A DNA stretch of 47,036 bases, from NCBI GenBank assembly GCA_029007115.1, contig JAQXHG010000010.1, positions 1 through 47,036 on the forward strand, written 5' to 3'. Every line of letters starts with the position of its first letter. The first letter of the stretch is position 1. The position numbers were made by a program, and so were the translations under genes. The notes under the pieces are model-generated. The model did no database searches, had not been told where the DNA came from, and was given only the letters and a program-made list of their open reading frames with translations. This stretch comes from a bacterium. GTDB taxonomy: Bacteria > Bacillota_I > Bacilli_A > RF39 > UBA660. Below, piece by piece: positions 1 to 47,036 of this stretch.

Positions 1-1587
1 TTAAATTCCTTTGAAAGAGAAGGAAGTTTAAAAATAAATTGGAAAGCAAAAACAACTAGTATAACATTAGATAATCAAGGAGGTAGTGCAGAATCAATAG
101 ACATTGTAGCGACATATGATAGTGATATGCCAACAATAACATCATTACCAACAAGAGTAGGATATACATTTGATGGATATTATTATGGAACTAATGGAAG
201 TGGAACAAAATATTATAATGCAGATGGAACAAGCGCAAATAAATGGAATATAGATAGTGAAAGTGCTACATTATATGCAAACTATATAGCAAATAAATAT
301 ACAATAACATTTGATAAGCAATCTGGAAGTGGAGGAACACCAAGCATAGAAGCGACATATAATAGTGCAATGCCAAAAATAACACTTCCAACAAGAACAG
401 GATATACCTTTAGTGGATATTATAGTGCTGCTAATGGAAGTGGAACAAAATATTATAATGCAGATGGAACAAGTGCAAAAACATTCAACTTAACATCAAA
501 TACAACTTTATATGCATATTGGACTGTAAATAAATATACAATTACATTTGATAAGCAATCTGGAAGTGGAGGAACATCAAGCATAACAGCCACATATAAT
601 AGTGCAATGCCAACAATAACACTTCCAATAAGAACAGGGTATATATTTGGAGGATATTATACTTCTACTAATGGAAGTGGAACAAAATATTATAATGCAG
701 ATGGAACAAGTGCAAAAACATTTAACTTAACATCAAATACAACTTTATATGCATATTGGACTGCTAATACATATACAATTACATTTGATAAAAACTATTT
801 AACTTCTAGTATTTGGACTGATACTTTAACAACGAGTAATTGGACTTCATATAATGTTGGAATTTCAAAAACTACGGAATCACTATCTACAGCTATGGAA
901 GGAAAATTAATGAAAATAACTATGAATAGTGTTTCAGGTATAGGAGGACCATTTTTTAACTCAAGGTTAGATCTTAGTATTGGATCAAAGTATACAGAAG
1001 AATTCTTTATAAAAGCTAGTAGAAATATTACTTTAAGTAATGTTGGTTCTGAACAAGGCGGAAATGGTAATACAATAAATGTTACGACAGATTGGCAAAG
1101 ATTTAGGCATGAATTTACAGCGGCGGGAAATACTGGACAAGGATATAGAGCATTTATCTTTTATGGTCCATATAGTTCAAATGATGTAATATATATTCAT
1201 TCTTTGCAAGTTATGCAAGGTTCTGAATCAATTGCATCAATCACGCTACAAGCTGGCACAACATATGGTGACTCATTACCTACCCCTTCAAGAACAAACT
1301 ATACATTTAATGGATGGTTTACATCTCCATCTGGAGGAACACAAATAACATCAACTTCAGTAGTACCTGCCTCAAATACTACACTATATGCTCAGTATAC
1401 ATATAATGGTTCTACAAGTTCAGGCGGGTCATCAGGCGGATCATCAGGTGGATCATCAGGTGGTGGAGGTTGTACTTGCAAAGTTACTAAAGATTGTGCT
1501 TCTGCAGCAAATGCTACAGTAAGTTGTGTTTCTGGTATGTGTACATATTATAGAAATGGTTCTAATGTTGGATCAATGTGTTATTAA
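1..1587 (+). CDS. InlB B-repeat (Listeria-Bacteroides repeat) surface protein, 5' partial
   Basis: The reading frame is open from base 1, so the start lies outside the window. Each B-repeat is about 79 residues (237 bp) and carries motifs such as TRTGYTFSGYY and TTLYAYWT; copies lie at about 49-290, 295-531 and 532-768. A fourth repeat begins at about 769 but is interrupted at roughly 793-1227 by a jelly-roll-like segment (DWQRFRHEFTAAG, GYRAFIFYG) resembling carbohydrate-binding or discoidin folds; the repeat then resumes (TNYTFNGWFTSPSGG). The end is a (GGSS)n linker and a Cys-rich tail with six Cys in about 40 residues. No LPXTG motif is seen. By family analogy this is a secreted or surface adhesin-like protein; its ligand is unknown. 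The repeats share long near-identical DNA with the gene at 2307. Confidence 0.85.
   Translation, partial: LNSFEREGSLKINWKAKTTSITLDNQGGSAESIDIVATYDSDMPTITSLPTRVGYTFDGYYYGTNGSGTKYYNADGTSANKWNIDSESATLYANYIANKYTITFDKQSGSGGTPSIEATYNSAMPKITLPTRTGYTFSGYYSAANGSGTKYYNADGTSAKTFNLTSNTTLYAYWTVNKYTITFDKQSGSGGTSSITATYNSAMPTITLPIRTGYIFGGYYTSTNGSGTKYYNADGTSAKTFNLTSNTTLYAYWTANTYTITFDKNYLTSSIWTDTLTTSNWTSYNVGISKTTESLSTAMEGKLMKITMNSVSGIGGPFFNSRLDLSIGSKYTEEFFIKASRNITLSNVGSEQGGNGNTINVTTDWQRFRHEFTAAGNTGQGYRAFIFYGPYSSNDVIYIHSLQVMQGSESIASITLQAGTTYGDSLPTPSRTNYTFNGWFTSPSGGTQITSTSVVPASNTTLYAQYTYNGSTSSGGSSGGSSGGSSGGGGCTCKVTKDCASAANATVSCVSGMCTYYRNGSNVGSMCY
295..768 (+). repeat. Tandem 237-bp B-repeat units
   Basis: Two adjacent units (295-531 and 532-768) are nearly identical in DNA, each starting with aaatatacaat and containing the shared stretch ggaagtggaacaaaatatta. 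A further partial unit precedes them. The same stretch recurs in the gene at 2307, so copies could recombine within and between the two genes. Confidence 0.85.
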
Positions 1588-1599
1588 GAGAGGTGAAGA

Positions 1600-2070
1600 A
1601 TGAAAAAGAAAATAACAATAATAATATTGATAATACTTGTTTTAATTGGAACAATTATTTCTTTCTTAATACTTAATAGTAAAAAAGATAAAGAAAATAA
1701 AGAAGTAGATAATAATGTTGTAACTAAGCTAACAATTGATGAGATAATAAATGGAAAAAATAAAACTTCTTGGCAGTCATATAATGCAGAATTTATAAAA
1801 GCAGATGGACAGATTAATGAGATGGAAATAGTTGGTATAAAATTAAATTTTATTGAAGAATATATAAATATTTGCATTATTTCTGATGAATCATCTTCAT
1901 CTTGTGAAGATTTAAAATATAGTTATGAAAATAATACACTTACTATTGAAGATGGAATGCTTGTTCATTTTCAAGGAAATTATACAGTATCTTATGAAGA
2001 TGAAATACTTAAATTATCTGGAGAATTTAATGATAATAGAAGATTTTCATATTTCTTTAAGATGATTTAA
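1600..2070 (+). CDS. Small membrane-anchored hypothetical protein
   Basis: 156 residues with a start 12 nt after the upstream stop and a good ribosome site (agaggtgaag). Residues 2-26 are a single hydrophobic helix after a Lys-rich start, consistent with a signal anchor. The remainder is a predicted extracytoplasmic domain with two Cys (ICIISD, SSSSCEDLKY) and a C-terminal beta-rich part ending in FFKMI. I do not recognise the family. Position suggests cotranscription with the repeat protein before it, and a terminator follows at once. It could help secrete or retain its neighbour, but nothing in the sequence shows that. Confidence 0.7.
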   Translation: MKKKITIIILIILVLIGTIISFLILNSKKDKENKEVDNNVVTKLTIDEIINGKNKTSWQSYNAEFIKADGQINEMEIVGIKLNFIEEYINICIISDESSSSCEDLKYSYENNTLTIEDGMLVHFQGNYTVSYEDEILKLSGEFNDNRRFSYFFKMI

Positions 2071-2105
2071 TAGATATTAATTCATAAAAATAACTTTAAA
2101 ACTGA

Positions 2106-2130
2106 AAAACTTCCTAAGGGAAGTTTTCTT
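2106..2130 (+). terminator. Rho-independent terminator
   Basis: Nine-bp perfect stem AAAACTTCC/GGAAGTTTT around a TAAG loop, followed by CTT. It ends the unit of the first two genes. Confidence 0.75.
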
Positions 2131-2261
2131 ATGCAAAATAAAGTAACTAAGATAATTAAAATATTATTGTAAAAAAGAATTTTCTATTATTTATTTTTAT
2201 ATTTAATAGATATAATTTTAGAATAGATTTAACGTAAATTAAAGTTAATAAAAAAGTATTG

Positions 2262-2290
2262 TTGAAATAATTATGCAAAAATGATATTAT
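2262..2290 (+). promoter_or_regulatory. Promoter of the 2307 surface protein
   Basis: TTGAAA, a 17-bp spacer, then TATTAT preceded by TGA (extended -10). The likely start of transcription is only about 10 nt before the ATG, so the leader is little more than the AGGTGA ribosome site. Confidence 0.65.
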
Positions 2291-2306
2291 TAAAATAGGT
2301 GATAGT

Positions 2307-5300
2307 ATGTTAAAAGGTATTAAAAGAATTTTTTTATTAATTATGTTATTAATTCCATTTATGGTAATAGCAGATGAAAACTATCAAACTTCTATTAAAT
2401 ATGCAAACTCTTACATAGATGCTTTTAGTGAATATCAAAATTATATATTGTTTCCTAAAAGTGGATATTATTATAATGAAACTTTAAAGACTGACATTTT
2501 TACACGAGGTGGTTTTTTAAGTAGAAAAGAATATTTAATAACAAATTATAAAAATAAATCTTATTTGTCTCCAGGAGTACAATATTGGACTTTAACACCA
2601 GGATTATCTGATAATAGTAAAAGATATGTAATTGATTTTACCGACAAAGAAATATTAACAAACTATACATCTGGTGTAAGGGTTACAGAATTTATTTTAC
2701 CAAAGACAAGAGTTGAAGGGGAAGGTACAAGAAGTAATCCATGGGTATTTTCTTCAGTATACAAGGTAGTATTATCAACATCAAATTATAAAAAGGGACT
2801 AATATCTAGTCAAGTTGGTGGTAATTGTAATAATAAAGGGCAAAGTTTGGTAACATCAATATACGAGGATGAAAGTATAGATGTTCAATTATGCCCAGTT
2901 AGTGGTTATGAATATTATAGTACTGATTGTGGTAGTAATGTTTCAAAAGTAGAAGGTAAACAACATATGATTAGTGTATCGAATGTAAAAAAGAATACAT
3001 CATGCAAAATAAACTTTATAGTAACAGTTTACAAAATATCATTAGATACTAATGGTGGAAGTGAAATAGATACAAAAGAATTATATTTAGCCCCAAATAG
3101 ATATTGGTTTAAAGAAAAAGATGATAGAATTACTGAAACACAAATAACTAAAATAGATAAACTTCCAACAAAAACAGGATATACATTTAATGGATTTTAT
3201 TTAGATAAAACATCAGAGATTAAATTAATAGATGAAGCAGGTAATTTAATATCAACATCAGGATATACAACTGATGGAACAATGTATGCAAGATATACAG
3301 CAAATAAATATCAAGTTACTCTTAATCAGCAATTAGGTACAGGAGGAACTCCAAGTGTAACTGTAACATATGATAGTGAGATGCCAACAATAACAAAATT
3401 GCCAACAAGAGAAGGATATACCTTTAGTGGATATTATACTTCTACTAATGGAAGTGGAACGAAATATTATAATGCAGATGGAACAAGTGCTAAAAAATGG
3501 AATATAGCATCAGATACAACATTATATGCATATTGGACTCCAAATAAGCTTGATATTGTATTTAATGCTAATGGTGCTACTATTAAAAATGAAGTTGAAC
3601 TTGAAGGAATAAAATATTATTGGAAATTAAATACAAATGGAAATATTATGAGATCAAAGGATAAAAATACTTATACAGAATCCTTTTATTCTAAAAAATA
3701 TACTGATAATATTGATTTACCAAATTATAATTATTCTAATTATATAAAATTAACAAAAACAGGATACACTGCATTATCAACAAAAGAATGGTGTACTAAT
3801 ACTGATGGAAGTGGAAATTGTTTTAACCAAGCAGCAATATATAGTGCAAAAGATATTTGCCCAACTATTGTTTCTGGAGATTGCAATATTAAATTATATA
3901 CCAATTGGACAGCAAATAAATATACGATAACATTTGATAAGCAATTTGGAAGCGGAGGAACAACAATCATAGCAGCGACATATAATAGTGCAATGCCAAC
4001 AATAACACTTCCAACAAGAACAGGATATAAATTTGCAGGATATTATACTGAAAAAGGTGGTGTAGGAACAAAATATTATAATGCAGATGGAACAAGTGCA
4101 AATAAATGGAATATAACATCAGATACAACATTATATGCATATTGGATTCCAAATAAACTTAATATTGTATTTAATGCTAATGGTGCTACTATTAAAAATG
4201 AAGTTGAACTTGACGGAACAAAATATTATTGGAAATTAAGTACAAATGGAAATATTATGAGATCAAAGGATAAAAATACTTATACAGAATCCTTTTATTC
4301 TAAAAAATATACTGATAATATTGATTTACCAAATTATAATTATTCTGATTATATAAAATTAACAAAAACAGGATACACTGCTTTATCAGGAAAAGAGTGG
4401 TGTACTAATCCTGATGGAAGTGGAAAATGTTTTAACCAAGCAGTAACATCATATAGTGCAAAAGATATTTGCCCAACTATTGTTTCTGGAGATTGTAATA
4501 TTACATTATATACAAATTGGAAAAAAGATAAAATAGCTTGTGCTACAACATCAGATTTAAACGCTGTTATACAATGTAATACAACTGATAAAAGCAAAAC
4601 TATTAATTATACAGGAAAATGTAGTTATGAATGTGAAAGCGCAGATAATTTTAAAATTAAGTTTTTAACTAGTGGAACACTTACTTTAAATAGCTCTCTT
4701 AATATTGATGCCTTCTTAGTAGGAGGCGGAGGCGGAGCCAGTAGTGCTGACGATGGTTGTGGTGGTGGAGGTGGATACACTAAAACAATCAAAAATCTTA
4801 CTATTTCAGGAACTAATGTGATTACAGTTGGAGCAGCTGGAATAGTTAATGGAAATGGAGGTAATAGTACCGCATTTGGATATACTGCTGCTGGTGGATA
4901 TGCTGGAAGAGCTAACAAAGGTGGAAATGGTGGTTCTGGTGGATCATGTCAATGTGGTATAGGTGGTTCTTATGGTAACATCGGAAAAAGCATTAATTGT
5001 GATACAGGAGGAAATATATCATCGTATTATAGTGGCAGAGGTCAAATAAGTACATCAGGACCAAATGGTGAAACTGGAAATACATGTGAATTTGGAGAAG
5101 GTACAGCTAGTGGATGTACTAGAGGAACAAATTACGCCTATTCCGGTGGTGGAGGATCTGGTATTACTCCATTTTGCTCTAATGGTGTTGGTTGTAAGAG
5201 TTATGGCGGCGGAAGTCAATGCGGAATAAATGGTAGAAATGGTAACCCATTTTTTGGATTAGATGATTGCATACCTCCTATCGAAAACACTGGTGGAGGA

Positions 5301-5375
5301 GGCGGTTCTTCATGGAATGGTGGTACTATAACTAAAGGTGCTACTGGAATCGTAATAATTCGTAATAAAAGATAA
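2307..5375 (+). CDS. Large secreted protein: InlB B-repeats plus glycine-rich domain
   Basis: 1022 residues. Residues 1-22 form a signal peptide (KR, hydrophobic core, then IPFMVIA before DEN). B-repeats start around residue 250, with motifs KTGYTFNGFY and REGYTFSGYY. A Cys-containing cassette of about 120 residues (motifs SKDKNTYTESFYSK, EWCTN, DICPTIVSGDC) occurs twice. The last 220 residues or so are very Gly-rich and end in GATGIVIIRNKR; blocks such as FLVGGGGG and NVITVGAAG fit the glycine-rich domains seen in phage tail and surface proteins, which may fold as polyglycine II bundles. No sortase motif or transmembrane anchor is visible at the C-terminus. Family knowledge suggests a surface or secreted adhesin; the ligand is unknown. 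Confidence 0.88.
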   Translation: MLKGIKRIFLLIMLLIPFMVIADENYQTSIKYANSYIDAFSEYQNYILFPKSGYYYNETLKTDIFTRGGFLSRKEYLITNYKNKSYLSPGVQYWTLTPGLSDNSKRYVIDFTDKEILTNYTSGVRVTEFILPKTRVEGEGTRSNPWVFSSVYKVVLSTSNYKKGLISSQVGGNCNNKGQSLVTSIYEDESIDVQLCPVSGYEYYSTDCGSNVSKVEGKQHMISVSNVKKNTSCKINFIVTVYKISLDTNGGSEIDTKELYLAPNRYWFKEKDDRITETQITKIDKLPTKTGYTFNGFYLDKTSEIKLIDEAGNLISTSGYTTDGTMYARYTANKYQVTLNQQLGTGGTPSVTVTYDSEMPTITKLPTREGYTFSGYYTSTNGSGTKYYNADGTSAKKWNIASDTTLYAYWTPNKLDIVFNANGATIKNEVELEGIKYYWKLNTNGNIMRSKDKNTYTESFYSKKYTDNIDLPNYNYSNYIKLTKTGYTALSTKEWCTNTDGSGNCFNQAAIYSAKDICPTIVSGDCNIKLYTNWTANKYTITFDKQFGSGGTTIIAATYNSAMPTITLPTRTGYKFAGYYTEKGGVGTKYYNADGTSANKWNITSDTTLYAYWIPNKLNIVFNANGATIKNEVELDGTKYYWKLSTNGNIMRSKDKNTYTESFYSKKYTDNIDLPNYNYSDYIKLTKTGYTALSGKEWCTNPDGSGKCFNQAVTSYSAKDICPTIVSGDCNITLYTNWKKDKIACATTSDLNAVIQCNTTDKSKTINYTGKCSYECESADNFKIKFLTSGTLTLNSSLNIDAFLVGGGGGASSADDGCGGGGGYTKTIKNLTISGTNVITVGAAGIVNGNGGNSTAFGYTAAGGYAGRANKGGNGGSGGSCQCGIGGSYGNIGKSINCDTGGNISSYYSGRGQISTSGPNGETGNTCEFGEGTASGCTRGTNYAYSGGGGSGITPFCSNGVGCKSYGGGSQCGINGRNGNPFFGLDDCIPPIENTGGGGGSSWNGGTITKGATGIVIIRNKR
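3540..4519 (+). repeat. Long direct duplication inside the surface-protein gene
   Basis: Copy 1 (about 3540-3908) and copy 2 (about 4149-4519) are near-identical 370-bp direct repeats with a B-repeat between them. The shared DNA includes tttaatgctaatggtgctac. Most differences are single bases, suggesting recent duplication or ongoing gene conversion. Confidence 0.85.
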
Positions 5376-5377
5376 AT

Positions 5378-5413
5378 AAAGACTAGAAAATAATTTTGTT
5401 TTCTAGTCTTTTT
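5378..5413 (+). terminator. Strong Rho-independent terminator
   Basis: Thirteen-bp perfect stem AAAGACTAGAAAA/TTTTCTAGTCTTT with a T tract. Bases 5414-5613 downstream are AT-rich with no gene or RNA that I can identify. Confidence 0.85.
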
Positions 5414-5613
5414 ATATTATTATATGTTGAAAAACAAAAATAATATAAAGTAGTTGTAGATTATATAAACTTTTATACAAATTATTTTGATAAATAATTC
5501 TATTTAAATTTATGTAAATATTAATTTAAGAAAAAATAAGATAAAATTAATTAAAAATAAAGTATGTGAAAAATATTTTAATGGAATAAATGTCTTTTTT
5601 TAAGTCTAAAAAT

Positions 5614-5622
5614 TGATATAAT
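5614..5622 (+). promoter_or_regulatory. Extended -10 promoter
   Basis: TGaTATAAT lies 21 bp before the ATG at 5644, with a T-rich stretch but no clear -35 upstream. Confidence 0.5.
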
Positions 5623-5643
5623 TTTAATACAAGGAAGTGGAAT

Positions 5644-5895
5644 ATGATAGAGAGTTTTGTGCCTGATATTTATCAAAAAAGTATTTATTATATCAATTAT
5701 GATAAACTTAGATATGAAAAAGTTAAAATTAAAAATGAAAAATTAAAAATATTATATAACGAATGCTTTGATATTGATGAACCTACTGATATATTAATTA
5801 ATGGTCTTAGTTTTATTAGAGTTACAAAAGTGGGAAATATAAAAGTATATGCACTTGATAATAGATTAATAAGCAAAAGAAAGAGTATGATTTAA
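5644..5895 (+). CDS. 83-residue protein with a YqeG-like N-terminus; possible remnant
   Basis: The start ATG has the ribosome site AAGGAAG. Residues 4-22 (FVPDIYQKSIYYINYDKL) resemble the N-terminus of YqeG-family HAD phosphatases (FLPDLY.KSIYDI). The DxDNTL nucleophile motif that should follow is absent, and the protein passes directly to an unrelated-looking segment. Near the end, TDIL and DNRLISKR are faintly reminiscent of the YqeG C-terminus. It may be an internally deleted yqeG or a small protein that reuses the segment; catalytic activity is not expected. It is followed with no spacer by another mini-ORF. Confidence 0.5.
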   Translation: MIESFVPDIYQKSIYYINYDKLRYEKVKIKNEKLKILYNECFDIDEPTDILINGLSFIRVTKVGNIKVYALDNRLISKRKSMI

Positions 5896-6063
5896 ATGAA
5901 CAAGATTAGTGTAATGAATGAAAACTTATCAAACAAAATAGCTGTTGGTGTATATAGAATGGAATATATCAAAAATAACAAATTTAGTGAATTAGAAAAA
6001 ATATCAGAAACAAAACTTGAAGATTATAAAGAAAAAGATTTTAGTACATTGTGTAATGAATAG
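5896..6063 (+). CDS. 55-residue hypothetical protein
   Basis: The ATG directly abuts the TAA of the preceding gene, suggesting translational coupling. The product starts MNKISVMNENLSNK and is rich in Lys and Glu with no transmembrane helix. I do not recognise it. A terminator overlaps the stop codon, so an ORF ending exactly there is plausible, but it could also be decayed sequence from the same locus as its neighbour. Confidence 0.4.
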   Translation: MNKISVMNENLSNKIAVGVYRMEYIKNNKFSELEKISETKLEDYKEKDFSTLCNE

Positions 6064-6087
6064 ATAGTGTAACACACTATCTTTTTA
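6062..6087 (+). terminator. Rho-independent terminator
   Basis: AGATAGTGT/ACACTATCT stem with a tight loop and a TTTTT tail, overlapping the stop codon of the 55-residue ORF. Confidence 0.8.
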
Positions 6088-6114
6088 TATATATTAAAGC
6101 TTTCCTTAAAAAAA

Positions 6115-6143
6115 TTGCATTTAGTTGCAATTATTAGTATAAT
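6115..6143 (+). promoter_or_regulatory. Promoter of pssA-psd
   Basis: TTGCAT, 17-bp spacer, TATAAT, about 18 bp before the pssA start; the gaggtg ribosome site follows at once. Confidence 0.65.
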
Positions 6144-6160
6144 ATTTATAGAGGTGTGAT

Positions 6161-6769
6161 ATGATTGGAATTTATGATTATACAGTACTATTAACATATA
6201 TTGGTTTTGCATCGGGGATAATAGGAATAATAAATGCTTTTAATGGAAATATATTTTATGCAATTGTTTGTTTAATGTTTTCTGGATTATGTGATATGTT
6301 TGATGGTAGGGTTGCTAGAACTAAAAAGAAAAGAACAATAGAAGAAAGACATTTTGGTGTTCAACTTGATAGTTTATCAGATGTAGTTTGTTTTGGTGTA
6401 TTACCATCTGTTATAGGTTATTCACTAGGAATAAATAATCCTTTTTCACTAGTCTTAATTGTTTTTTTTCCTCTTTCTGCACTAATTAGATTAGCATGGT
6501 TTAATGTACTTGAAATTACTAGAAATAGTTCTACTCCCGTAAAAGAATACACAGGTTTACCTGTAACATCTTCAGCACTAATATTTCCATTTATATATAT
6601 ATTTAAAAAGATATTAAAGAGTAATTTTATTTATTTATATGCAATAGTTTTATTAATTGTAGGAATATTATTTATAAGTAAAATTAAAATTAAAAAACCA
6701 AGTTTTAAAGTTATGATTGGTTTTATAGTTATAGGTATAATTGAATTAATATTTATATTGGTGCGTTAG
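6161..6769 (+). CDS. pssA: CDP-diacylglycerol--serine O-phosphatidyltransferase
   Basis: 202 residues. This integral membrane enzyme joins CDP-diacylglycerol and L-serine to give phosphatidylserine. The CDP-alcohol phosphatidyltransferase motif is seen: D45, D48-G-R-V-A-R53, then G, D and D in HFGVQLDSLSD. The spacing between AR and G is 12 residues instead of the textbook 8-9, a variant I associate with clostridial-type PssA. Several hydrophobic helices follow. Psd lies 1 bp downstream, so the pair supplies phosphatidylethanolamine. Confidence 0.9.
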   Translation: MIGIYDYTVLLTYIGFASGIIGIINAFNGNIFYAIVCLMFSGLCDMFDGRVARTKKKRTIEERHFGVQLDSLSDVVCFGVLPSVIGYSLGINNPFSLVLIVFFPLSALIRLAWFNVLEITRNSSTPVKEYTGLPVTSSALIFPFIYIFKKILKSNFIYLYAIVLLIVGILFISKIKIKKPSFKVMIGFIVIGIIELIFILVR

Positions 6770-6770
6770 T

Positions 6771-7667
6771 ATGAAATATATATCAAGACAAAGAAATAGT
6801 GATGTAGATATAGTTTCAAAGAGTCCATGGACTCTTGATTTTTTGTATTCCAATGTCATAACTAGAATATTATTAAAACCATTTATAACAAAACCATTTT
6901 CTAATTTAGTAGCGTTATATATGAATAGTGGTCTTTCTAAACATAGAATAAAAAAATTTATAGATAAAAATGATATTAACATTTATGAATATGATGATAA
7001 AAATTACACATCATATAATGATTTTTTTACAAGAAAAGTTATAAGTACTAAAAGACCAATTAATGCGAGAAGTGATATTTTAATTAGTCCTTGTGATAGT
7101 AAATTATTAGCATATAAAATTACAGATGATTTATGTCTAAATATTAAAAATTCTTATTATAGTATTAATACGATAATAGATAATGATATAATTGATGAAT
7201 ATAGAGATGGGCTTGCCTTGGTATTTAGATTATCTACTGATAATTATCATAGATATTGTTATATTGATAATGGAAGTAAAGGGAAAAATAATCATATTAA
7301 TGGGGTTTATCATACAGTACAACCAATATCACTAAAACATTATAATTTTTATAAAACAAATTCTAGAGAATGGACTATTTTAAATACTAGTAATTTTGGT
7401 AAAGTAATACAAATTGAAATAGGTGCTTTATGTATTGGAAGAATTAAAAATAATCATGAAACATATATATTTAAAAAAGGTGAAGAAAAAGGTTATTTTG
7501 AGTTTGGTGGTTCTACAATTGTATTATTATTTAAGAAAAATACTATAAAATTAGATGATGATATAGTTAATAATTCACAAGAAAATATAGAAACAATTGT
7601 TAAGTATGGACAAAGAATAGGCAAGGCTAAATTGCTTACTAGAATAATTAATAAAATAATAAAATAA
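6771..7667 (+). CDS. psd: Phosphatidylserine decarboxylase proenzyme
   Basis: 298 residues. It decarboxylates phosphatidylserine to phosphatidylethanolamine using a pyruvoyl group formed by self-cleavage. The cleavage motif is seen as FGGST near residue 248 (the LGST equivalent). The family's SPCDSKLL and DNYHRYCYIDNG segments with the conserved Asp and His are present, as is HTVQPISLKHY. The start follows the pssA stop by one base with only a weak ribosome site, implying coupling. A bidirectional terminator overlaps the 3' end. Confidence 0.9.
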   Translation: MKYISRQRNSDVDIVSKSPWTLDFLYSNVITRILLKPFITKPFSNLVALYMNSGLSKHRIKKFIDKNDINIYEYDDKNYTSYNDFFTRKVISTKRPINARSDILISPCDSKLLAYKITDDLCLNIKNSYYSINTIIDNDIIDEYRDGLALVFRLSTDNYHRYCYIDNGSKGKNNHINGVYHTVQPISLKHYNFYKTNSREWTILNTSNFGKVIQIEIGALCIGRIKNNHETYIFKKGEEKGYFEFGGSTIVLLFKKNTIKLDDDIVNNSQENIETIVKYGQRIGKAKLLTRIINKIIK

Positions 7668-7694
7668 AAGATATCATGACTGATATCTTTTATT
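7663..7694. terminator. Bidirectional terminator between convergent genes
   Basis: AAAAGATATCA/TGATATCTTTT stem with a TGAC loop, A-rich before and T-rich after; it serves psd (+) and the ATPase gene (-). Confidence 0.8.
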
Positions 7695-8550
7695 TAAATT
7701 CATCTTCTCTTTCTTTAAAAAAATTATAATATAATTTAACATTAGAAAGTTCATTCCATTTTTTTACTTCAACTTTTTGTGAATCTAAATCATATATTTT
7801 AGCATAATTTAAATTAAGTAAAAAAGGAGAATGAGTAGAAATTATAAATTGACAATTATAGAATCTTGCAGAGTCTTCTATAAATTTTTTTAGTTTAATT
7901 TGATTTTCAGCAGATAAACTATTTTCTGGCTCATCTAATATATAAATACTATTTTCTTGAATTTCTTTTTCCCAGAATAATAATGCACTCTCTCCATTAG
8001 ATTGTTCTATTATATTGTTATTTCCAAGTCTATCACGAACAAATTTTGATAATGTTTTATGTTTAGAGTCATAACTATCTCTTATTTGTTCATAATCATT
8101 AAAATTAGCACTTTTACCATTAAATTTAATTTCGTTATATTCTTTACTTAGTTTTTCTTTTCTTCTGTTAATATTAGAATTTATTGATCTAATATCTAGT
8201 AAATAATCAAATACATCATCACTAGTAATTATTTTTATTTCTTCTGGCTCTTCATAAGACATTTCATATTTACACATATTAACATATGAATTAAATATAG
8301 CTCCTTTTTCTAATTTCGATTTTCTTAGTGAATTTAGTTTTTCAGCAATAATATTAAGTAAAGTAGATTTACCAGATCCATTTCCTCCATAGAATATTGT
8401 TATATTATCAAATATAATTTTATTAAAATTTTTAATTGAAAATATCCCAACAGGATAATAACTATTAAATATTCGTCTTTTTTCTATATCAAATACTAAT
8501 GAATGTTCATTATCTTCATTAAGTAATGTAAATTCTTTTAAATAAATCAT
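7690..8550 (-). CDS. Solitary AAA_21/ABC-type ATPase
   Basis: 286 residues. The Walker A motif is GGNGSGKST, a signature-like SNGES precedes Walker B (IYILDEPENSLS), and a switch His is in FIISTHSPFLL. This is the ABC/SMC-like ATPase fold of the AAA_21 (RecF/OLD-related) group. No TOPRIM nuclease or other effector domain follows, and there is no partner gene on this strand, so its role is unknown. Relatives occur in defence systems and as orphan chromosomal genes. The start is supported by AAAGGTGAT ahead of the ATG. Confidence 0.85.
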   Translation of the reverse strand: MIYLKEFTLLNEDNEHSLVFDIEKRRIFNSYYPVGIFSIKNFNKIIFDNITIFYGGNGSGKSTLLNIIAEKLNSLRKSKLEKGAIFNSYVNMCKYEMSYEEPEEIKIITSDDVFDYLLDIRSINSNINRRKEKLSKEYNEIKFNGKSANFNDYEQIRDSYDSKHKTLSKFVRDRLGNNNIIEQSNGESALLFWEKEIQENSIYILDEPENSLSAENQIKLKKFIEDSARFYNCQFIISTHSPFLLNLNYAKIYDLDSQKVEVKKWNELSNVKLYYNFFKEREDEFK

Positions 8551-8607
8551 TAGTTATCACCTTTAGAATATTATACTATATATAATCAATTTTATAAATA
8601 AAATTTC

Positions 8608-8636
8608 TTGATTTAAATTTATATTAATGATATTAT
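8608..8636 (+). promoter_or_regulatory. Promoter of the DUF1003 gene
   Basis: TTGATT, 17-bp spacer, TATTAT with TGA immediately upstream (extended -10). Confidence 0.65.
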
Positions 8637-8662
8637 TACTTATAGTATAGAGGGAGCGTATT

Positions 8663-9187
8663 ATGGGACAAGTACAAAGAACTAGAAAAGATATAGTAAA
8701 AATGTTATTAAAAAATAAAGAATTAGAAAATGCTGATGAAGAGCAATTAATGGAAATATTATTTAATGAACCAATCGCAATAGATGTAGATAAATATGTA
8801 TCAGATAATGAAACTTGGAAAGATAGACTTGCTGATAAATTAACAGAAATATGTGGTAGTTGGGGATTTATTATATGGTTTATTATATTAATATCAGTAT
8901 GGATGGGTGTAAATATAATATTATTAAAAATGGATTATGAAGCGTTTGATCCATATCCATTTATTCTACTTAATTTAGCATTATCTACAATATCTGCTCT
9001 ACAAGCGCCAGTAATTATGATGAGTCAAAATAGAGCTGCTAAAAAAGATACATTAAGAGGTAAAAATGATTATAAGACTGATTTAAAAAGTGAATTAATA
9101 CTTGAAGAGCTACATGATGAGATTAGAAAAGTAATATCTAATCAAAATAAAATAATTAGAATGTTAAATCAAGACGATGATAAATAA
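8663..9187 (+). CDS. DUF1003 family membrane protein
   Basis: 174 residues. A soluble N-terminal part is followed by two transmembrane helices (about residues 72-94 and 105-125), with the family hallmarks DPYPFILLNLALS and ALQAPVIMMSQNR. The charged C-terminal tail (residues 130-174) is a probable coiled coil. DUF1003 proteins are widespread; the biochemical role is not established. The ribosome site is gaggga(g). The gene is alone between a promoter and a terminator. Confidence 0.88.
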   Translation: MGQVQRTRKDIVKMLLKNKELENADEEQLMEILFNEPIAIDVDKYVSDNETWKDRLADKLTEICGSWGFIIWFIILISVWMGVNIILLKMDYEAFDPYPFILLNLALSTISALQAPVIMMSQNRAAKKDTLRGKNDYKTDLKSELILEELHDEIRKVISNQNKIIRMLNQDDDK

Positions 9188-9200
9188 ATTAAATTAAAAA

Positions 9201-9230
9201 AAGAATAATTGTTTTAATTATTCTTTTTTT
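9201..9230 (+). terminator. Terminator merged with the next promoter
   Basis: AAGAATAATT/AATTATTCTT stem, then TTTTT, which continues directly into ATGCTATTATAAT, the promoter of the next gene. Confidence 0.85.
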
Positions 9231-9231
9231 A

Positions 9232-9243
9232 TGCTATTATAAT
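9232..9243 (+). promoter_or_regulatory. Extended -10 promoter directly after the T tract
   Basis: TGcTATTAT, overlapping an alternative TATAAT at 9238-9243. The terminator T tract occupies the place of spacer and -35. Confidence 0.6.
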
Positions 9244-9264
9244 AGCCAAATAAAAGAGGGATTT

Positions 9265-10437
9265 ATGTATAATATAAAATATGATTTATATGATGATATA
9301 ATTAAATTAATTATTAGCGGAAAAAGTTTAGATGAAATAGTTAATATTTTATCATTTGATATAGGATTTATTAAGAACACTATAAGGAGATTAAAATCTA
9401 ATATAATCAATGAATCAAAAGAAGAGTTATTTTTTATAGTGCCTCAAATAAATAAGTTATTTAATAGTGATATTTCATATTTTATAGATTATAAACTACT
9501 TAAATTAATTAATAACACTGATGAATATATTATGGAAGTTTTGAAACTAAATTCTAAAGCATATTTAGTAGCGCTTAAATCTCTTTATTTTAGTGTTTAT
9601 ATATATGGCAGTGATGATGAAAGAAATTATCTTGCTATAATTAAAGATAAAATAAATAAACTTAAGTATATTGATGATAGTAGTAGAGAAGTAAAAAACT
9701 TAATTGTTAATCATGACAAATGTATTGTTTTATCTAATGATATTTTACATACTTTAGATAGTGAATTTGGAAATTTATATAATTTTAATAAAAGAAAATT
9801 TATAGTAATATCTGATACTCATTTTGGAAGTTTATTTGAAAATATAGGTTATTTAGATAGTGTATATGAGTATGCTAGTAAGAATAATATAGATTGTATA
9901 ATTCATACTGGTGATTTAATAGAAGGCTCTTATTCAAATTATTCTAGATGTAAGAGTGAATATAAAAATTATATGGCACAAGTAGAGCATGTTCTTAATG
10001 ATTATTGTTATGATAAAAAAATAAATAATTATATATTGCTTGGTAATCATGATTTATACTCATTTATAGACCATGGAGTAGATATAAGTGAGCTGTTATG
10101 CAATAGATGTGATTTTATAGTACTAGGATATAAAGAGGCATATTTAAGTTTATTTGATGATTACATAACTCTAAAGCATGATGTTTCTAAAATTAAAAAT
10201 TCTCCAAAAAACCACTCAACAATGCTAAATTTCTCAGGACATTCTCATCAATATAGATGTACATATGATAGAAATAATATATATGTAAAAGTACCAACTT
10301 TATCTGATGTGTATAATAATAGAACATATGTAATTAATAAAGGTTTTATAGTTGTTGATATGGATGAAGATAATATTTATATTGATTATATTGATACTTT
10401 CGGTAAATCTTTAAAATTAGAAAGAAGATTAAAATAA
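9265..10437 (+). CDS. Calcineurin-like metallophosphoesterase with N-terminal HTH-like region
   Basis: 390 residues. The C-terminal half has the metallophosphoesterase motif set in order: SDTHFGS (about residue 183), HTGDL (about 214), LGNHD (about 260) and SGHSHQY (about 324), for two-metal phosphoester hydrolysis. The N-terminal 45 residues (KSLDEIVNILSFDIGFIKNT) look like a small helix-turn-helix, followed by about 120 helical residues with no clear family. The substrate cannot be read from the sequence. The gene stands alone and is convergent with RNase J. Confidence 0.85.
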   Translation: MYNIKYDLYDDIIKLIISGKSLDEIVNILSFDIGFIKNTIRRLKSNIINESKEELFFIVPQINKLFNSDISYFIDYKLLKLINNTDEYIMEVLKLNSKAYLVALKSLYFSVYIYGSDDERNYLAIIKDKINKLKYIDDSSREVKNLIVNHDKCIVLSNDILHTLDSEFGNLYNFNKRKFIVISDTHFGSLFENIGYLDSVYEYASKNNIDCIIHTGDLIEGSYSNYSRCKSEYKNYMAQVEHVLNDYCYDKKINNYILLGNHDLYSFIDHGVDISELLCNRCDFIVLGYKEAYLSLFDDYITLKHDVSKIKNSPKNHSTMLNFSGHSHQYRCTYDRNNIYVKVPTLSDVYNNRTYVINKGFIVVDMDEDNIYIDYIDTFGKSLKLERRLK

Positions 10438-10469
10438 AACTTGAATATTAAAAATTCAAGTTTTATTTT
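10431..10469. terminator. Bidirectional terminator
   Basis: Perfect 16-bp stem (10431-10446 with 10454-10469), reading AAAATAAAACTTGAAT on the left arm. It serves the phosphoesterase (+) and RNase J (-) genes. Confidence 0.88.
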
Positions 10470-12133
10470 GCATTTAATATCATTGGAATAATAATTGGTC
10501 TTCTTCCAGTTAACTCAATAACATAAGAATTAATTTCTAATATTATTCTATTTTTTAAATCTGTTAAACTAAAATTATCTTTTTGTAATTCATTTAATGC
10601 AATTATATTAGTTTTAGTTTGTATCTTTTTTATTAAATCTTGATTATCATTTACAACTACAAATCCACGAGTAGTAATATTTGGCTCAATTAACATTTTT
10701 TTATTTTTTATATCAATATTTAGTATAACAATAAGTACACCATCAGTTGACATCATTTTTCTATCTTTAATAATAGAAATACCTGTTTCTCCAATTCTAC
10801 TTCCATCTACATAAATATCATTAATTAATATACTTCCTTTTCTATATACTTCATTGTCTTTCATAGCAAGTATATCACCATTTTTATTAATAAAAGTGTT
10901 TTCTTCTTTTATATCACATAGTTGCGCTAATTCTGCATGGGATGATAGCATTCTAAATTCACCATGCATAGGCATAAAATATTTAGGACGAATTAATCTT
11001 AATAATAGTTTTAGTTCTTCTCTTCTTGCATGACCACTTGTATGAACATTTAAGTCACTAGCATTTGTATATACCTTAGCTCCTTTTAAGTATAATTTAT
11101 TTATAGTTCTATTTATTGACATTGAATTTCCAGGTATAGGTGATGATGAAAATATAACTGTATCATCTGGCATAAGTGTTATATTCTTATCAGTTCCATT
11201 AGCTATTCTAGATAAAGCAGCTAATGGTTCTCCTTGACTACCAGTACAAAGTAAACATACTTTAGAAGGATCCATTTTATTAGCTTCATCACTTGTTATA
11301 AATATATCTTTATCTTTAATATATCCACATTGAATTGCAATTTCAATATTATTATTCATACTTCTTCCAAAAGTAACTATTTTTCTATTGTTTTCTTTGC
11401 AAGTTTCAACTATATGAGTAAGTCTATAAATATTACTTGCAAAAGTTGCTAATATTATTCTTGATTTTGTATTTTCTGCAAATATTTCAGATAATGCTTC
11501 ATCAACAACGCTTTCACTATTTGAAAATCCTGGTAATAGTGCATTAGTAGAATCACTTAATAATAGTGTTACACCTTCATTACCTAAAGCAGCCATTTTA
11601 CCCATATTTGCAACTGGACCAATTGGTGTAAAATCAAATTTAAAATCTCCAGTTTCAACAATAGTACCATTTACTGTTTTAATAGCAAGTCCAAAAGAAT
11701 CTGGAATAGAGTGAGTAGTTGTAAAAAATTCAATATTAAAATGTTTAGTTTTAATATGTAAATCTTCATTTATTATAACAGTTTTAGGTAATGGTATATT
11801 TCTTTCTTCTAATTTATTTTTTATTAATTTACTTGCAACATTAGGTGTATATAAAACAGGTATATTAATATTTTGTAATAAAAAGGGTATACCACCAATA
11901 TGATCTTCATGACCATGCGTTATTATTAAACCTTTTATTTTTTCTTGTCTATCTTTTAGTATACTATAATCAGCAAGAACATAATCAATACCCATTAAAT
12001 CATCTTCTGGAAACATAACTCCACAATCTATAATAAATATTTCATCTTCATGCTGTATCATATACATATTTTTACCAACTTCACCTAAGCCACCTAAAGC
12101 ACAGATTAAAGTCTCTCCGTTTTTACTATTCAT
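10463..12133 (-). CDS. rnj: Ribonuclease J
   Basis: 556 residues, the usual RNase J length. The metallo-beta-lactamase zinc motif HGHEDHIGG is present, with the beta-CASP motifs around SDSTNALLPG, LCTGSQGE and HTSGHARREE, and the RMMBL segment PMHGEFRML. This 5'-3' exonuclease/endonuclease takes part in mRNA decay and rRNA maturation in Bacilli. Whether it is J1 or J2 cannot be decided. The ribosome site AAAGGGA lies about 11 nt before the ATG, slightly long. RNase Y and RNase R are also in this window. Confidence 0.92.
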   Translation of the reverse strand: MNSKNGETLICALGGLGEVGKNMYMIQHEDEIFIIDCGVMFPEDDLMGIDYVLADYSILKDRQEKIKGLIITHGHEDHIGGIPFLLQNINIPVLYTPNVASKLIKNKLEERNIPLPKTVIINEDLHIKTKHFNIEFFTTTHSIPDSFGLAIKTVNGTIVETGDFKFDFTPIGPVANMGKMAALGNEGVTLLLSDSTNALLPGFSNSESVVDEALSEIFAENTKSRIILATFASNIYRLTHIVETCKENNRKIVTFGRSMNNNIEIAIQCGYIKDKDIFITSDEANKMDPSKVCLLCTGSQGEPLAALSRIANGTDKNITLMPDDTVIFSSSPIPGNSMSINRTINKLYLKGAKVYTNASDLNVHTSGHARREELKLLLRLIRPKYFMPMHGEFRMLSSHAELAQLCDIKEENTFINKNGDILAMKDNEVYRKGSILINDIYVDGSRIGETGISIIKDRKMMSTDGVLIVILNIDIKNKKMLIEPNITTRGFVVVNDNQDLIKKIQTKTNIIALNELQKDNFSLTDLKNRIILEINSYVIELTGRRPIIIPMILNAK

Positions 12134-12196
12134 ATATATTCATTCCCTTTCAAAAAAGTAAAATTTGTAAATAAATTATATCAAAAAAAATCATAT

Positions 12197-12225
12197 TTGT
12201 CAAAACTACTTATATAATGTATAAT
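12197..12225 (+). promoter_or_regulatory. Promoter of the methyltransferase-ftsY-ylxM unit
   Basis: TTGTCA, 17-bp spacer, TATAAT, then the AAAGAAG ribosome site and ATG at 12249. Confidence 0.65.
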
Positions 12226-12248
12226 ATTTTTAGAAAGAAGTTGAAAAA

Positions 12249-12836
12249 ATGAGTACTCTTACATATTATAACAATAATGCATATGAATATTTTGATACAA
12301 CTAAAATGATTAGTTTAGATAATTTATATTCTATATTTTTAAATTATATAACTACTAAGGGTAAGATATTAGATTTTGGATGTGGTAGTGGAAGAGACTC
12401 AAAGTATTTTAAAGATAAAGGTTATGATGTATATTTACTTGATGGTTCTATTAATCTTGCAAATATTGTAGAAACTGAATTAGGACTAAAAGTAAAAGTT
12501 CAAGATTTTAATGATTTTGATGAAAAAGATAAATATGATGGTGTATGGGCGTGTGCTAGTTTACTTCATGTTAAAAAAGAAAATATAAGTAATATCATAT
12601 TAAAAATAAAAAATAGTATTCATGATGATGGTATAATTTATATAAGTATGAAAGATGGTGTAGGTGAAGAAATAGATAATTTTGGAAGATATTATAATTA
12701 TGTAAACGAAAAAGAATTTGAAGAACTATTAAAGCCATTGCATTTAAAAGTAGATAAATATATTAAGACAAATCAGAGAAAAGATGATAGTAAAAATATA
12801 ATATGGCACAACTTCTTTATAAAAAAAATACTTTAG
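12249..12836 (+). CDS. Class I SAM-dependent methyltransferase
   Basis: 195 residues. The SAM-binding motif I is ILDFGCGSGRDSKYF (about residues 38-52), followed by the acidic residue after beta-2 (VYLLDGS) and the motif around YDGVWACASLLHV. The size and motifs fit small TehB/UbiE-like methyltransferases; the substrate is not apparent. It ends 7 bp before the ftsY ribosome site, so it is probably cotranscribed with ftsY, though a functional link is not evident. Confidence 0.85.
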   Translation: MSTLTYYNNNAYEYFDTTKMISLDNLYSIFLNYITTKGKILDFGCGSGRDSKYFKDKGYDVYLLDGSINLANIVETELGLKVKVQDFNDFDEKDKYDGVWACASLLHVKKENISNIILKIKNSIHDDGIIYISMKDGVGEEIDNFGRYYNYVNEKEFEELLKPLHLKVDKYIKTNQRKDDSKNIIWHNFFIKKIL

Positions 12837-12852
12837 TGAAAGGATGATGAAG

Positions 12853-13863
12853 ATGGGATTTTTTAGTAAAATTAAAAATATTTTTAATAAACAAGAAGAG
12901 TTAAAAGAAACTCTTGATAATAATATAGAAAAAGAGGAAGTAGCTGAAACAGAAAAATATGTAGAGGGACTTAGTAAATCAAGAGATAATTTTGTAAACA
13001 AATTATCTATTCTTGGTATTAAATATACTAAAATAAGTGATGATTTTTATGATGAATTAGAAGAAATATTAATTAGTGCTGATATTGGTGTTAATACTGT
13101 TATGGATTTTGTTGATAGATTAAAAAAACGTGTCAAGAGTGAAAATATTGAAGATTTTGAATATTTAAAAGAAGTAATAGTTGATGAACTTTTTATGATT
13201 TATGTAGGAGATGATATATTATCATCTAAATTAAATATTAAGGAAGATGAGTTAAATGTAATATTATTTGTTGGTGTTAATGGTGTTGGTAAAACTACTA
13301 GTATTGCAAAAATAGCAAATAAGTTTAAAAAAGAAAATAAAAAGATTATGTTAATCGCTGGAGATACTTTTAGAGCAGGTGCCGTAAATCAATTAAAAGA
13401 ATGGGCTGATAAAATAGGAGTAACTTTTTTTGGTGATGATAGAACAGATCCATCTGCTGTTATTTATGATGGTCTTAATAGAGCAAAAAGTGAAAATTAT
13501 GATTTAGTACTTATAGATACAGCAGGTAGACTTCAAAATAAATCTAATCTTATGAAAGAATTAGATAAAATGAATAGAGTAATTGGCGATATAGTACCAA
13601 ACAATCCAGTTGAAACGTTACTTGTAATTGATGCAACTACTGGTCAAAATGGTATTAGTCAGGCAAAAAGTTTTAAAGAAATCACTAATGTTACAGGAAT
13701 CGTACTTACCAAGTTAGACGGAAGTGCTAAAGGTGGAATAGTACTAGCAATCAAAGAACTTGTTGATATCCCGGTAAAATTTGTCGGTCTTGGTGAAAAA
13801 GAGACAGATATGATACCATTTGATATAGAGAAATATATATATGGTTTATTTAAGGAGTTTTAA
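12853..13863 (+). CDS. ftsY: Signal recognition particle receptor FtsY
   Basis: 336 residues. This GTPase docks SRP-ribosome complexes at the membrane. The P-loop GVNGVGKTTSIAKIA, DTFRAGA, DTAGRLQNKSNL, TKLDGSAKGG and the C-terminal GLGEKETDM are all present; a short acidic linker replaces the long A domain of E. coli. The ATG at 12853 (MGFFSKIKNIF) is chosen over in-frame ATGs at 12844 and 12847 because the ribosome site AAAGG (12839-12843) abuts those and is properly spaced only for 12853. The start of ylxM overlaps the stop by one base. Confidence 0.95.
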   Translation: MGFFSKIKNIFNKQEELKETLDNNIEKEEVAETEKYVEGLSKSRDNFVNKLSILGIKYTKISDDFYDELEEILISADIGVNTVMDFVDRLKKRVKSENIEDFEYLKEVIVDELFMIYVGDDILSSKLNIKEDELNVILFVGVNGVGKTTSIAKIANKFKKENKKIMLIAGDTFRAGAVNQLKEWADKIGVTFFGDDRTDPSAVIYDGLNRAKSENYDLVLIDTAGRLQNKSNLMKELDKMNRVIGDIVPNNPVETLLVIDATTGQNGISQAKSFKEITNVTGIVLTKLDGSAKGGIVLAIKELVDIPVKFVGLGEKETDMIPFDIEKYIYGLFKEF

Positions 13864-14162
13864 TGAAAGAAAGAGAATATATAGAGAATTTATACGAAGT
13901 GTATAAAGAGTTATTAACTGATAGAGAAAGAGATTATTTTGAAAATTATTATTTTGAAGATTATAATTTACAAGAAATAGCTGACAATAATGAAGTTAGT
14001 AAGTCATATGTAGGTAAGTTTATAAATGCAATTGAAGAAAAACTTATTCATTATGAAGAAGTGTTAAAATTATATGAGAAGACATCTAAAATAAGAAATA
14101 TCGTAAAATATATAGATGATATAGAGACAAGAATAAAAATAGAAGAAATTCTAGATAAATAA
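13863..14162 (+). CDS. ylxM: YlxM/p13 family SRP-associated HTH protein
   Basis: 99 residues. The sigma-like helix-turn-helix is readable in YNLQEIADNNEVSKSYVGKF, preceded by LLTDRERDYFENYYFEDY, typical of YlxM. The protein is known to bind SRP components in Gram-positives and normally precedes ffh; here it follows ftsY with a TAATG overlap, keeping the SRP context. It is probably regulatory or a modulator of SRP GTPase activity; the exact role is family knowledge only. Confidence 0.88.
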   Translation: MKEREYIENLYEVYKELLTDRERDYFENYYFEDYNLQEIADNNEVSKSYVGKFINAIEEKLIHYEEVLKLYEKTSKIRNIVKYIDDIETRIKIEEILDK

Positions 14163-14174
14163 GAAAATATATAG

Positions 14175-14180
14175 TATAAT
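14175..14180 (+). promoter_or_regulatory. -10 element before the small membrane protein pair
   Basis: TATAAT (atatagTATAATtatg) 25 bp before the ATG at 14205; no clear -35. Confidence 0.4.
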
Positions 14181-14204
14181 TATGTTGAATATGGGGTGAA
14201 ATAT

Positions 14205-14591
14205 ATGAAGTGGGGACTTAGAGTAGAATTACTTTTTATATTAATATTTATTATTTGTTTATTAATATCGACAATTGGATTTAATAAACTTGGTATTTTA
14301 GGTGAAGAGGGAGCATTTGATGGTAATCAAAATAGACATTCTTATAATGAATTAGAATTAATTGTTTCATCTGGAGCATTAAAGTATTATGAAGATAGAT
14401 ATCAAGGAAGTATTGATACTATGACTATAAAGACAAGTTTACTTATATCAAATGGGTATATTTCAAATTTATATGATGAAAAAGGTAGGAAATGTAGTGG
14501 ATATGCTAAAATTGTTAATAATAGTACAAGTGTTGCATATATAAAGTGTCCAACTTATAAGACAAATGGGTATGATAGTAAGTATGAATAA
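14205..14591 (+). CDS. Small membrane protein with pilin-like C-terminal domain
   Basis: 128 residues from the ATG at 14205, which sits 5 nt after GGGGTGA; an in-frame GTG at 14196 lies inside that ribosome site. Residues 4-26 form a transmembrane helix. The soluble part has ALKYYEDRY, LLISNGYISNL and a Cys pair in KCSGYAKI...AYIKCPTY, a pattern I associate with pseudopilin globular domains of uncultured gut Bacilli. No prepilin peptidase site (GFTLIE type) is seen, so true pilin status is uncertain. The next gene overlaps it by 8 bp. Confidence 0.65.
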   Translation: MKWGLRVELLFILIFIICLLISTIGFNKLGILGEEGAFDGNQNRHSYNELELIVSSGALKYYEDRYQGSIDTMTIKTSLLISNGYISNLYDEKGRKCSGYAKIVNNSTSVAYIKCPTYKTNGYDSKYE

Positions 14592-14910
14592 AAAAATATT
14601 TGTTCTTTGGGGATTTATAGTAGTAGGAATATTGCTTAGTGTTCTTTTAATTGGAATTAATGAAAAAGATTTAAATTATATGAAATTTGAGTATACATTA
14701 AAATTGGCAGGAAAAGCATATATTAAAGATAATAATATAAAGACTAAAATAAATGAATCATATGTTATATTTAATAAAGATCTAAAAAATAAAAACTATG
14801 TTAATAATGAAGATTTAGATAAATATTGTATAAATAAAGTAACTTATTATAATGGAATACTTTTTGATAAATATACTATATCAAGAGAATGTGAAAATGA
14901 TAAAGAATAA
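14584..14910 (+). CDS. Small membrane protein, partner of the preceding gene
   Basis: 108 residues. The start ATG lies 8 bp inside the previous gene; an upstream in-frame ATG at 14566 would prefix a non-hydrophobic MGMIVS, so MNKKIFVLW is preferred. Residues 5-24 are a transmembrane helix. The outer part resembles its neighbour (AGKAYIKDNN, then Cys residues in DKYCINKVTYYNG and ISRECEN). The two probably act as a pair at the cell surface. Function unknown. Confidence 0.65.
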   Translation: MNKKIFVLWGFIVVGILLSVLLIGINEKDLNYMKFEYTLKLAGKAYIKDNNIKTKINESYVIFNKDLKNKNYVNNEDLDKYCINKVTYYNGILFDKYTISRECENDKE

Positions 14911-14933
14911 TGTTTTAATTATTATTCTTTTTT
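14902..14933 (+). terminator. Terminator merged with the next promoter
   Basis: AAAGAATAAT/ATTATTCTTT stem overlapping the 3' end of the gene, then TTT and at once AGTATAATATAAT. Confidence 0.8.
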
Positions 14934-14935
14934 AG

Positions 14936-14946
14936 TATAATATAAT
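14936..14946 (+). promoter_or_regulatory. Overlapping -10 elements for the SPFH gene
   Basis: TATAATATAAT contains two overlapping TATAAT boxes placed 3 bp after the terminator T tract. Confidence 0.5.
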
Positions 14947-14963
14947 TAGAGAGGAGTGTATGT

Positions 14964-15749
14964 ATGATTATAGTTTTATTAGTTATTGTAATACTTATAT
15001 TAATTAAAAGTATTGTACAAATTGATGAGTTTGAAAGGGGTATTAAGTTTACACAGGGTAAATTTAGTGAAATAATGGAACCTGGTTGGAAAATTGTTTT
15101 ACCTATAATTCAATCTTATAAAAAAGTAGATATTAGAACAAAAGCAGTAGATGTACCAGAACAAGATGCGATTACTAAAGATAATGTATCAGTAAGAATA
15201 AATGCTGTTATTTATTACAAGATATTTGATGCTAGTAAAGCAATCTTATCAGTTGAAAACTTCTATTATGCTGTAAGTCAACTTGCTCAAACTACAATGA
15301 GAAATGCCGTTGGTTCAGTTTCTTTAGATGAATTACTTGCAGAGAGAGAAAAACTATCAGAGTCAATTTGTAAAATTATTGATACTGCTACAGATCCTTG
15401 GGGAATTAAAGTTGAAAATGTGGAATTAAAAGACATTCAATTACCAGAGGATATGAAGAGAGTAATTGCTAAAGTAGCAGAGGCTGAAAGAGAAAAATTA
15501 GCAGTTATTACTAAAGCTCAAGGTGAAGTTGAAGCATCTAGAAATTTAGCTGAAGCAGCAAAAACTATGGCTAGTACACCAGGAGCATTACATTTAAGAA
15601 CATTATCTACTATTAATGATGTAAGTAGTGATCAATCAAATACTTTAATATTCTGTATCCCAATTGAAATGCTTGAATCTTTTAAAGCGGGAAATGGGAA
15701 AATAGCAACTAAAGTAATTGAAAATGTTAAAAATAATACTAATAAGTAA
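14964..15749 (+). CDS. SPFH/Band 7 (slipin/stomatin-like) membrane protein
   Basis: 261 residues. An N-terminal hydrophobic helix (residues 1-14) is followed by the SPFH domain (VQIDEFERGIKFTQGKF, EPGWKIVLPIIQSYKKVDIR, QTTMRNAVGSVSLDELLAERE) and a coiled coil rich in A, E and K (AEAEREKLAVITKAQGEVEA). The match is to bacterial slipins, membrane scaffold proteins that oligomerise on lipids and recruit proteases. Slipins often pair with an NfeD protein; none is next to it here. It is alone between promoter and terminator. Confidence 0.9.
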   Translation: MIIVLLVIVILILIKSIVQIDEFERGIKFTQGKFSEIMEPGWKIVLPIIQSYKKVDIRTKAVDVPEQDAITKDNVSVRINAVIYYKIFDASKAILSVENFYYAVSQLAQTTMRNAVGSVSLDELLAEREKLSESICKIIDTATDPWGIKVENVELKDIQLPEDMKRVIAKVAEAEREKLAVITKAQGEVEASRNLAEAAKTMASTPGALHLRTLSTINDVSSDQSNTLIFCIPIEMLESFKAGNGKIATKVIENVKNNTNK

Positions 15750-15753
15750 TTTA

Positions 15754-15780
15754 AAAACAGTAAATTTTACTGTTTTTTTT
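15754..15780 (+). terminator. Rho-independent terminator
   Basis: AAAACAGTAA/TTACTGTTTT stem and a tract of eight T (counting the stem arm) after the SPFH gene. Confidence 0.85.
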
Positions 15781-15850
15781 ACAGGATAAAAACTACAAAA
15801 GTAAATACAATTATAATATATTAACTTTTATTTTTCTTTTGATAAAAATA

Positions 15851-15864
15851 TGATAAAATATAAT
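15851..15864 (+). promoter_or_regulatory. Probable hisS promoter
   Basis: TGaTAAAAT (15851-15859) overlaps TATAAT (15859-15864), with TTGATA at 15839. The box used cannot be decided. No T-box is seen here. Confidence 0.45.
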
Positions 15865-15884
15865 AAAAGAAAGAAGGAAATAAT

Positions 15885-17207
15885 ATGCAAAAAGTCGAAC
15901 CAAGAACATTACCTGGGTTTATGGAATTATATCCACATGAACAAGTTGAATTTGATAGAATTAAAAATATCATAATTGATACATATAAACAATACGGTTT
16001 TTATCCACTTGATACTCCAGTAATAGAACATTCAGATGTATTACTTGCTAAAGCTGGTGGAGAAACAGAAAAACAAATATATAGGTTTAATAAAGCAGAT
16101 AATGATTTATCGTTAAGATTTGATTTAACTGTACCACTTGCTAAATATGTTGCTAAAAGATATAACGAGCTTGCATTTCCATTTAAAAGATATCAAGTTG
16201 GAAAAGTATTTAGAGGTGAAAGACCACAAAAAGGAAGATTTAGAGAATTTTATCAATGCGATATAGATGTTATTGGTGATGATGAGTTATCTATAAAATA
16301 TGATTGTGAAGTTTTAAATATAATTTACGATATATTTAGAAAACTTAATATAGGTGATTTTATTATTCAAATAAATAATAGAAAGATATTATCTGGATTC
16401 TTTAGTAGTTTGAATTTAGAAGATAAAGTGACAGAAATATTAAGATTAATAGATAAAATTGATAAAATTGGAGTATCAGAAGTAAAAAATGAATTAAAGA
16501 ATCTTAATATATTAGATAATCAAATTAATAAAATAATAGAATTTATCAATATAAGTGGTTCTAATCAAGAAAAGATAGATAAACTAAAGTCATTAAATAT
16601 TGATAATGATAAGTTTAATAAAGGTATTGAAGAACTGGAAAATGTCATTAATGATTTAAGAGCAAGAAGGGTATCTAGTGAAAATTACCAAATTACTTTA
16701 ACAATCGCAAGAGGTCTTGATTATTATACAGGTAGTGTATTTGAAACTAAATTAAAAGATTATCCTAATATTGGAAGTGTTTGTTCTGGTGGTAGATATG
16801 AAAATTTAGCAGAATATTATACTGATAAAAAATTACCTGGTGTTGGTATGTCAATTGGATTGACTAGATTATTTTATCAATTAGTTGAAGCAAATATAAT
16901 TAAAACTGATAAATGTAGTTCATCAGAAATTATGATTCTACCAATGTGTAATAATTATGAATATATATATGAAATACAAGATATGTTACTAAATATGGGA
17001 ATTAGCGTTAATATTTGTTATCTTGAAAAAGGCTTAAAGCAAAAAATGAAATATGCTAATAAATTATTAACTAAATATGTTTTAATAATTGGTGATGATG
17101 AAATAGAAAAAGATACTGTAATACTTAAAAATATGTATGAAGGAATTCAATTTGAAATACCAAGAAGTGACTTAAATAATGTTAAAGAAGTTTATTTACA
17201 AGAATAA
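15885..17207 (+). CDS. hisS: Histidyl-tRNA synthetase
   Basis: 440 residues. This class II synthetase charges tRNA-His. Motif 1 region: EPRTLPGFMELYPHEQ; motif 2: VGKVFRGERPQKGRFREFYQ; HisA motif: ARGLDYYTGSVFE; motif 3: GVGMSIGLTRL. The C-terminal anticodon-binding domain runs from about residue 345 (IMILPMCNN). All catalytic elements are intact and the length is normal. The start has the ribosome site AGAAGGAAA. It is separated from asnS by a 325-bp leader with its own promoter. Confidence 0.95.
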   Translation: MQKVEPRTLPGFMELYPHEQVEFDRIKNIIIDTYKQYGFYPLDTPVIEHSDVLLAKAGGETEKQIYRFNKADNDLSLRFDLTVPLAKYVAKRYNELAFPFKRYQVGKVFRGERPQKGRFREFYQCDIDVIGDDELSIKYDCEVLNIIYDIFRKLNIGDFIIQINNRKILSGFFSSLNLEDKVTEILRLIDKIDKIGVSEVKNELKNLNILDNQINKIIEFINISGSNQEKIDKLKSLNIDNDKFNKGIEELENVINDLRARRVSSENYQITLTIARGLDYYTGSVFETKLKDYPNIGSVCSGGRYENLAEYYTDKKLPGVGMSIGLTRLFYQLVEANIIKTDKCSSSEIMILPMCNNYEYIYEIQDMLLNMGISVNICYLEKGLKQKMKYANKLLTKYVLIIGDDEIEKDTVILKNMYEGIQFEIPRSDLNNVKEVYLQE

Positions 17208-17264
17208 CTATTAAATTATTAATTAAAATATTTGTTGTTATAATTTATTTATATACTATTATAA

Positions 17265-17294
17265 TTGACAAATACTATCTATAACAAGTATAAT
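17265..17294 (+). promoter_or_regulatory. Promoter of the asnS-gatCAB unit
   Basis: TTGACA, 18-bp spacer, TATAAT: the full -35 consensus, placed just before the T-box leader. Confidence 0.8.
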
Positions 17295-17307
17295 AAACAA
17301 TGTAAAT

Positions 17308-17507
17308 CGTTGAAGTGGAGAAGTAATATATAGATATTTTAAAGAGAGTTAGTGTTTGGTGTAAACTAATAAATTATATATATGAATAACACCATTGAGT
17401 AGAATATTGAAAAAGAGTAAATATTCTCGGTTAATAGCCGTTATAAAAAGTAAGATAATAATAGGATGGTACCGTGCATTAGCACTCCTTATACCATTCT
17501 TTTTTTA
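17308..17507 (+). promoter_or_regulatory. T-box riboswitch, Asn specifier
   Basis: The leader has the AGAGAG/AGTG elements of stem I (17343-17354), GGTG that can pair with CACC (17358-17361 with 17390-17393), and the T-box core TGGTACCG (17467-17474). Just before ACC lies gAATAAC (17385-17390), in which both triplets are Asn codons; AAC at 17388 is the best specifier. The terminator is formed by GGATGGTA against TACCATTC followed by seven T, ending at 17507. Uncharged tRNA-Asn is expected to stabilise the antiterminator and allow expression of asnS, and probably of gatCAB. This accounts for the 325-bp gap before asnS. Confidence 0.9.
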
Positions 17508-17532
17508 TTTTTATTAAAAGGAGGAATAGGAA

Positions 17533-18912
17533 ATGGATGTAAAAGATTTATTTAAAGAAATTAAAAAATTTGAAGGTAAAGATGTAACTTTAGAAGGATG
17601 GGTTCGTAATAATAGAAATCAGTCTAATTTTGGTTTTATTGATTTTAATGATGGAACTTATTTTCAAAGTTTACAATTGGTATATGATAAAGAGTTATCA
17701 GATTTTGATACAATTAGTAAGATTCATATTGGTAGTGCAATAAGAGTAAAAGGAAAAATAATTAAATCACAAGGTAGTGGTCAAACTCATGAACTTAAAG
17801 TATCTTTTATTGAGTTGTTAGGTGATTGTCCTGAAGATTATCCAATTCAACCCAAAAGACATACAAGAGAGTTTTTAAGAGAGGTTGCCTATTTAAGACC
17901 AAGAACTAATCTTTTTAATGCAGTGTTTAGAGTTCGTAGTGTAGCAGCTCAAGCAATACATGAATATTTTCAAAGCAATAACTATATATATTTTCATAGT
18001 CCAATAATTACAGCTGCAGATTGTGAAGGTAGTGGACAAATGTTTAATGTTACTACTTTTGATATGAATAATTTACCGCTAACAGAAGATAAAAAGGTTG
18101 ATTATAAAAAAGATTTATTTGGTAAACAAGCATATATTACTGGTTCTGGTCAACTTCATGGTGAAACATATGCAATGGCATATAAGAAAATTTATACATT
18201 TGGACCAACTATGAGAACAGAAAAATCTAATACTAAAACACATGCTAATGAATTTTGGATGATTGAACCAGAAGTTGCATTTTGTGATCTTGAAGGGATT
18301 ATGGATATTGAAGAAGAAATGCTTAAATATATAGTTAAATATGTTATGGATAAATGTCCTTTAGAAATAGATTTTTTTGATAAATTTGTTGAAAAAGGAT
18401 TAAAAGAAAAATTAAATAAAGTAATTACATCATCTTTTGTTAGAATTACTCATAAAGAAGCAATTACATTATTAAAAGAGGCAAAAGTTGATTTCGAGTT
18501 TACTCCTGAATATGGACAAGATATAGCTAAAGAGCATGAAAAATATATTACCGAATACTATAATGGTCCAGTATTTATAACTAACTGGCCAAAGGATATA
18601 AAAGCATTTTATATGAAACTTAATGATGATAATGAAACAGTAGCGGCAGTAGATTTAGAAGTACCAGGTTCTGGAGAACTTATGGGTGGAAGTCAAAGAG
18701 AAGATGATTATGATAAGTTAGTTAAGAGAATGAAAGAAATGGGAATTCCTGAAGATAATTTAAAATGGTATACTAACCTTAGAAGATTTGGAGGATGTTA
18801 TCATTCAGGATTTGGTCTTGGTTTTGAAAGATTAATAATGTATTTAACTGGAATAGAAAATATAAGAGATGTAATACCATACCCAAGAACACCAAATAAT
18901 TGTGATTATTAA
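17533..18912 (+). CDS. asnS: Asparaginyl-tRNA synthetase
   Basis: 459 residues. This class IIb synthetase charges tRNA-Asn. The N-terminal OB fold (VTLEGWVRNNRNQ) is followed by the catalytic core: FHSPIITAADCEGSG, GSGQLHGETYA, the motif 2 region around FGPTMRTEKSNTKTH, and motif 3 GFGLGFERLIMYLTG. The YHSGFG segment and long core fit AsnRS rather than AspRS, and the Asn T-box in front supports this. Its ribosome site is AAGGAGGAA. Only 26 bp and no terminator separate it from gatC. Confidence 0.95.
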   Translation: MDVKDLFKEIKKFEGKDVTLEGWVRNNRNQSNFGFIDFNDGTYFQSLQLVYDKELSDFDTISKIHIGSAIRVKGKIIKSQGSGQTHELKVSFIELLGDCPEDYPIQPKRHTREFLREVAYLRPRTNLFNAVFRVRSVAAQAIHEYFQSNNYIYFHSPIITAADCEGSGQMFNVTTFDMNNLPLTEDKKVDYKKDLFGKQAYITGSGQLHGETYAMAYKKIYTFGPTMRTEKSNTKTHANEFWMIEPEVAFCDLEGIMDIEEEMLKYIVKYVMDKCPLEIDFFDKFVEKGLKEKLNKVITSSFVRITHKEAITLLKEAKVDFEFTPEYGQDIAKEHEKYITEYYNGPVFITNWPKDIKAFYMKLNDDNETVAAVDLEVPGSGELMGGSQREDDYDKLVKRMKEMGIPEDNLKWYTNLRRFGGCYHSGFGLGFERLIMYLTGIENIRDVIPYPRTPNNCDY

Positions 18913-18938
18913 TAATAATAATTTCCAAAGGAGGATAT

Positions 18939-19235
18939 ATGAATTTTACTGATGAAATGATTGATAAATATGCAAGTGATTTATTAATTGGACTTACTGA
19001 AGAAGAAAGAAAAATGATAAAGGAAGAATTTTCATCTATTGAAAAAAATATGGATTTAATAAATGAAATTCCTGATATTAAAGATATAGAACCACTTAGT
19101 TTCCCTTATGAAATTCAAGTTGATGCTTTAAGAAGTGATGATGAAGAATATGGTGAAATACCAATAGACATGTTACTTCAAAATTGTGATAGAACAGAAG
19201 GAAGAGAAATAGAAATTCCAAAGGTGGTGGGATAA
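18939..19235 (+). CDS. gatC: Aspartyl/glutamyl-tRNA amidotransferase subunit C
   Basis: 98 residues. This small subunit stabilises GatA-GatB. The N-terminal helices (YASDLLIGLTEEERKMIKEEF) and the C-terminal part with VDALRSDDEEYG match the family, although the usual RxD(x)V...R pattern is loosely conserved. A strong ribosome site (AAAGGAGG) precedes the ATG. gatA starts on the last base of its stop codon, so subunits are made in coupled fashion. Confidence 0.88.
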   Translation: MNFTDEMIDKYASDLLIGLTEEERKMIKEEFSSIEKNMDLINEIPDIKDIEPLSFPYEIQVDALRSDDEEYGEIPIDMLLQNCDRTEGREIEIPKVVG

Positions 19236-20686
19236 TGTTAGAAAAAAATATAAAAGATTTGCATGAATGTTTAAAAAATGGAGAAATTACTAGTGAAGAA
19301 TTAGTTAAATTATCTTTAAAGAAATGTCATGAAGTACAAGAAAAATGTAATTCATTTGTCACTATTATTGATGATGCAAAAGCAAATGAAATTAATGATA
19401 ATTTATTATCAGGTATTCCATACGGCATTAAAGATAATTTTTCTACTTCAGGTATTTTAACTACTGCTAGTAGTAACACTCTTAAAGATTATATTCCATT
19501 TTATGATGCAACTTGTGTTAAAAAATTAAAGGATGCAGGATGTGTTGGTGTAGTTAAAACAGCACTTGATGAGTTTGGTATGGGTGGTAGTGGTATTACT
19601 TGCCATACTGGGCCTGTAAAAAATCCTTGGGATATTACTAGGATTGCTGGTGGAAGTAGTGCAGGAAGTGCTGCTAGTGTTGCTAGTGGATGTTATCCAT
19701 TTGCGCTTGGTAGTGATACAGGTGATTCAATTAGAAAACCAGCAGGTTATTGTGGAATAGTAGGATATAAACCTACATATGGAATGATATCTAGATATGG
19801 ATTATTACCTTATGCCTCATCTTTAGATACAGTTGGTGTACTTACAAGAAGTGTTGAAGATGCAGCAATTGTAGTTGATGCTATGAAAGGAAAAGATGAA
19901 AATGATATGACTTCTTTTGATAGTAGTAATATTAATCTAGAATCTAATTTAACAAATAGTGTTAAAGGTAATAAACTATTTTATATTAAAGAACTTGTTG
20001 ATATTGAAAATTATAATAGTGTAAGTGAAGAGTTTAAAAAACATTTAGAAAATTATCATGAAACACTAAAATTATGTGAAAAGTTAGGCATGAGTATTAC
20101 TCCTATAAGTATAGATAAAAAATTATTAAATGCTCTACCAGTAATATATGATGTAATTTCATATGCAGAAGCAACTAGTAATATGTCTAACTTAACAGGT
20201 ATTAGTTTTGGACCAAGAGGAGAGGGAAAAGATTATATTAGTATTATTAAAGATCATAGGACTAAAGGATTTTCATCATTAATTAAAAGAAGATTTGTAA
20301 TTGGATCATATGTATTACAAAGCGAAAATCAAGAAAAATACTTTTTAAATGCTAAGAGAGTAAGAAGAATGATTGTTAATAAAATGAATGAATTATTTAG
20401 TGAATATGATGCGATGATTATGCCTGTTGGTTGTGGTATTGCAAAATATTTAGATTCATCTTTAAATGAAACTAATAATGAGACAAAAGTATTAGAAGAA
20501 GCATTACAAATAGCTAATCATGGAGGTTATCCATCTATTACTATTCCTAATGGATTTATAAATAATTTACCTGTTGGTATAAATATTACTTGCAAAGTTT
20601 ATGACGATGAAAAAGTATTAAATATTGCATATGCTCTTGAAAATAAAATGAATTATAAAAATCAAATAGCAAAAGAGGTGAAATAA
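19235..20686 (+). CDS. gatA: Aspartyl/glutamyl-tRNA amidotransferase subunit A
   Basis: 483 residues, normal length. It is the amidase-signature subunit that releases ammonia from Gln. The Ser-cisSer-Lys triad is intact: Lys in PYGIKDNF, Ser in GGSSAGSAASVASG and Ser in TGDSIRKPA. The usual TGGSIRQPA loop reads TGDSIRKPA here, a variant I associate with mollicute GatA (from memory). With AsnRS present, GatCAB is expected mainly to turn Glu-tRNA-Gln into Gln-tRNA-Gln. Coupled to gatC and gatB by one-base overlaps. Confidence 0.95.
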   Translation: MLEKNIKDLHECLKNGEITSEELVKLSLKKCHEVQEKCNSFVTIIDDAKANEINDNLLSGIPYGIKDNFSTSGILTTASSNTLKDYIPFYDATCVKKLKDAGCVGVVKTALDEFGMGGSGITCHTGPVKNPWDITRIAGGSSAGSAASVASGCYPFALGSDTGDSIRKPAGYCGIVGYKPTYGMISRYGLLPYASSLDTVGVLTRSVEDAAIVVDAMKGKDENDMTSFDSSNINLESNLTNSVKGNKLFYIKELVDIENYNSVSEEFKKHLENYHETLKLCEKLGMSITPISIDKKLLNALPVIYDVISYAEATSNMSNLTGISFGPRGEGKDYISIIKDHRTKGFSSLIKRRFVIGSYVLQSENQEKYFLNAKRVRRMIVNKMNELFSEYDAMIMPVGCGIAKYLDSSLNETNNETKVLEEALQIANHGGYPSITIPNGFINNLPVGINITCKVYDDEKVLNIAYALENKMNYKNQIAKEVK

Positions 20687-22116
20687 TGGAATATAAAGCA
20701 GTTATAGGATTAGAATTTCACTGTGAAATGAAAAGTCATACTAAAGTGTTTTCAAGTTCATTAAATGGATATTCTAAAGTTTCAAATTCAAATGTGGCTC
20801 CTTTAGATATGGCTTTTCCTGGAACATTACCATCGTTAAATATGGATTGTGTGAAAAAAGCATTAATGATGAGTATAATTCTTGGATGTACTCAGCCAGA
20901 GTATATGGAATTTGATAGAAAAAATTATTACTATCCTGATTTACCAAAAGGTTATCAAATAACACAATTTTTTAATCCAGTTGGTGTAAATGGCAAAGTG
21001 ACTATTGATGTAAATGGTATATCAAAAGAAGTATTAATTCATGATATACATTTAGAAGAAGATACTGCTTCTCTTGATCACTATTATGATACATCAAATA
21101 TTGATTATAATAGAGCAGGTGTTCCTTTATTAGAACTTGTAACAGAACCATGTTTAAATTCTGCTGATGAAGCTCTAGCATTTTTAGAACATGTTAAAAG
21201 TATTTATGAATATACTGATATTTCAGAGTGCGATACTAAAAAAGGACAAATAAGAGCTGATGTTAATGTCTCTATAATGGATAAAGATTCAAATGAGTTA
21301 GGAACTAAAGTTGAAGTTAAAAATGTTAATAGTTTTGATGCAATTAGAAAGACTATCGAATATGAAATTAAAAGACAAAGTGAATTAAAGAGTCAAGGAA
21401 GATATGATGAAGTAGTACAAGAAACTAGAAGATGGGATGATGAGAGTGGTACTACTGTTCATATGAGAAGTAAAGCAGATGCAATTGATTATAAATATTT
21501 TACTGAACCAAATATACCAAGATTTAGAATAACAGAAGAATTAATCGAAGAAGTTAAATCTAATATACCAGAATTATCATACCAAAGAAAAGAAAAGTAT
21601 ATAAATACATATAATTTATCTGAGTATGATGCTAAGGTTCTTGTTAAAGATAAAAAAGTATCTGATTATTTTGAAGAATGTATAAATCTTGGAAGTGATG
21701 CAAAGAGTGCTTGTAATTGGATAACAACAAAGCTTCTAGGTGAGATAAATAAGTCAGAAGAAGTAACAATAGATAATATATATATTAGACCTAATATGAT
21801 TAGTGAATTAATTAAATTAATTGATGATAAAAAAATAACTAATAATCAAGGCAAAGAAGTATTTACAAAAATGTTAGAAGAAAAAAGTACTCCTAGTGAA
21901 ATAGTTAAGAAATATAATATGGAAATTATTGAAGATGATAGTTTAATAAATAATTTAGTTGATGAAGTAATTAATGAAAATGAAAAGGCAATTGAGGATT
22001 ATCATAATGGTAGAACTAATATGCTTGATTATTTAGTAGGTCAAGTAATGAAAAAATCAAAAGGAAAAGCTAATCCGGTTGTTGCTAAAACAAAATTATT
22101 AGAAAAAATAAAATAA
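20686..22116 (+). CDS. gatB: Aspartyl/glutamyl-tRNA amidotransferase subunit B
   Basis: 476 residues. It activates the misacylated tRNA carboxyl group with ATP and transfers ammonia. The family N-terminus AVIGLEFHCEM (usually GLEVHxxL), FDRKNYYYPDLPKGYQITQ, HLEEDTASLDH, NRAGVPLLELVTEP and the helical and YqeY tail (EKAIEDYHNGRTNMLDYLVG.QVMKKSKGKANP) are all present. The position after gatA and the terminator behind it mark the end of the asnS-gatCAB unit. Confidence 0.95.
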   Translation: MEYKAVIGLEFHCEMKSHTKVFSSSLNGYSKVSNSNVAPLDMAFPGTLPSLNMDCVKKALMMSIILGCTQPEYMEFDRKNYYYPDLPKGYQITQFFNPVGVNGKVTIDVNGISKEVLIHDIHLEEDTASLDHYYDTSNIDYNRAGVPLLELVTEPCLNSADEALAFLEHVKSIYEYTDISECDTKKGQIRADVNVSIMDKDSNELGTKVEVKNVNSFDAIRKTIEYEIKRQSELKSQGRYDEVVQETRRWDDESGTTVHMRSKADAIDYKYFTEPNIPRFRITEELIEEVKSNIPELSYQRKEKYINTYNLSEYDAKVLVKDKKVSDYFEECINLGSDAKSACNWITTKLLGEINKSEEVTIDNIYIRPNMISELIKLIDDKKITNNQGKEVFTKMLEEKSTPSEIVKKYNMEIIEDDSLINNLVDEVINENEKAIEDYHNGRTNMLDYLVGQVMKKSKGKANPVVAKTKLLEKIK

Positions 22117-22145
22117 GAATAATTGATTCATTTATTCTTTTTTTA
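22115..22145 (+). terminator. Rho-independent terminator
   Basis: AAGAATAA/TTATTCTT stem with T tract, overlapping the gatB stop region. Confidence 0.8.
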
Positions 22146-22226
22146 TTTTACTTGAATATAATTTAGTAAAAGTTATTGAAAAAGAATACTAATAATGATA
22201 TCATAATTACAATAAGGAGGTTGTTT

Positions 22227-22940
22227 ATGGATACAATATTAGATTTTTTAGCTAATTATTATATGTGGTTTGGAATTGTTAGCATAGCTTTATTATTTGC
22301 TCTTTTTGGAATGATTTCAAATGGAAAAAAGAAAAAAAGCACTGTTGAAGTTGTCGATTCACAACCAATATCTATTGATAAAACTATTGATGAAAAAAAT
22401 GAGATAAAAAATGATAATCCAACACTTGTTATAGAAGAGTCTAAACAAACACAGTCTGCATTTGAACCATCTTTAGAAGAATTTACTTCTAATGTAACTG
22501 ATGTTAAAGTTGTTGGTATGGAAACACCTGTTGAAAGTGAAGAACAATCAAACATGTTGGTATTAGATGATACTAAAGCTGAAATGGGTAATAATATATC
22601 TAATTCAAATGAAAGTGTGTTCCAAAATGAAGAAAAAGTAAATGAGCCTCAAATGCTAGTACTTGATGATAATAAGCCTGAATTAGGTACACAGTCTCAA
22701 AATAATAATGTAGAAACTGTAAATACACCTATTTTAAATGATAATTCACTTGCGCAAACAACTGAGCCTCAAATGCTAGTGCTTGATGATAATAAGCCTG
22801 AGTTAGGTACACAGCCTCAAAATAATAGTGTAGAAGCTGTAAACACACCTGTTTTAAATGATAATTCACTTGCGCAAACAACTGAACCTCAAATGCTGGT
22901 ACTTGATGATAATACACCAAATACTGGTATTGAAAAATAA
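22227..22940 (+). CDS. Membrane-anchored acidic protein with 40-residue repeats
   Basis: 237 residues from the ATG at 22227, which has the ribosome site AAGGAGG; an upstream in-frame ATG at 22176 has none. Residues 10-32 form one transmembrane helix followed by KKKK, so the long tail is predicted cytoplasmic. The tail is acidic, Asn/Gln-rich and probably disordered, with three copies of a unit starting EPQMLVLDDN and an earlier degenerate copy (MLVLDDTKAEMG). I do not recognise a family; the conserved MLVLDDN motif could be a peptide docking site. Confidence 0.7.
   Translation: MDTILDFLANYYMWFGIVSIALLFALFGMISNGKKKKSTVEVVDSQPISIDKTIDEKNEIKNDNPTLVIEESKQTQSAFEPSLEEFTSNVTDVKVVGMETPVESEEQSNMLVLDDTKAEMGNNISNSNESVFQNEEKVNEPQMLVLDDNKPELGTQSQNNNVETVNTPILNDNSLAQTTEPQMLVLDDNKPELGTQPQNNSVEAVNTPVLNDNSLAQTTEPQMLVLDDNTPNTGIEK
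22644..22919 (+). repeat. 120-bp tandem coding repeats
   Basis: Units begin at 22644, 22764 and 22884 (gagcctcaaatgctagt and variants), exactly 120 bp apart. The third is truncated. They encode the EPQMLVLDDN repeats. Confidence 0.9.
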
Positions 22941-22958
22941 CAAAGACAATTGATATTT

Positions 22959-22997
22959 AAGACATAAATGATATTTATATCAAAAATATGTCTTTTT
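22959..22997 (+). terminator. Probable terminator
   Basis: AAGACATA/TATGTCTT stem, a 20-base AT-rich loop that may form a further helix (gatattt/atatc), then TTTTT. Confidence 0.6.
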
Positions 22998-23020
22998 GTA
23001 TGTAAAATTAAATCATACAA

Positions 23021-23050
23021 TTGACTATATAAAATACAAAATGATAATAT
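23021..23050 (+). promoter_or_regulatory. Promoter of the 23070 gene
   Basis: TTGACT, 18-bp spacer, TAATAT with TGA just upstream (extended -10). Confidence 0.6.
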
Positions 23051-23069
23051 TTAATAGAGGGTGAAAAAT

Positions 23070-23654
23070 ATGTATGGACAAAATAATAAAATAGATTTTA
23101 CAAATTTAGCAAATAGAAAAAGTAAAGATATTTATTATATATTAATAGTAATTATAACTATAATTATTAGTTCAATAGTTATTTTATTTTTATTAGGTGT
23201 ATTTGATAAAAAAGAAAATAATAATGATAAAATTCCACCTTCAAATGATAAAGTTTCAACTCCGAGTGATAATGAAGAAAATAATAGTGTATCAACGCCA
23301 AGTGATACTGAAGAAAATAATAATGAAAATGTCTCAAGTGAAGAATTAAGCAGTTTAGAAAAAGCAAAAGCAAGTACATTCTTAGCTAATGTCCAAATAT
23401 TATATAAAAGTGCTCAAATTAATTTTGTTAGTCAATCACAACAAGGAAATGTAATTTCTGAAGTTAGTCCTAGAATGAATAGTGTTGAGACTACATTAAA
23501 TTATTGTGTAAAATTAGATACAAGTGGTAAGATTATCAAATTACAGGCAGAGGATAGTATGTTTAATATTGAGTTAAATCAAATAAATAGTTTATCTGAA
23601 ATTAAAATAGAAGATGTTAAAAAAGGAAAATTATCTTCAAATGATTGTAATTAA
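23070..23654 (+). CDS. Membrane-anchored hypothetical protein with STPSD repeats
   Basis: 194 residues from the ATG at 23070; an in-frame GTG at 23061 is part of the ribosome site agagggtga. Residues 22-46 are a transmembrane helix; an Asn/Ser/Glu linker with repeated VSTPSDxEENN follows. The C-terminal domain starts SLEKAKASTFLANVQILYKS and has two Cys (LNYCVKL, SSNDCN), resembling pseudopilin-like sequence in related uncultured bacteria. No prepilin cleavage motif is visible. Function unknown. It is the second of three successive membrane proteins before scpA. Confidence 0.65.
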   Translation: MYGQNNKIDFTNLANRKSKDIYYILIVIITIIISSIVILFLLGVFDKKENNNDKIPPSNDKVSTPSDNEENNSVSTPSDTEENNNENVSSEELSSLEKAKASTFLANVQILYKSAQINFVSQSQQGNVISEVSPRMNSVETTLNYCVKLDTSGKIIKLQAEDSMFNIELNQINSLSEIKIEDVKKGKLSSNDCN

Positions 23655-23661
23655 TCAAAAT

Positions 23662-23693
23662 AAGAGTAAAAATTAAGTATTTTACTCTTTTTT
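23662..23693 (+). terminator. Terminator merged with the next promoter
   Basis: AAGAGTAAAA/TTTTACTCTT stem, TTTT, then directly ATGCTATAAT. Confidence 0.85.
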
Positions 23694-23694
23694 A

Positions 23695-23703
23695 TGCTAT
23701 AAT
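23695..23703 (+). promoter_or_regulatory. Extended -10 promoter after the T tract
   Basis: TGcTATAAT begins within 2 bp of the terminator T tract; the ATG at 23727 follows 23 bp later. Confidence 0.65.
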
Positions 23704-23726
23704 TTATTTGAATAGAGAGGTTAATT

Positions 23727-24767
23727 ATGAATGAACAAAATAATTTAAATATTAAAAGTGATACTAGTAATAATGAAGTTGCTAATAATAAAGATATAGT
23801 AATTCAAGGTGATTCTTCTACTCAAATTAAAAATTCAAATCAGGAAGATAATAATATTGACCAAATGGGACAAAAGATTGAACAAACATTTACTACACCA
23901 CCATGTGCAAGTGATGAAAAAGAAGTTATAAGTACAGTGAAGCAGAAAAAGAAAACTAATATATTACCAACTCTTTTGATTATTATTGTTTTATTATTAG
24001 GTGTTTCTTATATGGATAAAATAATATCTTTTTTTGATAAAAATGATAATAATCCAATTGTTAGTGCACCAACTAACAATGAAGAAAACTATAATTTGGT
24101 TGATGGCTTTATAGTTATAAATGATAATAGTGCTTATATGAAAGTAAAAAAAATTAAATTTTATAATTTTATAAAATCTAAAAATGAACAAATGCTAACT
24201 TTAAATTATATATCTGATACTAATTATAAAATAACTTCGGATTTAGAAATATATATAGAACTTTATAATTCAGAAAAAGAAATTTTATATAAAGAGATAT
24301 TTGATACTAATGATGTTTTAATAGATGCCGTAAAAACGTATTCAATATTGTTAGATGATGACATTTATAATAATATCAAGTATGCTAAAGTAAGAATGAT
24401 TTCTAAAGAAGAACTATCTAGTACTCAAAAAGTAGTATGTAGAATAAAAGAGGCTGGTCAAGGATATAATCTTTTATTTAAAAATACATTTAATTTTGTT
24501 AATAATGAACTTCAAAATTATGAAGTACATAAGGAAATAAATATTACATTAGAAAATACTACTACTAAGAAATATCAAATGGATATATTAAATGAAAATA
24601 ATAGTATGATAAATGCTAATATAGAAACTAAATATGAAAATGATACACTTGATTATACTATTGATGTAAGTGAGGATTTAGGAACATTTGTACCAATGTA
24701 TAAATATAAAACTTCACCAGCGATAATTAAAGAAAAAGAAATATTAAAGAATTGGGAATGTGAATAA
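23727..24767 (+). CDS. Single-pass membrane hypothetical protein
   Basis: 346 residues. A polar, Asn/Gln-rich cytoplasmic segment of about 75 residues precedes KQKKK and a transmembrane helix (about residues 77-97: ILPTLLIIIVLLLGV). The outer 240 residues include beta-rich stretches (YNLVDGFIVINDNSAYMKVK) and one Cys pair (KVVCRIK near the middle and the last residues NWECE). I do not recognise the family. It overlaps scpA by one base, so it may be cotranscribed with scpAB. Confidence 0.65.
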   Translation: MNEQNNLNIKSDTSNNEVANNKDIVIQGDSSTQIKNSNQEDNNIDQMGQKIEQTFTTPPCASDEKEVISTVKQKKKTNILPTLLIIIVLLLGVSYMDKIISFFDKNDNNPIVSAPTNNEENYNLVDGFIVINDNSAYMKVKKIKFYNFIKSKNEQMLTLNYISDTNYKITSDLEIYIELYNSEKEILYKEIFDTNDVLIDAVKTYSILLDDDIYNNIKYAKVRMISKEELSSTQKVVCRIKEAGQGYNLLFKNTFNFVNNELQNYEVHKEINITLENTTTKKYQMDILNENNSMINANIETKYENDTLDYTIDVSEDLGTFVPMYKYKTSPAIIKEKEILKNWECE

Positions 24768-25483
24768 TGGATAATTTATTAATAGGGGATTTTGAAGGCC
24801 CACTTGATTTACTTCTTCATTTGATAAAGAAATCAAAAATGGAAATATTTGATATAGAAATATCACAAATAACTAATCAGTATTTAAAATATATAGAGGA
24901 AATGAATGAATTGAATTTAGATATAGCTAGTGAATATTTAGTTATGGCTTGTGAACTTATTGAAATGAAAAGTAAAAAATTATTACCTCGTAATGAAGAA
25001 GAAATAGAGGATGCTGATGATGAAAATCCTGAAGAAGAATTAAAAAGAAGATTAATAGAATATAAAAAGTATAAAGAAAGTACTAGTATATTTAGAAATT
25101 TAGAAGAAAATAGACTATGTTACTACACTAAAATGCCAGAATCATTAAAACAATATAGTGAAGAAAAATTAGAAAATGATGGTAGTGTTACAGTTTATGA
25201 TTTATTAGATGCATTTAAAAAAATGTTAGAAAGGCAAGAATTTAATAAACCATTAAACACTAAAATTACTAAAAAAGAGTTGTCAGTTAAAGAAAGAGTT
25301 GCTAAAATAAGAGATATCCTTAAGATTAAAAAAAGACTTAATTTTGTGGAATTATTTGAAGATTTTAGTAAACCTTATGTTGTAGTTACATTTTTATCGA
25401 TATTAGAAATGACTAAAAATAAAGAGATAACTATTAAGCAAGAAAATAATTTTGCTGATATATATTTAGAAAGAGTTGATTAA
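24767..25483 (+). CDS. scpA: Segregation and condensation protein A
   Basis: 238 residues. This kleisin subunit bridges the SMC heads in the chromosome condensation complex. The N-terminal FEGPLDLLLHLIKKSKMEIFDI and LVMACELIEMKSKKLLP motifs are diagnostic, and the C-terminal winged helix (VVTFLSILEMTKNKEI) is present. The start lies in TAATG with the preceding gene. scpB follows directly; SMC is not in the window. Confidence 0.95.
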   Translation: MDNLLIGDFEGPLDLLLHLIKKSKMEIFDIEISQITNQYLKYIEEMNELNLDIASEYLVMACELIEMKSKKLLPRNEEEIEDADDENPEEELKRRLIEYKKYKESTSIFRNLEENRLCYYTKMPESLKQYSEEKLENDGSVTVYDLLDAFKKMLERQEFNKPLNTKITKKELSVKERVAKIRDILKIKKRLNFVELFEDFSKPYVVVTFLSILEMTKNKEITIKQENNFADIYLERVD

Positions 25484-25484
25484 A

Positions 25485-26048
25485 TTGAATTTGAAAGCAG
25501 TACTAGAAGGAATTTTATTTATAGTAGGAGACGAAGGAACTACTATTAAGGATATGGTTAATGTTTTAGGTGTAAGTGAAGATGAGGTTAAAAATTTACT
25601 TTTAGAACTAAAAAAAGATTATGAAAGTAATGATAGAGGACTTAAAATATCATATTTAGGAAATGCATTTAAACTTACTACTAAGGAAGAACATAAAGAG
25701 TTTTATGAAAAATTAGTTACAGATAATAGGACAACAAATTTATCAAATGCAGCCTTAGAAGTATTAGCCGTAATTGCATATAATGAACCTATTACTAGAC
25801 TTGAAATTGATGAGATAAGGGGAGTAAATTCATCACAGATAGTAAGAAGATTACTTGCTAGAGGTTTTATTAAAGTTAGTGGAAAATCTGATAATATAGG
25901 AAAACCTAATTTATATAGGACAACTAATGATTTTCTTGATTATTTTGGTTTATCATCAAAAGATGATTTGCCAGATTTAATATATCAAACAAGAGAAGAG
26001 AATGATAATGGTGATTTATATGAAAGTACATATAAAGATAATAAATAG
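25485..26048 (+). CDS. scpB: Segregation and condensation protein B
   Basis: 187 residues from a TTG at 25485. No ATG is available; an in-frame TTG at 25476 overlaps scpA, but AAAGAG (25470-25475) is correctly spaced only for 25485, and MNLKAVLEGILFIVGDEG matches the normal N-terminus. Two winged-helix domains are present, with LSNAALEVLAVIAYNEPITR and IRGVNSSQIVRRLLARGFI. ScpB dimers bind the ScpA linker in SMC-ScpAB. The weak start may keep ScpB level tied to ScpA translation. Confidence 0.93.
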   Translation: MNLKAVLEGILFIVGDEGTTIKDMVNVLGVSEDEVKNLLLELKKDYESNDRGLKISYLGNAFKLTTKEEHKEFYEKLVTDNRTTNLSNAALEVLAVIAYNEPITRLEIDEIRGVNSSQIVRRLLARGFIKVSGKSDNIGKPNLYRTTNDFLDYFGLSSKDDLPDLIYQTREENDNGDLYESTYKDNK

Positions 26049-26066
26049 ACTTATGTCTATTTTTTT
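26045..26066 (+). terminator. Short terminator merged with the next promoter
   Basis: ATAGAC/GTCTAT stem over the scpB stop codon, then a T tract that runs into TGaTAGAAT. Confidence 0.7.
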
Positions 26067-26074
26067 GATAGAAT
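26066..26074 (+). promoter_or_regulatory. Extended -10 promoter
   Basis: TGaTAGAAT starts on the last T of the terminator tract; the ATG at 26099 has the ribosome site gaggtg. Confidence 0.5.
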
Positions 26075-26098
26075 AATCTATGGAAATGAGGTGTAATA

Positions 26099-27361
26099 AT
26101 GAGATATTTAAAAGTATTATTAATTTGTTTATTAGTTATATTAATGTTTGGTTGTAAAGATAAAACATATAATTATATTACCGAAGAAAAAGATGGTAAC
26201 ACTATTTATGTTATAAATAATAATAAATATATTGAAAGTAGTGAACAAACTAATTTAGTAAAAATAGATATCAGAGGATATGGAATAATAATTGCAGAAT
26301 TATATCCTTCAATAGCAGAAAAGACAGTCGAGAATTTTAAAAATTTAGTAAGTAGTAATTTTTATGATAATTTAATTTTTCATAGAGTTATAAAAGATTT
26401 TATGATACAAACAGGAGATCCTAATGCTGATGGAACAGGTGGTAGTGAAAAGACTATTAAGGGTGAATTTTCAGCAAATGGAATAGAAAATAGATTGTCT
26501 CATACAAGAGGAGTTTTATCTATGGCAAGAAAGGGAAGTAATCCTGAAACGGAAGATACTATGAATTCAGCAACTAGTCAATTTTTTATAGTTCATAAAG
26601 ATTCTGATTTCTTAGATGGAAATTATGCAGCATTTGGTGAAGTCATAGAAGGTATAGAAATTGTTGATAAAATTGCTAAAGTTAAAACAGATAATAATGA
26701 TAAGCCAATTAATAATATCATTATTAATAGTATAAGATTTGTAAATTCATATGAAAGTAGTATTGTTTTAAATTATAAAACAGAAGAAATTGATAGTGAA
26801 TTAATTTATAAAATAGAAGATAAAACATTTAAAGAGACTAATAAAAAGACAAATTTAGTTAAGATAGAAGTAAAAAATTATGGAATTATGATTGCAGAGT
26901 TATATCCAAAAATCGCACCAAAAACAGTTGAAAATTTTAAAAAACTAATAAGTACTAAATTTTATGATAATATGATATTTCATAGAGTAATAAAAGATTT
27001 TATGATACAAACAGGAGATCCTAATGCTGATGGAACTGGTGGTAGTGAAAAAACAATTAAGGGCGAATTTTCTGCTAATGGAATAGAAAATAAATTGTCT
27101 CATACAAGGGGAGTTTTATCTATGGCAAGAAGAGGAAGTAATCCTGAAACAGAAGAAACTATGAATTCAGCAACTAGTCAATTCTTTATAGTTCATAAAG
27201 ATTCTGATTTTTTAGATGGAAATTATGCAGCATTTGGTAAATTATTATATGGATATGATGTACTTGATAAAATTGCCAATGTTGATACTGATTCAAGTAA
27301 TGATAAGCCAATAAATCCTCAAAGACTTTTGAGTATAAGATTTGTAGAAGAAGGTGAATGA
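26099..27361 (+). CDS. Lipoprotein with two tandem cyclophilin-type peptidyl-prolyl isomerase domains
   Basis: 420 residues. A lipoprotein signal ends in LMFGC (Cys20), so the protein should be anchored outside the membrane. Two complete cyclophilin domains follow (about residues 54-215 and 250-415), each with FHRVIKDFMIQTGDP (catalytic Arg and Gln), RGVLSMAR, SQFFI and DGNYAAFG; Tyr replaces the usual Trp of eukaryotic cyclophilins. The domains share long identical stretches, and their DNA is nearly identical over about 270 bp. Proposed role: folding of secreted proteins, possibly the large surface proteins. A single domain is the norm in this family. Confidence 0.92.
   Translation: MRYLKVLLICLLVILMFGCKDKTYNYITEEKDGNTIYVINNNKYIESSEQTNLVKIDIRGYGIIIAELYPSIAEKTVENFKNLVSSNFYDNLIFHRVIKDFMIQTGDPNADGTGGSEKTIKGEFSANGIENRLSHTRGVLSMARKGSNPETEDTMNSATSQFFIVHKDSDFLDGNYAAFGEVIEGIEIVDKIAKVKTDNNDKPINNIIINSIRFVNSYESSIVLNYKTEEIDSELIYKIEDKTFKETNKKTNLVKIEVKNYGIMIAELYPKIAPKTVENFKKLISTKFYDNMIFHRVIKDFMIQTGDPNADGTGGSEKTIKGEFSANGIENKLSHTRGVLSMARRGSNPETEETMNSATSQFFIVHKDSDFLDGNYAAFGKLLYGYDVLDKIANVDTDSSNDKPINPQRLLSIRFVEEGE
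26390..27240 (+). repeat. Internal duplication of cyclophilin-coding DNA
   Basis: The segment at about 26390-26640 recurs at about 26990-27240 (600 bp apart) with few mismatches, including the shared ttttatgatacaaacaggag. This indicates a recent duplication or gene conversion within one gene. Confidence 0.88.
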
Positions 27362-27362
27362 T

Positions 27363-28208
27363 TTGATTATTTTAAATGGAAAAGAATTAAGTGCTAAATT
27401 AAAAGATGAATTAAAAGGTAAAATAGCATCTCATATACAAACTCCAATTTTAGCAGTTATAACAATTGGTGATGATGAGGCAAGTAAAATATATGTTAAA
27501 AATAAAAAAAGAGAATGTGAATATGTTGGAATAAGTTTTTTACATTTTGATTATGTTCATAATGTTAAAGAAAATGTTGTTTTAAATAAAATAAAAGAAT
27601 TAAATAAAGATAAGAGTATTAATGGTATATTATTACAACTACCAATTCCTGATAATTATGATGTTAATAAATTATTAAATGCTATTGATCCAATAAAAGA
27701 CGTTGATGGTCTTACATTATTAAATAAAGGCAAGTTAATAGAAGGTAGTGATGGGTTAATTCCATGTACACCAAAGGGAATAATGGAATTATTTAATCAT
27801 TATAAAATAGAACTTGAGGGTAAAAATGTAGTAGTGGTAGGAAGAAGTAAATTAGTAGGCTTTCCTGTAGCAATTGAATGTATGAAAAGAAATGCCACAG
27901 TAACTATATGCCATTCTAAGACTAAAGAATTATCTTTTTATACATCTAATGCTGATATAATAATCTCTGCTTGTGGTAAGAAGTGGTTAATTGATAAGAG
28001 TATGATTAAAAAAGATGCTATAATTATTGATGTTGGTATTATAAGGAAAGAAAATCATATTTATGGAGATGTAAATCCAGATGTTAAAGAGATATGTAGT
28101 GCTATGTCCCCAGTTCCAGGTGGAGTAGGTCCTATGACGGTTATAAGTCTTCTTATGAACACTTATGAATCTTATAAAATAATGAATGGAATTAAAGATG
28201 AAAAATGA
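27363..28208 (+). CDS. folD: Bifunctional methylene-THF dehydrogenase/methenyl-THF cyclohydrolase
   Basis: 281 residues from TTG 27363 (MIILNGKELSAKL), whose ribosome site AAGGTGA (27351-27357) is well spaced; an in-frame GTG at 27354 lies inside that site. The enzyme interconverts 5,10-methylene- and 10-formyl-tetrahydrofolate. Motifs: YVKNKKRECEYVGI (catalytic Lys), GILLQLPIP, KDVDGL, CTPKGIMEL, VVGRSKLVGFPVA and PVPGGVGPMT. Its start follows the stop of the cyclophilin gene by one base, and it overlaps the TtcA-like gene. Confidence 0.95.
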   Translation: MIILNGKELSAKLKDELKGKIASHIQTPILAVITIGDDEASKIYVKNKKRECEYVGISFLHFDYVHNVKENVVLNKIKELNKDKSINGILLQLPIPDNYDVNKLLNAIDPIKDVDGLTLLNKGKLIEGSDGLIPCTPKGIMELFNHYKIELEGKNVVVVGRSKLVGFPVAIECMKRNATVTICHSKTKELSFYTSNADIIISACGKKWLIDKSMIKKDAIIIDVGIIRKENHIYGDVNPDVKEICSAMSPVPGGVGPMTVISLLMNTYESYKIMNGIKDEK

Positions 28209-29016
28209 AATAATTGAAAGAAGTATAATTAAAACTTATAGAAAAGAAATATGGGCTAGATTTATAAAAGGCGTTAAAGAATTTGAAATGATTAATGATA
28301 ATGATAAAATAGCCGTTTGCATTAGCGGTGGTAAAGATTCGTTTTTACTAGCCAAATGTATGCAAGAATTAAAGCGTCATGGTAAGATTAATTTTGAAAT
28401 TGTATTTATATGTATGAATCCAGGTTATTCAGATGAACACTTAGAATTAATAAAAAAGAATGCAAAACTTATGAATATAGATTTACATATATTTAATAGT
28501 GATATATTTGATATTGTATCAAAAGAAAAAACATCTCCTTGTTATTTATGTGCAAGGATGAGAAGAGGATATTTATATTCTGAGGCTAAAAAATTGGGAT
28601 GTAATAAAATCGCACTTGGTCATCATTTTGATGATGTCGTTGAAACAATTTTATTAAGTATGCTTTATGCTAGTGAATATAAAACTATGATGCCTAAATT
28701 ACATAGTGATAATTTTGAGAATATTGAATTAATTAGACCAATGTATTATATAAGAGAGAAAGATATATTGAGATTTGTTAAATCAAATGAATTACATTTT
28801 TTAAATTGTGCTTGTAAATTCACACAAAAAGATCAATATGAAAATAAATCAAAAAGAAAAGAAATTAAAGATTTAATTAGTGAATTAAAAAAAGTAAATC
28901 CTGCGGTTGATTATAATATATTTAAATCAACATTTAATATAAACTTAAATACAATAATTGGTTATCATAAGGGTAATTATAAATATAATTTTTTGGATGA
29001 TTATGATAAAAAATAA
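28198..29016 (+). CDS. ttcA: TtcA-like tRNA 2-thiolation ATPase
   Basis: 272 residues from the ATG at 28198, inside the end of folD; an in-frame ATG at 28186 is possible. The PP-loop SGGKDSFLLAK adenylates the target base, and the CxxC in SPCYLCARMRRGYLY together with Cys in NCACKF would hold the iron-sulfur cluster of TtcA-type enzymes. The family makes 2-thiocytidine at tRNA position 32. The three-Cys arrangement supports TtcA over the Zn-containing TtuA/Ncs6 group, but the exact substrate is inferred. Confidence 0.8.
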   Translation: MKNEIIERSIIKTYRKEIWARFIKGVKEFEMINDNDKIAVCISGGKDSFLLAKCMQELKRHGKINFEIVFICMNPGYSDEHLELIKKNAKLMNIDLHIFNSDIFDIVSKEKTSPCYLCARMRRGYLYSEAKKLGCNKIALGHHFDDVVETILLSMLYASEYKTMMPKLHSDNFENIELIRPMYYIREKDILRFVKSNELHFLNCACKFTQKDQYENKSKRKEIKDLISELKKVNPAVDYNIFKSTFNINLNTIIGYHKGNYKYNFLDDYDKK

Positions 29017-29028
29017 TCATCTTTTTTT
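28996..29028 (+). terminator. Rho-independent terminator inside the gene end
   Basis: GATGATTAT/ATAATCATC stem formed by the last codons and stop of the TtcA-like gene, followed by seven T. Confidence 0.85.
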
Positions 29029-29068
29029 AAGTAATAATAATCATAAAATGTAAATTATTTTAAATCTG

Positions 29069-29097
29069 TTGACATTAACTTTATAAAATTTTAAAAT
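29069..29097 (+). promoter_or_regulatory. Promoter of rny
   Basis: TTGACA, exact 17-bp spacer, TAAAAT. Confidence 0.75.
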
Positions 29098-29102
29098 AGA
29101 AA

Positions 29103-29120
29103 TAGAAGTGTTGACTTCTA
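29103..29120 (+). promoter_or_regulatory. 5'-UTR hairpin of rny
   Basis: TAGAAGT, GTTG loop, ACTTCTA, starting within a few nucleotides of the predicted transcript 5' end. It may protect the 5' end or take part in self-regulation by RNase Y; this is inference. Confidence 0.5.
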
Positions 29121-29143
29121 GAAAGAGATAATGGAGGAAAATT

Positions 29144-30697
29144 ATGACAGATGTAATTATCTCCATTTTGCTTGTAGTAGTTGGATTGTTTGTTGGAGCA
29201 TTTATCATGATATTACTAAATAGATTTAGAATAAATGCTGCTCAAAAAGAAGCTGATAAATTAATTCGTGATGCTAAAAAAGAAGCAGAAAAAGCAAAAA
29301 GAGATGGTATCTTAGAATTAAAAGAAGAAAGTTATAAACTAAAAAGTCAAACTGATGCAGAGATTAAGGAAAAGAAAAAAGAACTTAATGAACTAAATCA
29401 AAGAATTGATAACAGAGAAAAAAGTTTAGACAAAAGAGATGAATTATTAACTCAAAGGGAAAAGAATCTTGATGATAAAGATAAAGATTTATTGGCAAAA
29501 CAAAAGGAAATTCAAGAAAAAGATGCAAAAATGGAGAGCATAATAAAAGAGCAAATTGCGCTTTTAGAAAAAATCTCTGGTTTTTCTAAGGAAAAAGCAA
29601 GAGAATTAGTTATGAAAAAAGTAGAAGATGAAATGAGTATTGAGATTTCTACTTATTTAAAAGAAAGGGAAGATGAGGCTAAATTAGAAGCAGATAGAAA
29701 AGCAAGAGAAATTCTTGTATCTAGTATGCAAAGATATTCTAATGATGTCACTAATGAGCAAACTGTTAGTACAGTGGAACTTCCAAATGATGAAATGAAA
29801 GGAAGAATAATTGGTAGAGAAGGTAGAAATATCAGAACTATCGAAGCTGTTACTGGAGTTGATTTAATTATAGATGATACACCAGAAGTAATAGTATTAT
29901 CTTCATTTGATCCGCTAAGACGACAAATAGCTAAAGTTACTTTAGAAACATTAATTAAAGATGGAAGAATACATCCAGCAAGAATTGAAGAATTATATGA
30001 TAAAGTTTGTGAAGATTATAAAAAGATCATTCGTGAGAAAGGCGAAGAAGCTTTATTTGAATTAGGTATATCTAAAGTTGATCCTGAAATAGTTGAGACT
30101 ATAGGAAAATTAGCTTTTAGAACTAGTTATGGTCAAGATGCATTAGCACATAGTAAAGAAGTCGCTCATTTAGCAGGACTTATGGCAGCTGAATTAGGTG
30201 AAAATGTAACACTTGCTAAGAGAGCCGGATTACTTCATGATATAGGTAAAGCAATAGATTATGAAATTGAGGGTAGTCATGTAGAAATAGGTGCTGATTT
30301 AGCTAAAAAGCATAATGAAGATAAAGTTGTAATTAATGCAATTGAATCCCATCATGGTGATAAAAAGGCAACATCAGTTATATCTGAGTTAGTTGCTATT
30401 GCTGATGCATTAAGTGCAGCAAGACCAGGGGCTAGAAATGACTCATTAGAGAATTATGTTAAGAGACTTGAAGAACTTGAAAATATTGGAAATTCAATTG
30501 AAGGTGTTGATAAGACATTTGCAATGCAAGCTGGTAGAGAACTTAGAGTTGTTGTCAAACCAGAAGAAATTGATGATTTAACAAGTTATAAAGTAGCAAG
30601 ACAAATAAGAGAAAAGATTGAAGATACACTACAATATCCTGGAACTATTAAGGTAGTAGTAATTCGTGAAACAAGAGCAGAGGAAGTAGCAAAATAA
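29144..30697 (+). CDS. rny: Ribonuclease Y
   Basis: 517 residues. This membrane-anchored endoribonuclease starts mRNA decay in Bacilli. It has an N-terminal transmembrane helix (residues 4-26), a long coiled coil (about 30-180, rich in E, K and D), a KH domain with MKGRIIGREGRNIRTIEA, and an HD domain with HSKEVAHLAGLM and LLHDIGKA; the second part ESHHGD is intact. Length and order are normal. The ribosome site is tggagg. It has its own promoter and terminator. Confidence 0.96.
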   Translation: MTDVIISILLVVVGLFVGAFIMILLNRFRINAAQKEADKLIRDAKKEAEKAKRDGILELKEESYKLKSQTDAEIKEKKKELNELNQRIDNREKSLDKRDELLTQREKNLDDKDKDLLAKQKEIQEKDAKMESIIKEQIALLEKISGFSKEKARELVMKKVEDEMSIEISTYLKEREDEAKLEADRKAREILVSSMQRYSNDVTNEQTVSTVELPNDEMKGRIIGREGRNIRTIEAVTGVDLIIDDTPEVIVLSSFDPLRRQIAKVTLETLIKDGRIHPARIEELYDKVCEDYKKIIREKGEEALFELGISKVDPEIVETIGKLAFRTSYGQDALAHSKEVAHLAGLMAAELGENVTLAKRAGLLHDIGKAIDYEIEGSHVEIGADLAKKHNEDKVVINAIESHHGDKKATSVISELVAIADALSAARPGARNDSLENYVKRLEELENIGNSIEGVDKTFAMQAGRELRVVVKPEEIDDLTSYKVARQIREKIEDTLQYPGTIKVVVIRETRAEEVAK

Positions 30698-30714
30698 TTA
30701 GCTACTTTTCTTTT
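30684..30714 (+). terminator. Rho-independent terminator
   Basis: AAGTAGC/GCTACTT stem spanning the rny stop, then TTCTTTTT. Confidence 0.8.
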
Positions 30715-30729
30715 TAATTAAAATAAGTA

Positions 30730-30758
30730 TTGACAAGTGTCTTTTTTACACATATAAT
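30730..30758 (+). promoter_or_regulatory. Consensus promoter of the NUDIX gene, with an inverted repeat in the spacer
   Basis: TTGACA, 17 bp, TATAAT: a perfect consensus and among the strongest in the window. The spacer holds GTGT-CTTTTTT-ACAC, an inverted repeat that could be an operator for the encoded winged-helix protein. It may drive the downstream five-gene set by read-through. Confidence 0.75.
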
Positions 30759-30776
30759 TAAATTGGAGATGAGATT

Positions 30777-31457
30777 ATGGAATTAAAAAATCCATTATAT
30801 AAAAATTTTGGTATTCATGTTGTATCTTGTATTTTTACTGTTGAAAAAGGTGAAGTAAAAGTTTTATTAATCAAAAGAAATAATAAACCATTTTATGGTT
30901 ATTGGGCTTTGCCTGGAGGTGGATTATATAATAATGAAACATTAATGGATGGAGCAAAAAGAGAACTTGAAGAAAAAACAGGTATAAATAATGTTAATTT
31001 ATCTATGTATGATATATTTGATGATATAAATAGATCTCCATTAAAAAGAATGATTGCAGTTTCATTTATTGGTGTTATTGACAATAAAAAAGCAAAGTTA
31101 TTTAGTGAGTCAAACAAAATCTCTACAATAGAGTGGTTTAATATTAATGAAGTTCCTAATCTAGCATATGATTATAATAAAATATTAAATTCTGCGATTG
31201 AAGAATTAAAAGAAAAAATACAAACTACTGATATACTAAAATCATTATTTCCAGGTGAATTTACTTTACCAGAACTTCAAAGTGTATATGAAACTATATT
31301 AAATGTAAAAATAGATAGGCGTAATTTTAGAAAAAAAATGATAAGTTTAAATTTAATTGTAGATACTAACAAAAGTATAAATTATAAAGGAAAAAAACCA
31401 GCTAAATTATATATATTTAATGAAAAGTGTAATTTTAAAAGAAAAAGCATTTTTTAA
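30777..31457 (+). CDS. NUDIX hydrolase with C-terminal winged helix (NrtR-like)
   Basis: 226 residues. The NUDIX box is complete: GGGLYNNETLMDGAKRELEE with Lys-Thr-Gly after (G-x5-E-x7-REL-x-EE-x-G). The C-terminal 70 residues (FTLPELQSVYETIL, DRRNFRKKM) form the winged helix found in NrtR/YjhB-type proteins, which in other bacteria are ADP-ribose-responsive repressors of NAD genes. It may be an enzyme, a regulator or both. It lies directly upstream of the five-gene metabolic/chaperone operon, a plausible target. A weak terminator follows at once. Confidence 0.85.
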   Translation: MELKNPLYKNFGIHVVSCIFTVEKGEVKVLLIKRNNKPFYGYWALPGGGLYNNETLMDGAKRELEEKTGINNVNLSMYDIFDDINRSPLKRMIAVSFIGVIDNKKAKLFSESNKISTIEWFNINEVPNLAYDYNKILNSAIEELKEKIQTTDILKSLFPGEFTLPELQSVYETILNVKIDRRNFRKKMISLNLIVDTNKSINYKGKKPAKLYIFNEKCNFKRKSIF

Positions 31458-31465
31458 TGCTTTTT
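31442..31465 (+). terminator. Weak or attenuating hairpin
   Basis: AAAAAGCATT/AATGCTTTTT stem with a 4-T loop overlapping the gene end. The T run belongs to the stem, so read-through into the next gene is likely; no clear promoter is seen between 31466 and 31508. Confidence 0.55.
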
Positions 31466-31508
31466 AAAAATAAACTAAAAGCGTAAAAAATACACATATG
31501 GAGGAAAT

Positions 31509-32399
31509 ATGATAAATGATATTAATTTAATTGCTACATTACCAAGGCTAGATGATAAATATTCTATTGATGAAATAATGAGGTGTAATGAAATAAGTAG
31601 TGTAAGATTTAATAGTGGTGTTGATAATTTAATGACTGCGAGTGAGATAGTAAGTAAACTTAAAGAGCTTAGTGAATTTTATCATAAAAAAATATGGATT
31701 GATTTAAAAGGAAGACAACTTAGAATTAATGCTTGGGCAGATCCTAGATATGATGTTATTGAACTTAATCATGATATAGAGGTTGAATATCCCGCTGAAA
31801 TTATTTTTAGAAATTCTACTAAAGCAAATATATTTAGAACTAGAAAAAATAAAATTACTATAGATAGGCAGCCACAAAGAGCGGTTGGTAAAGGACAATC
31901 TGTTAATATTATGGCTAAATCACTTTTAATTAAAGGATATTTAACTGATATGGATAAACAACTATTAATAGAAAGTTCAAAAGAAGGTTTAAATGACTAT
32001 ATGGCATCATTTGTTGAAAGTGAAGATGATTTAAAAGAAATATTATCATTTAATAAACAAGCAAATATAATTAGTAAGATTGAAAGTGTTAATGGACTAG
32101 ATTTTATAAATAATATAGATTATCCACTATCATTAATGGCAGCAAGAGATGACTTATATATAGAGACTAAAATGAATAAAAGTATGTTAAAAGCTTTAAG
32201 ATATATTATATCAAAAGATAAAAATGCAATATGTGCATCAAAAATATTTTCATCGTTAGAAAAGAGTGATATTCCAAGCCTAAGTGATTATGAAGATATT
32301 GAACTTATGCTGTTATATGGATATAGAAATTTTATGATACAAGATGATGTAAAAGGTCCAACATTAAAAAGAATTATTGAATGTTTTAAAGAGTTTTAG
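31509..32399 (+). CDS. Pyruvate-kinase-like TIM barrel protein lacking the C domain
   Basis: 296 residues, against about 470 for pyruvate kinase. Recognisable barrel motifs: NLIATL (start), VRFNSG (R33, N35; kinase RxNFSHG), DLKGRQLRI (D65, K67, R72; kinase D-T-K-G-P-E-I-R), LTDMDKQLL, ASFVES, SKIESVNG (K190, E192, the catalytic Lys and metal Glu) and MAARDDL (R213, D215). The lid (B) domain is shortened and the regulatory C domain absent. The ATQML Thr is replaced (ASKIF). Active-site residues survive, so phosphoenolpyruvate-type chemistry is plausible, but it is not a housekeeping kinase. First of five tightly packed genes. Confidence 0.75.
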   Translation: MINDINLIATLPRLDDKYSIDEIMRCNEISSVRFNSGVDNLMTASEIVSKLKELSEFYHKKIWIDLKGRQLRINAWADPRYDVIELNHDIEVEYPAEIIFRNSTKANIFRTRKNKITIDRQPQRAVGKGQSVNIMAKSLLIKGYLTDMDKQLLIESSKEGLNDYMASFVESEDDLKEILSFNKQANIISKIESVNGLDFINNIDYPLSLMAARDDLYIETKMNKSMLKALRYIISKDKNAICASKIFSSLEKSDIPSLSDYEDIELMLLYGYRNFMIQDDVKGPTLKRIIECFKEF

Positions 32400-32407
32400 G
32401 AGGAATT

Positions 32408-33808
32408 ATGAATCAATCATTTATAGTTAGTGGAAGTCAATTTGGTGATGAGGGAAAAGGTACTTTGTGTGATTATTTAACCTCAAAATACAATATTCAC
32501 GAAAATGTCAGATATAATGGTGGAAGTCAAGCAAGTCATACTGTTGTTAATGATAATGTAAGTCACAAATTTAGCCAACTTGGAAGTTCATCACTAAATA
32601 ATGATACAAAAACATACTTATCTTCTAATACAATAGTAAACCCTTTTAACATAGTAACTGAGGCTAAAGTATTATCACTCAAATTAAGAAATACCCCTGA
32701 AGAAATATTAAGTAATATTTATATTGATAAAGATGCTCTTATTGTTACTCCATATCATAGTTTACTTAACAAATTAAGAGAACTTAGTAGTAAAAATAAT
32801 AGAATAGGTAGTGTTGGTAGTGGTGTTAGTGAAGTAAATAGATTAAAAGATGAAACAGGTATTTATATAACTATAAATGATTTATATACACAAGAATATA
32901 TGGATAAATTATTAGAATTATTTGATTATACATGTTTATATTTAAATGAAAGAAGACATTTAATAGATGATAAATTATTTAATAAGTTAATAAGTAAAGA
33001 AGATATATTTTATTTAACTAATAAAAGAAATAGAGAATATATTATTAGTTGTTATTCTAATTTGATAGATAGTAATATATTAAATATAGTTGATGGAATT
33101 TTATCTTTTCATAAAAAAGGAAATGTATTATTTGAAGGCTCACAAGGCTTATTGTTAGATAAAAATTATGGTATTAAACCAAATGTTACAAGTTTAGATA
33201 CAACTAATAAATATGGTTGTGATTTATCTAAAGAGTTAAATATGAAAATGATTAAATATGGATGTATAGGTGCATATAATTCAAGACATGGTATGGGATT
33301 ATTACCAACATATGATAAGTCTTTACAAATAAAAGATTTAAACCAAACATATTCTTATTATCAGGGAAGCCCAAGATATGGTTGGTTTGATTGTGTACTT
33401 ACAAGATATTCACAAAGTATATTAAAAAATGATTATTTATTTATGTCTTGTATTGATAATTTATCAAAATTTAAAGAAATAAAAATATGTGATAGCTACA
33501 CATATTATGGTCAAATAGATGAAGAATTTAAAAATACATTTGAGTATTATATTGATTTAAATAGAATAATAATTAAAAATATAAAAAGAAATAGTAATAA
33601 TTTAAGATATTATTTATCTAAATGTATACCAAACTATATTATTGTTAATGGGTGGAATATAGATATAAGTGATATAAAAGATGTTGAAAAACTTCCTAGT
33701 GAAGTAAATGATTATATAAGTTTAATTGAATATCTAACAAATACTCACATACCAATTATTGGTATAGGTCCAAGTAGAAATCAAAAATTAGAAAGGAAAA
33801 TATCATGA
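32408..33808 (+). CDS. Divergent adenylosuccinate synthetase paralogue (PurA-like)
   Basis: 466 residues. The fold is clear: GSQFGDEGKGTL (D14, K17), YNGGSQASHTV (H44, the catalytic acid), FEGSQGLLLDKNYG, PNVTSLDTTNKYG, AYNSRHGMGLLPT, YGWFD and GIGPSRNQKL. Two specificity sites differ. The aspartate-binding TTGRRRRTG loop reads YYQGSPRYG, and the base-recognition TKLD reads SCID. The IMP-loop Arg in TTGRGIGP is also missing (SVGSGVSEV). GTP-dependent phosphoryl transfer may remain while both the nucleotide and the amino partner change. Ribosome site AGGAGGAA overlaps the stop of the gene before it. Confidence 0.82.
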   Translation: MNQSFIVSGSQFGDEGKGTLCDYLTSKYNIHENVRYNGGSQASHTVVNDNVSHKFSQLGSSSLNNDTKTYLSSNTIVNPFNIVTEAKVLSLKLRNTPEEILSNIYIDKDALIVTPYHSLLNKLRELSSKNNRIGSVGSGVSEVNRLKDETGIYITINDLYTQEYMDKLLELFDYTCLYLNERRHLIDDKLFNKLISKEDIFYLTNKRNREYIISCYSNLIDSNILNIVDGILSFHKKGNVLFEGSQGLLLDKNYGIKPNVTSLDTTNKYGCDLSKELNMKMIKYGCIGAYNSRHGMGLLPTYDKSLQIKDLNQTYSYYQGSPRYGWFDCVLTRYSQSILKNDYLFMSCIDNLSKFKEIKICDSYTYYGQIDEEFKNTFEYYIDLNRIIIKNIKRNSNNLRYYLSKCIPNYIIVNGWNIDISDIKDVEKLPSEVNDYISLIEYLTNTHIPIIGIGPSRNQKLERKIS

Positions 33809-34380
33809 ATATATTAATATCTGGTATGACTTGTAGTGGAAAAACTACTTTATCAAATAGATTGTCATATGAGTTTGATACATCAATGTTAAGACAAGAT
33901 GATTATTTTAAAGATAAAAAAAATATTCCAAGAGATGAAAATAATTTTTTTCTCTTTGATACTCCAGATGCGTTTGATATTAATACTTTTATAGTAGATG
34001 TATATAAATTACTTAATCTTGGTTATGTTTATTGTCCTATATATGATGTTAATAGAAATATGAGAACAACTAATAAATATAAAGTATTAAAAAAAGATAT
34101 AAATGTAATTGAGGGACTCCATACGATTGCATTATTAAGTAATAATATTAATTCACTTAAAATATACATGGACACTCCTATAGAAGAATGTTTGAAAAGA
34201 AGATTATTAAGAGACATTAGCAAATATAATATGAAAAAATTAGAAATAATAAGATATTTTTATGAAATAATGTTACCGCAATATAAAAAACATATAGAGT
34301 ATCAAAAAGAAATGGCAGATGTAGTAATTAATGATGATGATTTAGAAAGAAATATAAAACTAATAAGGAGAATGCTATGA
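33805..34380 (+). CDS. Uridine/nicotinamide-riboside-kinase-like P-loop kinase
   Basis: 191 residues. Walker A is GMTCSGKTT (residues 7-15); RQDDYFKDK (D32-D33) and FDTPDAFD match the substrate region of uridine kinases and also of nicotinamide riboside kinases (QDDFFKP...). VIEGLH and RRLLRD are further family motifs. It should phosphorylate the 5'-hydroxyl of a nucleoside or similar compound; uridine and nicotinamide riboside are the leading guesses. It overlaps both neighbours by 4 bp (ATGA), so its production is coupled to the PurA-like protein and to the J-domain protein. Confidence 0.78.
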   Translation: MNILISGMTCSGKTTLSNRLSYEFDTSMLRQDDYFKDKKNIPRDENNFFLFDTPDAFDINTFIVDVYKLLNLGYVYCPIYDVNRNMRTTNKYKVLKKDINVIEGLHTIALLSNNINSLKIYMDTPIEECLKRRLLRDISKYNMKKLEIIRYFYEIMLPQYKKHIEYQKEMADVVINDDDLERNIKLIRRML

Positions 34381-35411
34381 AAATACAAGATATAGTAAAT
34401 ATTTTAGAATATGCGAAGAGACCTATTGATGTATTTGGGGGATCTAGTAAAGAAGACGTTAAAAAAAGATATAAAGAATTTATTAAGATATGTCATCCAG
34501 ATTTAACAGTTGATAAAGACTTAGCAAATAAAGTAACTATATTATTAAATGAATACTATGAAAAAGCATTAATTGAACTTGATAAAGGTATATATAATAC
34601 TTATGATGAAAAAGATATTTTAATGAGTAATGATATTTTATTTGAGTTTAATATAAGAGGTAAAAAATATACATTTTATAAATATTTATGTAGTGAAGAT
34701 GTTTGTGATGTTTATGAAGGAATATGTGATGATGAAGTTATTGTTATGAGGATAGTAATGGATGAAGATGATAATAAGTTAATAAACCATGAAGAAGAGG
34801 TTTTAAGGAATTTAGATCATTATTCACTACCAAAAATAAAAACTAAATTAAAAATAAATAATAAAGATGCATTAATATTTAATAAAGATAATTATTTAAC
34901 TATAAGAGATATAAAAAGATATTATGAGAATATAAATGGGGAACATATTTGTTGGATATTAGAAAGATTATTATCACTAATTGGTTATTTACATTCAAAA
35001 AAAATAGTACATGGAAATATCAAAGAAGAAAATGTTTTAATAGATATTGAAAACCATAATGTACTTATTAAAGATTATACTTTATGTATTACTGATGCTG
35101 ATAAAATAGATAGTAAATATAAGATTATAAATGACTATTATACACCAAGTTATATAAATGATAAGAGTAGGGTATTACCTAGTGTGGATATATATGCAGT
35201 AGGATTAGTAGCAGTAAATTTATTAGGAGGTGATATAGAAAGAATAGCTTTACCAATATCAGTAGATATAAAAATTAGAACATTTATAAGAAAACTTTTA
35301 AGTGGAAAAGAGAATGATGCTTGGGCATTATGGGATGAATTAATTAATATTAGAAATGAAGTGTATGGCAGTAAAAGATTTCAAGTTTTAAAAAGAAAGG
35401 TTAATAGGTGA
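34377..35411 (+). CDS. J-domain protein fused to a degenerate protein kinase
   Basis: 344 residues. An N-terminal J domain has the Hsp70-activating HPD (residues 40-42, in ICHPDLTV). The kinase-like domain follows from about residue 88. The VAIK Lys position reads R (VIVMRIV, R125), the helix C Glu is retained (HEEEVL), HRD reads H212-G-N, the Asn of the catalytic loop remains (EENVLI, N219), and DFG reads DYT (233-235). DIYAVGLVAVNLLGG marks the F helix. Loss of the catalytic Asp suggests a pseudokinase that senses or scaffolds. A J domain in front suggests delivery of a client to DnaK. The stop lies inside the ribosome site of the vWA gene. Confidence 0.8.
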   Translation: MKIQDIVNILEYAKRPIDVFGGSSKEDVKKRYKEFIKICHPDLTVDKDLANKVTILLNEYYEKALIELDKGIYNTYDEKDILMSNDILFEFNIRGKKYTFYKYLCSEDVCDVYEGICDDEVIVMRIVMDEDDNKLINHEEEVLRNLDHYSLPKIKTKLKINNKDALIFNKDNYLTIRDIKRYYENINGEHICWILERLLSLIGYLHSKKIVHGNIKEENVLIDIENHNVLIKDYTLCITDADKIDSKYKIINDYYTPSYINDKSRVLPSVDIYAVGLVAVNLLGGDIERIALPISVDIKIRTFIRKLLSGKENDAWALWDELINIRNEVYGSKRFQVLKRKVNR

Positions 35412-35419
35412 ATTAAAAA

Positions 35420-36361
35420 ATGGGAAGTTATAGTTATGATAGAGATGTATATAGTGCTAGTAGTTATAGCAGTTGGGGTACGAGTAGTTACTCAAGTACA
35501 GTGTTTAAAAATACTAGTTTATCAGAAGATTTAGATCCAAAAAACAAAAAAATTGTTAGTAAAAGTAAAAATCCAATAATTATTGTTCTTGATGTAACAG
35601 GCTCAAACATAAATTTTGCAAGATTAGTATATGATAAGTTACCAATGTTTTATGGAGAAATAGAAAATAAAAAATATTTAGATGATTTTGATATTTGCAT
35701 ATGTGCAGTTGGAGATGCTAAATATGATAAATATCCTATACAGATTGGTACTCCTGCTAAAGGTATAGAAATAGATAATTGGCTTGAAAAAATTGTATTA
35801 GAAGGTTGTGGTGGAGGAAATAAAGTTGAGTCTTATGAATTAATGGCATATTATCTTGCTAATAATTGTGAATTTGAGAAAGATAGTAATCCAATAGTGT
35901 TCTTTATAGCAGATGAAGGTGCAGAAAAGATTGTTGATGAACATGAAGTTCAAAAAATTCTAGGAAGTAATTGTCAAGCAGGAGTTAATGCTTGGGAACT
36001 ACTAAATGAGAAATTTAATAATAATGTATTTTGTATGCTTAATAAATATTGTGGTACTAGTTTTGTGAACAATATGACAGATTCATGGAAAGAAGTATTG
36101 CCACATCAACATACAATTAGAATACCAGAAGAAAAAGCGATAATAGATTTAATACTTGGAATAATAGCTATTCAAAAGCAAGAATTAACTACATATGCTA
36201 TTGATATGAAAAATAGAGGACAAACAGAAAAAAGAATTGAGGGTGTAACAGAATCGCTAAAGGAATTAAGTGATTCACTTGCTCTTAGTACTAATATTGA
36301 AACTGATTTACCAGTAGAAATGAAATTAAGAAAAAGTGGTAATAAGGGAAGAAGATTATAA
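35420..36361 (+). CDS. von Willebrand factor A domain protein
   Basis: 313 residues. A Ser/Tyr-rich N-terminus (residues 1-35, for example SYSYDRDVYSASSYSS) precedes the vWA fold. MIDAS residues: D58-V-T60-G-S62 (DxTxS) after IIIVL, GGGNKVESYEL for the third site, and Asp in FFIADEG. No signal peptide or transmembrane helix is present, so it is cytoplasmic, like TerY-type and MoxR-partner vWA proteins. It probably binds a metal-dependent partner, perhaps the J-pseudokinase encoded just upstream. The charged C-terminal end (KLRKSGNKGRRL) is odd and basic. Confidence 0.8.
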   Translation: MGSYSYDRDVYSASSYSSWGTSSYSSTVFKNTSLSEDLDPKNKKIVSKSKNPIIIVLDVTGSNINFARLVYDKLPMFYGEIENKKYLDDFDICICAVGDAKYDKYPIQIGTPAKGIEIDNWLEKIVLEGCGGGNKVESYELMAYYLANNCEFEKDSNPIVFFIADEGAEKIVDEHEVQKILGSNCQAGVNAWELLNEKFNNNVFCMLNKYCGTSFVNNMTDSWKEVLPHQHTIRIPEEKAIIDLILGIIAIQKQELTTYAIDMKNRGQTEKRIEGVTESLKELSDSLALSTNIETDLPVEMKLRKSGNKGRRL

Positions 36362-36402
36362 TATAATTTAAGGTTTAATTAATTTTAGTATACAATTAAA
36401 TA

Positions 36403-36411
36403 TGTTATAAT
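36403..36411 (+). promoter_or_regulatory. Extended -10 promoter
   Basis: TGtTATAAT, 16 bp before the ATG at 36428, with the AGAAGG ribosome site between. Confidence 0.6.
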
Positions 36412-36427
36412 TAAAAGAAGGTTTTAT

Positions 36428-37144
36428 ATGAAAAAGGTATTAGAAAATGGAACAAGAGTGTTAATTTTTAAATATGTAAGAGGATGGAGTCCTAATCAAG
36501 ATGATGAACATTATATAAGTGGTGTAATTAAAAGTAGTAAGTTATCAGATGATTTATCATGTCATGGAAGTCCATACTATGAACAAATATATTTTGTATT
36601 AGGAGATGATGGTGAAGAATATTATGGAGTGTATGGAAGGGGTTTACTAGGTAATGCTTTTTTTAGAACTATAGAAGATCATATAACTTATTTAGAAACA
36701 GAAATATCTCAAAATAATAACCAAATTAAAAAATTAGAAAATATAAATAATAGATATAAAGAAATAATTAATGATTTAGAAAGACAAAAATTAGAATCAA
36801 TAATAGAAAAAATATCAAAAGAAAAAATATATACTATAATTGATAATTATTCTAAATTAGGAATATTGGATATTGCTTACATTTATTATAAAGATGAAAA
36901 TAATATATGTTTACTATTAGCATATAGTGACTCAAATAAAGAAATAGAAATGCTAGCTAATCATGGAGTCTTTATACATAATTTTGATGAAAAAAATAAT
37001 ATTAATTTAAAGATATATGCTATTTCTTCAAAAAATATTATTGATGATTTTTCATTATTACCAGGAAAAATAATTTATGATAGAAACGGAATATTAGATG
37101 ATAACCAACATATGGTATTAAATAGAACATTAAAAAGTAACTAA
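36428..37144 (+). CDS. Hypothetical protein with beta-rich head and coiled coil
   Basis: 238 residues, not recognised. The first 80 residues are beta-rich and aromatic (FKYVRGWSPNQDDEHYISG, YFVLGDDGEEYYGVYGRG), residues 85-130 look like a coiled coil (ETEISQNNNQIKKLENINN), and the remainder is a mixed alpha/beta domain with YIYYKDENNICLLLAYSD. No signal peptide. It has its own extended -10 promoter 66 bp after the vWA gene. It may be an accessory to the preceding operon or unrelated. Confidence 0.6.
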   Translation: MKKVLENGTRVLIFKYVRGWSPNQDDEHYISGVIKSSKLSDDLSCHGSPYYEQIYFVLGDDGEEYYGVYGRGLLGNAFFRTIEDHITYLETEISQNNNQIKKLENINNRYKEIINDLERQKLESIIEKISKEKIYTIIDNYSKLGILDIAYIYYKDENNICLLLAYSDSNKEIEMLANHGVFIHNFDEKNNINLKIYAISSKNIIDDFSLLPGKIIYDRNGILDDNQHMVLNRTLKSN

Positions 37145-37172
37145 TTATTAATATTCTCCAGAATTATACTTT

Positions 37173-37198
37173 AAAATCCATTTTAAAATGGGTTTTTA
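37173..37198 (+). terminator. Terminator merged with the next promoter
   Basis: AAAATCCATTTT/AAAATGGGTTTT stem (one G-T pair), T tract, then TATATGATAAAAT. Confidence 0.7.
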
Positions 37199-37200
37199 TA

Positions 37201-37209
37201 TGATAAAAT
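37201..37209 (+). promoter_or_regulatory. Extended -10 promoter after the T tract
   Basis: TGaTAAAAT 24 bp before the SDR start. Confidence 0.55.
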
Positions 37210-37233
37210 AATTAATAAAGAAAAGGTGATAAA

Positions 37234-37983
37234 ATGTTAGCATTAATAACAGGAGCATCTAGTGGACTTGGTCATGATTTTGCATATAAACTATCAAGTA
37301 TGGGATATGATTTAATACTAGTTGCTAGAAGTAAAGATAAATTAGAAAGTATTAAAAAAGAACTAAATACCAATATTAAAATTGAAGTAATGGATCTTAG
37401 TAATAAAGAGAATGCTTATAAATTATATGAAAAGTATAAAGGAAAAGTAGATTTGCTTATTAATAATGCTGGGTTTGGTTTATGCGGGTATTTTAACAAA
37501 ACTGATTTAGACGTAGAGTTAAACATGATTGATTTAAATATAACTTGTGTTCATGTATTAACTAAATTATTTTTAGGTGATTTTATAAAAAGGGATAGTG
37601 GTCATATATTAAATGTAGCATCAAGCGCAGCTTTTGAACCAGGACCACTTATGGCAACATATTATGCAACAAAGTCATATGTATACAATTTATCAATGGC
37701 AATATATGAAGAATTAAGACATAAAAAGAGTAATGTGAAAATAAGTATTTTATGTCCTGGCCCAGTAGATACTAAATTTAATAAAAGAGCAAATGTTAAA
37801 TTTAATGTTAAATCATTAAGTAGTAAATATGTTGTTGATTATACAATTAAGCATATGAATAAACTTATCATAGTACCAGGATTATTCATGAAACTTGGTA
37901 TATTTGCTAATAGAATTGTACCAAGAAAATTAGTTCTTAGAATTATATTTAAAATACAAGAGAGAAAAGTTGGTGGAGAATGA
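37234..37983 (+). CDS. Short-chain dehydrogenase/reductase
   Basis: 249 residues. The cofactor motif is TGASSGLGHDF (TGxxxGxG), followed by LVARSKDKLE (an Arg favouring NADP), LINNAGFG and the catalytic Ser in NVASSAAF with YYATK (Tyr and Lys). ILCPGPVDTKF is the usual motif after the active site. The closest general class is the DltE/YqjQ-like SDRs of Bacilli; the substrate is unknown. It overlaps the thioredoxin-like gene by 4 bp and heads a three-gene unit. Confidence 0.9.
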   Translation: MLALITGASSGLGHDFAYKLSSMGYDLILVARSKDKLESIKKELNTNIKIEVMDLSNKENAYKLYEKYKGKVDLLINNAGFGLCGYFNKTDLDVELNMIDLNITCVHVLTKLFLGDFIKRDSGHILNVASSAAFEPGPLMATYYATKSYVYNLSMAIYEELRHKKSNVKISILCPGPVDTKFNKRANVKFNVKSLSSKYVVDYTIKHMNKLIIVPGLFMKLGIFANRIVPRKLVLRIIFKIQERKVGGE

Positions 37984-38228
37984 AAATAGTTAAAATTACT
38001 TCACTAGGATGTCCATCTTGTATTATAATGAATAAAATATTTAATACTTTAAAAGAAAAATACTCTTTTGAAGTAGAAGAATATGATTATGATTTTGATA
38101 ATATTGAAAAATATAATATTGGAAATATTCTTCCGGTATTTATATTTTATAAAGATGAGAAAGAAATTAATAGATTATGTGGAGAACATAAAATAGAAGA
38201 GTTTATCGATATATTGGGGGAAGTATGA
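37980..38228 (+). CDS. Small cytoplasmic thioredoxin-like protein
   Basis: 82 residues. The redox centre is CPSC in TSLGCPSCIIMNKIF, the cis-Pro is in ILPVFIF, and the short length fits a mini-thioredoxin or glutaredoxin fold. No signal peptide. It is coupled by ATGA overlaps to the SDR gene and to the membrane thioredoxin gene, so it probably supplies electrons to that transporter from the cytoplasm. Confidence 0.85.
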   Translation: MKIVKITSLGCPSCIIMNKIFNTLKEKYSFEVEEYDYDFDNIEKYNIGNILPVFIFYKDEKEINRLCGEHKIEEFIDILGEV

Positions 38229-39415
38229 AAAAGATAATTTATATAATTTTAACATTTCTACTATTTATACCTTTTATGGTATATGCAGAAGAAAAACAAG
38301 TTAATATGTACTTATTTTATGGTGAGGGTTGTCCTCATTGTAAAGAACTTAAAATTTTTTTAGATGAGTATTTAGAAGAAAAAGAAAATGTAAAATTATA
38401 CTCATATGAAGTAACAAATAATAGTATAAATAAGACTCATTTAGAAAATATAGTAAAAATATTAAATGTACAAGTAAGAGGTGTACCATATCTAGTAATA
38501 GGTAATACAGTAATTAATGGTTTTTCAAAAGATTTATCACCAGAAAGAATCATTAGCACTATTAATTATTACGAAAATATTGTTTATAAAGATGAAGTTG
38601 GAATATATTTAGGTGTTGTAGAAGATAATAATAATTTAGAAGAGTCAAAAGATAATATTGAAGTTATTTCAGCACCTTCAAATATAAAAAGTATTATTAA
38701 AAATAGTCCAATAATTATTTCCGCTTTATTAATAGGTCTCGTTGATGGATTTAATCCATGTGCGATGTGGATACTTTTATTTTTAATATCAATGTTACTT
38801 GGAGTAAAGAATAAATTAAAAAGATGGACATTAGGAATAGTATTTATATTAACTTCTGGAATTGTTTATTTCTTATTTCTAATATCTGCAATAAATTTAG
38901 TAACATTTTTAGATAAAATTTCATATATAAGAGTGATTATATCATTAACTGCTGTTATTCTTGGATTTGTCTCAGTAATAAAATTTGTTAGTAGTTTAAA
39001 TAATGATAATGGATGTGAGGTAGTTAGTTCAAGTAAGAGAAAAAAGATTATAAATAGAATTAAAAAAATTATTGGCGAAAAGTCATTTATATTGGCAATT
39101 ATTGGTATAATATTTCTTGCATTTTCGGTAAATATAATAGAGTTGTTATGTTCTCTTGGATTACCTGTATTATTTACTGAAATACTATCTATAAATAATA
39201 TAAGTGGAACTATGAAAATAGTATATTCAATAATATATATATTTGCATTTTTATTAGATGATATATTAGTTTTTATAATATCAATGAAAACTTTGGAATT
39301 AAAGGCAATATCAAATAAATTTGGAAAATATGCTCATTTAATTGGTGGAATAATTATGATTATAATAGGATTATTGATGGCATATAAACCACAATGGTTA
39401 ATGTTTAATTTTTAA
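38225..39415 (+). CDS. Membrane thiol-redox protein: thioredoxin domain plus DsbD/CcdA-like transmembrane region
   Basis: 396 residues. A signal peptide (residues 1-20, ending FMVYA) exports a thioredoxin-fold domain with GEGCPHCKEL and the cis-Pro in RGVPYLVIG. From about residue 150 there are six or so hydrophobic helices with the CcdA/DsbD hallmark DGFNPCAMW and a second Cys in IELLCSLGLP, the pair that relays electrons across the membrane. This single protein joins the transmembrane carrier to the outer thioredoxin domain. Clients may be Cys-containing surface proteins such as those at 1 and 2307. Confidence 0.88.
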   Translation: MKKIIYIILTFLLFIPFMVYAEEKQVNMYLFYGEGCPHCKELKIFLDEYLEEKENVKLYSYEVTNNSINKTHLENIVKILNVQVRGVPYLVIGNTVINGFSKDLSPERIISTINYYENIVYKDEVGIYLGVVEDNNNLEESKDNIEVISAPSNIKSIIKNSPIIISALLIGLVDGFNPCAMWILLFLISMLLGVKNKLKRWTLGIVFILTSGIVYFLFLISAINLVTFLDKISYIRVIISLTAVILGFVSVIKFVSSLNNDNGCEVVSSSKRKKIINRIKKIIGEKSFILAIIGIIFLAFSVNIIELLCSLGLPVLFTEILSINNISGTMKIVYSIIYIFAFLLDDILVFIISMKTLELKAISNKFGKYAHLIGGIIMIIIGLLMAYKPQWLMFNF

Positions 39416-39459
39416 TAACAAAAGATTATCAATCACATATAATAAGTTAGGTGATAAAT

Positions 39460-39696
39460 GTGAATGATAATCTTTTTAAAAAGATAGAAGAAAAAACAAA
39501 TGTTGATAAAGATACAATAATTAGTCTTGCTAGAAAATTACAAAATGGTAATTATAAAGATGAAAATACATTAAAAGAAATAATTCATGAATTATCTAGT
39601 ATTACGGGGAGAGAAGTTAGCGAAGAAAAAGAAAGAAAAATTATTAATACAATAATTAATGATAAAGTGCCAACTGATTTAGAGAAATATGTTTAA
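39460..39696 (+). CDS. SpoVIF-like small protein
   Basis: 78 residues from GTG 39460 (MNDNLFKKIEEKT), 5 nt after the AGGTGA ribosome site; an in-frame GTG at 39451 lies in that site. Residues 20-60 (IISLARKLQNGNYKDENTL, IHELSSITGREV) match the pattern of stage VI sporulation protein F. In Bacillus that protein is needed for spore coat assembly. No other sporulation gene is in the window. It may be a non-sporulation paralogue. Confidence 0.7.
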   Translation: MNDNLFKKIEEKTNVDKDTIISLARKLQNGNYKDENTLKEIIHELSSITGREVSEEKERKIINTIINDKVPTDLEKYV

Positions 39697-39714
39697 TAAA
39701 AGACTATCAACTAA

Positions 39715-39747
39715 AAAGAATGACATTATTGCCATTCTATTTTTTTA
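39715..39747. terminator. Bidirectional terminator
   Basis: AGAATGACA/TGCCATTCT stem with one mismatch, with T tracts on both strands; it serves the SpoVIF-like (+) and FemAB (-) genes. Confidence 0.75.
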
Positions 39748-40987
39748 TTGCTGGTTTATAAAATTCTTTTTGTATTTTATTAGTAGACCATAATATTTGA
39801 TGAAGAGGTTTATTAACTATTAAGTCTAACTCACCAATATATTCAAATACCTCTGGTTTAAATTTCAATTTAAAGTCATTTAATTCTTTGTATGGGTTAG
39901 TTTCATTGAAATCAGCAGTGATTCCATTTAAGTCAATATAATTATATCCAGCTTTTTTATATACCTCTATTAGTTTATAATATATAAATGTTTTAGTATC
40001 TATTGTATTAAATTTTTTGTTTTGACCTGTTGTAATTATTGTAACTCTTCCTTGGTTTCTAATAATAAATGCAGCACCTAATATTTTTTTAGAAGTATTT
40101 TCCATACTATCATTTGATATGGTAATTTCTGATGATATTTTAGCAAGTGCTTGATCAGATTTTGTCTTTTGATTATAAATATCCATATTATTTGGATTTT
40201 TGTTAAATTCCATATTTATTTTTTCATTTCTTTCTTGTTCATTGACATATTGTTTTTGCAGATATTTAACATATATTTGAAAATCTACTTCGCAAAGTAT
40301 TAAATCAACCATATCACTTTTTTCAAAACTATCATACATAAATTTATAATATGTAAGTGTTTTATTATCTTTATGATCGATAAATTTATAAAAAGTTTCT
40401 ATATCATTTTTATTACCTCTAGTTAGTTTTAAACCACTAAGTTCATATTCTTTTATACTTTCTTTTAATGAATTATCAAGTAAATTAAAGTCATAGTTTG
40501 GCAGATATATAATTGGAGTATATTTTGGAAGTAACGATTCAAAATATAAATTATCTCTTAATTTATCATATCCAAGTTCTTTTAATGTATTTATTAATTC
40601 TTTATTTTTAGTATTAATAGTTTTACTTTTATTTTCAAAATCTATTTTAGAATAAGTAATTTCTGGATTTATTTTAATAAAAGCAAATCCTTTTTTGAAG
40701 AAAAACTCTTTTAATTTTTTAGTAAATTTAGTGAGTAGTGGAGTATTATGATAATCAATTAAAAAACCTCTTGGAGCATAACCATACTTAATATTGGTAA
40801 CTATATTTTTATACATTATTAAACTAGCAGCTACAATAGTGTTATCACTGTAGGCACCAATATACATTATAGAAAAATCACTATGTTTCATAAGATTCCC
40901 ATATTCTTTTGTTTGATAGAAATTTCTTAATTTATGTTTTTTTGCAAAAATATCAAATTCTTCTGCATCAATTTCTTTTATAATCAT
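39737..40987 (-). CDS. FemAB/FemX family aminoacyltransferase
   Basis: 416 residues. Two GNAT-like halves are seen: the N-terminal NFYQTKEYGNLMKHSDF with YGYAPRGFLIDY, and the C-terminal GAAFIIRNQGRVTIITTG, YKKAGYNYIDLNGI and ELNDFKLKFKPEVFEYIGE. A helical arm (about residues 235-290) lies between them, as in FemA/FemX. These enzymes add amino acids from charged tRNAs to the lipid II stem peptide, so a cross-bridged peptidoglycan is implied. The ribosome site AAGGAGAC lies 5 nt before the ATG. It is alone on this strand. Confidence 0.9.
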   Translation of the reverse strand: MIIKEIDAEEFDIFAKKHKLRNFYQTKEYGNLMKHSDFSIMYIGAYSDNTIVAASLIMYKNIVTNIKYGYAPRGFLIDYHNTPLLTKFTKKLKEFFFKKGFAFIKINPEITYSKIDFENKSKTINTKNKELINTLKELGYDKLRDNLYFESLLPKYTPIIYLPNYDFNLLDNSLKESIKEYELSGLKLTRGNKNDIETFYKFIDHKDNKTLTYYKFMYDSFEKSDMVDLILCEVDFQIYVKYLQKQYVNEQERNEKINMEFNKNPNNMDIYNQKTKSDQALAKISSEITISNDSMENTSKKILGAAFIIRNQGRVTIITTGQNKKFNTIDTKTFIYYKLIEVYKKAGYNYIDLNGITADFNETNPYKELNDFKLKFKPEVFEYIGELDLIVNKPLHQILWSTNKIQKEFYKPAIKK

Positions 40988-41132
40988 AAGTTTGTCTCCT
41001 TTTTATCAAAAATAATTCTATCAAATTTCTATTAAAAAGTCTCTAGTTTAAATAAAAAATGTCATAAAACAAGATAATTATTTATTTAAGTTTAAAATTA
41101 TTATTAAAGAAGTGACTTTTTAAAATAAAATT

Positions 41133-41141
41133 GATAAAATA
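41133..41141 (+). promoter_or_regulatory. Probable eno promoter
   Basis: TGaTAAAAT about 28 bp before the ATG; no good -35. AAAAAGTC near 41034 and GACTTTTT near 41115 form a wide inverted repeat of unknown meaning. Confidence 0.45.
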
Positions 41142-41168
41142 ATAATATAGATAATTGGAGGACATTTT

Positions 41169-42413
41169 ATGAGTAAAATTATTGATGTTAGAGCAAGAGA
41201 GATACTTGATTCAAGAGGAGTCCCAACAGTTGAAGTTGAAGTTAAAACTGAAAATGGTTTTATTGGAATTTCTAGTGTCCCAAGCGGAGCGAGTACAGGT
41301 AGTAGAGAAGCAATAGAATTAAGGGATAATGATGAGAGATATTTTGGTAAGGGTGTTTTAAAGGCTGTAGATAATGTTAATAATATAATTAAACCCAATT
41401 TAATTGGAATGAATGTGTCTCATCAACAAGAAATAGATTTAAAGATGATTGCATTAGATGGCACAGATAATAAAAGTAATTTAGGAGCTAATGCTATACT
41501 TGCAGTTAGTCAAGCGTGCTTAAAAGCAGCCGCTAGTGAAAGTGGTAAACCATTATATGAGTTTTTAAATAATAGAGAAAAGAAAATACCAAGATTAATG
41601 TTTAATATTATTAATGGTGGAATGCATGCTAAAAATAATTTAGACATACAAGAGTTTATGATTGTTCCAAAGAAGGATAATTTTAAAGAAAGTCTTAGAT
41701 GTGCTAGTGAAGTATTTCATGCACTAAAGGAATTATTAGAATCAGATGGGCATATAACATCAGTAGGTGATGAAGGAGGATTTGCTCCTAATTTAGATAA
41801 TAATGAAAGCGCTTTAAATTATATAGTAAAAGCTATAGAAATGGCAGGATATACCCCATCAAAAGATGTATTTATAGCACTTGATATTGCATCTACATCA
41901 TTTTATAATGAACAAAATAAAACTTATAAATTAGGAGATAAATTTTATAATAAAGAGGAATTACTTGATTATTATTTAGACTTGTTACAAAAGTATCCAA
42001 TTATATCAATAGAAGATCCATATGCTGAAAATGACTATGAAGGATTTAAACTAATAACTGAAAAGTTAGGTAGAGAAATAAATATAGTTGGAGATGATTT
42101 ATTTGTAACAAATAAAAAAGAATTACAAAAAGGAATAGATAATAATATATGTAATTCTATATTGATAAAACCTAATCAAATTGGAACATTCTTAGAAACT
42201 CTACAAACAATAATATTAGCTAAAAAGAATAATTATACTTGTATAATGTCTCATAGAAGTGGGGAAACAACAGATACATTTATTATTGATGTTGCAGTTG
42301 CACTTGATATACCTTTTATAAAAGCAGGGTCACTTTCAAGAGGAGAGAGAATTTGCAAATTTAATAGATTATTAAAGATTGAGGAGGAAATATTAAATGG
42401 AAAAGAAAACTAG
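41169..42413 (+). CDS. eno: Enolase
   Basis: 414 residues, slightly short of the usual 430. It converts 2-phosphoglycerate to phosphoenolpyruvate. Catalytic elements are intact: SGASTGSREA, GGMHAKNNLDIQEFM, GDEGGFAPNL, metal ligands in ALDIAS, SIEDPYAEND and GDDLF, Lys in LIKPNQIGT, SHRSGETTDTF, and the last Lys in IKAGSLSRGER. Deviations from consensus include RGVPTVEV (usually RGNPTVEV) and IKAGSLSRGER (usually IKTGAxSRSER). The gene downstream starts 17 bp inside its end. Confidence 0.95.
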   Translation: MSKIIDVRAREILDSRGVPTVEVEVKTENGFIGISSVPSGASTGSREAIELRDNDERYFGKGVLKAVDNVNNIIKPNLIGMNVSHQQEIDLKMIALDGTDNKSNLGANAILAVSQACLKAAASESGKPLYEFLNNREKKIPRLMFNIINGGMHAKNNLDIQEFMIVPKKDNFKESLRCASEVFHALKELLESDGHITSVGDEGGFAPNLDNNESALNYIVKAIEMAGYTPSKDVFIALDIASTSFYNEQNKTYKLGDKFYNKEELLDYYLDLLQKYPIISIEDPYAENDYEGFKLITEKLGREINIVGDDLFVTNKKELQKGIDNNICNSILIKPNQIGTFLETLQTIILAKKNNYTCIMSHRSGETTDTFIIDVAVALDIPFIKAGSLSRGERICKFNRLLKIEEEILNGKEN

Positions 42414-43275
42414 AGATTTAATAATTAGAGTAATAATTATATTATCTGTTTTAGTTACAGTAATCATATTAATATATTCATACTTTAAATTTAAGAAAAC
42501 TAAAGATGATACTTACAAAGAGAGTATATTTACATATCTTACAACAACATATAAAGATGAAACATTAAGTAGTTCTTCTCCATTGCTTGGAATATTAAAT
42601 TATAATTTTGATGAAGTTAAGAATACATTAAGTGTACAATCACTAATAAATACTAATTTAATGTCTAGTAGTAAGATGAATGATGTAGGCGTAGATAGTA
42701 TTTATAATGATATTTATGGAGTTAGTAAGAGTGAATATATGAATAAATCTAATTATGTATCAAATGGTAATAATAATTGTTATTATCAAAGAGATGTTCT
42801 TAATAAGAATTTTAATTGTGACTCTATTTGTTCAATGACTACATCTCAAATAATGCTACAAATGCAACAATTATTACAATGGTCAAATGTTCTTCCAGAA
42901 GATGCTAATACATTTTGTGTAAAAAATGCAATATATTCATTAGAAGAATCTGGATATTTTGTAAATTTAAGTGATGTTAAAACCATTTATAAAAATTTAA
43001 CTAATGTTGATTTAGTATTTAATAGTGATATTACTAATAATAAGTATTATAAATATAATTCATATTTAGTTAAACAAAAAAGTGGATTGAGTGAAAATAT
43101 TAAAGAAATAACTAGTGTAGATAGTGTTTCAGAAAAAGATGATATTTATACAGTAGAGTATACTGCTTTAACTGACAAAGATAAAGAATTAAAAGGAACA
43201 TTAAAATTAGAAGAAAACAATAATACATATTATTTGATTTCAAATAAAATAGATACTCAATATATATTAAATTAG
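42397..43275 (+). CDS. Single-pass membrane hypothetical protein
   Basis: 292 residues. The ATG lies inside the end of eno, 9 nt after AGGAGG, so translation is coupled to enolase. Residues 7-29 are a transmembrane helix (LIIRVIIILSVLVTVIILIYSYF). The outer part has a Cys-containing stretch (NNNCYYQRD, NFNCDSICSMT) and a beta-rich C-terminus (DIYTVEYTALTDKDKELKG). I do not recognise the family. The link to enolase is probably only transcriptional. Confidence 0.7.
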   Translation: MEKKTRDLIIRVIIILSVLVTVIILIYSYFKFKKTKDDTYKESIFTYLTTTYKDETLSSSSPLLGILNYNFDEVKNTLSVQSLINTNLMSSSKMNDVGVDSIYNDIYGVSKSEYMNKSNYVSNGNNNCYYQRDVLNKNFNCDSICSMTTSQIMLQMQQLLQWSNVLPEDANTFCVKNAIYSLEESGYFVNLSDVKTIYKNLTNVDLVFNSDITNNKYYKYNSYLVKQKSGLSENIKEITSVDSVSEKDDIYTVEYTALTDKDKELKGTLKLEENNNTYYLISNKIDTQYILN

Positions 43276-43290
43276 TTTTGTAAATAAACA

Positions 43291-43319
43291 TTGCATATTT
43301 ACTAAAAATATAGTAAAAT
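43291..43319 (+). promoter_or_regulatory. Promoter of secG
   Basis: TTGCAT, 17-bp spacer, TAAAAT. Confidence 0.6.
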
Positions 43320-43340
43320 ACATAAAGCGAGGGATGGAGA

Positions 43341-43553
43341 ATGGAAAAAGCATTATTAGTAATATCTGTAATTTTAATTGTAGTAGTATTATTACAAAGT
43401 AATAAAGCAAGTGATTCAAGTCAAATAATAACAGGAGGCAACTCAGTACTTTTTGGAAATACTAAAGAAAGAGGAGCAGAAAAATTTATTACTAGGTTAA
43501 CTTATTGTCTTGGATTTGCATTTATTATAATTGCATTTATACTATCATTATAA
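43341..43553 (+). CDS. secG: Preprotein translocase subunit SecG
   Basis: 70 residues with two transmembrane helices (about 3-18 and 51-69). The motif LLQSNKASDSSQIITGG and the hinge NSVLFGNTKERGAEKFITRLT are diagnostic. SecG helps SecYE-driven secretion. It heads secG-rnr-smpB, an order common in Bacilli, but a terminator and a new promoter lie between it and rnr here. Confidence 0.93.
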   Translation: MEKALLVISVILIVVVLLQSNKASDSSQIITGGNSVLFGNTKERGAEKFITRLTYCLGFAFIIIAFILSL

Positions 43554-43567
43554 AGTTAATAATATTA

Positions 43568-43598
43568 AAAATACTATTTAGAAATAGTATTTTTTTTT
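43568..43598 (+). terminator. Terminator merged with the next promoter
   Basis: AAAATACTATTT/AAATAGTATTTT stem with a tiny loop, T tract, then TATATGATAGAAT. Confidence 0.85.
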
Positions 43599-43604
43599 AT
43601 TATA

Positions 43605-43613
43605 TGATAGAAT
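43605..43613 (+). promoter_or_regulatory. Extended -10 promoter of rnr-smpB
   Basis: TGaTAGAAT 18 bp before the ATG at 43631, within 10 bp of the terminator T tract. Confidence 0.6.
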
Positions 43614-43630
43614 TAAATTGAGGTAAAAAT

Positions 43631-45976
43631 ATGAATAACTATAATGAAATAATTGATTCAATTAAAACTAAAATTGAATTGCAAGATCAAATTTTAGAAA
43701 TTATTAAAAAAGAAAATAAAAAAATGAATGCACTTGAAATTATGAGAAAAATTAAAGATGAGTTTACAAGTGATGAACTTCGTGATGTCATTGAAAAATT
43801 AGATTATCTTTGTAGTGAAGGATTACTTAAAAGTGCTAGTGGGAATACTTATAAATTAAATGACTTATTAGTAGGTAGAGTGGATTTACATGAAAAGGGA
43901 AATGCTCATGTTATTATAGATGGAAGAGAAGATATGTTTATTCCAAGAGATAAAATAAGAGGAGCAAAAAATAAAGATTTAGTAAGTGTTGAGTATACAA
44001 ATGAAAGCAAAAATGAAGGAAAAATTATTAAAATATTAAAACGAAATCTTGGTAGTAATGTTGCAGAAGTTAAAAATAATAATGGAGAAATTTCACTTGA
44101 AGTATATGGACTAGATGATGAATATATTGTTGAAATAGAAGATACTGATATTAATTTAGTGGATGGATTACTTGTTCATTTAGAATATGTAAAAGATTTA
44201 AGTGATAATAGAGTTCTTGCTAGAATTGATAAAGTTCTTGGACATAAAAATGCTTTATTAAATGAAGGACAAATGCCTACTGAAGTATCAGGCGAAATTG
44301 TAAAGATTGCTTGTGAATATTCATTAAGATTGGAATTTCCTGAAGAAGTAAAAGAAGAAGCTAAGAAGATGCCTAAAGCATTAAGTCAAGATATGATAGA
44401 TGAAGGACTTAAAGCAGGAAGAGAAGACTTTAGAGGAGATTTAATTTTTACAATAGATGGTAAGGATACTAAAGATATAGATGATGCGGTTAGTGTTAAA
44501 ATACTTCCAAATGGAAATTATCAATTAGGTGTTCATATTGCAGATGTATCACATTATGTTAAACCAGGAATGGCACTATGGAAAGAAGCAGAAATTAGAT
44601 CAAATTCTAACTATTTAGGAAACAAAGTAATACCAATGTTACCAGTTGAGTTGTCAAATGGAATTTGTTCATTAAATCCAAATGAAGACAGATTTACAAT
44701 TAGTTGCATAATGGAAATAGATCATAGTGGTAAAGTAGTTGAATCAAGAGTAACTAAGGGTATAATTAATTCTAAAAAGAAAATGAATTATGATGCTGTT
44801 GAGGATATTCTTAATGATAGAGAAACAGAAGATACTAAAGATTATACTACTTTAGAATATACTGTTAAAAAAGGAGAAACACTAAATGATATAGCATTTG
44901 CTAATAATTTAGTTGTGGATGACTTATTAGAAGTTAACAAAGAGTTAGTAAATGAAAATGATATAAAAGAAGGAATGATTATAAATGTTCCTTGCAAGCA
45001 AATATTAAAAAATATGCATGCTTTATCTAAAAGAATTTCTGCATTTAAACAAAGACGAGGTGAACTTGTATTTGTTGGAGATGAAGTTAAAGTTATTCAA
45101 GATGAGAATGATGAAGTTATTGATATTAAAGCAAGAGATCAAAGGCCATCTGAAAGACTTATTGAAGACTTTATGGTTGTTGCAAATGAACAAGTCGCAG
45201 CATTCTTAGAAGAATATAATATCGCAACATATAGAATTCATGATAAACCACTTGAAATGAAGATAAATGAGTTTATGAAATTCTTAGAATTACTTGGTAT
45301 TCACTATCCTGGAAAAATAGATAAAGAAAATATTAGTAGTAAAGATTGTCAAAAATTACTTGAGTATTTGAAAGATGAAAAAATGTTTAAAATGCTTAAT
45401 AGAAAACTATTAAGAAGTATGCAAAAAGCAAGATATTCTACAGAAAATATTGGACATTTTGGTATAGCTAGTCCTAAATATACACATTTTACTAGTCCAA
45501 TTAGAAGATTTGATGACTTATTAAATCATACTAGTATAAGTTATATTTTAGAAGACTATACACTTCAAGAAGATTTTATGAAATCATGGAAAGCATATCT
45601 TACTACTATATGTGATCATATTTCTGATCAAGAAAGAAATAGTGAGAAGTGTGAATATGCAGTTGATGATATGTTAAAATCATATTATATGCAAAAACAC
45701 ATAGGAGAAGAGTTTGATGCTACTGTTGATTCATTAATGCCAACTGCATTTTTTGTACAAACAGATAATTATATAGAGGGAAGAGTAGATATAGTTGAGA
45801 AATCTGAAAATAATTATGTAGGTGTTGTAAGCAATTATGACTATAATGAAAATCTTATGGCATATACTAAAAATGGTAAAGTTGATCTTAGATATGGAGA
45901 TAGAATTAGAGTTAGATGTGTAGCTTCTGATTATAAAAAAAGACAAGTTGATTTTGCCCTTATAAGGAAATTATAA
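43631..45976 (+). CDS. rnr: Ribonuclease R with an embedded LysM domain
   Basis: 781 residues. This 3'-5' exoribonuclease degrades structured RNA and works with tmRNA. In order: a winged helix ([17 protein letters not shown]), cold-shock domains, the RNB domain with the catalytic [14 protein letters not shown] (about residues 275-288), [16 protein letters not shown] and [15 protein letters not shown], and a C-terminal S1 domain. Unusually, residues 410-454 are a LysM domain ([18 protein letters not shown], then DDLLEVNKE and [10 protein letters not shown]), placed where other RNase R proteins have about 15 linker residues. The frame is continuous and codon use is like the surroundings. smpB follows 1 bp later. 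Confidence 0.93.
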
Positions 45977-45977
45977 A

Positions 45978-46406
45978 ATGGAAATATTAAATAGAAAAGC
46001 TAGTCACGATTATTTTATTAAAGATACATACGAAGCTGGCATAGAATTACTTGGTACTGAAATTAAAAGTATTAGAAAAGGGCAAGCTAATATTAATGAT
46101 AGTTATGCAAGAGTTAAGAACAATGAAATATATTTAACTAATATGTATATTGCAAAGTATGAAGAAGGAAACAGATTTAATCATGATGAAAGAAGAGAAA
46201 GAAAACTATTGCTTCATAAAAATGAAATAATTAAGATTAATCACGAAATCACAACCAAAAGATATACTTTAATACCTCTTAAAGTATATTTTGTAAGGGG
46301 AAAGGCTAAAGTTAGTTTAGGAATATGTCAAGGCAAAAAACTTTATGATAAAAGACAGGTAATAAAAGAAAAAGACATAAAAAGAAAAGAATATTTAGAT
46401 TTATAG
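45978..46406 (+). CDS. smpB: SsrA-binding protein SmpB
   Basis: 142 residues. It binds tmRNA and is required for rescue of stalled ribosomes. Motifs: [75 protein letters not shown] and the basic tail [15 protein letters not shown]. The start is one base after the rnr stop, with AAGGAAA for ribosome binding. ssrA itself was not found in the window. Confidence 0.95.
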
Positions 46407-46433
46407 AGTAATATAATATTTTAGGAGGTACTT

Positions 46434-46760
46434 ATGAAAAAGAAAATACCTTTAATATATGCTCCTAAAGTTGATAAAAAAATTAATAATAATAAAGAAG
46501 TATATTATTCTTATTTGGATAATAATAAAGAAAAAAAAGTAGAGAAAATAGAGAAAGAAGAAATATTATCTGAATTTGAAATGCAAAAAAAAATAGATCA
46601 ATTATTTAGATCAAATGACTTTATTTATAAAAAAAAGTTTTTAATTAAAACTAAAGATGGTGAAAAAGAATATACAATAATATCTAAAAGTTATGATTAT
46701 TTACTTACAATAGAAGGAAATAGAATAATGATAAAAGATATAATAAATATAAAAGGATAA
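46434..46760 (+). CDS. Hypothetical protein
   Basis: 108 residues, basic and Lys/Asn-rich, without a transmembrane helix. A clear ribosome site (TAGGAGGT) supports the start. The C-terminal part (FLIKTKDGEKEYTIISKS, LLTIEGNRIMIKDIINI) reads as a small beta barrel-like domain. I do not recognise it. It lies 27 bp after smpB with no terminator between, so it is probably the last gene of rnr-smpB. Confidence 0.65.
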   Translation: MKKKIPLIYAPKVDKKINNNKEVYYSYLDNNKEKKVEKIEKEEILSEFEMQKKIDQLFRSNDFIYKKKFLIKTKDGEKEYTIISKSYDYLLTIEGNRIMIKDIINIKG

Positions 46761-46790
46761 GCCAAGATAGATGACTTATCCTTTTTATTA
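46751..46790. terminator. Bidirectional terminator
   Basis: AAAAGGATAAG/CTTATCCTTTT perfect 11-bp stem overlapping both gene ends. Confidence 0.85.
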
Positions 46791-47036
46791 TCCATGTCTT
46801 CCTCCACCACTTGTAAATCCTCTGCCACTTGAACCAATACTACTACCACCATTAGAACTACTAGATGAACTTGTTGAATTTGAATAACTTCTTGTATAAT
46901 CTTGGATTTTATTATCTTCTTTTTTTGTATATTTGATACTATTTTCATCTATGTAGATTGATGCCTCTATAGTTTGTTTAATCATTTTGTGTTTCGATAA
47001 TATAATAATCATAATTATAAGTGTTGTTACTACTGA
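46788..47036 (-). CDS. C-terminus of a TPM-like membrane protein, partial
   Basis: The frame is open to the right edge, so the start is outside the window; at least 82 residues are present. A hydrophobic stretch (VVTTLIIMIIILS) is followed by a polar segment and a Ser/Gly tail (NGGSSIGSSGRGFTSGGGRHG). This layout, with the last helix followed by a Ser-rich and Gly-rich end, matches the C-termini of bacterial TPM (YgcG-like) domain proteins, but the domain itself is not in the window. Treat the family as a guess. Confidence 0.55.
   Translation of the reverse strand, partial: SVVTTLIIMIIILSKHKMIKQTIEASIYIDENSIKYTKKEDNKIQDYTRSYSNSTSSSSSSNGGSSIGSSGRGFTSGGGRHG

Follow-up and report, generated by a model that had tools for sequence, protein, structure and literature searches.

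A gene pair encoding a diverged relative of adenylosuccinate synthetase (PurA-like) and a vWA-fold protein is conserved in three bacterial phyla and in many large phages. In the window (the whole stretch of 47,036 nucleotides analysed here) the pair lies within a five-gene operon, and we tentatively favour the view that it is the core of an accessory module, in which the PurA-like enzyme, obligately paired with the vWA protein, may couple a purine-like carbonyl to some amine that is not aspartate. The searchable open-access literature contains no description of the pair, which appears to be undescribed and is present in many large viruses and a few bacteria. The strict and widespread pairing, the re-tooled active site, and the invariant exposed glycine of the partner together suggest an unknown nucleotide or protein chemistry.

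The five genes are all encoded on the forward strand between positions 31509 and 36361, with intergenic gaps of 8, -4, -4, and 8 bp (Table 1); this layout, and the folds assigned to the products in a preliminary description, are upheld by the ORF coordinates, Pfam, and AlphaFold models searched with Foldseek. The order of the five genes is the same again in L033, a genome of the same genus, and in L034, a Clostridia MAG from an uncultured organism, so the operon is more than a chance arrangement. The preliminary description is borne out in so far as this is an accessory, syntenic system distinct from the Ter type, with an altered PurA and a J-domain joined to a degenerate kinase; however, the five-gene Bacillota operon is not the essential unit, which is instead the PurA-like/vWA pair, often with the J-domain pseudokinase. 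A sixth operon member, encoding an NrtR-type regulator, had been overlooked.

Table 1. Features of the operon and its control region
Feature	Position	Strand	Evidence
Promoter (TTGACA, 17-bp spacer, TATAAT); the spacer palindrome GTGTCTTTTTTACAC is predicted NrtR operator 1 (site 30737-30755)	30730..30758	+	Sequence; aligned and conserved in L033, L134, and L137
NrtR-type regulator (NUDIX and NrtR winged helix)	30777..31457	+	Scores exceed the cut-offs of PF21906 (E 8e-21) and of PF00293 (E 1e-18)
Predicted NrtR operator 2, GCGTAAAAAATACACATAT, 5' of the five-gene operon	31481..31499	+	Two mismatches to consensus; 0.16 expected per window
Barrel of pyruvate-kinase type, C domain lacking; motifs of the PEP/metal site retained	31509..32399	+	
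PurA-like synthetase, altered substrate sites; core gene	32408..33808	+	
Uridine-kinase-like P-loop kinase	33805..34380	+	
J-domain plus pseudokinase	34377..35411	+	
vWA-fold protein, invariant N-terminal Met-Gly tail; core gene	35420..36361	+	

A profile was needed to retrieve the vWA family from viral contigs (a search with the single vWA protein gave no matches); the J-pseudokinase family profile was too divergent for scanning. Entered from the vWA protein, 77 of 80 viral loci contain a PurA-like gene, always on the same strand; entered from the PurA-like protein, 72 of 80 contain a vWA gene, which is every evaluable case (72/72), the other eight being four canonical PurA genes by motif, none of which adjoins a vWA gene (0/4), and four family members with less than 1 kb of contig upstream. 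Roughly half to two thirds of the viral loci also encode a J-domain pseudokinase. PurA-like and vWA genes are neighbours in Bacillota, Actinomycetota, and Alphaproteobacteria, in Mycobacterium, Rhizobium, and Vibrio phages, and in large viral contigs, and the same cassette is found in Bixzunavirus phages and on plasmids of Allorhizobium, Rhodococcus, Tsukamurella, and Acetobacter. Laboratory phages that carry the pair include the Bixzunavirus phages of M. smegmatis (PurA-like gp264, vWA gp262), Vibrio phage Va1, and the Rhizobium phages, in which "hypothetical" and "adenylosuccinate synthetase" are the only annotations given to these genes; purine biosynthesis is not a suitable label for phage PurA-like genes of this kind. 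The benefit of the module would most likely lie in phage-host or other genetic conflict; possible conflict-type genes stand beside only one of the few bacterial loci (pAtS4e).

The PurA-like protein matches Adenylsucc_synt (PF00709) over its whole length (residues 6-459, E 9.9e-72) and shares with PurA the fold, the phosphoryl-transfer residues, and about 25-30% identity, but its TIGR00184 score of 190.6 bits falls below the equivalog cut-off (395.6 bits), whereas canonical relatives score 501-559; in a quick tree the canonical PurA sequences fall into a single clade with support of 100. The roles of individual residues (phosphoryl transfer, aspartate loop, IMP phosphate) are here taken to be those generally known from structures of the E. 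coli enzyme. The equivalents of Asp13, Lys16, His41, and Gln224 (E. coli numbering) are retained and invariant in 69 PurA-like sequences. N38, in contrast, is replaced by Q, TT128-129 by S-C/V, and V273 by H; R143 is lost, and the aspartate loop TTxRxRR becomes [WYF]-Q-G-x-x-R. A canonical PurA of the same genus keeps the canonical residues at these positions. In the alignment the family keeps its phosphoryl-transfer residues, and its aspartate and 5'-phosphate (IMP-phosphate) sites have been remade. Such an enzyme would use up an NTP in phosphorylating a purine-like base at its carbonyl and would then join this to an amine other than free aspartate, with the vWA protein as the putative acceptor or presenter of that amine.

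Most copies occur in large DNA phages, and the PHROG_1211 annotation for the family reads "2-aminooxy adenylosuccinate synthetase", both as might be expected if the enzyme made an altered purine deoxynucleotide precursor for phage DNA modification, comparable to PurZ in 2-aminoadenine genomes. PurZ too is a phage homolog of PurA, but the similarity is weak and partial (E 3e-10 to the PurZ model over residues 6-141 only; 39.8 bits on NF038379 against a cut-off of 300; E 6e-6 to PurZ and 4e-63 to PurA among PDB structures), and a PurZ-type enzyme was rejected on this ground. The catalytic Asp13 is also retained, chromosomal and plasmid copies have their own NrtR, and the J-pseudokinase and vWA protein have no evident role in DNA modification, all of which make this explanation decidedly unlikely.

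The vWA protein has no credible match in Pfam and belongs to PHROG_2971, a family of unknown function. Its fold, named in the preliminary description, is corroborated by an AlphaFold model (pLDDT 86.7) that retrieves integrin beta-I/vWA structures in Foldseek (E 3e-6, probability 1.00) and by the MIDAS motif DxTxS, in which D58 and T60 are invariant and S62 nearly so. The N-terminal motif MG[GS][GS]x[WFY][SD] begins at the initiator Met, and the Met-Gly start is present in 72/73 and 65/65 sequences; the tail is poorly structured, with an exposed glycine that is almost never changed. A more specific form of the favoured reading, which we consider doubtful, is that the PurA-like enzyme works as a nucleotide-protein ligase: the N-terminal Gly of the vWA protein, after Met removal, would replace the amine of aspartate, so that a purine nucleotide would be carried covalently on the vWA N-terminus and used in phage-host conflict. 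If true, an enzyme of purine biosynthesis would have been repurposed to modify a protein in a new way.

The families proposed for the other enzymes are confirmed by Pfam, with all NCBIfam equivalog cut-offs missed. The pyruvate-kinase-like protein consists of the barrel only (PF00224, E 1.5e-12), with the C domain absent and a TIGR01064 score of 54 against a cut-off of 306, and the uridine-kinase-like protein belongs to the PRK/uridine kinase superfamily (PF00485, E 2.5e-15) but scores 107 bits against the udk NCBIfam cut-off of 220. Neither gene was found outside the three Bacillota loci, where the two may feed the PurA-like enzyme, the uridine-kinase-like protein by converting a nucleoside to an NMP and the pyruvate-kinase-like protein by a PEP-driven supply of NTP.

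The J-pseudokinase matches Pkinase (PF00069, E 6e-15) and, below the Pfam cut-off, DnaJ (PF00226, E 0.004); its AlphaFold model (pLDDT 92.6) combines a J-domain with a kinase fold, and its Foldseek matches are PLK1, PknB, and the DNAJB1-PKAc fusion (E about 1e-10). The HPD motif is present in about 40 of 43 homologs (H in 41, P in 40, D in 41), as expected of a J-domain. The Asp of HRD remains in only three and DFG is replaced by G/D-W, so an active protein kinase was rejected, in keeping with the degenerate kinase described earlier. The protein may recruit DnaK/Hsp70 to the PurA-like/vWA complex.

Loss of the substrate residues could also mean that the PurA-like protein has lost its activity and is a nucleotide-binding structural partner of the vWA protein, serving with the J-pseudokinase in DnaK-dependent remodelling of clients, for example in phage assembly or host takeover. 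A J-domain with HPD beside a vWA protein would suit such a scaffold, and MoxR-vWA and J proteins have been proposed to act in virion assembly of jumbo phages (PMC7824862). However, the catalytic residues, which a protein serving purely as a scaffold would have no need to retain, are 100% conserved in the 69 sequences, and no virion genes adjoin the bacterial copies examined; we therefore consider a scaffold distinctly improbable.

Ter systems bring together vWA proteins, kinase folds, and nucleotide-type enzymes, and the operon resembles those with a TerY vWA in this combination. It differs in its enzyme families, as the preliminary description had held while drawing the analogy, and no TerB/C/D, PRTase, or HAD was found by Pfam among the ten window proteins scanned in and around the operon. 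Ter-like signalling, in which a diffusible modified nucleotide (alarmone) is sensed by the vWA protein and the J-pseudokinase and is also read by NrtR, the vWA tail being a docking peptide only, is possible, if somewhat unlikely. It would explain why one operon holds two nucleotide enzymes and a PEP enzyme together with a NUDIX regulator that senses a ligand and a pseudokinase capable of binding one, and a peptide-binding chaperone role has been described for vWA proteins of conflict systems (PMC9503650); against it stand the missing Ter families and the minimal phage unit of PurA-like and vWA, a separate receptor or regulator being absent from many loci.

The ARG-centred NAD-ADPr systems (PMC9503650, section 3.8) have in common with the operon a Nudix-HTH repressor and a vWA chaperone, but the operon is without ARG, phosphatase, or effector nuclease, Pfam finds no ADP-ribosylglycohydrolase gene among the window proteins scanned, and that section mentions neither a PurA-like protein nor a J-pseudokinase. 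A vWA protein is likewise part of MoxR-vWA systems, which occur in settings of conflict or assembly, but the window operon encodes no MoxR AAA+ and its vWA family lies outside Pfam. PADLOC matches are generic kinase or NUDIX similarities only, and a known defence system was rejected.

The operon is carried by two of 18 genomes of the genus and missing from 16. Its site, between RNase Y and an SDR gene, is empty in two relatives (G533 and G524) and holds other content in three (G523, G532, and G058). The preliminary description would have been refuted by a sole purA and pyk with housekeeping activity, and the PurA-like and pyruvate-kinase-like genes are indeed the only ones of their kind in this genome, as they would be if this were a reduced genome whose purA, pyk, and udk served ordinary purine metabolism and glycolysis. 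However, purB is absent, and a same-genus genome (G527) has canonical purA-purB plus a PurA-like paralog, so the PurA-like enzyme does not serve AMP synthesis; unlike PurA it has no PurB partner here and adjoins a vWA gene in every evaluable viral locus. Canonical pyk is absent from the genus members tested, with or without the operon. The housekeeping explanation was rejected on these grounds and is extremely improbable.

The NUDIX and NrtR_WHD domains place the regulator in the NrtR family, with a score of 137.9 against an NCBIfam equivalog cut-off of 400. A homolog adjoins the module in six of seven distinct bacterial loci, and predicted operators flank nrtR on both sides in four genomes (the window, L033, L134, and L137), the second site being at the equivalent position in the latter three. 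The NrtR-like repressor would keep the operon off until an ADP-ribose-like or nucleotide ligand is bound. Operator-like sites elsewhere in the same genome show no excess (8 versus 6 in the control), and a genome-wide NrtR regulon was not seen. The role in NAD homeostasis suggested earlier thus has only the regulator's family in its favour: NAD/ADPr genes are not clearly enriched near viral PurA-like/vWA copies, with NADAR 4, NAMPT/NAPRT 4, NUDIX 2, NadA 1, and isochorismatase 1 among 202 proximal proteins, versus NUDIX 1, isochorismatase 1, and CTP_transf-like 2 among 98 proteins of the distal control. A single ARG-like ORF, named by eye, lies upstream of the operon in L033 only.

Re-examination of the window sequence confirmed the five open reading frames of the operon, with the coordinates and gaps of the preliminary description, and its family assignments for the first four genes were upheld by Pfam and NCBIfam (table below). 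The pyruvate-kinase-like (PK-like), PurA-like and uridine-kinase-like (Udk-like) enzymes all miss the curated equivalog cut-offs of NCBIfam; the PK-like protein keeps the PEP, Lys and metal motifs. Pfam gives no credible match for the fifth protein; its AlphaFold model (pLDDT 86.7) has the vWA fold first assigned to it, as judged by Foldseek, which matched it to integrin beta-I domains (E 3e-6, prob 1.00). The J-domain pseudokinase (J-kinase), modelled with pLDDT 92.6, matches both protein kinases and the DNAJB1-PKAc fusion. In a comparison of 43 J-kinase sequences, HPD is kept in about 40 and the HRD Asp in 3, and Trp193 and His227 are invariant residues of the family's own.

Locations of the operon, its regulatory region and associated features
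Feature	Location	Detail
Operon gene 1		pyruvate-kinase barrel without C domain (Pfam/NCBIfam)
Operon gene 2		adenylosuccinate synthetase relative (Pfam/NCBIfam)
Operon gene 3		uridine-kinase relative (Pfam/NCBIfam)
Operon gene 4		J-domain/kinase protein (Pfam/NCBIfam)
nrtR	window 30777-31457	NUDIX and NrtR winged helix
Hairpin then T-run	window 31444-31465	nrtR 3' end; possible terminator between nrtR and operon
Second predicted operator	window 31481-31499	expected 0.16 in window
Second predicted operator	L033 3667-3689	expected ~0.1 per locus
Second predicted operator	L134 6588-6610	expected ~0.1 per locus
Second predicted operator	L137 11593-11615	expected ~0.1 per locus
RNase Y-SDR interval	window 30697-37234; L134, L135, L137, L138, L139	variable insertion site in genus
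MIYIRK/MIYFRK family	L134:6674-7531, L137:10755-11582, L033:8961-9794	~280 aa, coiled-coil-like
Three ORFs just 5' of nrtR	L033:890-2894	ADP-ribosylglycohydrolase-like, HD-domain-like, uracil-glycosylase-like (named by eye)
Plasmid cassette (pAtS4e)	L035:12330-20672	between T6SS VgrG/phospholipase genes and AAA ATPase/DUF5682/DUF4132/vWA cluster
Small coiled-coil-like protein	L075, L080, L082, L097, L100, L105, L111, L116	about 115-130 aa, just before vWA; many phages without detected J-kinase
Partial vWA match, same-family genome	L239 (G632:C7:15769-16002)	profile 1-83, E 1e-13; open frame with no apparent end, which probably runs into masked sequence
Lipoprotein-like ORF	window 26099-27361	two tandem, very similar cyclophilin-type PPIase domains

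A second locus of the genus (L033) and one in a Clostridia MAG (L034) have the five genes in the same order. A smaller cassette (J-kinase, vWA, PurA-like) is plasmid-borne in Allorhizobium, Rhodococcus, Tsukamurella and Acetobacter, adjoined by an NrtR/NUDIX homolog that appears split in Acetobacter. Phage Breeniome (Bixzunavirus) encodes a ser/thr kinase (gp261), vWA (gp262) and PurA-like (gp264), PurA-like comes immediately after vWA in Vibrio phage Va1 and Rhizobium phage RHph_TM30, and 206 records of the phage collection match the vWA protein.

The pairing was examined from both sides in IMG/VR. Among the best 80 of 197 loci from a vWA profile search, PurA-like is present in 77 and J-kinase in 42; PurA-like shares the vWA strand in every one of the 77 and lies within 300 bp in 59. 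The best 80 of at least 527 loci from a PurA profile search have vWA in 72, always on the same strand and upstream in 71, and J-kinase in 55. Four of the eight loci lacking vWA have canonical motifs (NAGH, TRVG); the other four have family motifs and start <1 kb from a contig end. Because some contigs occur in both sets, the tests are not fully independent.

Residues equivalent to D13, K16, H41 and Q224 (E. coli PurA numbering) are invariant in the 69 PurA-like family members. N38 is replaced by Gln in 68 and V273 by His in all 69, T128-T129 becomes S/T-C/V, R143 is lost, and the counterpart of the TTxRxRR loop is [WYF]-Q-G-x-x-R, one residue shorter and without R303. The canonical PurA found in this genus retains the ancestral residues. 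In structures of E. coli PurA, the positions replaced here bind aspartate and the 5'-phosphate of IMP. In a quick tree, canonical PurA forms a single clade (support 100), the window, L033 and L034 sequences form their own, and plasmid copies nest in phage clades.

The vWA protein starts Met-Gly in 72 of 73 sequences of one set and in all 65 distinct sequences of a second, partially overlapping set, with a Shine-Dalgarno-like stretch before 61 of the 65 starts. Starts were picked near the expected position, and residue 2 played no part in the choice. The N-terminal pattern is roughly MG[GS][GS]x[WFY][SD]; model confidence here is low (pLDDT 51-56), so the tail is probably flexible.

With phosphoryl transfer kept and the aspartate and 5'-phosphate sites lost, we infer that PurA-like would activate a purine-like carbonyl and couple an amine other than aspartate to it. 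The obligate vWA partner, whose flexible tail carries an invariant free N-terminal glycine, is a natural candidate either to provide that amine or to dock it. In the Bacillota version, Udk-like and PK-like may supply nucleotides, and the J domain of J-kinase would recruit DnaK. In rival readings the product would be a diffusible alarmone or a precursor for phage DNA modification, or the proteins would form a scaffold complex; were the product a Ter-like diffusible nucleotide, the system would be less new than claimed.

Every fold in the module is already known, and the core is common to no known kind of system tested; newness is claimed for the system, not for its folds. No description of the pair was found in the open-access literature searched. 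For the terms searched, surveys of jumbo phages (PMC7824862), conflict systems (PMC7159879) and NAD-ADPr (PMC9503650) do not mention adenylosuccinate synthetase; the last describes Nudix-TF and vWA systems centred on ADP-ribosylglycohydrolase.

The preliminary description had allowed that the operon purA and pyk might be housekeeping genes. This was rejected, since a search of the window's own genome, where PurA-like is the sole purA match, found no purB, and G527, an operon carrier of the same genus, carries purB adjoining a canonical purA (528 bits), as well as the operon paralog (168 bits). No canonical pyruvate kinase was found in operon carriers or other genus members tested, yet it is present in other families of the class.

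The operon is accessory, present in 2 of 18 genomes of the genus and in 1 of 392 in the phylum sample. Its surroundings in the window are chromosomal genes, with no recognised prophage genes adjoining, and genus synteny comprises RNase Y, SDR, thioredoxin-like, DsbD-like and FemX-like genes. The site is empty in G533 and G524, with only about 60 bp between RNase Y and the SDR gene, nrtR and a MIYIRK protein occupy it in G523 and G532, and G058 has unrelated genes there. A two-gene acyltransferase/histidine-kinase-like insert is a further occupant.

The NrtR-type regulator gene, 51 bp 5' of the operon, is absent from the preliminary description. Upstream of it, TTGACA-17 bp-TATAAT contains a palindrome (consensus GTGTATAAAATACAC) within the spacer, an arrangement kept in four genomes of the genus, and a second copy lies between nrtR and the next gene in all four. 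In two of these (L134 and L137) that next gene encodes a protein starting MIYIRK/MIYFRK, not the operon; nrtR therefore seems to serve as a local switch for whatever fills the insertion site. A wider NAD regulon is unsupported, since a scan of the own genome gave no excess of operator sites (8 versus 6 in the reversed control). The same NrtR-type operator precedes the MIYIRK/MIYFRK family whether or not the five-gene operon is present.

Follow-up and report, generated by a model that had tools for sequence, protein, structure and literature searches.

A LysM domain inserted in the catalytic domain of RNase R in a genus of RF39 bacteria

LysM is a textbook extracellular wall-binding domain; Kbp is a cytoplasmic LysM protein, which has a BON domain as well. 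RNase R is commonly encoded in the context secG-rnr-smpB. In B. subtilis the enzyme contacts the 30S subunit through its HTH, its CSDs and the tri-helix region 477-534, the latter being the RNB contact with 30S in state I (PMC10901742). The LysM of SpoVID binds lipid II and SpoVK, a protein, in the mother-cell cytosol (PMC10659427), and the orders studied in PMC10868615, RF39 among them, contain lineages for which a wall and mixed sporulation are predicted. Our literature search for LysM together with RNase R returned no paper on such a fusion, as far as titles and abstract openings reveal.

We analysed a window of 47,036 nucleotides from an RF39 genome (contig JAQXHG010000010.1), in which the ORF at 43631-45976 (+) runs without interruption over its 781 aa. 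The features of this locus are the following:

43341..43553, + strand: SecG-like ORF of 70 aa, directly upstream of rnr, named by sequence and gene order
43631..45976, + strand: rnr (RNase R), 781 aa, ATG start, with the order HTH - CSD1 - CSD2 - RNB (LysM within) - S1
44420..44773, + strand: N-terminal half of RNB up to the pre-insert anchor, from residue 264, with D276, D282, D284 and D285
44774..44857, + strand: anchor and N-terminal linker, 28 residues, TEDTKDYxxLKY in most of the genus
44858..44992, + strand: LysM, residues 410-454, from Pfam, the AF2 segment model and fold matches to LysM chains
44993..45055, + strand: long RNB helix, residues 455-475, in the AF2 models directly after the last LysM strand, without a linker
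45056..45550, + strand: C-terminal half of RNB including R625/R626 of SPIRR, from the RNB match and conserved residues
45978..46406, + strand: SmpB-like ORF of 142 aa, directly downstream of rnr, named by sequence and gene order

A first-pass annotation of the same DNA had proposed a LysM domain at 44858-44992 embedded in RNase R, and hmmscan as well as the Pfam scan of the window's own genome returned it at the same coordinates. PF01476 matches residues 410-454 over its full length (profile 1-43 of 43) with 38.2 bits, above the cut-off of 20.9, and E 1.4e-9, while PF00773 RNB covers residues 264-640 around it (E 2.7e-101). Tested alone in an 87-aa segment, the LysM scored 42.4 bits, and of 11 representative inserts PF01476 recognises 10 at E ≤ 0.1.

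The carrier had been described as a cytoplasmic nuclease; our analysis supports a cytoplasmic housekeeping enzyme in the secG-rnr-smpB context. In alignment A2 the residues D276, D282, D284, D285, R625 and R626 are invariant, corresponding to the four catalytic aspartates and the SPIRR arginines; the aspartates in the N-terminal half of RNB were assigned from the family motif IDxxxTxDxDDA. B. subtilis RNase R aligns to residues 18-414 and 456-778, with the gap falling at the insert. OB_RNB and CSD2 exceed their Pfam cut-offs; S1 is weak by Pfam (15 bits vs a cut-off of 22), yet the alignment with 8cdu extends to residue 778. The superfamily model TIGR00358 was passed (448.3 bits vs 368.6), whereas the RNase R equivalog TIGR02063 matched with 567.3 bits, below its cut-off of 597.85, in two stretches of which the first ends at residue 421 within the insert. 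We read this shortfall of ~30 bits as the cost of the insert and of divergence, with membership in RNase R retained, because domain order, synteny and fold agree. The exoribonuclease chemistry of the window enzyme is expected to be unchanged. A K/R-rich C-terminal tail is absent at its end (45900-45976), and likewise in L012, L023 and L028 (four enzymes inspected, all insert-bearing). The sole other RNB match in the same genome is a divergent RNB-like protein of 587 aa (L025, C37:11273-11725). That the window gene might be a pseudogene or a duplicate nuclease was ruled out, because this copy stands in the secG-rnr-smpB context and its catalytic residues are intact.

RNase R was found in 17 of the 18 genomes of the genus (g1), and all 17 enzymes carry the insert; the 18th genome is 67% complete and gave no RNase R match. 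A search of related uncultured Bacilli, as the first-pass annotation had suggested, thus recovered the insert throughout the genus, in RNase Rs with 47-64% protein identity to that of the window, and also at the same site in G049, the single genome examined of genus g33. One genome of the genus has a tandem LysM pair at this site (L023; L055 is the corresponding record). The distance from anchor to anchor amounts to 73-89 residues with the insert and 126 in the tandem case, but to 30-34 in 25 inspected RNase Rs without it, which come from other genera of the same family; elsewhere in this family RNase R matches are usually interrupted at ~405 and ~454. In the scan of the order, profile A1 scored >110 bits in g1 and g33, with the next best match at 40 bits, and no carrier beyond g1 and G049 appeared in 385 genomes of the order, 395 of the class and 392 of the phylum; these samples overlap and are non-exhaustive, and the profile could overlook a LysM that had been inserted independently between very different flanks. 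The frame had been judged clean and free of assembly error; the ORF is open, and an assembly artefact is excluded because independent MAGs share the insert. These are the records L054-L061, which originate from several separate projects and whose titles name rabbit-labelled 'Lapin' bins, bins of SRR12081296/7, AS09 and SUG767.

In trees of RNase R, calculated with and without the insert columns, the members of the genus group together with full support and G049 is placed elsewhere. These trees need two changes, but a single insert clade is not rejected (p-AU 0.095), and the rpoB tree groups g1 with G049 at weak support (45/58). One insertion in the ancestor of the genus, and possibly also of g33, is the simpler reading.

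For the whole protein AF2 gave a model of moderate quality (mean pLDDT 69, pTM 0.52), in which residues 391-470 stand out in blocks of 80-91. The structures it matches best are RNase R chains (Z 28-32), with a large rmsd that we take to reflect domain placement in the model; the match to the B. subtilis enzyme starts at residue 14. The segment 382-492 was modelled with a mean pLDDT of 81 and 85-92 across the LysM, and is predicted to form strand-helix-helix-strand (E26-30 H37-43 H48-54 E69-73). LysM chains rank first for this segment in Foldseek (E from 3.7e-3, with no match at E 0.001 or below) and in VIA (Z up to 7.9, rmsd 0.8-1.3). A Z near 8 would not decide the matter by itself; the agreement of fold and sequence profile does. 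Further homologues with which the AF2 alignment could be deepened were sought in viral_contigs, where none turned up. In both models the last LysM strand continues straight into the RNB helix 455-475; since there is no linker on this side and the N-terminal linker is conserved (65%), the orientation of the LysM on RNase R is probably fixed.

To characterise the insert, 18 RNase R (RNR) LysMs were compared with 29 SpoVID and 46 amidase LysMs, which were assigned to these sets according to locus and ORF; members of each set were part of the seed profile used to find them. The RNR domains are acidic, with a mean net charge of -4.4 (-5 for the window copy by our own count), compared to -3.1 for SpoVID and +2.5 for amidase LysMs. 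Three MepM-type extracellular LysMs are acidic too (-3.7), and therefore acidity alone is no marker of cytosolic LysMs. A length of 41 residues is found in 14 of 18 RNR and 28 of 29 SpoVID domains, while 43 of 46 amidase domains have 42-43, and the ligand loop of the RNR LysMs is usually two residues shorter than in amidase LysMs of the same genus. The glycine of the GDT motif is present in 6/18 RNR, 15/29 SpoVID and 45/46 amidase copies, and the aromatic residue after GDTL in 0/18, 0/29 and 45/46, respectively. Positions conserved specifically in RNR LysMs are F/Y at column 14 (14 of 18) and N at column 53 (16 of 18). The window LysM is among the more canonical copies, with its GDT glycine kept and a longer loop, whereas that of L018 is highly diverged (16.9 bits); the surface residues vary widely.

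The first-pass annotation had suggested that the domain might bind an aminosugar-like ligand, RNA or a partner, or anchor the enzyme at the division site. Aminosugar binding in the manner of wall LysMs appears weakened, because the aromatic after GDTL is lost, the GDT glycine mostly so, and most copies have a shorter second ligand loop, although 17 of 18 retain T/S and the window LysM belongs to the more canonical copies. RNA binding via charge is disfavoured by the acidic character of the 18 copies. The ligand may be a partner protein or a peptidoglycan precursor in the cytosol, and no result points to division-site anchoring.

A precursor as ligand leads to SpoVID. On average the 18 RNR LysMs score 24.9 bits with the SpoVID model and 19.9 with the amidase model, but the window copy scores the opposite way (10.2 vs 32.5 bits). 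The data lean towards a possible common origin with LysMs of the SpoVID/SipL type. A SpoVID-like protein whose C-terminal LysM has 41 aa is conserved across the family (L004, own genome C51:28985-29107; L067-L083). Many of the top non-RNR matches in the order share one architecture with a 249-aa LysM ORF of the own genome, a relative of which matches Pfam SPOCS_spoVID-N; both SpoVID-like proteins tested match TIGR02907, well below its cut-off. The LysM of RNase R could bind cytosolic lipid II or its headgroup and tether the enzyme to the membrane or the forespore surface. SpoVID, whose LysM places a protein in this way, is a precedent, T/S is retained in 17 of 18 RNR LysMs, and by length, charge and the mean of the HMM bits these lean towards the SpoVID side; SpoVID-like proteins make up most of the top non-RNR matches that the RNR-LysM profile gave in the order, and MurG as well as five transpeptidase domains are encoded in the own genome. 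Nevertheless we regard such a tether as unlikely: most copies have lost the GDT glycine and the aromatic that comes after it, and their second ligand loop has become shorter, changes that SpoVID shares in part; the window copy favours the amidase model, and we found no biochemical evidence tying RNase R to the envelope. Quite improbable, in our estimate, is the more far-reaching proposal that a SpoVID-type LysM, binding lipid II or a coat protein, was built into the catalytic domain and couples RNA decay to envelope or spore assembly across the genus. The probabilities that we attach to the individual readings overlap and do not sum to one.

Two further groups of LysM ORFs came up in these scans. 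L128 and L129, with 609 and 618 aa, have a central LysM and a C-terminal half that is GH25-like by eye. The 394-aa HD-domain ORF L132 (G015 C38) has a marginal embedded LysM at 242-268 (22.8 bits against a cut-off of 20.9), and its homologues L165 and L167 retain a similar stretch; this group is possibly a second cytoplasmic enzyme of the family with an inserted LysM-like domain.

Within the genus the LysM has a mean pairwise identity of 51%, compared to 50% for S1, 55% for CSD and 44% for HTH. In close pairs its dN/dS values of 0.020/0.547, 0.041/0.142 and 0.030/0.578 are all well below 1; the more distant pair L019/L020 gave 0.434/0.396 over 41 codons and is noisy. By these comparisons the insert is under purifying selection, which would also be expected of an insert that only needs to fold harmlessly. 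The LysM may be a tolerated decoration, captured by chance, which has to fold, is unlikely to be removed cleanly and serves no specific function. With such a decoration, selection for folding alone would lower dN/dS, the AF2 models place the insert between secondary-structure elements, and the wide surface variation and the low score of the L018 copy fit as well. We consider it rather unlikely, since the domain was kept in 17/17 small genomes with no loss seen in the genus and was duplicated in one, and since both the linker and the RNR-specific positions are conserved.

We prefer, at a probability just short of even, a reading in which the LysM acts inside the cell as a rigid docking module of an RNase R that is normal in other respects. 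In this proposal an ordinary housekeeping enzyme carries the LysM in an RNB loop just before the long helix, where it would offer a rigid surface to a cytoplasmic partner (a protein, the ribosome or an RNP component) and bring RNase R to a place or substrate, with no anchoring to the wall. Docking is supported by the same retention, tandem copy and linker conservation, by a LysM identity like that of functional domains, by dN/dS below 1 and the probably fixed orientation, and by the traits unlike amidase LysMs and the RNR-specific positions. Against it, the tandem copy, L018 and L028 lack the RNR-specific aromatic, and our analysis identified no partner; purifying selection would equally follow from folding alone, the RNB contact with 30S in B. 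subtilis is the tri-helix and not this loop, and the full-length model is only of moderate quality. Intracellular LysM interactions have precedents, as the SpoVID LysM binds SpoVK and a matching domain is held by chain CJ of the trypanosome mitoribosomal small subunit (6sg9, 6hiw, 7pua/7pub), of which residues 477-527 match the LysM model (Z 6.8, 51 aligned, rmsd 2.1).

A specific form of the docking explanation is that the LysM adds a contact on 30S or a stalled ribosome, replacing, for example, the missing K/R-rich tail. RNase R acts on 30S subunits (PMC10901742), the tail is absent in the window enzyme, as in the three other insert-bearing enzymes inspected, and the match to chain CJ points in the same direction. 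However, an acidic insert disfavours rRNA contact and its loop lies outside the tri-helix and is not among the other described contacts on 30S (PMC10901742), which makes ribosome docking decidedly unlikely. Very improbable is a sensor of potassium or another small ligand as in Kbp, which is among the fold matches (7pvc, Z 5.5; GINKO1 7vcm, Z 7.5); the window protein has no BON domain, and Kbp matches no better than other LysMs.

Irrespective of its role, the clade-restricted, selected insertion of a LysM into a housekeeping enzyme is real. Its genus-wide presence in the catalytic domain of a cytoplasmic exoribonuclease shows that the fold is re-used inside the cell, and close relatives whose RNase R has no LysM provide a natural experiment. 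A peptidoglycan precursor or a coat protein as partner would link RNA turnover to envelope biology; with the ribosome as partner, the insert would be a new way to recruit RNase R.

Compared to the RNase R of B. subtilis (8cdu/8cdv), E. coli (5xgu) and M. genitalium (7dcy/7dic/7dol), the window enzyme has the same order HTH-CSD-CSD-RNB-S1, the same catalytic residues, the shared secG-rnr-smpB context and its top fold matches (Z 28-32), but differs by the LysM in the RNB loop before helix 455-475 and by the lack of a K/R-rich tail. With the LysMs of wall hydrolases (PF01476 / CBM50) the RNR LysM shares a complete profile match and a predicted fold that matches 7r1l (Z 7.9, rmsd 1.3 over 46) and 4xcm (Z 7.9, rmsd 0.8 over 45). 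Unlike them it resides in a cytoplasmic nuclease, is acidic, has no aromatic after GDTL and usually a shorter second loop. SpoVID/SipL-type LysMs, of which the genus has a paralogue family, are likewise acidic domains of 41 residues without this aromatic, but they are C-terminal on a SPOCS spore-coat protein, whereas the RNR LysM is inserted in an enzyme. Trypanosome chain CJ also has an intracellular LysM-like fold within a larger protein of an RNA machine, although it is an unrelated protein and the likeness is a structural match only.
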